Shown: positions 1 to 37,162, counted from the stretch's first letter. The stretch: 37,162 nt of DNA from Meiothermus luteus (GCF_003574085.1 NZ_QWKZ01000017.1:1-37162); one strand, 5' to 3'. Numbers and translations: made by a program. The notes: generated by a model not told the origin, from the sequence alone.

Positions 1-873
1 CTCTTGGGGGTGTTGGGGGTCTGGGGGGCGCTTTGGTTTTGGCCGTTGCCGAAAGGGGTGGGTGACCACACCGCCTTGCTGGTTCAGGGCAACATCAACC
101 CTTTGAGGAAGCTGGAGGGCTTCTCCGCCGATGAAATCTATCAGGAGCTTACCCGCCAAGGGCTACGGGCCCATCCCGAGGCTGCGGTGGTGGTCTGGCC
201 TGAGACCGCGGTGGCCCATCTGTCTCCCGATCTGACCTCCTTGCTGGGCCCTCGCGAGCTTTTGAGCGGCCTCGAGACCGGCTTTTCCAATCGGATGGTT
301 TTGTTCAAGGGGGGGCAGATTACCCACCAGTACGATAAAAACCGGTTGGTGCCCTTTGGCGAGAACTTTCCTTGGGGTGAGGCCTTACGCCCCCTATACC
401 GCTTTTTCTTTCGGGCCTTGGGCTTTGAAGGAGAGCTGGTAGGGCGGACCCCAGGCCAGGGGTATACCCCCTTGGGCCGTTATGGGGCTTTTATATGCTA
501 CGAGTCGGTTTTCCCCTCGGTGGCCCGCGCCTTGGCCTTGGAGGGGGCCGAGGTGCTGGTGCTGGCCTCCAACGATGCCTGGTACGGCCCTAGCTTCGGG
601 GGACAGCAGCACTTCCAGATGGGCCGCTTGCGGGCGGTTGAGACCGGCCGCTGGCTTCTTAGGGCAGGGAACGATGGGGTAACCGCCGTTGTGGACCCCT
701 ACGGCCGGGTGGTGGCTCAGCTTCCCCAGCGTCAGGCTGGCTTTCTAGGGGGAACCTTTGCCTACCGGCAGGCTCAGACCCCCTACGCGCGCTTGGGCGA
801 CTGGGCGGTGGGGCTGGCGGGCCTCTTCGGGCTGGTTGGCTTGCGCAGGAGGGGAAAAGGGGCTATAGTCTAG
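1..873 (+). CDS. lnt: Apolipoprotein N-acyltransferase, C-terminal part (5' truncated by window)
   Basis: Transfers a fatty acyl chain from phospholipid to the N-terminal cysteine of apolipoproteins at the outer face of the inner membrane. The reading frame is already open at base 1, so the N-terminal membrane segments lie outside the window. The visible part is the nitrilase-like (CN-hydrolase) domain with all three catalytic residues: Glu in VVVWPETAV (about residue 68 of the fragment), Lys in DKNRLVPFGEN (about 113) and Cys in GAFICYESVF (about 166). A hydrophobic stretch near the end (WAVGLAGLFGLVGL) followed by arginines fits the last membrane helix. The gene stops just before tRNA-Leu, whose -10 box reaches the end of this coding region. 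The family assignment is secure because all three catalytic motifs are present in the expected order. Confidence 0.93.
   Translation, partial: LLGVLGVWGALWFWPLPKGVGDHTALLVQGNINPLRKLEGFSADEIYQELTRQGLRAHPEAAVVVWPETAVAHLSPDLTSLLGPRELLSGLETGFSNRMVLFKGGQITHQYDKNRLVPFGENFPWGEALRPLYRFFFRALGFEGELVGRTPGQGYTPLGRYGAFICYESVFPSVARALALEGAEVLVLASNDAWYGPSFGGQQHFQMGRLRAVETGRWLLRAGNDGVTAVVDPYGRVVAQLPQRQAGFLGGTFAYRQAQTPYARLGDWAVGLAGLFGLVGLRRRGKGAIV
841..869 (+). promoter_or_regulatory. Promoter of tRNA-Leu inside the 3' end of lnt
   Basis: TTGCGC at 841-846 and TATAGT at 864-869 are separated by exactly 17 bases. The mature tRNA begins 16 bases after the -10 box. Both boxes fit a sigma-A promoter, and the -10 box sits immediately before the lnt stop codon, so the tRNA need not depend on read-through from lnt. 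Confidence 0.65.
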
Positions 874-885
874 ACTTGCCGGTTT

Positions 886-971
886 GCCGGGATGGCGGAA
901 TCGGTAGACGCACCCGACTCAAAATCGGGCGGTTAGCAGCCATGTGGGTTCGAGTCCCACTCCCGGCACCA
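886..971 (+). tRNA. tRNA-Leu, anticodon CAA
   Basis: The acceptor arm pairs GCCGGGA (886-892) with TCCCGGC (961-967), followed by A and an encoded CCA ending at 971. The anticodon stem CCCGA/TCGGG (913-917 and 925-929) encloses the loop CTCAAAA, which puts the anticodon CAA at 920-922; it reads UUG. The long variable arm between about 930 and 945 is the class II form expected for leucine. The T arm GTGGG-TTCGAGT-CCCAC is intact. Confidence 0.96.
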
Positions 972-989
972 AACACGAGGAGGCGCGCG

Positions 990-1217
990 GTGGAACTGCT
1001 GCAAAATGTTTTGATATTTCTCTATATCCTGGTGGCCGGTTTCCTGGTCTACCTGGTGCTTTCGCAGGAGCCCAGGCAAGGGGCTGGGGACATGTTTGGT
1101 GGCGCGACCGACCTTTTCAGCACCCGCGGAGTGACGGGTGGCCTTTACCGCATCACCATCATCCTTGGGGCCATCTTTGTTCTCCTGGCCTTTTCCTTCC
1201 GCTACTTCCAACGCTAG
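990..1217 (+). CDS. secG: Preprotein translocase subunit SecG
   Basis: Small membrane subunit of the SecYEG channel that supports SecA-driven export. The protein is 75 residues, close to the usual SecG length. It has two hydrophobic helices, about residues 4-23 (VLIFLYILVAGFLVYLVLSQ) and 53-70 (ITIILGAIFVLLAFSF). Between them is the glycine-rich loop GDMFGGATDLFSTRGV, which resembles the conserved SecG loop. The GTG start at 990 was chosen because GAGGAGG lies at 977-983 with good spacing; a longer frame would run back through the tRNA. A hairpin terminator candidate follows at 1284. The order tRNA-Leu then secG is common in bacteria, which supports the call. Confidence 0.87.
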   Translation: MELLQNVLIFLYILVAGFLVYLVLSQEPRQGAGDMFGGATDLFSTRGVTGGLYRITIILGAIFVLLAFSFRYFQR

Positions 1218-1283
1218 CCCAAAGGCCTCGTTTCGGTGGGCCCCTGGCCTCCATGGGAGGGCTGCCCACGACTGGTTTTGCTC

Positions 1284-1306
1284 CATCCACCGTTTGGTGG
1301 ATGTTT
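1284..1306 (+). terminator. Hairpin terminator candidate after secG
   Basis: CATCCACC (1284-1291) and GGTGGATG (1296-1303) form a perfect 8-bp stem with a GTTT loop, followed by only three T residues. The position, 66 bases after the secG stop and before the promoter of the transporter operon, fits a terminator; the short T run makes its strength uncertain. Confidence 0.55.
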
Positions 1307-1333
1307 CCTGGCTTTGAATTCCGCGGTGAACCC

Positions 1334-1362
1334 TTGACAGCTGGGACGCGACTATATAGCTT
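1334..1362 (+). promoter_or_regulatory. Probable promoter of the peptide ABC transporter operon
   Basis: A perfect TTGACA -35 box (1334-1339) is followed after 17 bases by TAGCTT (1357-1362), which fits TANNNT. An overlapping TATATA at 1353-1358 would give a spacing of only 13. The untranslated leader would be about 80 bases long. Apart from this promoter and the secG hairpin, the 231-base gap at 1218-1448 shows nothing I can name. Confidence 0.6.
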
Positions 1363-1448
1363 TGTACCAAGTCCATGCTCGCTTCAGCCCCGTTTTGCGG
1401 AGAGCGAGGGTGGTGTAGTGTAGTCTTGAGCGGTACAGGAGGCATGAA

Positions 1449-3182
1449 ATGAGAAAAATCTTGTTCCTAGGCCTGCTGGTCCTGGCGGGGGCAGCCCTCG
1501 CCCAGCCCAAGGTCTTTAAGGGTACCGAGATAGGCCGCCCGGGTGGGGCCTACCGGATCACCTCCATCTCCGACCCCCGGACCTGGAACCCCTTTGTGGC
1601 CCGGGAGACCTCGTCCACCGACATCATCTCGCTTTTCCTGCCCTACCTTACTTCCTATGACCCCTATACCCAGGCGCCGGAGGGCCGGTTGGCGAAGTCT
1701 TGGGAGATTCGGAACAACGGCCTTACGGTCATCTTCCGCCTGCGCGAGGGGGCGCGTTGGTCGGATGGGCGGCCCATCACCGCCGACGACGTGATTTTTA
1801 GCGCGACCGTGCACGCCGACCAGCGGGTCAATTCCAACGCCCGCAGCAGCTTCATCCTGGACGGCCAGCCCATCCGCTGGACCAAGGTGGATCAGTACAC
1901 CGTTCGGGCCGACTTCCCCAAGCCCTACGCGCCCGCCCTCATCCAGGGTTGGTATATTGTGCCCCAGCACATCTTTGAGCCGGCCTACCGGGCTGGTGTG
2001 CAGCAGCTTCAGGCCTTGTGGAACCTGGACACCCCGCCGGCCCAGATTGTCTCAGGGGGCCCCTTCAGGATTGACAGCTACGTGAAGGGCGAACGGGTGG
2101 TGCTGGTGCGCAACCCCAACTACTGGGGGGTGGATGAGCGCAACAACCCGGTGGCCTACCTCGAGCGTTACACCGTTCAGATTGTGCCCGACCTGAACGC
2201 CCAGCTAGCCCGCTTCCTGGCTGGGGATTCTGATGTCTTTGCGGCAGCCAACGCCGACCAAGTGGCCCAGGTGCTGGAGCGCATCCGCGCTGGGCGGTTG
2301 CGGGCTGAAATTTTTCCCAACGTGGACGTGACCCTGGGCACCAACTTCATCGTTTTCAACTGGAACCACAAGGACCCCTTCAAGGAGAACCTGTTCCGCC
2401 AGGTGAAGTTCCGCCGGGCCATGGCCCACCTGATGGACAAGAAGTCCATGATTGAGGTGGCCCTGGGCGGTCTGGGCCAGCCCCAGTGGAGCCCCATCTC
2501 CATCCCCAACAAAGCCTTCTTCACTGACGATGTGGCCAAGTACGAGTTCAACCCCCAGCGGGCCCAGCAGCTCCTGGCCGAGCTGGGCTTCCGCACCAAG
2601 AACCGCGATGGCTGGTTGGTGAACGCCCAAGGTAGGGTACTGGAGTTCAACCTAACGACCAACCAGGGCAACAACGTGCGGGAGCGCATCGCCCAGATTT
2701 TCCGCGATGAGGCCCGCAAGATTGGGGTCAAGGTGGAGTACCGCCCCATTGACTTCAACGAGCTGGTGCGCCAGCTCACCAGCCCAGCCGCCGATGGCAC
2801 CCGTGAATTTGACGCTATCCTGATTGGCCTTACCGGGGGCATTGAGCCAGCCTTCAGCCGCAACGTCTGGGAGCTGGACGGCAGCCTGCACATGTGGAAC
2901 CTGGGGGTAGGGGGTAAGCGCCCGGCCAAGGTGGAGTCCTTTGAGGTGCTGATTGACACCCTAATGAAGCGGGGTGCGACCACCCTTGACCAGGCCCAGC
3001 GCCGCCAGATTTACGTGCAGTTCCAAAAGGTGGTGGCCGAGAACCTGCCCATTATCTACACCGTGGCCCCGGCCTACAACCCGGCCCGCCTGACCCGGTT
3101 GGGGGGGATGTTCCCCAAGGAGCAGATTAACTCCATCACCGGTCAGGCCCCCTACATTGAGACCGTTTTTGCTAAGGAGTAG
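1449..3182 (+). CDS. Peptide ABC transporter substrate-binding protein (SBP_bac_5 family)
   Basis: Periplasmic solute-binding protein expected to deliver oligopeptides or a similar ligand to the permease encoded downstream. The 577-residue length is normal for the DppA/OppA family. Residues 1-18 form a signal peptide with hydrophobic core LFLGLLVLAG and cleavage site ALA|QP; there is no lipobox cysteine, so the protein is probably soluble or held by the permease. Family features include LAKSWEIRNNGLTVIFRLREGARWSDG around residues 80-106 and the later KFRRAMAHLMDK region. The ATG at 1449 was chosen because AGGAGG (1437-1442) precedes it; the ATG at 1444 runs into a stop after two codons. It is first in an operon with two permeases and two ATPases. 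The ligand cannot be read from sequence. Confidence 0.9.
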   Translation: MRKILFLGLLVLAGAALAQPKVFKGTEIGRPGGAYRITSISDPRTWNPFVARETSSTDIISLFLPYLTSYDPYTQAPEGRLAKSWEIRNNGLTVIFRLREGARWSDGRPITADDVIFSATVHADQRVNSNARSSFILDGQPIRWTKVDQYTVRADFPKPYAPALIQGWYIVPQHIFEPAYRAGVQQLQALWNLDTPPAQIVSGGPFRIDSYVKGERVVLVRNPNYWGVDERNNPVAYLERYTVQIVPDLNAQLARFLAGDSDVFAAANADQVAQVLERIRAGRLRAEIFPNVDVTLGTNFIVFNWNHKDPFKENLFRQVKFRRAMAHLMDKKSMIEVALGGLGQPQWSPISIPNKAFFTDDVAKYEFNPQRAQQLLAELGFRTKNRDGWLVNAQGRVLEFNLTTNQGNNVRERIAQIFRDEARKIGVKVEYRPIDFNELVRQLTSPAADGTREFDAILIGLTGGIEPAFSRNVWELDGSLHMWNLGVGGKRPAKVESFEVLIDTLMKRGATTLDQAQRRQIYVQFQKVVAENLPIIYTVAPAYNPARLTRLGGMFPKEQINSITGQAPYIETVFAKE

Positions 3183-3193
3183 AGGCTTCTCGG

Positions 3194-3224
3194 GGCAAGG
3201 GGTGGGGCGCCACCCCTTGCCTTT
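3194..3224 (+). terminator. Intercistronic hairpin between binding-protein and permease genes
   Basis: GGCAAGGGGTGG (3194-3205) and CCACCCCTTGCC (3210-3221) make a perfect 12-bp stem with a 4-base GGCG loop, followed by TTT. It lies 11 bases after the stop of the binding-protein gene and 13 bases before the next start codon. It could act as a partial terminator or as an mRNA-stabilising end that keeps binding-protein transcript above permease transcript. Confidence 0.75.
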
Positions 3225-3237
3225 GTGCTGAGGTTTT

Positions 3238-4434
3238 ATGTTTGGTTACGTCGTGCGAAGGCTACTCCAGCTCGTCCCCACCTTTTTTGGGGCGACCCTG
3301 CTGGCCTTTTTGGTGATCCAGCTTGCCCCGGGGGATTTTGTGACCCGGCTCGAGCTAGACCCTACCCAGGACCGCGAGTCCATCGCTAATCTGCGCCAAC
3401 AGCTTGGCCTTGACCAGCCCTTGCCGGTGCAGTACGCCAAGTGGCTCTCGGGGATTTTCCAAGGCTACTTGGGCCTCTCCCTCTCCTACAAAACCGATGT
3501 GTGGAGCGTGATAGGCCAGCGCATCCTCAACTCCATGGTCTTGGTGGTGCTGGCTACCTTGATGATTTACCTAATCGCTATTCCCATCGGGGTTTACTCG
3601 GCCATTCATAAGTACACCTGGCCTGACCGAATCTTCACCGTGCTGGCCTTTCTGGGGCTGGCCATTCCCAACTTTTTCTTCGGTCTTATCATGCTTTTTT
3701 TAGCAGTCTGGCTCAATGACCTGACCGATATGCGTATCCTGCCCATCGGTGGCATGACCAACGAGTTCTTGCACCTGGGCAACATGACCCGCGCCGCCCA
3801 GTGGCTTTTCCCTTTTGCCCTCGGGGGTACCCTGATTTATGCGGCCCTCTTCTGGTCGCGCAGCCGCCGTGGCCAGACCCCTACCTTTGGGGTGTGGTTG
3901 GGGCTGGTGCTGTTCGGTGTGAGCAGCCTGCTGATGCTGGCACCCCTCCTACAAGGACCCGGCCTGCCTGAGCGGCTGCCTTACACCGAGTCGCCCCTTT
4001 GGGCCCGGATCACCAATGTGCTTTGGCATGCCTTCCCGGTGGTCATCGTGGTGGGTACCTCAGGCCTGGCCGGACTGATGCGGGTTATGCGGGGGCAGAT
4101 GCTGGATGTGCTTTCCCAGGACTACATCCGCACCGCCCGGGCCAAGGGGCTTTCGGAGCGGGTGGTGGTTTACAAGCACGCCCTTCGGAATGCGGTGATT
4201 CCCTTCATTGCGGGTATCGGGGGGTTGCTCCCAGGGCTGATTGGGGGGGCCGGGCTGGTGGAGGTCACCATGGCTTGGCCGGGCATCACGCCGGCTTTGC
4301 TGGAGGCCATTTCGGCCATTGACGTCTATGTGATTATGGGTCTCATCACCATCACCACGGTGCTTTTGATGGTTGGGAACGTCATCTCCGACCTGCTCCT
4401 GGCCTGGGTAGACCCGCGCATCCGCTACAGCTAG
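3238..4434 (+). CDS. Peptide ABC transporter permease, DppB/OppB type, with internal insertion
   Basis: First integral membrane subunit of the peptide importer. The N-terminus YVVRRLLQLVPTFFGATLLAFLVIQLAPGDF is typical of DppB/OppB, and the EAA loop that contacts the ATPase is DYIRTARAKGLSERVVVYKHALRNAVIP (about residues 295-322). The protein is 398 residues against roughly 310-340 for most relatives. The excess lies at about residues 172-258 (bases 3751-4011), where two additional hydrophobic segments (about 188-204 and 219-237) sit between the LPIGGM motif and the conserved HAFPVVIV helix. The start ATG has GAGG at 3230-3233. The gene follows the binding-protein gene by 55 bases and precedes the second permease by 9 bases. 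Confidence 0.91.
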   Translation: MFGYVVRRLLQLVPTFFGATLLAFLVIQLAPGDFVTRLELDPTQDRESIANLRQQLGLDQPLPVQYAKWLSGIFQGYLGLSLSYKTDVWSVIGQRILNSMVLVVLATLMIYLIAIPIGVYSAIHKYTWPDRIFTVLAFLGLAIPNFFFGLIMLFLAVWLNDLTDMRILPIGGMTNEFLHLGNMTRAAQWLFPFALGGTLIYAALFWSRSRRGQTPTFGVWLGLVLFGVSSLLMLAPLLQGPGLPERLPYTESPLWARITNVLWHAFPVVIVVGTSGLAGLMRVMRGQMLDVLSQDYIRTARAKGLSERVVVYKHALRNAVIPFIAGIGGLLPGLIGGAGLVEVTMAWPGITPALLEAISAIDVYVIMGLITITTVLLMVGNVISDLLLAWVDPRIRYS

Positions 4435-4443
4435 GGGGTTTGG

Positions 4444-6012
4444 ATGCTGAACCAAAGCAGAGCCCACACTTCTTCTCAGGGCCGGAGCTTTTTCCAGCAA
4501 GCCTGGATACGTTTCAAGCGGCACCCTCTGGCCCGGTTGGGCGCAGTAGTGCTCTTGGTCTTCTACCTGGGAGCTTTATTCGCCGATTTTCTGGCCCCCT
4601 ACCCCGAGGAGAAGAGTTTTCGGGACTTTTCCTACGCCCCTCCTACCCGGATTTTCTGGAGAGATGAAAACGGTCGCCTGACCCGGCCCTACGTTTGTGC
4701 CTCGGAGCGCCGCAGGAACCCTGAGACCTTCAAGGTTGAGGTGATCACAGACTGCGAGAGAGGGCGCTACCCCATCTACTTCTTTGTGGAAGGAGAGCCC
4801 TACCGGTTCTTGGGGCTAATCCCCTCCAACCTGCACCTATTTGGCGGTCCGTGGCTCCTGGAGGACAAGGCCAAGCTTTTCCTGTGGGGCGCCGACGACT
4901 TTGGTCGGGACATCTGGGGCCGCATCTGGTTTGGGGCCCGCATCAGCCTGACTATTGGTATTTTTGCGGTGGCCTTGGCCCTGGTCATCGGTGTTTTTAT
5001 GGGCAGCCTGGCGGGCTATTATGCCGGCCGTCCGGTTACCTTTAGCATCGGGGTTCTGAACCCAGAATTTTGGCACTTTGTCCGGGCCAACCGCCTGGTA
5101 GACCACCTATGGGCCCTGTTGGGCCTCCTGCTCCTTTTGGGCCTGGTGTGGACCATGGGGCAGGGCTACCAGCAGTTCATACGCCCCGACCTGCAGCGGG
5201 TGAGCACCCTGGCCCTAGCAGGCTTGGGCCTGGTAGGGGGGGTAGCCCTCATGGGGGCCTTGCTCTATTTCTTGGTCTGGCGCAGCCATCTGGCTCGAGC
5301 CCTGCTCTGGCTTTTGGCCTGGGTGGGGGTGGCCTGGCTGGTCTGGATTACGGTCTATGGCTTTTTGCAGACCAGCCGCGGCCTGGAGGCGGTGCTTGCG
5401 GGTTTGATTGGGGCGGTTCTGCTAGGGGCCATCGGCTACGTGCTGCTCTGGCCGCGGGTGGAGTTTGACCTGGACACGCTTATCATGCGCACCGTGGAGG
5501 TGCTGGCGGCCATTCCCGACCTATTCTTGCTCATCATCCTTTCGGTGCTTATACCCATGGAAGTGCCTCCTGCGGTGCGGTTTGTGTTGGTGGTGACCAT
5601 CCTTTCCTTCGTGAACTGGGGAGGGCTGGCCCGAATCATCCGCAGCCAGGTACTGCAGCTCCGTGAGATGGAGTACGCCCAGGCTGCCCAGGCCTTGGGG
5701 GCGGGGGACGCCCGCATCATCCTCCGCCACGTGCTGCCGGGCACCTACACCTACCTAATCGTGGCGGTTACCCTGGCGATTCCCGGGTTTATTCTGGGCG
5801 AGTCGGGGCTTTCATTTTTGGGCCTGGGCATCCAGGAGCCGGCCACCTCCTGGGGGCTTATGCTCTCCAAGGCCCAGGCTACCGGTATTACCGCCTTTAC
5901 CGAGCGGCCTTGGCTCTTGATACCGGGGGTGTTCATCCTTTTGGCGGTGCTGGCCTACAACTTTTTGGGCGATGGGTTGCGCGACGCGCTGGACCCGCGC
6001 ACCAAGGTGTAG
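4444..6012 (+). CDS. Peptide ABC transporter permease, DppC/OppC type, with large internal insertion
   Basis: Second membrane subunit of the importer. The conserved parts are an N-terminal helix (about residues 33-50), the WGADDFGRDIWGRIWFGARISL segment (148-169), the AAIPDLFLL helix (355-363), the EAA loop YAQAAQALGAGDARIILRHVLP (411-432) and the C-terminal FLGDGLRDALDPR. At 522 residues it is far longer than the usual 290-350. There are two insertions. One is a soluble loop at about 72-145. The other, at about 198-341 (bases 5035-5466), lies inside the permease domain between GYYAGR and DTLIMRTVEVL and carries four candidate membrane helices. The reading frame is open throughout, so this is not a frameshift or fusion artefact. 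Family assignment is secure; the role of the insert is unknown. Confidence 0.9.
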   Translation: MLNQSRAHTSSQGRSFFQQAWIRFKRHPLARLGAVVLLVFYLGALFADFLAPYPEEKSFRDFSYAPPTRIFWRDENGRLTRPYVCASERRRNPETFKVEVITDCERGRYPIYFFVEGEPYRFLGLIPSNLHLFGGPWLLEDKAKLFLWGADDFGRDIWGRIWFGARISLTIGIFAVALALVIGVFMGSLAGYYAGRPVTFSIGVLNPEFWHFVRANRLVDHLWALLGLLLLLGLVWTMGQGYQQFIRPDLQRVSTLALAGLGLVGGVALMGALLYFLVWRSHLARALLWLLAWVGVAWLVWITVYGFLQTSRGLEAVLAGLIGAVLLGAIGYVLLWPRVEFDLDTLIMRTVEVLAAIPDLFLLIILSVLIPMEVPPAVRFVLVVTILSFVNWGGLARIIRSQVLQLREMEYAQAAQALGAGDARIILRHVLPGTYTYLIVAVTLAIPGFILGESGLSFLGLGIQEPATSWGLMLSKAQATGITAFTERPWLLIPGVFILLAVLAYNFLGDGLRDALDPRTKV

Positions 6013-6015
6013 GGA

Positions 6016-6021
6016 TATAAT
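6016..6021 (+). promoter_or_regulatory. Possible internal promoter (-10 box) before the ATPase genes
   Basis: A perfect TATAAT lies 3 bases after the stop of the second permease gene and 22 bases before the first ATPase start. No convincing -35 box is seen at the right distance inside the permease gene. It may allow the ATPase pair to be made independently of the binding protein. Confidence 0.35.
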
Positions 6022-6043
6022 GACCTGACGTTTGGGAGTGGGA

Positions 6044-7072
6044 ATGGACGAGAACAGACTGGTTGAAGTAAAAGACCTCGAGGTGCACTTCTTCACCGAT
6101 GACGGCGTGGTGAAGGCGGTGGATGGGGTTTCCTTTCACATCAACAAGGGGGAGACCCTGGCGGTGGTGGGAGAGTCGGGTTCGGGTAAGTCGGTGACCA
6201 GCCTGGCCATGATGCGCCTGATTCCCACCCCACCGGGGAAGATCGTGGGCGGCCAGATGCTCTTTCGGGGGAAGGACGGCAAGCTGCGTGACCTAGCCAA
6301 AGAGGACGAGGCCACCATGCGGCGGATTCGGGGCAACGACATCGCCATGATTTTCCAGGAGCCCATGACCAGCCTGAACCCGGTCTACACCGTGGGCGAC
6401 CAGATTGCCGAGGCCATCGTGCTTCATCAAGGCAAGAGCCGGAAGGAGGCTCTGGAGCAGGCGGCCGAGATGCTTGATCTGGTGGGTATCCCCGAGCCGA
6501 GGAAGCGCCTGGCCAACTACCCCCACCAGATGTCTGGGGGTATGCGCCAGCGGGTGATGATTGCCATGGCCCTATCCTGCAACCCCTCCCTCCTCATCGC
6601 CGACGAGCCCACCACGGCTTTGGACGTGACCATCCAGGCTCAGATTCTGGAGCTGATGAAAAAGCTTCAGGAAGAGATCGGTATGAGCATCCTCTTCATC
6701 ACCCACAACCTGGGGGTGGTGGCCGAGATGGCCGACCGGGTGGTGGTGATGTACGCCGGGCGGGCGGTGGAGGAGGCCGATGTGGTGCCCACCTTTAAGA
6801 AACCCCTGCACCCATACACCATGGGCCTTTTGAACTCGGTGCCCCGCCTTGACCTGGCGGCTGCCCACCAGCAGCGGCTAGAGGCCATTCCCGGCAACGT
6901 GCCAAACCCTCTGGACCTGCCGCCAGGATGCGCTTTCCACCCCCGCTGCAAGTTTTACAAGCCAGGCCTTTGTGACCAGGAAATACCCGCGCTTCAAGAT
7001 GCGGGCGGCGGCCATATGGTGCGCTGCGTGCGCTGGGCGGAAATTGAGCGGGGAGAGGCGGTGGAGGCATGA
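6044..7072 (+). CDS. Peptide ABC transporter ATP-binding protein, DppD/OppD type
   Basis: Cytoplasmic ATPase that powers import, probably as a heterodimer with the next gene product. In order it shows Walker A GESGSGKS, the Q-loop region [12 protein letters not shown], the signature SGGMRQRV, Walker [13 protein letters not shown] and the switch histidine in FITHN. The C-terminal oligopeptide-transporter extension contains the cysteine motif [15 protein letters not shown], which often binds an iron-sulfur cluster in this subfamily. The ATG at 6044 is preferred over a TTG at 6032 because GGGAG lies 5 bases upstream and the resulting N-terminus ([16 protein letters not shown]) matches the family. 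The last four bases overlap the start of the partner ATPase (ATGA), so the two are likely translationally coupled. Confidence 0.93.
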
Positions 7073-8079
7073 GCGCGGTTGTCCCCGAAGTCGCCACCAG
7101 ACCCTTAGTGGAGGTGGAAAACCTCAAAAAGTGGTTCCCCATCCGAGGGGGGGTGCTCTCGCGGGTGGTGGCCCATGTTAAGGCGGTCAACGACGTGAGC
7201 TTTGCGGTGAAGAAGGGGGAGGTGCTGGGCCTGGTGGGGGAGTCGGGTTCGGGCAAGACCACCGTGGGCCGGACCATTTTGCGCCTCATTGAGCCCACCG
7301 AGGGCACCATTCGCTTTGATGGGGTGGACATCACCCATCTTCCCAAGAACCAGCTTAGGGCCTACCGGCGCAAGATGCAGATTATCTTCCAAGACCCCTT
7401 CGCCTCCCTTAACCCGCGCATGACGGTGGGGGACATCATCGCCGAGCCCTTGGTGATTCACAACCTCGAGGGTTCCCCCAAGGCTCGGGCCGAGCGGGTG
7501 GCGGAGCTTTTGCGGATGGTAGGCCTGAACCCCGACCACGTGCGCCGCTACCCACACGAGTTTTCCGGAGGCCAGCGGCAACGCATTGGAATTGCCCGTG
7601 CCTTGGCGGTGCGCCCCGAGTTCATCGTGGCCGACGAGCCGGTCTCGGCGCTGGATGTTTCCATCCAGGCCCAGGTGGTCAACCTCCTGCAGGACCTCAA
7701 GGAGCAGCTTGGTCTGACCATTCTTTTTATCGCCCACGACCTGGCGGTGGTAGAGTACATCTCCGACCGGGTAGCGGTGATGTACCTGGGCAAAATCATG
7801 GAGCTGGCCACCTCAAAGGAGCTCTACCGCAACCCCCGCCATCCCTACACCGAGGCACTGCTCTCGGCGATTCCTATGCCCGACCCTACCCTGAGGCGGG
7901 AGCGCATTGTGCTGCAGGGGGATATCCCGAGCCCCATCAACCCGCCCTCAGGTTGTGTCTTCCGCACCCGCTGCCGCTACGCCATTCCCGAGTGCGCCCA
8001 GGTGGTGCCTGAGCTGAAGGAGGTGGCCCCTGGCCACTTCAAAGCCTGCATTCGCGACGACATACCGGGCTTGAGCTAG
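7069..8079 (+). CDS. Peptide ABC transporter ATP-binding protein, DppF/OppF type
   Basis: Second ATPase of the importer, 336 residues. The motifs are Walker [11 protein letters not shown]-loop [16 protein letters not shown], signature [14 protein letters not shown], Walker [13 protein letters not shown] and the switch histidine in [22 protein letters not shown]. The C-terminal extension again has a cysteine pattern ([15 protein letters not shown]). The N-terminal [26 protein letters not shown] is the form typical of DppF/OppF. It starts within the stop of the previous gene and closes the five-gene operon; a weak hairpin follows at 8142-8158. The family call is certain; which peptides are carried is not shown by the sequence. 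Confidence 0.94.
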
Positions 8080-8141
8080 CGCTCCTTCTGCTATCGGCAG
8101 CGCCGACCTCCACGGCGGGGGCTGGCTGGTCGCGCGGTAAG

Positions 8142-8158
8142 GGGGGCTTTGAGCCTCC
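8142..8158 (+). terminator. Weak hairpin after the transporter operon
   Basis: GGGGGCT (8142-8148) and AGCCTCC (8152-8158) can pair over 7 bp with one G-U pair and a TTG loop. There is no T tract. It is the only terminator-like structure I can find in the 118-base gap after the operon, so this is a tentative call. Confidence 0.25.
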
Positions 8159-8197
8159 TCTCACGCAAGCTCCTTGCTGTGGTGGTTAACTGACCCT

Positions 8198-9391
8198 ATG
8201 TGGCGGGTTTGGCTTTGCCTGTTGGGAGCGGCGATGGGGTTTGCCGGGGCTCAGGAAGCCCTGGTGTACAAGGGCTTTGCCGAGTTGCGGCAGCCGCAAA
8301 GCCTGCCCCCTGGGGAGTGGGTTTGGGAGCCGGGGGCAGCCCTCTTTGAGAGCCTGGTGCCGGGTACCCTGCGCCTTTTGGGGGTAGAGGAGCTTTCCCG
8401 CTGGGTGAGGCAGCCGGATAAGGCAACCCCTTTGGGGGCCTATGTGGGCAAGGAGGTGCAGTTCTACTGGGAGGGCCAGTGGCGCCGCGCGACCCTGGTG
8501 AGCGCCGAGCAGAACCTCTACCTCTACGAAGGACGCTACCTGGTGGGCCTGCCCGGGGTGGTGGCCTACCCTGATCCCGGGGGGTTTAGCACCCCTTTGG
8601 GGCCAAGGGTGGTCTTCCGCTATCGGGGGAGCGGGAATGCTTGGCTGGCCTACCTGACGCGGGGGCTGAGTTGGAGCCCCCGCTACTCTTTGGAGGATGG
8701 GTTGTTGGTGGGGTGGGCCGCCCTAACCAACACCCTAGGCCATCCATTGCGGCTAGGCCGCACCGAGCTGGTGGCAGGGCGGGTGCCGTTGGTCCAGGGG
8801 GGGCTCGAGGGGGCCGCTGCGCTGCGGGCTGCCCCGGCCATGGCCGAGGAGGTGGGCGAGGTGGCCGGCACCTACCGCTACCGCCTTCCCGGGGAGATAG
8901 AGGTGGGCCCGGGGGTTACCGAGCTACCCTTTCTGCAGGCTGAAGTGCGACCGGTCTATCTGTGGCGTTTGCAGACAGGCTTTAGCACCAGCCAGGAGCT
9001 GCTTTTCACCCGGGGCTTCCGCTTTGTGGCTCCCCAGGGCCTGGCCGCCGGGGTGGTCAGCCTTTGGGAGCGGGGGGTTTTTGTGGGGCAGGCCTCCTTG
9101 GAGGATACCCCCCAGGGGGCGTCGGTGGTCCTCCTCCTCGGCCCTGACCCGGAAGGACGGGCCGGCCGGCAGGTGCAGGAGGTGGCCCGCAACCGCTTCC
9201 GGGTAACCACCACCGTTCGCAACCCGAAGGCCTACCCCCTAGAGGTGGAAATACAGGAGGTCTTTCCCTGGCCTTTTGACCTGGAGGCCGACGGGTTAGA
9301 GCGCCTGCCCGAGGGCTACCGCCTTCGCTTTGCCCTAGCCCCTGGCCAGAGCCGCAGCTACACCTATTCCTTGGTTCTCCGGCCGCGGTAG
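8198..9391 (+). CDS. Secreted DUF4139-like protein of unknown function
   Basis: The 397-residue product has a signal peptide (MWRVWLCLLGAAMGFAGA|QEA). The middle segment RGLSWSPRYSLEDGLLVGWAALTNTLGHPL resembles the core of DUF4139 proteins, a beta-rich family that includes mucoidy-inhibitor-like exported proteins. The C-terminal half carries further features of that family, such as TTTVRNPKAYPLEVEIQEVFPW and an SRSYTYSLVLRPR end. The ATG at 8198 was chosen over an upstream TTG at 8174 because only the ATG puts the signal peptide at the N-terminus; no good Shine-Dalgarno is seen before either. It is on the same strand as the transporter operon but separated by 118 bases, and sits upstream of a patatin-like gene. 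Function and partners are not known; the family call is from motif recall. Confidence 0.62.
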   Translation: MWRVWLCLLGAAMGFAGAQEALVYKGFAELRQPQSLPPGEWVWEPGAALFESLVPGTLRLLGVEELSRWVRQPDKATPLGAYVGKEVQFYWEGQWRRATLVSAEQNLYLYEGRYLVGLPGVVAYPDPGGFSTPLGPRVVFRYRGSGNAWLAYLTRGLSWSPRYSLEDGLLVGWAALTNTLGHPLRLGRTELVAGRVPLVQGGLEGAAALRAAPAMAEEVGEVAGTYRYRLPGEIEVGPGVTELPFLQAEVRPVYLWRLQTGFSTSQELLFTRGFRFVAPQGLAAGVVSLWERGVFVGQASLEDTPQGASVVLLLGPDPEGRAGRQVQEVARNRFRVTTTVRNPKAYPLEVEIQEVFPWPFDLEADGLERLPEGYRLRFALAPGQSRSYTYSLVLRPR

Positions 9392-9423
9392 CGATTTTCG
9401 TATGGATCCAGGAGGTTTTGGGT

Positions 9424-10278
9424 ATGGACGGTTGCAAGCGTTTTGGATTGGCGCTAGGGGGTGGGGGTGCGCGGGGCTATGCCCACATTGGGGTCGTGCG
9501 GGTGTTGCAGCGGGAGGGGTTCAAGCCCTGTGCTATTGCTGGAACCAGTATGGGCAGCATTATGGCCGCGATTTTCGCCGCGGGCCACAGCGCCGATGAG
9601 GTCCAGGAGCTGCTCTCCCAAACGTCTTTTTGGCGCTTCTTGGACATCAATCCCTTTGACGACATGCTCAACTTCAGCGAGCTGGTGCGGGTGCTCGAGC
9701 CCTTGCTGCCCCGTCGGATAGAGGAGTTTCCCATTCCCCTGGGCATCACCGCCACCGACCTGATTACCGGCACCGAGGTTTACTTCCGCCAGGGGGACGT
9801 TTTCCAGGCCATCCGGGCCTCCATTGCCTATCCTGGGGCCATCAACCCCATATGGGTGGACCATCAGCTTTTGGCTGATGGGGGTATCCTCAACCAGATT
9901 CCCGTGGACCTGGTGCGCTTCTTGGGGGCCGAGCGGGTGATTGCGGTGGATGTGACGCCTCTCCAGGTTTTGCGCGAGCAACCGCAAAAGAAGACCTGGT
10001 GGGAGCGGGTGTTTCGCCGGGGGATTGAGTCCAATCCCATCCAGAACGTCTACCGGGCGGTGGAGATCATGCAGATTCGGTTGGCCGAGGTGAAGCTGGC
10101 GATCACCCGCCCCGACCTGGTGCTGCGCCCTAGGCTCGAGGGCATCGGGCTTTTTAGCTTCCAACAGCTCGAGCAGGCCATCCGGGACGGCGAGTCTGCG
10201 GCTGAAGAAGCGCTGGAGGCCATCCGCGAACTGTTGCTGGATTCAGACCAGGGGCCGGCTCAGCCCCCAGGCCTCTAG
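9424..10278 (+). CDS. Patatin-like phospholipase/esterase (RssA-type)
   Basis: A 284-residue serine hydrolase of the bacterial patatin family, expected to cleave acyl esters of lipids in the cytoplasm or at the membrane. It has the glycine-rich oxyanion motif GGGGARGYAHIG near the N-terminus, the nucleophile elbow GTSMG and the catalytic aspartate in ADGGILNQIPVD, so the Ser-Asp dyad is complete. The ATG at 9424 follows AGGAGG (9410-9415) by 8 bases; an upstream TTG at 9418 is too close to that site. The stop lies inside the 3' end of the convergent deoxynucleoside kinase gene, an overlap of 36 bases. The physiological substrate cannot be told. Confidence 0.88.
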   Translation: MDGCKRFGLALGGGGARGYAHIGVVRVLQREGFKPCAIAGTSMGSIMAAIFAAGHSADEVQELLSQTSFWRFLDINPFDDMLNFSELVRVLEPLLPRRIEEFPIPLGITATDLITGTEVYFRQGDVFQAIRASIAYPGAINPIWVDHQLLADGGILNQIPVDLVRFLGAERVIAVDVTPLQVLREQPQKKTWWERVFRRGIESNPIQNVYRAVEIMQIRLAEVKLAITRPDLVLRPRLEGIGLFSFQQLEQAIRDGESAAEEALEAIRELLLDSDQGPAQPPGL

Positions 10279-10863
10279 GGTGCGGAACAGTAGCTCCCGG
10301 GCCTCCTGGTCGTCGGCGTAGTTGACGGTATCGGTGGAGACCACCAGCACTGGGGAGAGGTCGTAGGCGGCTATCCAGGCCTCGTAAAGCTGGTTGAGCG
10401 AGGCTAAGTAGGCCTCCGGTATGCTCTGCTCGTAGGTTCGTCCCCGTCGGGCGATGTGGGCTTTTAGGGTTTTTACCGAGGCCCGGACGTAGATGAGAAG
10501 GTCAGGCTTGCGCAGGGCTGGGGCGATGCCCTCGTAGAGGGCTAGATAGGTCTGCCAGTCCCGCTCGGTAAGGTGCCCCTGGAGCCTGAGGTTTTGGGCG
10601 AATATGAAGGCGTCCTCGTAGATGGTGCGGTCCTGAACCACGTGCTGGGCTGGGTTGATTTCTTCCAGATGCTGCTTGAGCCGCTTGGCCAGGAAAAAGA
10701 CCTGGGAGTGAAAGGCGAAACGGCCCATATCGGCATAGAAATCGCTCAGGTAGGGGTTTTCGTCCACCACCTCGTAGACGGGGTGGAGCCCGTAGCGCTC
10801 GGCCAAGAGCTGGGTGAGGGTAGACTTGCCCGAACCAATGTTGCCCGCGATGGCCACGTACAT
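10243..10863 (-). CDS. Deoxynucleoside kinase (dGK/dAK family), second of a tandem pair
   Basis: Phosphorylates deoxynucleosides for salvage. The 206-residue protein begins MYVAIAGNIGSGKST, with the P-loop in residues 7-15. Other family landmarks are the EVVDENPYL substrate-site segment, the DRTIYED motif (equivalent of the ERS/DRS motif) and the arginine-rich lid ARRGRTYEQSIP. A longer frame reaches back to 11052, but the ATG at 10863 gives the canonical N-terminus and is preceded by TAGGAG that overlaps the stop of the upstream kinase gene. The 7-base gap suggests one transcript with that gene. Purine or pyrimidine preference cannot be fixed by eye; tandem kinases of this family in Bacillus and Deinococcus divide substrates between them. 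Confidence 0.9.
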   Translation of the reverse strand: MYVAIAGNIGSGKSTLTQLLAERYGLHPVYEVVDENPYLSDFYADMGRFAFHSQVFFLAKRLKQHLEEINPAQHVVQDRTIYEDAFIFAQNLRLQGHLTERDWQTYLALYEGIAPALRKPDLLIYVRASVKTLKAHIARRGRTYEQSIPEAYLASLNQLYEAWIAAYDLSPVLVVSTDTVNYADDQEARELLFRTLEAWGLSRPLV

Positions 10864-10870
10864 AAGACTC

Positions 10871-11473
10871 CTAAGCGAACCAGCCCAGACGGCGTTGTAC
10901 CTCTTCCACAATCCACTCCTGGTCGTCCTCCAGCTCGGCGAAGTTAAGGCCCTCGGTGTCCAGCACCAGCAGGGGGTGAGGATAGGTGGCGAAATGGTGC
11001 TCGTAGGCCTCCTGCAGACGCTCCAGGTATGCCAGGGATATCCCCTCCTCAAAGGCCCGTCCCCGGCGGCGGATGCGCTCTAGAACAACGGGAAGGGGTG
11101 CTCTTAGGTATAGGGTGAGGTCCGGGGTGGGCAGCCTAGGGGAAAGGCTGGTGTAGACCTCCCGGTAAAGCTCCCACTCCGGGCCGTGCAGGTTTATGGA
11201 TGCGAATATGGCGTCCTTGTCAAAGAGGTAGTCGGCCACCACCCCCCGCACGAAGAGGCCCGGCTGCACCAGCGGTAAAAGCTGCTTGTAGCGCGAAAGG
11301 AGAAAGAAGACCTGGACTTTGAAAGCGTAGCGCGAGGGGTCTTGGTAGAAAAGGGGCAGGAAGGGGTTTTCCTCCACCACCTCGAGCAGGCTCTCCGCCC
11401 CCAGTCGCTGGGCCAGCAGCCGGGCTAGGGTGGTTTTTCCAACGCCGATGATGCCCTCGATAGCGATGTACAC
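10871..11473 (-). CDS. Deoxynucleoside kinase (dGK/dAK family), first of a tandem pair
   Basis: A 200-residue paralogue of the neighbouring kinase. The N-terminus VYIAIEGIIGVGKTT holds the P-loop; LEVVEENPFLPLFYQDP is the substrate-site region and RRRGRAFEEGISLAYLERL the lid. In place of the usual ERS/DRS motif it has the variant VVADYLFDKD, close to the form seen in bacterial deoxyguanosine kinases. The GTG at 11473 gives the family's usual start; an extension to 11509 adds MTAPRSIERLWG, which is not conserved in relatives I know. No strong Shine-Dalgarno is visible. It is the upstream member of a two-gene salvage operon and is 43 bases from the htrA stop. The exact substrate is inferred only to the level of deoxynucleoside. 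Confidence 0.9.
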   Translation of the reverse strand: MYIAIEGIIGVGKTTLARLLAQRLGAESLLEVVEENPFLPLFYQDPSRYAFKVQVFFLLSRYKQLLPLVQPGLFVRGVVADYLFDKDAIFASINLHGPEWELYREVYTSLSPRLPTPDLTLYLRAPLPVVLERIRRRGRAFEEGISLAYLERLQEAYEHHFATYPHPLLVLDTEGLNFAELEDDQEWIVEEVQRRLGWFA

Positions 11474-11516
11474 GCCCCATAGCCTCTCGATTGACCGCGG
11501 GGCTGTCAAGCGGGGG

Positions 11517-12575
11517 CTAGCGTCGGGCGATCATGGTCACCGCTACTTCCAGCCGCCGGCCGTTGCGCCAGATGGTGAGGTTGACTCGGTCGCCCGGCCG
11601 GAAGCGGGCGATAGCTTGGGTGACCTCGCTGGCGTTGCGCACAGCGCGGCCGTTGATGGCCAGGATGATGTCCCCTAGGCTAACCAACCGGCCCCTCGCG
11701 TCGCGCTCGGCCGGGCGCAGGCCAGCCCGGGCTGCGGGCCCGCCAGGTTCCACCTTTTCAATCATGGCCCCGCGGGTGGAAAGCAGCCCCACCCGGCCTA
11801 AGAGGAGGGGGTCCAGCTCATCCAGGTTGCGCAGGGTGACCCCCAGGTTGCCGCGCTGGGGTACGCCGAAGCGCTCGAGGTCGCTTACGCTTTGCCGGAC
11901 TAAGTCGGCGGGAATAGCCACCCCTATCCCGCCCATACCACTCAGGTCGCCCAGGGTAGCGTTGGCCACCCCCACCACCCGCCCTTGCAGGTCAAGCACC
12001 GGCCCGCCAGAGTTTCCCTGGACGATGCGGGCATCGGTGAAGAGCAGGTCGCCGATTTCCGAGCCCACCTCGGGATCAAGGTCGTTTTTTTCCGCCGAAG
12101 TGGGGCCAACGCCAGCCAAAATGCCGTAGGAGGCTAGGTTGCGCTGGCCGAAGGGGCTACCAATCACTACCAGGCCCATCCCCACGGACAGGTTTTGGGA
12201 GCTACCAAAGGTAAGCTGGGCTGGGGCGGTAACCCCTTGAACGCTCAGGATGGCGATGTCTATGCCTTTGTCTACGGCGAAGATTTGGGCAGGGAAGCTC
12301 CGCCCATCAAAGAGCTCTACGGTGATGTCCCGTAGGTCTTGGACGACGTGGTAGTTGGTGATGATACGGCTTGGTGCGTAGAAGAAGCCAGAGCCGTTGG
12401 TAGGGCCCTCGTTCCCGGTCTGGGGGTCGCGCAGAATGCCGGTGACCTTGACCACAGCCGGCAAGGCCCGGCGGATTACCTCTACCCGGGCCACCTCCTC
12501 GGGGGTGGTCAGGCGGGGGGGCTGGGCTAGGGCCAGGGAAAAGGCCCAGGTGAGGAGAAGGAGAGGGCGGATCAT
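11517..12575 (-). CDS. Trypsin-like serine protease with PDZ domain (HtrA/DegP family)
   Basis: Envelope quality-control protease. A signal peptide covers residues 1-17 (MIRPLLLLTWAFSLALA). The trypsin-like domain has the full triad: His76 in IITNYHVVQD, Asp106 in DKGIDIAILSV and Ser189 in IVQGNSGGPVLD. One PDZ domain follows, with GAMIEKVEPGGPAARAGLRPAERD and GDIILAINGRAVRNASE. At 352 residues it has the single-PDZ HtrA layout. ATG 12575 is used as start; a TTG at 12581 is also possible, since the -10 box ends 9 bases before it. The promoter at 12591-12619 supports a short leader. No sensor or chaperone gene adjoins it. Confidence 0.92.
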   Translation of the reverse strand: MIRPLLLLTWAFSLALAQPPRLTTPEEVARVEVIRRALPAVVKVTGILRDPQTGNEGPTNGSGFFYAPSRIITNYHVVQDLRDITVELFDGRSFPAQIFAVDKGIDIAILSVQGVTAPAQLTFGSSQNLSVGMGLVVIGSPFGQRNLASYGILAGVGPTSAEKNDLDPEVGSEIGDLLFTDARIVQGNSGGPVLDLQGRVVGVANATLGDLSGMGGIGVAIPADLVRQSVSDLERFGVPQRGNLGVTLRNLDELDPLLLGRVGLLSTRGAMIEKVEPGGPAARAGLRPAERDARGRLVSLGDIILAINGRAVRNASEVTQAIARFRPGDRVNLTIWRNGRRLEVAVTMIARR

Positions 12576-12590
12576 CGGCAAACCGTTCCC

Positions 12591-12619
12591 ATTCTCATAT
12601 GCTTCAGGTGAGTAATCAA
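12591..12619 (-). promoter_or_regulatory. Probable promoter of the htrA-type protease gene
   Basis: On the minus strand, TTGATT (12614-12619) is followed after 17 bases by GAGAAT (12591-12596). Each box matches the sigma-A consensus at four of six positions. Transcription would start close to the start codon, giving a very short leader. Confidence 0.4.
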
Positions 12620-12643
12620 TAGCTGGGCTGCCGGAAATCTGCC

Positions 12644-13711
12644 TTACAGGCGGCCAGTGCGGCTTAGTAATTCCTTAATGGCAGCCCCTTCCAAGGAGCG
12701 CAGGAGCCCCATACACAGCCGCTTGGGTAAGGAGGGGCCTCGGTAGACCAAAGCGGTGTAAACCTGTACCAGCGTGGCCCCCTGCTCGAGCCGCTCCCAC
12801 ACATCCTCTGGGGTGAAGATGCCCCCTACGGAAACGATGGGTAGGCGGCCGCCTAACCCCTTGGCCAAGTAGCGCAGCACCTCCAGCGACCGTCCAGCCA
12901 GGGGACGCCCCGAGAGTCCTCCCTCCTCTGGGAAGGGGGCCTTTAGCCCGTCCCGGCGGGTGGTGGTGTTGGTGGCGATGAGCCCCGAGAGGCCGAACTG
13001 CTCGGCTAGCTCCAGCACCTCGTCTATCTGAGGCCAGGTGAGGTCCGGGGCGATTTTGAGCAAAAGGGGCTTGCGCCCCTGAAGAAACCCTGTGAGCGCT
13101 CCCAGCAGCTCTTTTAGTCGCTCTTTCTCCTGTAGCTCGCGCAGCCCCGGGGTATTGGGGGAGCTGACATTGACCACGAAGTAGTCGCCGTAGGGCAGCA
13201 GCAGGGCCAGGGTCCGCAGGTAGTCCTGCGCGGCTTCCTCCAGGGGGGTGGCCTTGGATTTGCCCAGGTTGATGCCCAAAGGGACCGGAAGCTTCCCATA
13301 GGCCTCCTGCCAGGCTTCGAGCCGCCGGGCGAGGGCCTCTGCGCCATCGTTGTTGAAGCCCATCTGATTGACCAGGGCCTCCTCTTGGGGCAGGCGGAAG
13401 AGGCGGGGTTTGGGATTGCCCGGCTGGGCCAAGGCAGTGACCGAGCCTATCTCCACGAAGCCAAACCCCAGTGCGGGCCAGGCCCGCAGGGCCAGGGCAT
13501 TCTTGTCTAGACCGGCTGCCAGCCCCACCGGGTTGGGAAAACGCAGCCCAAAGGCCTCAACCTCTAGGCGCTGGTCCTGCACCGAAAAGAGCCTTTGGAC
13601 CACCTCCAGCAGAGGCCCTCGGCGGGCCAGCCAAGCCAGCGCCCTTAGCACCTGGTCGTGCGCGGTTTCGGGGTCTTGCCGGAAGAGCCAGGGCTTGAGG
13701 AGCTCGTACAC
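12644..13711 (-). CDS. pyrD: Dihydroorotate dehydrogenase (quinone), class 2
   Basis: Membrane-associated FMN enzyme that oxidises dihydroorotate to orotate in pyrimidine synthesis and passes electrons to quinone. The N-terminal helix [24 protein letters not shown] is the membrane-binding extension of class 2 enzymes. Other landmarks are [12 protein letters not shown], the [24 protein letters not shown] segment, [10 protein letters not shown], the catalytic serine region [10 protein letters not shown] and the FMN-phosphate site [27 protein letters not shown]. The frame is open to GTG 13726, but GTG 13711 is preferred. It gives the usual class 2 N-terminus and lies 5 bases after TATGCT, suggesting a leaderless mRNA. 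The length is then 355 residues. Confidence 0.94.
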
Positions 13712-13716
13712 GCTAA

Positions 13717-13722
13717 AGCATA
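13717..13722 (-). promoter_or_regulatory. -10 box of pyrD, leaderless arrangement
   Basis: TATGCT on the minus strand ends 5 bases before the preferred GTG start of pyrD. There is no Shine-Dalgarno sequence, as in several other genes of this window. The -35 region is poor, so the call rests on the box and its spacing. Confidence 0.45.
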
Positions 13723-13739
13723 GCACCCCATGAGGGCCT

Positions 13740-14924
13740 CTAGCGGTAGCGGGAGAGCAGGTTTTTGGCGATGATGACCTTGAGGACCTCGCTGGTGCCC
13801 TCGCCGATCCGGGTTAGACGGGCGTCACGCCAGTAGCGCTCCACCGGGTATTCCTTGGTGTAGCCGTAGCCCCCTAGAATCTGGATGGCCTCGTCGCAGG
13901 CCCGCACCGCTGCTTCCGAGGCGAAGAGCTTGGCCTGGGCGGCGGCGTGGCCGTAGGGTTTTCCCGCATCGCGCAGCTCGGCGGCCTTCAGGTAGAGCAG
14001 CCGGGCCGCTTCGAGCTCAGTTTCCATCTCGGCTAGTTTGTGAGAGACAGCCTGGAACTCGGCGATGGGCCTGCCGAACTGCTCGCGTTCCAGGGCGTAG
14101 CGGGCGGCGAACTCCAAAGCGGCCCGCCCTAGCCCCACGGCCATGGCCGCAATTCCGATGCGCCCTCCTTCCAGCACCCGCATCACATCGTAAAAGCCCT
14201 TGCCGCGCTCCCCCAACAAGGCTTCCTTGGGCAACTTTAGGTCCTCAAAGATGAGCTGGGCGGTGTCTGAGGCGTTGAGGCCCAGCTTGCGCTCCTTGCG
14301 GCCAACCCTGAGGCCTTCCGTGGGGCCGCTGAAAACCAATGCTGAAAGCCCGAGGTGCTTCTTCTCCGGGCTTGGGGCGGGATCAGTGCGGGCGTTGATG
14401 ACGTACACCCCGGCCACCGAGCCCTGGGTGATGAACTGCTTGGTTCCGTTGAGCACAAACCCCTCTGGGGTTTCCTCGGCCCGGGTGCGCATGGCCGCTG
14501 CGTCGGAGCCGCTGCCTGGTTCGGTTAGCCCCCAGGCCCCGAGAACCTCGCCGGAGGCCAGCGGGGGTAGAAACCGCCGCTTCTGCTCCTCGTTGCCCGC
14601 GAGCAGGATGTGGCCGATGCAGAGACTATTGTGCGAGGCCACGGTGAGGGCCAGCGAGCCGTCTACCGCCGCGATTTCCTCCACAATCCGGGCGAAGATG
14701 CGGGTGGAAAGCCCGGCCCCCCCGTACTCCTCGGGCACCTGGGCCCCCATCACCCCCATCTGGCCTAGCTTACGCACGATTTCAAAGGGAAAAGCCCCGC
14801 TCTCGTCGCGTTCGGCCGCGGTAGGGGCCACCTCGGCCTGCAGGAATTCGCGCAGCGCGCCGATGATTTGGCGTTCCTCTGAATCTGGCTCAAACCAGAG
14901 CCCCCGGGGGCGTTCGGCTATCAT
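13740..14924 (-). CDS. Acyl-CoA dehydrogenase
   Basis: FAD enzyme that introduces the first double bond in beta-oxidation or branched-chain acyl-CoA breakdown. It is 394 residues, the standard length. Conserved pieces are [17 protein letters not shown], the FAD/substrate segment [18 protein letters not shown], the [19 protein letters not shown] strand, and the C-terminal [18 protein letters not shown], whose first Glu is the catalytic base position of the medium/short-chain type. The open frame runs up to 15329, but the ATG at 14924 is the right start: AGGAGG lies about 9 bases before it, and the extra upstream residues are not family-like. A palindrome overlaps the -35 box of its promoter, which suggests repression by a ligand-sensing regulator. 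Chain-length preference cannot be told. Confidence 0.92.
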
Positions 14925-14946
14925 GATGGGTTTCCTCCTGCCCAAA

Positions 14947-14978
14947 AGTATATCACTTTTTTGAATAAGTGTTGTAAA
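14947..14978 (-). promoter_or_regulatory. Promoter of the acyl-CoA dehydrogenase gene
   Basis: On the minus strand TTTACA (14973-14978) is followed by GATATA (14949-14954, spacing 18) and the overlapping TATACT (14947-14952, spacing 20). The start codon with its own Shine-Dalgarno lies 22 bases further on. The region is clearly AT-rich against its GC-rich surroundings. Confidence 0.5.
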
Positions 14979-14988
14979 TACGTTACAA
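14972..14988. promoter_or_regulatory. Operator-like palindrome over the acyl-CoA dehydrogenase promoter
   Basis: TTGTAA (14972-14977) and TTACAA (14983-14988) are perfect inverted arms with a 5-base centre. The left arm covers the -35 box of the minus-strand gene. A second, shorter inverted pair, CACTT (14954-14958) and AAGTG (14967-14971), lies right beside it. The geometry fits a dimeric repressor such as a TetR-type fatty-acid regulator; that identity is inference. Confidence 0.5.
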
Positions 14989-15026
14989 AAATGGCCGCTG
15001 CCCCCTTCCAACGGGGAAGAGAATGG

Positions 15027-15032
15027 TATAGT
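15027..15032 (+). promoter_or_regulatory. -10 box upstream of the S1-domain gene
   Basis: TATAGT matches the -10 consensus at five of six positions. CTTCCA at 15005-15010 is a weak -35 candidate at a spacing of 16. The leader to the ATG at 15109 would be about 70 bases and includes a GGAGGA Shine-Dalgarno. Confidence 0.4.
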
Positions 15033-15108
15033 GAGGGTATCGTGAATCCCCCACAGCTTGCCTAGGCAGTTGTTTTGGGATTTCGCGCGGTGCTGGAGGA
15101 ACCTTTGA

Positions 15109-15480
15109 ATGGAGCTTGAAGCCGGAGCCATCGTGGAAGGCCGCGTCACTCGGATTACCGATTTTGGCGCTTTTGTGGAGTTTCCCAACGGGGAGTCGGG
15201 CCTGGTGCACATCTCGCAGATCGCCCACGAGTTCGTGCGCAACGTCCGAGACCACCTCCAAGAAGGGGATGTGGTCTCGGTTCTGGTGCTCGGTCGCGAC
15301 GAGAGGGGCCGCCTTGACCTTTCCATCAAGGAGCTGACCCCAGCTCCGGTTGAACCCCCTCGGCCTAAGCGCCTGCCCCGTCAGGCCCCCGAGTTTGAGA
15401 ACAAGCTTAAGAGCTTTCTGCGCGGCTCGGGGGGCGGAGGGAAAAAACTGGGGGGAAAGGGAGGCCGCAAGCGCCGCTGA
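15109..15480 (+). CDS. Single S1-domain RNA-binding protein
   Basis: A 123-residue protein. Residues 1-75 form one S1 domain ([56 protein letters not shown]). The tail from about residue 78 is proline-rich, then glycine- and lysine-rich, and ends GGRKRR, a probable flexible RNA-contacting tail. It resembles the small S1 proteins of the YugI/CvfD/general-stress-protein-13 group, which associate with ribosomes or modulate translation; the match is to the group, not to a proven function. The ATG at 15109 has GGAGGA upstream. The gene converges on fabI with only 3 bases between the stops. It is unrelated in sequence to polynucleotide phosphorylase despite the shared domain. Confidence 0.86.
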
Positions 15481-15483
15481 GGG

Positions 15484-16278
15484 CTAGCCGCCCTCTTCCT
15501 CAAAGCTCATGCCCATGATGCTGTAGCCCGCATCCACGTAGATGGTCTGGCCGGTGGTTCCGCTGGATAGAGGGGAGAGCAGGTAGAGGCCCAGGTTGCC
15601 CACCTCCTCGTGGGTGATCATCCGGCCCAGGGGGGCGGTGGAGCTGTACTTGGCCACCATTTTGCGGAACCCGGGAATGCTCATGGCGGCCACGGTGCGA
15701 ACCGCTCCCGCGCTTATAGCGTTGACCCGGATGTTCTTTTTGCCCAGCTCATAGGCCAGGTAGCGCACGCTGGCCTCTAGAGCGGCTTTGGCGATGCCCA
15801 TGACGTTGTAGCGTGGCACTACCTTTTCCGAGGCGTAGTAGGTGAGGGTGACCAGGCTCCCCCCCTCCCGCAGAAGGGGTTCGGCCTCGCGGGCCACGGC
15901 CACCAAGGAGTAGGCCGAGACCTGCAGGGCGGTGTTCCAGTCGGCGGCGGTGGTATCTATGAAGCGCCCTTCCATGGCCGCCCTGGGCGCGAAAGCGATG
16001 GAGTGCACCAGGCAATCCAGCCCCCCCCAGGCGGCCCCCAGGTCGGCGAACATGGCCTTTAGAGCAGCCTCATCGGTGACGTCAACCTGGTAGAGGCGCC
16101 GGTTGGGGTAGTCGGTGGTAAGCTTTTCCAGCTTTTCCCGAAGCCGCTCGCCTTGGTAGCTAAAGGCTACCTCGGCCCCGGCGGCGCGGAGCTTTTGGGC
16201 GATGGCCCAGCCTAGGCTGTGTTCATTGGTGACCCCCATGACTAGGGCCTTCTTGCCGGTGAGGTCTATGGCAACCAT
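15484..16278 (-). CDS. fabI: Enoyl-[acyl-carrier-protein] reductase (NADH)
   Basis: Catalyses the last reductive step of each fatty-acid elongation cycle (type II system). The 264-residue protein is an SDR-fold enzyme of the FabI type. It has the divergent nucleotide-binding start VMGVTNEHSLGWAIAQKL, then LVHSIAFAPRAAMEGRF, and the active-site pattern Tyr157-x6-Lys164 in RYNVMGIAK with the first tyrosine in LTYYASEK. The C-terminal YLLSPLSSGTTGQTIYVDAGYSIMG is typical. The ATG at 16278 has AGGGG close upstream, and TAAGAT lies 9 bases before it as a possible -10 box. It stands alone on its strand, not next to other fatty-acid synthesis genes. The assignment is secure; cofactor preference for NADH is by family. 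Confidence 0.95.
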   Translation of the reverse strand: MVAIDLTGKKALVMGVTNEHSLGWAIAQKLRAAGAEVAFSYQGERLREKLEKLTTDYPNRRLYQVDVTDEAALKAMFADLGAAWGGLDCLVHSIAFAPRAAMEGRFIDTTAADWNTALQVSAYSLVAVAREAEPLLREGGSLVTLTYYASEKVVPRYNVMGIAKAALEASVRYLAYELGKKNIRVNAISAGAVRTVAAMSIPGFRKMVAKYSSTAPLGRMITHEEVGNLGLYLLSPLSSGTTGQTIYVDAGYSIMGMSFEEEGG

Positions 16279-16352
16279 GACCCCTGTATCTTACCCCGGT
16301 TCCAGGCCAGGACATTCCTCTCTTTACAAGAAAGGTCGTGTAACGCCAAACT

Positions 16353-16369
16353 GCCCCTAAGAAAGGGGC
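16353..16369 (+). repeat. Short perfect hairpin just before the Shine-Dalgarno of the 72-residue protein gene
   Basis: GCCCCT (16353-16358) and AGGGGC (16364-16369) pair over 6 bp with a 5-base AAGAA loop. The AGGAGGG ribosome-binding site begins a few bases later. There is no T tract. It may shape translation of the small protein or be chance. Confidence 0.35.
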
Positions 16370-16386
16370 TCTGTAGGAGGGCGGCT

Positions 16387-16605
16387 ATGGTGGCGGAGCG
16401 GGCGCAGAGGTTGGGCATCCAGTGTGAGTGGGTTCCGGGCACCATGGACCGGGTCTGGGTCCATCTTCCCAACCACGACTTGGAAGTTTCGCTCGAGCAG
16501 CTCCAGCGGGTGGCAGGGGTAGACGCGGTGTGGGAGCTTTACCTGAAGGGGCTGGTCACCCTGCCTTCCAGGCCCGAGTTTTTTGAGGCCTTTGAGAAGC
16601 TTTAG
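16387..16605 (+). CDS. Small protein of unknown function (72 residues)
   Basis: I do not recognise this gene. The product is 72 residues, soluble and without a signal peptide. The central segment DRVWVHLPNHDLEVSLEQLQRV has alternating polar and hydrophobic residues that look like a small beta-barrel of the SH3/KOW kind; a similar pattern is found in the linker of MutS2, but the likeness is loose. The start is well supported by AGGAGGG about 5 bases before the ATG, so the gene is probably real despite its size. It lies between divergent fabI and the DinB-type gene and is followed within 20 bases by the latter, which has its own -10 box. Confidence 0.6.
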   Translation: MVAERAQRLGIQCEWVPGTMDRVWVHLPNHDLEVSLEQLQRVAGVDAVWELYLKGLVTLPSRPEFFEAFEKL

Positions 16606-16611
16606 GGCTGC

Positions 16612-16617
16612 TATGAT
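16612..16617 (+). promoter_or_regulatory. -10 box of the DinB-family gene, leaderless arrangement
   Basis: TATGAT ends 6 bases before the GTG start, with no Shine-Dalgarno between. The flanking GCTATGATGG is identical to the context of the argB -10 box at 24961. The -35 region is weak (TTTGAG at 16591-16596, spacing 15). Confidence 0.5.
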
Positions 16618-16623
16618 GGGCCC

Positions 16624-17130
16624 GTGGAAGCACTAGAGCCTTTGGGTGCAGAGGAGTGTCTGGCCCGGCTGGAGGCCTCACGGCTCGAGCTCCTGCGCCT
16701 GCTGGAGGGCATGTCCGATGAGCGGTTGTTTCGGCGGCCTGGCCCAGGGCGCTGGAGCCCGGCTGAGGTGGCCGAGCACATCGCGCTGGTGGAGGAATCG
16801 GCCGGTAAGGTGATTCGCCGGCTGCGCAAGGTGGCCCTGGGAGAGGCTGAGCCTTTTCCTCCGGCCCCCCCTGGCCAGACCCGCCCGGACGGCCGCCGGC
16901 TGGCCCCTTCGGCGGTTGAACCCAAGGGTGGCCTTTCCCGGCCGGAGCTTTTGGCCTTTCTCCGCGTGGTGCGCGAGCGCCTGGTGGCCGAGGTGAAGGA
17001 GAGCGGAGAGAAGCGGCTGGCCCACCCCCCCACCTATGGCCACCCTTTCTTAGGTGAGCTTACTGGTCTGGGCTGGCTCCAGACCCTGGTCTATCACGAG
17101 CGGCACCACCTGCGCCAGATGCAGGACTGA
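16624..17130 (+). CDS. DinB/DinB_2-family four-helix protein
   Basis: A 168-residue member of the DinB/YfiT superfamily, small helical-bundle proteins that bind a divalent metal through three histidines; many act as thiol-dependent transferases. The ligand pattern is visible: His52 in VAEHIALVEES and His158 and His162 in VYHERHHLRQMQD at the C-terminus. RRPGPGRWSPAEVAEHI is the characteristic first motif. The GTG start at 16624 is taken because it follows TATGAT by 6 bases and gives the normal family length. It follows the 72-residue protein gene by 18 bases. This is not the DNA polymerase IV also called DinB. Substrate and thiol partner are unknown. Confidence 0.82.
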   Translation: MEALEPLGAEECLARLEASRLELLRLLEGMSDERLFRRPGPGRWSPAEVAEHIALVEESAGKVIRRLRKVALGEAEPFPPAPPGQTRPDGRRLAPSAVEPKGGLSRPELLAFLRVVRERLVAEVKESGEKRLAHPPTYGHPFLGELTGLGWLQTLVYHERHHLRQMQD

Positions 17131-17133
17131 GGT

Positions 17134-17162
17134 CTTCCATTCCGGAGCGCTTGCGCTATGAT
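17134..17162 (+). promoter_or_regulatory. Probable promoter of the NADP reductase gene
   Basis: CTTCCA (17134-17139) and TATGAT (17157-17162) are 17 bases apart. The -10 box matches five of six consensus positions; the -35 box is weak. The leader of about 55 bases contains GGAGGAGG directly before the start codon. Confidence 0.4.
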
Positions 17163-17223
17163 GGCCTGCTAGATGGCTTTAGCCCCGAGCGCAGGTGGGC
17201 AGGCTTTTTTTGGAGGAGGTTCA

Positions 17224-18594
<1,371 letters not shown>

Positions 18595-18624
18595 GGGGGC
18601 TGATGGAGGCAGGAGGCGAAGGGG

Positions 18625-19362
18625 GTGGGAAAAGAGCGGCTGGATAGGGTACTCAGCCACCTTGGGGTGGGCAGCCGCAGCGAGGTCCGCCGCATGGCCA
18701 GGGCCGGACGGGTTAAGGTGGATGGCCAGGTGGTGCTTGACACCTCCTCTAAGCTTGACCCCGAGCGGGCCCACATAGAGGTGGACGGAACCCCCTTGGC
18801 CTACCGCCCTTACTTTCACCTTGTGCTAAACAAACCGGCCGGCTACATCACCTCCACCCGGGACAAGGAGGGCGTACCGGTCACCGCGCTCCTGCCCGCT
18901 TCCTGGCAGCGCCCAGACTGGATGCCGGTGGGGCGGCTGGACAAGGACACCGAAGGTCTTTTGCTCCTCACCACCCACGGCGAGCTGGCCCATCGGCTGA
19001 CCCACCCGCGCTGGAAGGTGCCGAAGCGGTACTACGTGGAGCTGGAGGCCCCCGCCACCCCGGAGGATGTGGAGGTTTTTGCCTCTGGGGAGCTTTCGCT
19101 GGACGGAGAACCCCTAAAGCCGGCCGAGCTGCGGCTTGGCCCAGACCCGCGAAGGGTGGAGCTGACCCTGCTCGAGGGCCGCTTCCACCAGGTCAAGCGG
19201 ATGTTTGCCCAAAGGGGCAACCGGGTGCTCTACCTGCGGCGGGTTGCCTTTGGCCCCCTGGAACTCCCTGATGGGCTGCCCGTGGGGGTGGCTCGAGCGT
19301 TGAGTGAGGCTGAGCTGGAGGCCCTGTACGCGGCCGTGGGCCTGGTTTGTGGGTCAAGGTGA
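18625..19362 (+). CDS. Pseudouridine synthase, RsuA/RluB/RluE/RluF family
   Basis: Converts a specific uridine in rRNA to pseudouridine. The 245-residue protein has an N-terminal S4 RNA-binding domain (ERLDRVLSHLGVGSRSEVRRMARAGRVKVDG) followed by the synthase domain. The catalytic aspartate is in VGRLDKDTEGLLLLT, and KRYYVELEAP and EGRFHQVKRMFAQRGNRVLYLRRVAFG are family motifs. The GTG start at 18625 is set by AGGAGG at 18611-18616. It follows the reductase gene by 30 bases, so they may share a transcript. Whether it acts on 16S (RsuA) or 23S rRNA (RluB/E/F) is not decided by the visible motifs. Confidence 0.92.
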   Translation: MGKERLDRVLSHLGVGSRSEVRRMARAGRVKVDGQVVLDTSSKLDPERAHIEVDGTPLAYRPYFHLVLNKPAGYITSTRDKEGVPVTALLPASWQRPDWMPVGRLDKDTEGLLLLTTHGELAHRLTHPRWKVPKRYYVELEAPATPEDVEVFASGELSLDGEPLKPAELRLGPDPRRVELTLLEGRFHQVKRMFAQRGNRVLYLRRVAFGPLELPDGLPVGVARALSEAELEALYAAVGLVCGSR

Positions 19363-19368
19363 ACGCCT

Positions 19369-19407
19369 GCCAGGCCATCCCGGGGCAAGCCCTCGGGGTG
19401 GCCTGGC
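19369..19407. terminator. Large hairpin between convergent pseudouridine synthase and lysN genes
   Basis: GCCAGGCCA (19369-19377) pairs perfectly with TGGCCTGGC (19399-19407). The 21-base interior contains further CCC/GGG complementarity, so the stem can extend. It lies 7 bases after one stop and 15 bases before the other, and could serve both strands; no T tract is seen on either. Confidence 0.65.
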
Positions 19408-19421
19408 TGAGTCCTGTTGCC

Positions 19422-20639
19422 TTACCCTACCGGGGCCCGTCCCAGCATCCGGTGCGCCGCCCGGCCCAGGCGCCGGAGGCCCTCCTCAATCTGCTCGCGG
19501 GTGGCGCTGGAGTACGAAAGCCGCAGGGTGTTCTTCCCGCTACCGTCGGCAAAGAAAGGCTGCCCCGGCACAAAGGCCATCTTCTCTTCTATTGCCTGCT
19601 TGAGGAGCTCGAGGCTGTCCAGCCCCTCGGGGGCGGTGAGCCAGAAGAACATGCCCCCCTGCGGCACAATCCAGCCCATATCCTCGGGCATGTACTTTTG
19701 TAGAGCTGAAAGCATCCAGTTGCACCGGGTCTGGTAGGCCTGGCGGATGCGTTCAATCTGGGCCCGGTACCACCCCTCGTCCCGCACCAGCTCGTAGACC
19801 AGCATCTGGTTGAGGGTGGGGGAGTGCAGGTCGGCCCCCTGCTTGGCGTAGACGATCTTTTGGATGACCGGCTTGGGCCCCACCACCCAGGCCACCCGAA
19901 GCCCCGGGGCCAGGGTCTTGGAGGTCGTGGAGAGGTAGACCACATTGCCCCCGCCCAGCGCCTGGTCGAGGGCGTAGAGGGTGGGAAGGGGCTGGCCGCT
20001 AAAGTAGAGTTCGGCGTAGGCGTCGTCTTCCAGGATGGGGGTCTGGTACTTGCGGGCCAGCTCCACAATGGCCTTGCGCCGCTCCAGGCCCATCAGGCGG
20101 CCCGAGGGGTTTTGGAAGGTGGGCAGCACGTACATGAACCTAGGGCGGTGGGCCTCGAGGGCGGCCTCGAGCTCGTCCAGCCTTAGCCCCTCTTCGTCCA
20201 TGCTGACCGAGATGTACCGGGGCTCGTAGGGGTTAAAAGCGCTCAGGGCCCCAAGGTAGGTGGGGGCCTCCACCAGGACTTTAGAACCGGGGTCAATGAA
20301 GACCTTCCCAAAGAGGTCTAGGCCTTGCTGCGAGCCCGAGACAATCTGCACGTTTTCGGGGCTGGCCCCCGGCATCCGGCTTGCGATCCACTCCCTAAGG
20401 GGTGGGTAGCCCTCGGTGGTGCTGTACTGTAGGGCCTGGGGGCCGTGTTCCAGCAGGATGCGCTGGGTGGCCTCGGCGATGCGCTGGGTGGGGAAGAGGT
20501 CGGCGGCGGGCAGCCCCCCGGCGAAGCTGATGAAACCCGGCTCCTGGGTGAGCTTCAGGATTTCCCGGATGGTGGATGCCTGGATGCGGCGGGTGCGGGC
20601 GGCGAAGCGGCTTTGATAGTAGCTTTCTAGGTTTTCCAC
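19422..20639 (-). CDS. lysN: 2-aminoadipate aminotransferase (LysN-type, PLP)
   Basis: Transaminates 2-oxoadipate to 2-aminoadipate in the aminoadipate route to lysine; LysN enzymes also accept leucine and aromatic amino acids. The 405-residue protein follows Thermus LysN closely: RIQASTIREILKLTQEPGFISFAGGLPA near the N-terminus, YSTTEGYPPLREW, VSGSQQGLDLFGKVF, PTFQNPSGRL, the PLP lysine in LSTTSKTLAPGLRVAW (Lys241), KQGADLHSPTLNQMLV and NTLRLSYSSATREQIEEGLRRL. The GTG start at 20639 lies 6 bases after TAGACT, a leaderless arrangement. No other lysine gene is next to it, although argB, which acts in the related arginine pathway, is 4 kb away. A broader-specificity paralogue of LysN remains possible. 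Confidence 0.88.
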   Translation of the reverse strand: MENLESYYQSRFAARTRRIQASTIREILKLTQEPGFISFAGGLPAADLFPTQRIAEATQRILLEHGPQALQYSTTEGYPPLREWIASRMPGASPENVQIVSGSQQGLDLFGKVFIDPGSKVLVEAPTYLGALSAFNPYEPRYISVSMDEEGLRLDELEAALEAHRPRFMYVLPTFQNPSGRLMGLERRKAIVELARKYQTPILEDDAYAELYFSGQPLPTLYALDQALGGGNVVYLSTTSKTLAPGLRVAWVVGPKPVIQKIVYAKQGADLHSPTLNQMLVYELVRDEGWYRAQIERIRQAYQTRCNWMLSALQKYMPEDMGWIVPQGGMFFWLTAPEGLDSLELLKQAIEEKMAFVPGQPFFADGSGKNTLRLSYSSATREQIEEGLRRLGRAAHRMLGRAPVG

Positions 20640-20645
20640 CCTTAT

Positions 20646-20651
20646 AGTCTA
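20646..20651 (-). promoter_or_regulatory. -10 box of lysN, leaderless arrangement
   Basis: TAGACT on the minus strand ends 6 bases before the GTG start and fits TANNNT. A second candidate, TAATAC, lies at 20660-20665. Neither has a good -35 box. No Shine-Dalgarno is well placed. Confidence 0.4.
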
Positions 20652-20694
20652 CCTCTAAAGTATTACGGCTCCTATAGCTTCTGCAGAAAAGTCG

Positions 20695-21690
20695 TTACGG
20701 TTCCTGGAACTCTCCTTTGACCCCCTCCAAGACCACCACATCCCCGCTGTCCAGGTTGTAAAGCAATTTTTCCCCCTCTACGAAGCCGTCTTTGTTCTCA
20801 CTGCGCACGGGCTTCTCCTTGCTGCCGTAGAGGAAGGCCACCCGGTCTTTCTCCTGCACCACCGCCAGGGCTGCGGTGGTGGTGCGGCCTTCCTGTACCA
20901 GCCGGATTCCCCCGAAAAGCCGCAAAATCTCATCGTCTACGTTGTAGACCATGCGTTCCGCGCTGCCTTTTAGGGGTTTCTCGCCCTGCCGCTCGAGCTC
21001 AATGGGCCCCGCGACCCGGGCCTCGCCGCTTTGATTGTCGTAGTCCAGCCGGCTACCCCAGGCCCGGCTCTTTCCCTGCTGGACCTCCACTGCGCGGGGC
21101 TCGGGCTTGAGCTCTAGCTCGAGCCGGTCCTCCTCCTCAATGTAGCGGGCAGTACCCCCGGTCAGGTAGACGTAGTCGTTTACCTCGCGGACCTGCTCTA
21201 CCCGGGCGATGGCCCCGTAGGCCCGGGCATCCTCCCCGAAGGTGATTTGCACGCGGAAGGGCGGAGGGTCGGCGAAGAGGGAGCGGGTCAGGGCCTTGCC
21301 CTCGGGCCGGGCGCCAATTCTCACGTCAAAGGCCTTCAGGCTGCCGTCGTTCTGTTCGGCGGCCTCGAGCCGTACCTCCTGCCCTACTTGGAGGTCGGAG
21401 AACTGCGCGGGCCGGCCTTCATGCCAGAAACGGGTCAGGGCATCGGTGAGGAAGACCTTCTCACCCAGGCTTAGGGTTTTCTTCTCCGAGTCCAGCGCGG
21501 TGATGGCTCCCCCATACAGGTCGCGCAGCTCAATGATGGCTGGCGGGTTGTCGGGGCCGGTCTTGACCACCACGATTCGTTTCCCCCGCCGTTCAATCTC
21601 GGCGGTGGTCTGGAAGGTGGGCTCGGCCTCGGGCTGGGCCAGGGTGACGAAGAGGGCCAGGAGGCTTGCCAGCCACCACGCCCAGCGCAT
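20695..21690 (-). CDS. Secreted OstA/LptA-like beta-rich protein
   Basis: A 331-residue exported protein. The signal peptide is MRWAWWLASLLALFVTLA|QP. The C-terminal half carries repeats typical of the OstA/LptA/LptC beta-jellyroll: ARVAGPIELERQG, GSAERMVYNVDDEILRLFGGIRLVQEGRTTTAALAVVQEKD and GFVEGEKLLYNLDSGDVVVLEG. The N-terminal half (DLYGGAITALDSEKKTLSLGEKVFLTDALTRFW) looks like a separate small barrel. Start ATG 21690 is preferred over ATG 21699 because CATAAT lies 7 bases before it and no Shine-Dalgarno supports either. It starts 71 bases from the divergent mutS2. LptA-like proteins carry lipopolysaccharide in other bacteria; its cargo here is unknown. It is followed by lysN on the same strand. 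Confidence 0.65.
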   Translation of the reverse strand: MRWAWWLASLLALFVTLAQPEAEPTFQTTAEIERRGKRIVVVKTGPDNPPAIIELRDLYGGAITALDSEKKTLSLGEKVFLTDALTRFWHEGRPAQFSDLQVGQEVRLEAAEQNDGSLKAFDVRIGARPEGKALTRSLFADPPPFRVQITFGEDARAYGAIARVEQVREVNDYVYLTGGTARYIEEEDRLELELKPEPRAVEVQQGKSRAWGSRLDYDNQSGEARVAGPIELERQGEKPLKGSAERMVYNVDDEILRLFGGIRLVQEGRTTTAALAVVQEKDRVAFLYGSKEKPVRSENKDGFVEGEKLLYNLDSGDVVVLEGVKGEFQEP

Positions 21691-21738
21691 GGAGGGCATT
21701 ATGGCACGTCTTGGATGAGGAGGGTAATTCCGCTCGGC

Positions 21739-21744
21739 TATACT
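21739..21744 (+). promoter_or_regulatory. -10 box candidate for mutS2
   Basis: TATACT lies 17 bases before the ATG of mutS2. No clear -35 box or Shine-Dalgarno is present in the short gap to the divergent gene. Confidence 0.35.
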
Positions 21745-21761
21745 GGTCCTTCGGGTCGGCT

Positions 21762-24011
21762 ATGGAGCTGCTGGAAAGCCTGGACTTTCACCGCGTGCGC
21801 GAGGCCTTGGCGGAGCGGGCCTCTACCCTTGTGGGCCGGGAGGCCCTATTGTCCCTCGAGCCCAAAGAGGGCCTGGAGGAGGCCCTGGCCCAGCAGGCTG
21901 CCGTGGCCGAGGCCCTGGCCTATCCCTACCGCATGGGGGGGATTTCCGACCTGAGGCCGGCGCTTGAGGCTGCCCGGAAGGGCCTCCGGCTGGAGGGGGT
22001 GCAGCTCCGGGAGGCGGCGGCCAGCCTGGAGGCGGCGGTGGCCCTCAAGCACGAGCTGCTGGCGGTGGGGGAGCACCTTAGCCGCATCGCCCAGGGCATT
22101 GGGGAGCACGCCTACTTCCTGCGGCGCGTGGGAGAGTGCCTGGACGAGGCCGGCGAGGTCCGCGATGAGGCCACCCCCCGCCTGCGGGAGATTCGGCGCA
22201 GGGTGAACCCCTTGCGCGAGCAGATACAGCAGCGGCTTATGGCCCTAATGGACCGCTATCCGGAGGCTGTTCAGGAGCGCTTTATTACCCAAAGGCGGGA
22301 GCGCTACGTTATCCCGGTGAAGGCCAGCTTCCAGCACAGAATTCCGGGTATTGTCCTGGACCAGTCCGACTCCGGGCTCACCCTCTACCTCGAGCCGGCC
22401 TCGGTGGTTCCCCTCAACAACCAGCTCGCTGGCCTGCGGCTCGAGGAGGAGGCGGAGGTGGGCCGGGTGCTCTTTGAGCTCTCCGCCTTGCTCGCCCAGG
22501 ACGCGGAAATAGATTCAACCCTGAGGGCGCTGGAGGCCCTTGATGTGGCCCGCGCAGCGGCCCTGTTGGCCGAGGACTGGGGGTTGATCCGGCCCCGCCT
22601 CAACGCCGAGGGGCGCTACTGGCTCCGAGGGGGACGCCACCCCTTGATTGAAAACCCGGTGTCCAACGACCTCGAGCTGGACTCAAAGCGGCGCATCCTG
22701 CTGCTCACCGGCCCCAACATGGGGGGCAAAACCGCGCTCCTGAAGACCTTGGGCTTGGCGGTGCTCATGGCCCGCTGCGGCCTTTATGTGGCCGCCCAAG
22801 AGGCCGACCTGGCCTTCCCCGACCGCATCTTTGTGGACATCGGCGACCGCCAGTCCATCCAGGAGAACCTCTCCACTTTTGCGGCCCACCTGGTCCGGCT
22901 CAAGGCCGTGCTGGACTCGGCCAGCGAGCGGAGCTTGGTCCTTATAGACGAGCTGGGCTCGGGCACCGACCCAGAGGAGGGGGCCGCGCTGGCCCAGGCC
23001 ATCCTGGAAGCCTTTCTGGCCCGGGGGGTGCGGGGCCTAATCACCACCCACCTCTCCCCCCTCAAGGCCTTCGCCCAGGACACCCCGGGCCTGGTCAATG
23101 CCTCCATGCACTTTGACCTGGTCCACCTGCGCCCCACCTACCGCCTGGTGGTCGGGGCCCCGGGCCGCAGCTATGCCCTTTCCGTAGCCCGGCGGCTGGG
23201 GCTGCCGGAAGCGGTGATGGCCCGGGCGGAGGCGCTTTTGGGCTCTGAAGGGGGGCGGCTTGAGCGCTTGTTGGCCCTGCTGGAGCAGGAGCGGGAAGCC
23301 CTGCGGCAGGCCCGGGAGGCGGCCCAGGCCGAGCGGCTTTCAGCTGAGGAAAAGGCCCAGGCCCTATCCCGTCGGCTGGCCGAGCTGGAGGCGGAGCGGG
23401 AGCGGCTTTTGGAGGAGGCTCGAGCCAAGGCTTTGCGGCTGGTCAAGGAGGCCCAAGAGCGCATCCAGGGGGTTCGCGAGCGGGCCAAGGCTCAAGGGCA
23501 GGGCCGGGCGCTGCAGGAGCTTTTGGCCCTGCGCGACCGCTACCGCCCCAAAGACACGCCTGCCGTCGCCCCGCCGGCCTTGCAGGTGGGTAGCCGGGTG
23601 GTGGTGCCGGCCTATGGCTCGGGCCGGATTGTGGAGCTGCGCGGTGAGGAGGCCCTGGTGCAGCTCGGCGCGGTGCGTCTGGCGGTGCCACTGGCCTCCT
23701 TGAGGCCAGTGGCCCCACCGGAGCCGGAGCGCCGGTCCTCGAGCTTGCGCAAGGCCCAGGTCGCCCCGGAGCTTGACCTTCGGGGCCTCACGGTGGAGGA
23801 GGCGCTTTTGGCAGTGGACGACTACCTAGACGAGGCCCAGGCCACCGCCACCAACCCGGTGCGCCTGCTGCACGGCAAGGGAACCGGGGCTTTGCGCAAC
23901 GCGCTGCGGGAGTTCCTCAGGCGGGACCGGCGGGTGGAGCAGTACCACGACGCCATGCCCTATGAGGGAGGGCACGGGGTGACGGTGGTCCACCTGAGAA
24001 GGTCGGGCTGA
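21762..24011 (+). CDS. mutS2: MutS2, endonuclease with MutS-type ATPase and Smr domain
   Basis: MutS2 is a MutS homologue without the mismatch-recognition domain; it suppresses recombination by acting on branched DNA and, in other bacteria, also rescues collided ribosomes. The 749-residue protein has the core helical region (about 1-310), the ATPase with Walker A LTGPNMGGKT, the ENLSTFAAHL motif and Walker B LVLIDELGSGTDPEEG. A long coiled coil rich in Glu/Arg/Ala (about 495-610) follows, then a KOW-like barrel (VGSRVVVPAYGSGRIVEL) and the C-terminal Smr nuclease domain with LDLRGLTVEEAL and LHGKGTGALRNALREFL. ATG 21762 fits the family start (ESLDFHRVREAL). Bacterial MutS2 is commonly about 750-790 residues, so it is complete. 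Confidence 0.96.
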   Translation: MELLESLDFHRVREALAERASTLVGREALLSLEPKEGLEEALAQQAAVAEALAYPYRMGGISDLRPALEAARKGLRLEGVQLREAAASLEAAVALKHELLAVGEHLSRIAQGIGEHAYFLRRVGECLDEAGEVRDEATPRLREIRRRVNPLREQIQQRLMALMDRYPEAVQERFITQRRERYVIPVKASFQHRIPGIVLDQSDSGLTLYLEPASVVPLNNQLAGLRLEEEAEVGRVLFELSALLAQDAEIDSTLRALEALDVARAAALLAEDWGLIRPRLNAEGRYWLRGGRHPLIENPVSNDLELDSKRRILLLTGPNMGGKTALLKTLGLAVLMARCGLYVAAQEADLAFPDRIFVDIGDRQSIQENLSTFAAHLVRLKAVLDSASERSLVLIDELGSGTDPEEGAALAQAILEAFLARGVRGLITTHLSPLKAFAQDTPGLVNASMHFDLVHLRPTYRLVVGAPGRSYALSVARRLGLPEAVMARAEALLGSEGGRLERLLALLEQEREALRQAREAAQAERLSAEEKAQALSRRLAELEAERERLLEEARAKALRLVKEAQERIQGVRERAKAQGQGRALQELLALRDRYRPKDTPAVAPPALQVGSRVVVPAYGSGRIVELRGEEALVQLGAVRLAVPLASLRPVAPPEPERRSSSLRKAQVAPELDLRGLTVEEALLAVDDYLDEAQATATNPVRLLHGKGTGALRNALREFLRRDRRVEQYHDAMPYEGGHGVTVVHLRRSG

Positions 24012-24032
24012 GCCGGTAGGCCGCTCGGTCAG

Positions 24033-24093
24033 TCTCATGAAACGAGAAAAAGTGAGAGGAAGCTTAGTTACAAGGCCACCTTTCTCATGAGAA
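24033..24093 (+). promoter_or_regulatory. Paired TCTCATGA sites upstream of the response regulator gene
   Basis: TCTCATGA occurs at 24033-24040 and again at 24083-24090, exactly 50 bp apart. The second copy lies within a perfect 12-bp palindrome, TTCTCATGAGAA (24082-24093), placed 7 bases before the -10 box of the response regulator gene. Spacing near five helical turns suggests two bound dimers on one face of the DNA. Autoregulation is inference. Confidence 0.45.
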
Positions 24094-24100
24094 GAGCGGC

Positions 24101-24106
24101 TACCCT
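24101..24106 (+). promoter_or_regulatory. -10 box of the response regulator gene, leaderless arrangement
   Basis: TACCCT ends 6 bases before the ATG with no Shine-Dalgarno. The same hexamer is the -10 box of the well-formed tRNA-Val promoter in this window, which supports its use. Confidence 0.5.
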
Positions 24107-24112
24107 ATCCCT

Positions 24113-24796
24113 ATGGAAGGCATCGAACAACCCCTGATTCTGATTGTTGAGGACGAGAAGGACATCGCTCGGTTTATTGAGCTGGAGCTACAGGCCGAGG
24201 GCTACCGCACCGAGGTAGCCTACGATGGCATTACCGGCCTCTCCCGCTTCCGCGAGACCAACCCCAACCTGGTGGTCATGGACCTGATGCTACCGGTGAT
24301 GGACGGCCTGGAGGTGGCCCGGCGCATTCGCAAGACCTCCAATGTGCCCATCATCATCCTCACCGCTAAGGACCGGGTGGAGGACAAGGTGGAGGGCTTG
24401 GACGCCGGCGCGGACGACTACCTGGTCAAGCCCTTTTCCATTGAGGAGCTCCTGGCCCGCATCCGGGCCCACCTGCGCCGGGTCACCCCGGCCATCACCG
24501 GGGAGATACGGGTCTCCGACCTAATCATCAACCTCGAGGGGCGCGAGGTCTACCGGGGCGGACGGCGCATTGAGTTCTCCAACAAGGAGTTTGAGCTTCT
24601 GGAGCTTCTTGCGAAGAGCCCCGGCAAGGTCTTCAGCCGCTTTGAGATCGAGGAGAAGGTCTGGCCAGGCTACCAGGGCGGCTCCAACGTGGTGGACGTG
24701 TACATCGGCTACCTGCGGAAGAAGCTCGAGGGGGCGGGGGAGCGTCGCCTAATCCACACCGTGCGGGGGGTTGGCTACGTCCTGAGGGAGGATTGA
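24113..24796 (+). CDS. OmpR/PhoB-family response regulator (orphan)
   Basis: DNA-binding regulator of a two-component system. The receiver domain (about 1-120) has the acidic pocket VEDE (Glu13/Asp14), the phospho-accepting Asp57 in [12 protein letters not shown], Thr84 in IILTAKD and Lys106 in DDYLVKPF. The C-terminal winged-helix domain (about 130-227) shows [22 protein letters not shown] and the end [14 protein letters not shown]. All signalling residues are present. No histidine kinase gene adjoins it: upstream is mutS2 and downstream is a tRNA on the other strand. It probably pairs with a kinase elsewhere. The start has no Shine-Dalgarno but lies 6 bases after TACCCT. Paired TCTCATGA sites upstream may be its own targets. 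Confidence 0.93.
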
Positions 24797-24809
24797 GCTG
24801 GATGGATAA

Positions 24810-24836
24810 GTGGCCGGGGGGCTGCTCCCCGGCCAC
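24810..24836. terminator. Strong hairpin between response regulator and tRNA-Val genes
   Basis: GTGGCCGGGG (24810-24819) and CCCCGGCCAC (24827-24836) form a perfect 10-bp stem with a 7-base loop. It lies 13 bases after the response regulator stop and 5 bases from the 3' end of the convergent tRNA, so it can end both transcripts. No T tract on either side. Confidence 0.65.
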
Positions 24837-24841
24837 GCTGC

Positions 24842-24916
24842 TGGTGGGCGATGTAGGATTTGAACCTACGACCCCACGCGTGTGAAGCGTGTGCTCTCCC
24901 GCTGAGCTAATCGCCC
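24842..24916 (-). tRNA. tRNA-Val, anticodon CAC
   Basis: On the minus strand the acceptor GGGCGAT (5' end at 24916) pairs with ATCGCCC, followed by A and an encoded CCA ending at 24842. The D arm TAGCTCAGCGGGAGAGCA is standard. The anticodon stem CACGC/GCGTG encloses the loop TTCACAC, giving anticodon CAC, which reads GUG. The T arm GTAGG-TTCAAAT-CCTAC is intact. Confidence 0.95.
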
Positions 24917-24929
24917 AAACGCAGAAGTA

Positions 24930-24958
24930 AGGGTAACACCGGCTTGGGGCGGTGTCAA
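24930..24958 (-). promoter_or_regulatory. Promoter of tRNA-Val
   Basis: On the minus strand a perfect TTGACA (24953-24958) is separated by exactly 17 bases from TACCCT (24930-24935); the tRNA begins 13 bases later. It overlaps the 5' region of the divergent argB gene. Confidence 0.75.
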
Positions 24959-24960
24959 GC

Positions 24961-24966
24961 TATGAT
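24961..24966 (+). promoter_or_regulatory. -10 box of argB, leaderless arrangement
   Basis: TATGAT ends 7 bases before ATG 24974, in the context GCTATGATGG shared with the DinB-type gene. No -35 box is convincing. The divergent tRNA-Val -35 box begins 3 bases away, so the two promoters may compete. Confidence 0.45.
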
Positions 24967-24973
24967 GGGCAGC

Positions 24974-25723
24974 ATGGCGCAGGCGTTGCTGGTCAAGATA
25001 GGAGGCAGCCTTAGGGAAGCGGGGGAGCTGTTGGACGAGCTGGCCGGCTACCCGGGCCCGCTGATCCTGGTGCACGGGGGGGGGCCCCGGATAGGGGATT
25101 GGCTCGCAAGGATGGGCTTTGAAACCCGGTTCCACCGGGGCTTGCGGGTGACCCCCCCCGAGCAGATGGAGCTGGTAGAGATGGTTCTCACCACCTTGGG
25201 TAAAGAGCTGGCGGCGGGCCTCTCCCGCCGAGGGCGGCCCGCGGTAGCCCTTTCGGGGCGGGACGCCCTGATGCTACAGGCACGGGTGATGGACAAGGCC
25301 CTGGGGAGGGTGGGAGAGGTGGAGCGGGTCAACGTGGCCCCACTACAGGGGGTGCTTCAGGCCGGCCTGACCCCTTTGGTGGCCCCCATTGGGCTAGACG
25401 AGGTGGGGCCGCTCAACATCAACGCCGATACCGCTGCAGGGGCTGTGGCCGGGGCGCTGGGCCTGCCAGCGGTGTTTTTGACCGATGTGGTGGGGGTGCT
25501 GCGCGACCCCAAAGACCCCTCCAGCCGCTTTCCCGTCCTGAGCCGGGGGGAGGCGCAGGCCCTGATTGACCAGGGCATCATCGCGGGCGGCATGATTCCC
25601 AAGGTGGAGGCAGCCCTAAATGCCTTGGCCCAAGGGGCCCCGTGGGCTGCCGTGGCCCAAGGAGGCCCTGGGGTGCTGGAGGGCCTGCTGGGGGGGGCCT
25701 TGGGGACCCGGCTGGTGGGCTAG
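24974..25723 (+). CDS. argB: Acetylglutamate kinase
   Basis: Phosphorylates N-acetylglutamate in arginine synthesis. The 249-residue amino-acid kinase has ALLVKIGGSL, LILVHGGGPRIGDWL, the substrate segment FHRGLRVTPPEQMELVEMVL, GLTPLVAPIGLDEVGPLNINADTAAGAVAGALGL and VFLTDVVGVL, then the KVEAALNAL end motif. It is shorter than the roughly 290-residue form found in many bacteria. The related LysZ kinase of the lysine pathway was considered, but the GLRVT and NINADTAAG segments match ArgB better than the LysZ pattern. ATG 24974 gives the family start; ATG 24962 is in frame but lies inside the -10 box. No other arginine gene is nearby. The last bases overlap the convergent lipoprotein gene. Confidence 0.83.
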   Translation: MAQALLVKIGGSLREAGELLDELAGYPGPLILVHGGGPRIGDWLARMGFETRFHRGLRVTPPEQMELVEMVLTTLGKELAAGLSRRGRPAVALSGRDALMLQARVMDKALGRVGEVERVNVAPLQGVLQAGLTPLVAPIGLDEVGPLNINADTAAGAVAGALGLPAVFLTDVVGVLRDPKDPSSRFPVLSRGEAQALIDQGIIAGGMIPKVEAALNALAQGAPWAAVAQGGPGVLEGLLGGALGTRLVG

Positions 25724-27297
25724 CGGCCCTGGCTTAGGACCTCACCCATCCGGCGGCGGACAGCCTCTAGGGTTGCGGGGTCTTTTTGCCAGTCCCGCAT
25801 GCTCCGGGCCATAGCCTGCTCGAGCCCGTCCAGCCGGAGGCTCAAGCCCCGTTCCCGCAGCAACCGGAGGTACTCGTAGTCCTCTACCCCGTCCCGCAGC
25901 CACTTGGCCCGGATGGAGGGCACCACCCGGTCGGGCCAGCCCACCACATGACCTGGGTAGAACCAGAGCCCATCCCCGTTGTAGACCCGGCCCGCGTTAA
26001 AGTAGCGCACATCTGTCCAGGGGTCTTGGCCCCGGTCGGGATCGTAGTGGTCGGCCGCCCAGCCCAGGATTCCGCTAAAGCCAAGGTTGTAGGCCAGAAA
26101 CCCCGTGGATATCCGCCAGTTAAGGGGGCTGTAGTCAAGGAGCCACTGGGGGGCGTAAGGGGTCTTGGGGTTGAGCAGGGCGGTGTAGTACCAAAAGCTG
26201 CTGCCCTTGCTTCGCGCGGCCTCCCACAAGCCGTTTTCCCTGGCCTCCTCGTACATCTCGGCGTTGATAGCAAAGATGTCCACCAGGGGCCGGCCGCTGC
26301 CGTCGTCCAGAAGCTCTGGCCGGGGGGAGAGGGTGCTTAGGTGGAGCACCCCGGCCGCCCGCAGATTGGCCGTCCAGGCCCGGATTTCGGGCAGCAGGTT
26401 TTGAGGGCAGACGTCAAGTTCATCAAAGGTGAAGTTGTAGATGGGCACCCCCACCTGCCGGGCGGCCTTGGCCGCGGCCAGCTCGGCCACCGGGGGGGCA
26501 GGTTTGGCCCGGCAGGTGTGGGCGTTGGCTCCGCTCCAGAACCCCAGATCAATGCTGTTGAGCCCATACTCGCGGGCGAATTCTATGGCCTCCTGCGGCT
26601 CAACCCGTCCTGGCATCAGGCGGTGTTTGAGCAGCTCGAGCCGGGCGGCCTTGGTCTTGGTGCGCCACAGGGGGACGAAGGAGTAGAGGCTGGGCCGCAG
26701 GGGCAGCTCAAAGTTCCACACGATGAGGCGGATGCGGCCCTCCAGGCTCCCGTTCTCCGACAGGACGCGGTAGCTGCCCTCGTAGGTTCCCGCCGGCACC
26801 CCGCGGGGCACCGCGATGTCTACCCAGAAGGGCTGGTTCTGCTTCGGGCTTACGTCCACTGGTACCGCCCGGTACCGCCCGCCTGGGGCCTCAAAGGGGA
26901 TTAGGGCATCGGGGTACCAGCCTGCTCCTTGGGAGCGGTTTTGATCGTCCAAGCTGGGGCTGGGCTCCCGCACCTCCACATAGTGCTGTCGGTAGAGGGT
27001 GAGGTTTTCCGGCCCGATTACCGCGCCCCCGGGGCCCCTGAGCGGAGAAACCTCCAGCCAGGCGCTCTTGATGCCCCTAGGTCCGCTCAGCACCACCTGA
27101 AACGACTCCACCTCGCCCCGCGCGGCGTAGAGCGTGAGGGGTTCTAGGGGGCGGGGCGGGTCCTCTAGCCGGACGCGCTCGAGGGAGTCCGTGGCCCAGG
27201 CCTGGATGGGGCCTTGGGGGTCAATGGCTGCTCGAGGGGCTGGGCAGCCGGCCAGAAGGCCCGCTAGGAGAAGGAGCGGCCAGAATCGCCTGCTCAT
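25720..27297 (-). CDS. Lipoprotein with DUF4091-type glycoside-hydrolase-like C-terminus
   Basis: The 525-residue product begins with a lipoprotein signal and lipobox LLAGC (Cys18). A beta-sandwich-like N-terminal region (about 30-210; LYAARGEVESFQVVLSGPRG, PFWVDIAVPRGVPAGTYEGSYRV) precedes a barrel-like region with YNFTFDELDVCP. The C-terminal part (YPGHVVGWPDRVVPSIRAKWLRDGVEDYEYLRLLRERG) is the hallmark of DUF4091, a domain related to GH123-type glycosidases. This suggests a surface enzyme acting on amino-sugar or related glycans, but the substrate is unproven. The ATG at 27297 is preceded by AAGGGG. It faces argB with overlapping stops and follows no sugar transporter, so it is not in an obvious carbohydrate locus. 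Confidence in domain type is moderate; confidence in enzymatic function is low. Confidence 0.72.
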   Translation of the reverse strand: MSRRFWPLLLLAGLLAGCPAPRAAIDPQGPIQAWATDSLERVRLEDPPRPLEPLTLYAARGEVESFQVVLSGPRGIKSAWLEVSPLRGPGGAVIGPENLTLYRQHYVEVREPSPSLDDQNRSQGAGWYPDALIPFEAPGGRYRAVPVDVSPKQNQPFWVDIAVPRGVPAGTYEGSYRVLSENGSLEGRIRLIVWNFELPLRPSLYSFVPLWRTKTKAARLELLKHRLMPGRVEPQEAIEFAREYGLNSIDLGFWSGANAHTCRAKPAPPVAELAAAKAARQVGVPIYNFTFDELDVCPQNLLPEIRAWTANLRAAGVLHLSTLSPRPELLDDGSGRPLVDIFAINAEMYEEARENGLWEAARSKGSSFWYYTALLNPKTPYAPQWLLDYSPLNWRISTGFLAYNLGFSGILGWAADHYDPDRGQDPWTDVRYFNAGRVYNGDGLWFYPGHVVGWPDRVVPSIRAKWLRDGVEDYEYLRLLRERGLSLRLDGLEQAMARSMRDWQKDPATLEAVRRRMGEVLSQGR

Positions 27298-27357
27298 GCC
27301 CCTTAGTTTAGCCGTGCAGGGGGTGAGGGCCCCGTTTCCGAGGGTGTTATCCGTCGT

Positions 27358-28332
27358 TTAGCCCCCGATGCCCACCATTAACCGCTCCCGCAAGGTGGGC
27401 AGGGTGTTGCCGAAGGCTGGTTTCCGGTTGGTGGCGATTAGGATTGCATCCACCAGGGCCTCGATAGGGTTTGGAGCTGCGAAGGCCCAGGCGATCTCCA
27501 TCTCCAGCTCGGTGAGCAGGCAGGGGCGAATCTTCTTATCGGCGGTCAGGCGGAGCCGGGAGCAGCTCGAGCAAAAGGGCTCGGTGACCGGGTTGATGAA
27601 ACCCACCCTTCCCACCGCGCCTGGGATGCGGTAGACCCGGGCGGGGGCGGTGGGGTCGTGTTCCACCCGCTCCAAGGGGCCGAAGTGGGCCTCAATCCGG
27701 GCCTTGGTCTCGGCCCCAGGAATGAAACGGGCGTGGTAGAGCTCGGGGTTGGAGTTGTCTAGGTGCATATACTCCAGGAAGCGCACCTCCAGGGGGTGCT
27801 CGAGGGAGAGCGAGGCCAGGGGGATGACCTCACCCTCGTTCATACCGCGAATCATCACCGCGTTAATCTTCACAGGGTGCATTCCTAGGGTCCAGGCGGC
27901 CTCTATGGCCTCCCAGACCTTTTCTATCTGCCCCCCTCGGGTCATGGCCCGGAAGACCTCCGGGGTCACCGCGTCCATGGAGAGGTTGATGCGCTTGAGG
28001 CCGGCTTCGGCCAGCTCTTTGGCCTTGCGGGCGAAGAGCAGCCCATTAGTGGTGATGGCGATGTCGGGAATGCCCAGCTCCGCGGCCGCTGCAATCATCT
28101 GGGGCAGCTCCTTGCGTACCAAGGGCTCCCCCCCGGTGAAGCGCACCGACTCCAGGCCCAGCCGCTGCATGGCCTGGAGGAAAAGCCGGACTTCCTCTAC
28201 TGTGATGGCCCCGGGGGGTTCGGCCTGCTCGTAGCCCAGGGGCTGGCAGTAGAGGCAGCGCAGGTTGCAGCGCGTTGTAACGGAAAGACGCAAGTCCTTG
28301 ATGATCCGTCCATAGGGATCGATGAGCTTCAC
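27358..28332 (-). CDS. moaA: GTP 3',8-cyclase (molybdenum cofactor biosynthesis)
   Basis: Radical-SAM enzyme that starts molybdopterin synthesis by cyclising GTP. The 324-residue protein has the first cluster motif Cys22-x3-Cys26-x2-Cys29 in TTRCNLRCLYCQP, the SAM-binding VRFTGGEPLVRKEL, and the C-terminal cluster in FCSSCSRLRLTADKKIRPCLL that binds GTP. The frame is open to 28368, but GTG 28332 is the better start: GGAGG lies 5 bases upstream and the resulting N-terminus KLIDPYGRIIKDLRLSVT is the family form. The extra 12 codons lie across an inverted repeat that looks regulatory. It is divergent from moaB with 68 bases between starts, a sensible pairing for shared control. The C-terminal diglycine needed for activity is present (VGIGG). 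Confidence 0.95.
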   Translation of the reverse strand: MKLIDPYGRIIKDLRLSVTTRCNLRCLYCQPLGYEQAEPPGAITVEEVRLFLQAMQRLGLESVRFTGGEPLVRKELPQMIAAAAELGIPDIAITTNGLLFARKAKELAEAGLKRINLSMDAVTPEVFRAMTRGGQIEKVWEAIEAAWTLGMHPVKINAVMIRGMNEGEVIPLASLSLEHPLEVRFLEYMHLDNSNPELYHARFIPGAETKARIEAHFGPLERVEHDPTAPARVYRIPGAVGRVGFINPVTEPFCSSCSRLRLTADKKIRPCLLTELEMEIAWAFAAPNPIEALVDAILIATNRKPAFGNTLPTLRERLMVGIGG

Positions 28333-28341
28333 TCGGGCCTC

Positions 28342-28365
28342 CGTGTTGCACAGTTTTACAACACG
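28342..28365. promoter_or_regulatory. Inverted repeat in the moaA-moaB divergent region
   Basis: CGTGTTG (28342-28348) and CAACACG (28359-28365) are perfect 7-bp arms separated by 10 bp. The centre lies about 47 bp before the moaB start. The form suits a dimeric regulator of the CRP/FNR type; which regulator is unknown. Confidence 0.5.
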
Positions 28366-28388
28366 CACCTGGCTTTTTCAAGCGCTAT

Positions 28389-28394
28389 TAAGAT
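28389..28394 (+). promoter_or_regulatory. -10 box of moaB, leaderless arrangement
   Basis: TAAGAT ends 6 bases before the ATG. An alternative TATTAA lies at 28386-28391. The run of five G residues before the ATG could give weak ribosome binding. No good -35 box is seen, which fits an activator-dependent promoter. Confidence 0.4.
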
Positions 28395-28400
28395 GGGGGT

Positions 28401-28913
28401 ATGTCCGAGAGCAGCGCCAAGCACAAGGAAATCGCCAAGGCCAGGGGGCCAGTCCGGGTGGCGGTGGTGACGGTCTCCGATACCCGGACCCCTGAGACCG
28501 ACACCAACTTTCACTACCTAAAGCCCGAGATTGAGCACCTGGGCCACCGGGTGGTGGGCTACCGCATCATCAAGGACGAACCGGAACAGGTGGCCGCCGC
28601 CCTGGAGGAAATGGTTCAAGCGGGTGCCCAGATAATCCTGTTCAACGGGGGCACCGGCATTGCCCCGAGGGACACCACCTACGACGTACTGGCCCGCAAA
28701 ATTGAGAAGCCCATGCCGGGCTTTGGAGAGCTCTTCCGGATGCTCTCTTACCAGGAGGTGGGAGCCGCGGCCATGCTGTCCCGGGCCACCGCGGGCACCT
28801 ACCGGGGGCGGGTGGTAATCTCCACCCCCGGGTCGCCCAACGCGGTGCAGGTGGCCTGGACCAAGCTCATAAAGCCCGAGCTCGAGCACCTGGCCTGGGA
28901 GGTGGCCCGCTGA
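28401..28913 (+). CDS. moaB: Molybdenum cofactor biosynthesis protein MoaB (MogA-like)
   Basis: Catalyses or assists adenylylation of molybdopterin before metal insertion. The 170-residue protein has the MogA/MoaB fold motifs [15 protein letters not shown] near residue 20-34, [11 protein letters not shown], the nucleotide-binding [16 protein letters not shown] and [20 protein letters not shown]. The length and the lack of a MoeA or gephyrin fusion match MoaB. It faces divergent moaA across a region with a 7-bp inverted repeat, so the two may be switched on together. It ends one base before the convergent DUF3467 gene stop. The MoaB/MogA naming is by family; both names have been used for such proteins. 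Confidence 0.92.
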
Positions 28914-28914
28914 G

Positions 28915-29205
28915 TCAGGCCTTGGAAGTATCCCCGGGTTCTGGGATTGCCCCGTAGGTCTCCTCGTAGCGCTGGATGTTCTCCGCCAGGCTGCGGAGGA
29001 GGGCCTTGGCGTGCTGGGGGCTGGTAATGATGCGGCTAGTTACCAGGGCCACCACTTGGTTGGGCTGGGTACCCGGTTGCATCAGGGCAAAGTCCAGGTA
29101 AAACTCGTTTTTCTGGTGGGAGAAAATGGCGAAGTTGGCGTATTTCCCCAACGCGGTTTCGCGGTCTATGTCTACACGTAGCTCGGGTACCTGAACGTCG
29201 CTCAC
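28915..29205 (-). CDS. DUF3467-family small protein
   Basis: A 96-residue soluble protein resembling the DUF3467 family. The core is VPELRVDIDRETALGKYANFAIFSHQKNEFYLDFALMQPG, followed by VVALVTSRIITSPQHAKALLRSLAENIQRYEETYG; these two blocks are the family signature. The GTG start at 29205 overlaps the stop of the preceding roadblock gene as GTGA, and AAGGAGG lies just upstream inside that gene, so translation is coupled. The family has no established function that I know of; the coupling to roadblock/LC7 genes is the only clue here and suggests a shared complex or regulation. Structure prediction would test a small beta-sheet fold. Confidence 0.78.
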   Translation of the reverse strand: MSDVQVPELRVDIDRETALGKYANFAIFSHQKNEFYLDFALMQPGTQPNQVVALVTSRIITSPQHAKALLRSLAENIQRYEETYGAIPEPGDTSKA

Positions 29206-29555
29206 TTTAAGGCCTCCTTGAGGCGTGGAACGCTTTTTTTGAGCTGGAAGCGCACCCGGCCCAGGCTTTGCATGGCGTCCATCAGCACCACCAGCAGGTA
29301 TCCACCCTCGAGCGGGACCAGCAAGATTGGCCCCTCGGGGTACTCTACCATGACTTCCTCCACCTCGCCGCGCCCCAGCTCCTGGGAAAGGGCCCGCGCC
29401 GAAGCCAGCGCGGTGGAGGCCGCGCTTCCCAAGAAGTCCAGGTCGGGGGCTTTTTCCGCCCGGGTGCTCTCTACCACAAATCCATCCTCGGCGACCAGCG
29501 CAGAGGCCAGCACCCCTTTGGTTGCTTGAAGCTCGCTCAGCACTTCCTGCACCAT
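29202..29555 (-). CDS. Roadblock/LC7-domain protein (second of two)
   Basis: A 117-residue protein made of one roadblock/LC7 domain, the fold of MglB and dynein light chains that usually binds small GTPases. Visible pattern: helix 1 EVLSELQATKGVLASALVAEDGFVVES, then the helix SAASTALASARALSQELGRGEVEEVMVEY and strand GPILLVPLEGGYLLVVLMD, with helix FQLKKSVPRLKEAL at the end. It lies 8 bases after the first roadblock gene and overlaps the DUF3467 gene by four bases. No Ras-like GTPase such as MglA is present within the window, so partner and role are unknown. The start ATG has TAGGAAA a short way upstream. Confidence 0.85.
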   Translation of the reverse strand: MVQEVLSELQATKGVLASALVAEDGFVVESTRAEKAPDLDFLGSAASTALASARALSQELGRGEVEEVMVEYPEGPILLVPLEGGYLLVVLMDAMQSLGRVRFQLKKSVPRLKEALK

Positions 29556-29563
29556 AGCTTTTC

Positions 29564-29896
29564 CTAGAGGCTTTGGGCCAGCCGCAGGGCCAGCTTAGAG
29601 AGTTCCTGCCCGATGCTCTTGCGGTCGCTGCCCTTCTCCACGACCACCCCCAGGCAGTAGCCGTTAAACACCACCACCAGCACCTCGCGCTGCTCGGTGG
29701 CCAGGGTAAAGCGGCGCAGCTCGCCCCCTAGGTGCCGGGTGAGGGTTCGGCTGGCCCGGGCCAGGGCCGCCAGCTCCGCGGCCAGCAGCTCGGGTTCAGG
29801 GGTTGTCTTGCCCGTGCTTTCTATCACCAGGCCGTCCTGGCTGGCCAGCACCGCCTGCCGTACCCCGGCTATAGAAAGGCTCTCGAGCATCCTCAT
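29564..29896 (-). CDS. Roadblock/LC7-domain protein (first of two)
   Basis: A 110-residue single-domain roadblock/LC7 protein, diverged from its neighbour. The pattern is similar: helix 1 MLESLSIAGVRQAVLASQDGLVIES, helix LLAAELAALARASRTLTRHLGG, strands LRRFTLATEQREVLVVVFNGYCLGVVVE, and the helix KSIGQELSKLALRLAQSL. ATG 29896 is chosen because GGAG lies 6 bases before it; ATG 29890 is a possible alternative. It is downstream of recR by 97 bases on the same strand. With its neighbour it could form a heterodimer, the usual state of paired roadblock proteins. No GTPase gene adjoins. Function unknown. Confidence 0.8.
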   Translation of the reverse strand: MRMLESLSIAGVRQAVLASQDGLVIESTGKTTPEPELLAAELAALARASRTLTRHLGGELRRFTLATEQREVLVVVFNGYCLGVVVEKGSDRKSIGQELSKLALRLAQSL

Positions 29897-29920
29897 AACG
29901 CGCTCCGTAGGTCGCTTTGG

Positions 29921-29926
29921 ACCATA
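29921..29926 (-). promoter_or_regulatory. -10 box candidate for the roadblock/DUF3467 cluster
   Basis: TATGGT on the minus strand lies 24 bases before the first roadblock start, with a GGAG site between. The -35 region (TGGCTG at 29944-29949) is weak. If real, the three-gene cluster is transcribed apart from recR. Confidence 0.3.
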
Positions 29927-29993
29927 CCGGGTCTAGCCTAGCACAGCCACCCGTGGGTGGTGCGGAGAAATTGCACCGAGGAGCGTTACCCGC

Positions 29994-30578
29994 TCAGTAG
30001 CCCCGCCGGTTTTCCAGGGCTCGGGCCAGGGTTACCTCGTCGGCGTACTCTAGGCTGCCCCCTACCGGGAGCCCGTAGGCCAGCCGGCTGGAGCGCACGC
30101 CGTGGGCGCTGAGCCGCTCGGCCAGGTAGGTGGCGGTAGCCTCCCCCTCCACGGTCATGCCTGTGGCTAGGATGACCTCCTCCACCCCCTCGAGCCGCCC
30201 AAAAAGCGGCTCTAGAAAAAGCTGCTCCGGCCCGATGCCCTCCAAAGGATTCAAAGCTCCGCCCAGCACGTGGTAGAGCCCGGTATACTCCCCGCTGCGC
30301 TCGAGGGCCATCAGGTCGGCGATGGTCTCCACCACGCAGATAACCTTTCGGTCCCGCTCGGGGTCCGCGCAGATGGGGCAGAGGGCTTCTTCGGCCAGGT
30401 TGCCGCAGGTCGGGCATGGATGGAGGGCCTGGGCGGCCTCCAGCCCGCTGAGCAGGGCCGCTCGAGCCTCGGGGTTTTGTACCAGGAAAAGCCCCAGCTT
30501 CTGAGCGCTCTTGGGCCCCACCCCCGGCAGGCCAGCCAGGGCCCGCACCAGCTTGAGGAGTTTTTCGGGGTAGCGCAT
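29994..30578 (-). CDS. recR: Recombination mediator protein RecR
   Basis: Works with RecO (and RecF) to load RecA on single-stranded gaps. The 194-residue protein has the helix-hairpin-helix LVRALAGLPGVGPKSAQKLG, the four-cysteine zinc motif CPTCGNLAEEALCPIC (about residues 55-70), and the TOPRIM domain with VICVVETIADLMALE and EVILATGMTVEGEATATYLAERL. The usual Walker-like C-terminal region ends with TLARALENRRGY. It begins 15 bases after ebfC, the classical ybaB-recR pairing, which strengthens both calls. The start ATG has AAGG close upstream. Confidence 0.96.
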   Translation of the reverse strand: MRYPEKLLKLVRALAGLPGVGPKSAQKLGLFLVQNPEARAALLSGLEAAQALHPCPTCGNLAEEALCPICADPERDRKVICVVETIADLMALERSGEYTGLYHVLGGALNPLEGIGPEQLFLEPLFGRLEGVEEVILATGMTVEGEATATYLAERLSAHGVRSSRLAYGLPVGGSLEYADEVTLARALENRRGY

Positions 30579-30593
30579 GAGGCCTTGGACTGG

Positions 30594-30908
30594 CTAGAAC
30601 ATCTTCCCCAGCAGACTGCCAATCCCCCCCAGCTCCCGGCTCATCTCCTTTTCTGAGAGGTCGTGAGCCTTTTTCTGAGCGTCTTGGATGGCCACCAGAA
30701 TCAGGTCTTCTAGGGCCTCGAGGTCGTTTCTGTCCAGAACCTCAGGCTTTAGCCGGACCCCTTGAACCTGCCCGTGGCCGTTGGCGGTGATTTCCACAAG
30801 CCCGCCCCCAGCGCTGCCCACCACGCTCATCTGGGCGAGCCGTTCCTGCACCTCGGCCGCCTTTCGCTGGGCTTTCTGGGCCTCTTTCATGATCTTCTGT
30901 AGATTCAT
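30594..30908 (-). CDS. ebfC: YbaB/EbfC-family nucleoid-associated protein
   Basis: Small DNA-binding protein of 104 residues that forms dimers with a tweezer shape. The family pattern is clear: NLQKIMKEAQKAQRKAAEVQERLAQMSVVG at the N-terminus, GGLVEITANGHGQVQGVRLKPEVLD in the middle and DLEALEDLILVAIQDAQKKAHDLSEKEM at the C-terminus. The ATG at 30908 has the strong site GGAGGAGGGG upstream. recR follows by 15 bases; this pairing is widely conserved. The upstream neighbour is an MFS transporter gene ending 40 bases away, so a read-through transcript is possible. Confidence 0.94.
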   Translation of the reverse strand: MNLQKIMKEAQKAQRKAAEVQERLAQMSVVGSAGGGLVEITANGHGQVQGVRLKPEVLDRNDLEALEDLILVAIQDAQKKAHDLSEKEMSRELGGIGSLLGKMF

Positions 30909-30948
30909 TCACCCCTCCTCCAAAAGCCCTTTTATTATTGCACGGGCC

Positions 30949-32163
30949 CTAGCCGGCCTGTTCTTGCCGGACAGGATGGGGAATGCCCCCCCGGAGCCAC
31001 ACGGTGAACACGGTGAGGGAGACTGCCACCCCGGAGAGGGACAGCACCGCCAGGACGCCGATGCGGGGCTCGAGCACCCCAGCCAGAAAGGTGCCCATGA
31101 GCACGGCGCTTTGCATGGTGGCCCCGAAAGCTGCCATGACCCGCCCCCGCACCTCGCTGGGGGCGGCGAGCTGGATGATGGAGCGGGCCGGTACGATGAA
31201 CATCGTGTTCAAAAGGCCCAAGACCAGCATGGCCACCCCTGCCCAGAGGGGGTGGGGGAAGAGCCCAATGGAGGTCATAAAAACCCCCCAGAGCCCGAGC
31301 CCCATCAGGAAGACGGTTTCCCTCGAGAAGCGCTTGATGAGGGGCATGGTCACGAACAGCCCTAGGATAGCTCCTCCGGCCATCAGGGCCTCTAGAACCC
31401 CGAACCCCTGTACCCCTATTTTCAACGCCCCCACCGCGTACACAATGCCCAAAGCCGCCTCTACCGAGCCGAAGGCTGCGGCTATGGCCAGCGTGCCAAC
31501 GGTGCGGGAGAGCACTGGGTTTTGCCATAAGGACTGCAGGCCTGCGGTCACCGAGGCAAAGTAATTGCCCCGGCTGCCCTTGCCCTGCAGAGGGGGGAGC
31601 AGGGTGAGAAGGGCGGCGGAGACCAGGTAGGAGGTGGCGTCGATCCAAAAGGCCGGGGCTGGCCCCACGTTGGCCACCAGCACCCCAGCCAGGGCCACGA
31701 AGGCCACATCGGCGAAGCGGACCACAAAGGTCATCAGGCCGTTGGCAGCGTCTAGGGAGGACTCGGGGACCATCTCGGGGATGGCGCTTTGGCTGGCCGA
31801 GTAATGCAGGGCTTCCAGTGCCGCCATGCAGAAGGCTATGAGCATCAGCAGGGGCATGGTGTTCATAGCGAAAAGGGGAATGCAGGCCACCAAAAACGCC
31901 CGTGCTAGGTCGGCGATGACCATCAAGGCCCGGCGGTCATAGCGGTCGACCAGAGGCCCCAGCAAGGGCCCCAGCACCGCGCTGGCCACGAACTGCGACC
32001 CTAGGATGAGGGATACCCAGAGCGCATTCTGGGTTTCCTGGTAGGCCACGAAGAGCAGGGCCACTCGGTGAATCTTGCTGCCCGCGATGGAGACAAAGCT
32101 AGAGGTAAATAGCCAACGGAATCCAGGATGCTTTAATGCGCTCCACATGTGCGCCCCAATCAT
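30949..32163 (-). CDS. Major facilitator superfamily transporter (MFS_3-like)
   Basis: A 404-residue membrane protein with about 12 hydrophobic segments, likely an exporter. The early GPLVDRYDRRALMVIADLARAFLV carries the conserved loop 2-3 motif (D-R-x-D-R-R). The N-terminal HPGFRWLFTSSFVSIAGSKIHRVAL and the later APSEVRGRVMAAFGA fit the enterobactin-exporter-like MFS_3 group. ATG 32163 is used; ATG 32148 is also in frame and follows TATGAT by 10 bases. A perfect 17-bp palindrome at 32188-32204 lies 25 bases upstream and may be the operator of a drug-responsive repressor, although no repressor gene is beside it. Substrate unknown. Confidence 0.86.
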   Translation of the reverse strand: MIGAHMWSALKHPGFRWLFTSSFVSIAGSKIHRVALLFVAYQETQNALWVSLILGSQFVASAVLGPLLGPLVDRYDRRALMVIADLARAFLVACIPLFAMNTMPLLMLIAFCMAALEALHYSASQSAIPEMVPESSLDAANGLMTFVVRFADVAFVALAGVLVANVGPAPAFWIDATSYLVSAALLTLLPPLQGKGSRGNYFASVTAGLQSLWQNPVLSRTVGTLAIAAAFGSVEAALGIVYAVGALKIGVQGFGVLEALMAGGAILGLFVTMPLIKRFSRETVFLMGLGLWGVFMTSIGLFPHPLWAGVAMLVLGLLNTMFIVPARSIIQLAAPSEVRGRVMAAFGATMQSAVLMGTFLAGVLEPRIGVLAVLSLSGVAVSLTVFTVWLRGGIPHPVRQEQAG

Positions 32164-32187
32164 AAACCGTCAAGTGCGGATAGGGAA

Positions 32188-32204
32188 GATAAACGAAGTT
32201 TATC
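32188..32204. promoter_or_regulatory. Perfect palindrome upstream of the MFS transporter gene
   Basis: GATAAAC (32188-32194) and GTTTATC (32198-32204) are perfect 7-bp arms around a 3-base centre. The site is in the 39-base gap before the MFS gene and touches the stop codon of the preceding gene. AT-rich arms and no T tract argue against a simple terminator and for an operator. Confidence 0.5.
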
Positions 32205-33990
32205 AGTGCCTTGGTGGGATGCTGGTTAGGCTGTAGGCTACCCGGGCCCCCTCGCGGGCCAGCACCAGCCCTCCTTCGGGCACCACCCAGACCAGCAGGT
32301 CGCTCAGCTTGCGGGGCACGAGGCCGGTGGAGGAGACGTAGATCGCGCCATTCTGGTAACGCAAGGAGAGCACGGTGCTGCCGGCTTTGATGGTGCTGGG
32401 GGCCTCGCTTACGGTGGTAGAGCCTACCCCCTGGCCTAGGGTGTCGCGCGAGGGTGGGTTGAAGCCCAGCCACTCAGAGAGTTCAACGTAGAGCACCTGG
32501 GCGTAGTCTTCCAGGCCCAGCCCCTGGGCCACCTCGCTCAGGTAGGCGGCCCAGCTCGGGTGACGTTGGATGCGGCTACGGACCACCTCGAGCCCCTTGC
32601 GGGCGAATTCCTGCAGGTTGTCTATGGGGGCTTCGGCGTACTTGCTGGCCGATTCAGGCTGGAAAGCGGCGTAGTTAATCGGGCCCTTGAACCGGGCCGA
32701 GAGGGCCCTGAGCAGGCGCAAGTAGGCGTAGTGGTTTTCTGGCCACATTATATGGGCCAGCACCCGACCCTCGGCCAGCAGGCTGGAAAGGGTGGCCGCT
32801 TCCCGGGGCTCGAGCCAGAGGTGAAGGTAGTTCTGGTAGCGCACCCCGTGCATCTCTGCGTCGGGTAGGGTGAGGCTGAAAGCGGCATTCTCCTCCAGGG
32901 TGCGCTCCTGCCCTTCCACGCTGAGGGCAAAGACCGGGCCTGCTTGGGAGATGGCCACCTGGTGCCCACCCAGGGTAAAACGCAAGGGCATCAAGCGAAG
33001 GTTGAGGGCCTTGGTCTCCGGGGGAACCTCAAAGAGGGCGTAGGCGGGGTTGGGGCTGCCCAAGATTTTTTGGGGGAGCTGCGGCCAGCTTGCCTCGCCT
33101 CGAGGGCTAGGAAGATAACGGGAAAGCAGGGTGGAAAGCTGCTCAATGGCGGCTGAGAAGCGGGCCCGGTCCTCCTCCATGACCAGAGCCAGCCTGCGCT
33201 CCTCCGCGGCCGCGGCCTGAAGCCGTTCCTCCAAGCTCTGAATCTCCGCCAGGCTTAGCCTTTGCCGATGGGCTTCCTCCAGAGCCCTGCGCAGGCTTTC
33301 TAGGCTGGGCCCGCGAAGAGGGGTTTTCAAAGCACCCTCGCTTTCCAGCACCCTGCGGGCAAAGCGGCGTAGGTAGGGTACCGTCTCCTCCGGGGGGAGC
33401 CGGAGCCTTTCAGCGATGGAGAAGGCCTCACGGAAAAGCTCCAATAGGAGGTTCTGTGCGGTGGAGAGGTCGTCCAGGCGCACCAGGGGGTCGGAGACGC
33501 TCGGGATGGGGTGGGCTAGGGTAAACCGGGAGAGGTTGTAGTCTTGCGTGAAAAGGGGGCTTTTAGCGTAGGCCTCGAGGTTTTGCAGAATTGCGTAGGC
33601 CAGCCTGAGCTCGTCGCGCTTGCCTTGGTTGAGGGTTTTGGCTACCCGGGCCAGCTCACGCTCCAGCCGCGCCCAGTACACCGCCTCGGCCAGCTTTTCC
33701 AGGGTCTGGTGCTCGGGGTCTGGTGGGCTGGGCTCCTCTTCCACGAAGATGGCCCCCAGGTCGGAGGAGGGGCCCTCTTCTACGGTGGTTTTGTAGCCTG
33801 GGCGGTGGGCCTTGAAGCGCGCGTCTATATCCCGGAACTTCTTGGCCAGGGGGCCGGGTAGATTAGCCTGGATCAGGGCCTGGCGCAACCGGGTTAGGCC
33901 GGCCATCCCGCCTTTGGGTTCCTGACCGGCCACCAGATCGTCCACCTTGTACTCGTAGAGCTCGAGTAATTCAACCAAGCCCGGCTTCAT
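32203..33990 (-). CDS. Unknown 595-residue protein divergent from PP2C and kinase genes
   Basis: I do not recognise this family. The protein has no signal peptide and no membrane segment, so it is probably cytoplasmic. Residues 1-65 are helical and basic in part. A flexible acidic and proline-rich linker (about 66-95) contains a double threonine (KTTVEEG). A mostly helical region follows, with a likely coiled coil at about 229-290 rich in Glu, Leu, Arg and Ala. The C-terminal 300 residues are mixed alpha/beta, with strands near the end (GSTVLSLRYQNGAIYVSSTG, DLLVWVVPEGGLVLA). Its ATG has no Shine-Dalgarno and follows TATAAT by 9 bases. It shares a 22-bp gap with the PP2C gene, so it may belong to the same signalling system. 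Confidence 0.8.
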   Translation of the reverse strand: MKPGLVELLELYEYKVDDLVAGQEPKGGMAGLTRLRQALIQANLPGPLAKKFRDIDARFKAHRPGYKTTVEEGPSSDLGAIFVEEEPSPPDPEHQTLEKLAEAVYWARLERELARVAKTLNQGKRDELRLAYAILQNLEAYAKSPLFTQDYNLSRFTLAHPIPSVSDPLVRLDDLSTAQNLLLELFREAFSIAERLRLPPEETVPYLRRFARRVLESEGALKTPLRGPSLESLRRALEEAHRQRLSLAEIQSLEERLQAAAAEERRLALVMEEDRARFSAAIEQLSTLLSRYLPSPRGEASWPQLPQKILGSPNPAYALFEVPPETKALNLRLMPLRFTLGGHQVAISQAGPVFALSVEGQERTLEENAAFSLTLPDAEMHGVRYQNYLHLWLEPREAATLSSLLAEGRVLAHIMWPENHYAYLRLLRALSARFKGPINYAAFQPESASKYAEAPIDNLQEFARKGLEVVRSRIQRHPSWAAYLSEVAQGLGLEDYAQVLYVELSEWLGFNPPSRDTLGQGVGSTTVSEAPSTIKAGSTVLSLRYQNGAIYVSSTGLVPRKLSDLLVWVVPEGGLVLAREGARVAYSLTSIPPRH

Positions 33991-33998
33991 TCAGGGGG

Positions 33999-34005
33999 TA
34001 TTATA
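33999..34005. promoter_or_regulatory. Overlapping divergent -10 boxes in a 22-bp gap
   Basis: On the + strand TATTAT (33999-34004) ends 8 bases before the PP2C ATG. On the - strand TATAAT (34005-34000) ends 9 bases before the ATG of the 595-residue protein. One seven-base AT element can thus serve both directions. The -35 regions would lie inside the opposite coding regions and are weak. Confidence 0.5.
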
Positions 34006-34012
34006 AGGTGTC

Positions 34013-34771
34013 ATGCGGCTGGCCCGGCTGGAAATTGCCACAGAATCCAACATCGGTCGTCGTCGTCGGAACAACGAGGACTTCCACCGGGTTGCGGTTC
34101 ACCCTACCCCTGCGGGCCACCTGGTCTTGCTGGCGGTGGCCGATGGCATGGGCGGGGCCGAGGCTGGGGAGCTGGCCAGCAAGCTGGCCATTGAAGGGGT
34201 CAGCGTGGCCGCTAAGTCCTACGCAGAGCACACCGCCACCGGGAGGCCTGGGATAGGGCTCCCGCTGGTGATGGACCGGGCCTTCAAGCTGGCCCAGCGA
34301 CGCATCCTGCAGGAGGGGGAACGGGTGCCCTCCCGCAAGGGCATGGGCACCACCCTCACCGCGGTGTTGCTCACCGAGTGGAACCGGCAGGCGGTGGTGG
34401 GGCACGTGGGGGATACCCGGGCTTACCGGTACTCCTCGGGCCGCTGGACGTTGCTCACCCAGGACCACTCCTGGGTGGCCCAGCAGGTGCGTCAAGGGGT
34501 GCTTAGCCCAGACCAGGCTGAGGACCATCCTTGGAAGCACATGCTGACCCAGGCCCTGGGTTTGGCCGAGGTGCGCTACGACATATTTCCGGTCAGCTTT
34601 GCTCCGGGGGAGGTATTGGTGCTGGCCACCGATGGCCTGTACGGCCTGGTGCCCCCCGAGGAGTGGACGCTGGGCAACGATCTGCAGTCCTCCTTGGAGA
34701 ACTGGGTAGGTAAGGCCCTGATGCGCGGGGGAACCGACAACATCACGGTGGTTGCAGCGAGGTTCAGATGA
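34013..34771 (+). CDS. PP2C-family serine/threonine protein phosphatase
   Basis: Metal-dependent phosphatase that removes phosphate from Ser/Thr, here probably the partner of the kinase encoded next. The 252-residue protein keeps all the metal-binding motifs: NNEDF (Asp23), VADGMGGAEAGE (Asp44), HVGDTRAYRY (Asp134), LATDGLY (Asp207) and TDNITVV (Asp242). It resembles bacterial PrpC/PstP enzymes but has no membrane segment. It has AAGGTG immediately before the ATG, and a -10 box 8 bases before it. The stop overlaps the kinase start as ATGA, the usual coupled arrangement of bacterial phosphatase-kinase pairs. The family call is firm; targets are not shown. Confidence 0.94.
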   Translation: MRLARLEIATESNIGRRRRNNEDFHRVAVHPTPAGHLVLLAVADGMGGAEAGELASKLAIEGVSVAAKSYAEHTATGRPGIGLPLVMDRAFKLAQRRILQEGERVPSRKGMGTTLTAVLLTEWNRQAVVGHVGDTRAYRYSSGRWTLLTQDHSWVAQQVRQGVLSPDQAEDHPWKHMLTQALGLAEVRYDIFPVSFAPGEVLVLATDGLYGLVPPEEWTLGNDLQSSLENWVGKALMRGGTDNITVVAARFR

Positions 34772-36792
34772 GCTACCTGATTGCCCTTCTGTTGGTAGGG
34801 ATTACCACGGCGCTTTTGCTGCGCGCCGGTTTGAGCTGGGCCATGCTGCTTCTGTTGGGGCTGGTGCTGGGAGGGGTAGCGGTGCTGGGGGCGACGCCCT
34901 GGGTGCTGGCGATCCCCCTGCTGTTGGGCCTCGGGGCGATGTGGCTGCCCCGCTCCGCTTGGGTTTCCTACAGGCCTCGCCCGAAGCCCAGCAAAAAACC
35001 CGCTAAGGCCAAGGCCAGCCCCAAGGTCCCTTTGGGCCACAGCGTGACCGGCTTGGAGGCCCTCTACGAGATTCAGGAGAAGGTGGGCATTGGGGGCATG
35101 GCCACGGTATACAAGGCCCGCAGCAAGAAGGACGGCCGGTTGGTGGCCCTCAAAATTCCCCAGGAGAAGTATGTGGGCGACCCCCGGTTTGTGCGCCGCT
35201 TCCATCGTGAGGCCGAGCTTCTGGCCCGCCTGGACCACCCCAATATCGTCAAGGTTTACGACCACGGCAACCAAGGGGACACCCACTACATCGCCATGGA
35301 GTTTCTGGAAGGCGAAGGCTTGGACCGCCTCATTGAGGGGCGGCGCCTGGGTATCAGGAGCCTGGTGGAGGTGATGATCCGGGTGGCCGAGGCCCTGCAG
35401 CACATCCACGCCCAGGGCATCATTCACCGCGACATCAAGCCGGGCAACATCATGGTGCTTAGGAACGCGGTCCGGGAGGATGGCAGCGTAGACCCTCGAG
35501 GTGTGCGCCTGATGGATTTCGGCATCGCCGCGGGAAAGGTCCTCACCCGGCTGACCATTACCGGGGCCCGCATTGGAACCCCGGTTTACATGAGCCCTGA
35601 ACAGGCTAAAGGTCAGCGCATTGACCATAAGTCCGATATCTACAGCCTGGGGGTGGTCTTTTACGAGGCCCTCTGCGGCCAGCCGCCTTTCCAGGGGGCC
35701 TACGAGGCGGTTATTCACCAGCAGATCACCCAGATGCCGCCCCCGCCCAAGCAGATCAACCCCGAGGTCCCCCAGGTCCTCTCCGATCTGGTCTACCGGA
35801 TGCTGGAAAAAGACCCGGAGAAAAGACCGGGCCTGGAGGCCGTCCTGGATGTGCTGCGGGGTAAATGGCAGGAGGACCCTGGCCTGGTGGCCCCGGTATA
35901 CCTGGCCCTGGCGGTGGAGACCAAGAAGGGTACCCTGCGTTTGATGGACCCCAACGGTACCCTGGTGCGGATGTGGAGCGGCGTGGGGAGCGGGCGGGGG
36001 ATGTTCCCCTCCCCACCCTTGTCGGTGGCGGTGGACTCGGAGGGGGGCTTTTGGATTAGCCTTTTTGAGTATGGGGGCGGGGCTACCCGGCTGGTGCATC
36101 GCTTTGATGTGGAAGGGGAGATCACCCAGTCCATTGGGCCGTACGGCATGAAGCTGGGGGAGCTTCTGTACCCCATCTCCTTGGCCCCCTTGCCGGATGG
36201 CCTTTTGGTTTTGGATGGGGAGGCCTGCACCATCACCCGCTTTGACCGGGAGGGCAGGCCGGTGGCCCGTTTCGGCGGCGCGGGCCAGGGCCGCGGGACC
36301 TTTGAGTCCCCCCGCGTGATTCTGGCCAGCTCGAGCCACATCTTTGTTCTAGACTACGGAAACCGCCAGGTGCAGCGCTTTTCCTTGGATGGGCAGTACA
36401 TCTCGCGCTACGCCTTCCGCAAAAGCCGCGAGTCCCAGGAGCTGCGGGTGCTGGGCGGGCTTGGCCTGACCCCTGATGAACAGCTTCTCATTTACGACGC
36501 CGACAGCCAGAAGGTTCGCCGGCTCTCGTTGGAGGGGGAAGTGCTGCTCTCGCTGCCCCTGCCCGTGGCCGAGGGGGAGGACCCTGCCAGCCAGGTGGAG
36601 ATGGTGGTGCTGGGGGATGTGCTCTACGCCATCCGGCGGGGGGGCAGCAAGATACACCGGGTCAGGATGAACGGCCAGAGCCTTCCCAGCCTCGAGGTCT
36701 ACGCCCCCTTGCGCGGCATCGCTTTGTGGCACAACGTCCTGCTGGCCGGTCGGAATGCCCGCGCCGGCCTGTCGGCCCAGGCCTCGAGCTAA
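34768..36792 (+). CDS. Membrane-anchored Ser/Thr protein kinase with C-terminal beta-propeller (NHL-like)
   Basis: Hanks-type kinase of 674 residues. Two or three hydrophobic segments lie at the N-terminus (about 2-40 and 44-60), followed by a basic proline-rich linker (69-90). The kinase domain (about 98-365) has the glycine loop VGIGGMATVYKA, Lys129 in VALKI, Glu148 in REAELLARL, HRDIKPGN (Asp222, Asn227), DFG (250-252) and GTPVYMSPEQ in the activation segment. Residues 375-665 form beta-propeller-like repeats such as GEITQSIGPYGMKLGELLYPISLAPLPDGLLVLD and RPVARFGGAGQGRGTFESPRVILA. No membrane helix separates kinase and propeller, so both should be on the same, cytoplasmic side. It is translated from an overlap with the PP2C gene. 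Confidence 0.9.
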   Translation: MSYLIALLLVGITTALLLRAGLSWAMLLLLGLVLGGVAVLGATPWVLAIPLLLGLGAMWLPRSAWVSYRPRPKPSKKPAKAKASPKVPLGHSVTGLEALYEIQEKVGIGGMATVYKARSKKDGRLVALKIPQEKYVGDPRFVRRFHREAELLARLDHPNIVKVYDHGNQGDTHYIAMEFLEGEGLDRLIEGRRLGIRSLVEVMIRVAEALQHIHAQGIIHRDIKPGNIMVLRNAVREDGSVDPRGVRLMDFGIAAGKVLTRLTITGARIGTPVYMSPEQAKGQRIDHKSDIYSLGVVFYEALCGQPPFQGAYEAVIHQQITQMPPPPKQINPEVPQVLSDLVYRMLEKDPEKRPGLEAVLDVLRGKWQEDPGLVAPVYLALAVETKKGTLRLMDPNGTLVRMWSGVGSGRGMFPSPPLSVAVDSEGGFWISLFEYGGGATRLVHRFDVEGEITQSIGPYGMKLGELLYPISLAPLPDGLLVLDGEACTITRFDREGRPVARFGGAGQGRGTFESPRVILASSSHIFVLDYGNRQVQRFSLDGQYISRYAFRKSRESQELRVLGGLGLTPDEQLLIYDADSQKVRRLSLEGEVLLSLPLPVAEGEDPASQVEMVVLGDVLYAIRRGGSKIHRVRMNGQSLPSLEVYAPLRGIALWHNVLLAGRNARAGLSAQASS

Positions 36793-36794
36793 AT

Positions 36795-36837
36795 CCCCAC
36801 CCGACCTTGTTCCCGGGCACACCCTGGCCGGGTGGGG
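36795..36837 (+). terminator. Hairpin after the kinase gene
   Basis: CCCCACCCG (36795-36803) and CGGGTGGGG (36829-36837) pair perfectly over 9 bp around a 25-base interior that contains its own CCCGGG. It begins 2 bases after the kinase stop and ends before the -10 box of the next gene. There is no T tract. Confidence 0.5.
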
Positions 36838-36844
36838 CGGCCTG

Positions 36845-36850
36845 TACCCT
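36845..36850 (+). promoter_or_regulatory. -10 box of the peroxiredoxin gene, leaderless arrangement
   Basis: TACCCT ends 6 bases before the ATG, the same hexamer and spacing as for the response regulator gene. GGGG lies between but is too close for a normal ribosome-binding site. Confidence 0.45.
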
Positions 36851-36856
36851 TGGGGT

Positions 36857-37162
36857 ATGGCTAGGTTGAAACCCGGGGACCCCGCGCTCCTGCCCAGTGT
36901 ACAGGACGCCTACGGCCAGACTGTGGATCTGGCTGAGCTGGTGCGGAAAGGCCGCTACATTGTGCTTTGGTTCTACCCCAAGGCCCACTCCCCAGGCTGC
37001 ACCGCCCAGGGCAAACGCTACGCCGAACTGCAAGAGGACTTCAGGAGGTTGGGAGCCGAGGTGTTTGGGGTGAGCGCCGACCCGGCGGCCGAGCAATGCC
37101 GCTTCATTGAGCGGCTGGCCTTGCAGGGGCGGATGATACCCGACCGTTCGGGGGCGCTGGGG
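36857..37162 (+). CDS. BCP/PrxQ-type peroxiredoxin, N-terminal part (3' truncated by window)
   Basis: Thiol peroxidase that reduces hydroperoxides. The frame is open to the window end, giving 102 residues of an expected 150 or so. The thioredoxin-like start MARLKPGDPALLPSVQDAYG leads to the active-site motif FYPKAHSPGCTAQGKRYAEL, with peroxidatic Cys48 in the P-x3-S-x2-C pattern. The E. coli BCP form has a resolving cysteine five residues later; here that position (53) is Lys. A cysteine at residue 81 (AEQCRF) lies where another PrxQ subgroup keeps its resolving cysteine. It follows the kinase hairpin and has its own -10 box. Family assignment is firm; subgroup is an inference. Confidence 0.85.
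   Translation, partial: MARLKPGDPALLPSVQDAYGQTVDLAELVRKGRYIVLWFYPKAHSPGCTAQGKRYAELQEDFRRLGAEVFGVSADPAAEQCRFIERLALQGRMIPDRSGALG

Follow-up and report, generated by a model that had tools for sequence, protein, structure and literature searches.

We describe a 595-residue protein of Meiothermus luteus, here called X, that is encoded back to back with a PP2C phosphatase (PP2C-A) and a membrane Ser/Thr kinase and that we favour, on balance, as the third, cytoplasmic component of a phylum-wide PP2C–kinase switch, in which it may be a substrate or an adaptor dependent on PP2C-A. The linkage of X to this switch is well supported by comparative sequence analysis, because place, promoter and co-loss agree; its biochemical role would be that of a phosphatase-dependent partner.

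The window, meaning the whole stretch of 37,162 nucleotides analysed, holds intact open reading frames for all three proteins, and its closest named relative is a Meiothermus MAG with 92% protein identity. X (32203-33990, minus strand) is divergent from PP2C-A (34013-34771, plus strand), an Stp1/IreP-like Ser/Thr phosphatase of 252 amino acids (PF13672, E = 1.6e-14), and the two are separated by a gap of 22 bp (33991-34012). The PP2C-A frame overlaps by ATGA that of the kinase (34768-36792, plus strand), a membrane protein of 674 amino acids with a C-terminal beta-propeller (PF00069, E = 9.9e-55). An initial annotation of this DNA had proposed that phosphatase and kinase are translationally coupled, that 22 bp lie between the opposed starts and that X is a long cytoplasmic protein; the overlap is present, the spacing is exact, and X contains no hydrophobic segment (best 19-residue hydropathy window, 0.97), which indicates a soluble protein. 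About 2.3 kb downstream of X are two Roadblock/LC7 genes and a DUF3467 gene (28915-29896, minus strand), recognized by Pfam and synteny.

Both enzymes of the switch retain their signature motifs. PP2C-A has the complete set of a PP2C phosphatase (RRNNED, ADGMGG, GDTR, TDGL and GGTDNI), although it scores 181.4 bits against the Stp1/IreP equivalog NF033484, below the cut-off of 230, and falls outside that equivalog. The kinase is of the Hanks type, with GxGG, VALK, HRDIKPGN and DFG, and likewise scores below the cut-off of NF033483. It begins with N-terminal hydrophobic segments (residues 1-62; 34768-34953, plus strand) followed by a basic stretch, an arrangement its relatives share, and continues with the kinase domain (residues 100-360; 35065-35847, plus strand), identified by its Pfam match, in which HRD and DFG are kept. 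The C terminus is an NHL-like beta-propeller (residues 385-674; 35920-36789, plus strand) with weak matches to NHL, DUF5128 and SGL. The kinase domain is followed by no further hydrophobic segment, so the propeller, like the kinase domain itself, is predicted to be cytoplasmic.

This architecture recalls several known systems. The Stp1/PrpC–PknB/PrkC pairs likewise join a small PP2C by translational coupling to a membrane Ser/Thr kinase, but PknB and PrkC carry external PASTA domains, whereas the kinase here has hydrophobic segments at its N terminus and a propeller predicted to be cytoplasmic, and the present locus has the additional divergent X gene on a common -10 element. Mycobacterium PknD, in which a membrane span separates the kinase from an NHL-type propeller, is similar in its domains, but the Meiothermus kinase lacks a hydrophobic segment between them. 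On its weak propeller matches and its architecture, the kinase can be classed with the RqkA type, a kinase with a C-terminal propeller. RqkA (DR_2518) is the gamma-radiation-responsive quinoprotein kinase of Deinococcus radiodurans, a member of the same phylum, with a propeller of WD40/PQQ motifs (PMC11007091, PMC6052341); the likeness is one of outline, by architecture only. In the portions of this literature available to us, activation of DR_2518 by PQQ and DNA ends is reported and RqkA is linked, in Deinococcus, with the repair of DNA and the control of cell division; those portions describe no X-like partner, cognate phosphatase or adaptor.

The 22-bp gap between X and PP2C-A contains TATTATAA (33999-34006), a near-symmetric -10 element common to both directions. 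It occurs once in the 37-kb window, in this gap, where 0.05 copies would be expected. All 14 Meiothermus sequences compared have the same core, which Calidithermus (gap of 24 bp) and the sister family f4 (39-42 bp) also keep. Thermus, with gaps of 23-26 bp, has mostly the related TATACAAT or TATAAT, and in genus g2 the spacer is longer and the arrangement differs. The shared promoter element proposed in the initial annotation is thus borne out. Only 5-9 nucleotides separate TATTATAA from each start codon, read in either direction, from which we infer that the gap is one bidirectional promoter giving rise to two leaderless transcripts. Bidirectional promoters of E. coli, described by Warman, Grainger and colleagues (PMC12825309), have a symmetric -10 and divergent start sites with usual separations of 10, 18 and 23 bp. 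The Meiothermus gap resembles them: its divergent starts share a symmetric -10, and the X and PP2C-A start codons, counted from their first bases, lie 23 bp apart, one of these separations. Its leaderless starts, however, are deduced from sequence.

The AlphaFold2 model of X, built on A1 (an alignment of 38 X sequences), is locally of good confidence (pLDDT 87.7), but its pTM is 0.56. From the N terminus it passes from a helical domain through an acidic, disordered linker to helices that include a coiled coil, and then to beta domains; all coordinates given here are on the minus strand. The N-terminal domain (residues 1-64; 33799-33990) is conserved in A1 with the pattern LLELYEYKVxDL...GG...LR, and L11, G28 and L35 are invariant in 38/38 sequences. 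The linker that follows (residues 66-86; 33733-33795) has pLDDT below 50 and is variable in sequence. The coiled coil noted in the initial annotation appears in the model as a single 46-residue helix (residues 247-292; 33115-33252). Two 8-stranded beta domains (residues 328-395, 32806-33009; and residues 522-590, 32221-32427) have a helical region between them, and just before the second lies a conserved loop motif of low pLDDT, PPSRDTLG, which includes T517 (residues 512-519; 32434-32457). Profile comparison of the beta domains gave a weak similarity (probability 25.7%, single-pair E 7e-4), and the second is possibly a repeat of the first.

The initial annotation could not assign X, and our database searches concur. 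X had no meaningful match in Pfam, NCBIfam, PADLOC, PHROGs or PDB sequences, the Pfam and PDB sequence searches having been run with the 38-row alignment as well. The whole model gave no convincing fold match to the PDB with Foldseek, beta domain 1 gave none among PDB folds (best E 0.066, TMq at most 0.31), and the viral fold library yielded nothing. We do not claim membership of a known family. A DH/PH-like identity was considered on the strength of the top Foldseek match, Dbs (E 7.5e-3), and was rejected at a TM of ~0.1 and an rmsd of 22 Å; modelling beta domain 1 on its own also yielded no match. FHA, defence-system and phage identities were likewise set aside, having no match in these searches. 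The genome does hold one FHA protein, separate from X and encoded elsewhere. Literature searches on X or PP2C-A found nothing.

X is widespread in the phylum, and its neighbourhood is constant in one part of it. In a coded sample of 111 genomes, X is present in 96, and in Thermaceae (family f1) in 49 of 50, the exception being an assembly that is 84% complete. As copies, 45-92% identical, occur in every Thermaceae genome tested bar that incomplete one, X is a real gene. A scan of named genomes with degenerate patterns, which are clade-specific, found X in Thermaceae only. The divergent X–PP2C–kinase arrangement is present in all 49 Thermaceae genomes with X, which answers the question of whether X constantly neighbours PP2C and kinase genes in that family. 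The same arrangement occurs in 7/7 genomes with X of f4 (genera g12 and g13) and in two of f2, whose remaining neighbours differ; it was not seen in the examined loci of f3 and f5, nor in f2 genus g7. In f3 and f5, the latter of which may be Trueperaceae, X and the PP2C–kinase pair are apart, X in f5 being beside lysine-biosynthesis genes. The suggestion of the initial annotation that the three genes act together thus stands for Thermaceae, where linkage favours it, and gains from the co-loss described below, but the neighbourhood outside that family is mixed. Additionally, X is part of a block (X–MFS–YbaB–RecR–Roadblock–Roadblock–DUF3467) that is syntenic in most Thermaceae loci and some f4 loci, and in f5 Roadblock and DUF3467 genes, with a DsbA-like gene, are commonly found upstream of PP2C–kinase. 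Being near X in f1 and f4 and immediately beside PP2C–kinase in f5, the Roadblock–Roadblock–DUF3467 trio is another gene group that recurs next to the switch.

All clear losses of X fall in genomes that have also lost PP2C-A. PP2C-A can be clearly separated from a paralogue by an f5 query, which scores at least 333 bits where PP2C-A is present and at most 175 against other PP2Cs. No credible X was recovered from genus g14 or from genomes G100, G105, G108, G109 and G110 when these were searched with the A1 profile; all of them are without PP2C-A. In g14, X and PP2C-A are jointly missing between the MFS gene and the kinase. In G100, G105 and G110, X is missing from between retained flanks (the lysK side and a 'c7' gene), and PP2C-A has been lost from a place unlinked to X. 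Among genomes at least 90% complete, 7 lack both genes, 1 lacks X alone, 3 lack PP2C-A alone and 74 have both (Fisher p = 1.9e-7 by genome, kinship ignored; 1.6e-4 by genus). The single genome with PP2C-A and no X, G074, is a fragmented assembly, and G087, one of the three lacking PP2C-A alone, is without the entire kinase locus; three g29 genomes have X and no PP2C-A. A quick kinase tree gives four changes for X, all in PP2C-A-minus lineages, and five for PP2C-A (the counts exclude G051, which that tree labels as having X), which is too few events for significance in an independent-pairs (paired sign) test on that tree. G100 and G110 are sisters in the rpoB tree, so their losses of X may be one event. 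Kinase relatives, mostly full length, were found in 111/111 genomes; G105 has lost the kinase too, and the kinase is retained without X in g14, g27, g30 and g31. As the kinase usually outlives X and PP2C-A does not, X seems to be tied more to the phosphatase.

Loss of PP2C-A is also accompanied by a change in the kinase itself. In f5, kinase root-to-tip depth is 0.98-2.25 without PP2C-A and 0.36-0.83 with it, with no overlap and about a threefold difference in means (1.72 versus 0.59); the p value of 1.3e-4 is a guide only, because rows from the same lineage are interdependent. The corresponding rpoB depths do not differ (0.22-0.31 and 0.15-0.57, with means of 0.258 and 0.259). The kinases of g14, which lacks PP2C-A, show a similar shift (1.51-1.67 versus 0.41-0.81). 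HRD and DFG are nonetheless kept in nearly all kinase relatives, PP2C-A-minus genomes included, which indicates that the faster-evolving kinase is still an enzyme whose constraint has changed. X in g29 shows a modest rate increase after PP2C-A loss; single-sequence scores had pointed to decay of X there, a reading we rejected when a profile search found it at full length.

How X might take part in the switch can be weighed through its threonines. The initial annotation placed KTTVEEG correctly at residues 67-73 (33772-33792, minus strand) and loosely likened its Thr-Thr pair to the phospho-acceptor of GarA. The motif is in the window and in a predicted disordered acidic linker (pLDDT below 50), which is the sole likeness to GarA/OdhI; the pair is restricted to part of Meiothermus, being missing from the alignment in several other Meiothermus and in Calidithermus, Thermus and the outgroups, and X has no FHA match (PF00498), the FHA protein of the genome being a different one. 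We consider a GarA-like substrate highly improbable. T517 is better conserved, being present in 32/32 Thermaceae and f4 sequences, with R[DE]TLG around it in 30/32, and its loop is poorly ordered in the model (residues 514-516, pLDDT below 50), making it the best candidate site for phosphorylation or docking. X could thus be a direct kinase substrate through this motif, reset by PP2C-A, a form of the explanation we favour whose probability overlaps with it. T517 is absent from f5 sequences, where X is unlinked, which fits such a role and also means that this residue is not universal in X. Its presence, however, follows phylogeny and so is inseparable from linkage, R[DE]TLG is missing from two Calidithermus sequences, and the kinase persists without X in the four genera named above. 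A direct substrate role through T517 seems unlikely, though far less so than the GarA-like reading.

X could instead be an independent housekeeping protein, adjacent to the switch because gene order changes slowly and co-lost through general gene loss in odd lineages. Synteny of the whole block in much of f1 and part of f4 makes the adjacency of X alone weak evidence, and its position near lysine genes in f5 and the three g29 genomes lend this reading further weight. Against it, linkage in f2 persists though other neighbours differ, the losing genomes are not all small (G100, 3.2 Mb; G108, 3.3 Mb), rpoB is not accelerated and the intergenic promoter core has been conserved; we regard it as possible, with a clear minority of the weight. 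A somewhat doubtful proposal is that X founds a new family with an unmatched fold and is a dedicated PP2C adaptor or regulator within a phylum-wide kinase switch, its dose relative to phosphatase and kinase being fixed by the bidirectional leaderless promoter. A role as substrate or adaptor dependent on PP2C-A, which we prefer, must itself be set against the small number of independent events (about four X losses), the adjacency X and PP2C-A would have had in g14, where one deletion could remove both, the g29 genomes that keep X, the location of X elsewhere in f3 and f5, the absence of T517 from f5, and sequence and fold searches that gave no hint of a biochemical function.

If X does belong to the PP2C–kinase switch, one bidirectional promoter would fire two leaderless mRNAs, coupling the expression of X to expression of the PP2C–kinase pair. 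The membrane-anchored kinase would phosphorylate its targets, possibly X at the RDTLG loop (T517), with the cytoplasmic propeller as a sensor or docking part, and PP2C-A would reverse the phosphorylation. X represents a protein family without a fold match in PDB searches, and its locus is a compact natural example of three signalling proteins whose ratio may be governed by a single symmetric -10. Finally, X is a concrete candidate partner for a kinase-propeller/phosphatase switch, one whose clear losses all track the loss of the phosphatase.

X, the 595-aa cytoplasmic protein, lies near genes for two Roadblock/LC7 proteins and one DUF3467 protein in Thermaceae and part of a second family, f4; in the window these occupy 28915-29896 on the minus strand. 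Another family, f5, has Roadblock and DUF3467 genes, and often a DsbA-like gene, immediately around its PP2C-kinase pair. These neighbourhoods were seen in the window, L120, L121, L125-L127 and L135-L137. In f2 and part of f3, X is closely followed by a gene of ~120 aa (L064:10100-10513, L066:7257-7646 and L067:9834-10184), whose L067 copy matches a PHROG of unknown function (E = 2e-8) and, weakly and below the cut-off, SAD/SRA (PF02182, E = 2.9e-4). In genome G050, a further kinase gene, a small one encoding 256 aa (L064:11622-12392), lies close to X.

Genus g14 of f4 (L118, L119) has lost X and the phosphatase PP2C-A together and retained a kinase, in which the HRD and DFG motifs are intact and the VAxK pattern found no match. 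In the Thermus genome G038 (L089), X is truncated and the kinase apparently frameshifted, perhaps through sequencing artefact.

The initial annotation had loosely likened X to GarA. The window's genome encodes only one FHA-domain protein, which lies on another contig (L138, E = 5.7e-12), and this separate protein is a more natural place than X to seek a GarA-like protein.
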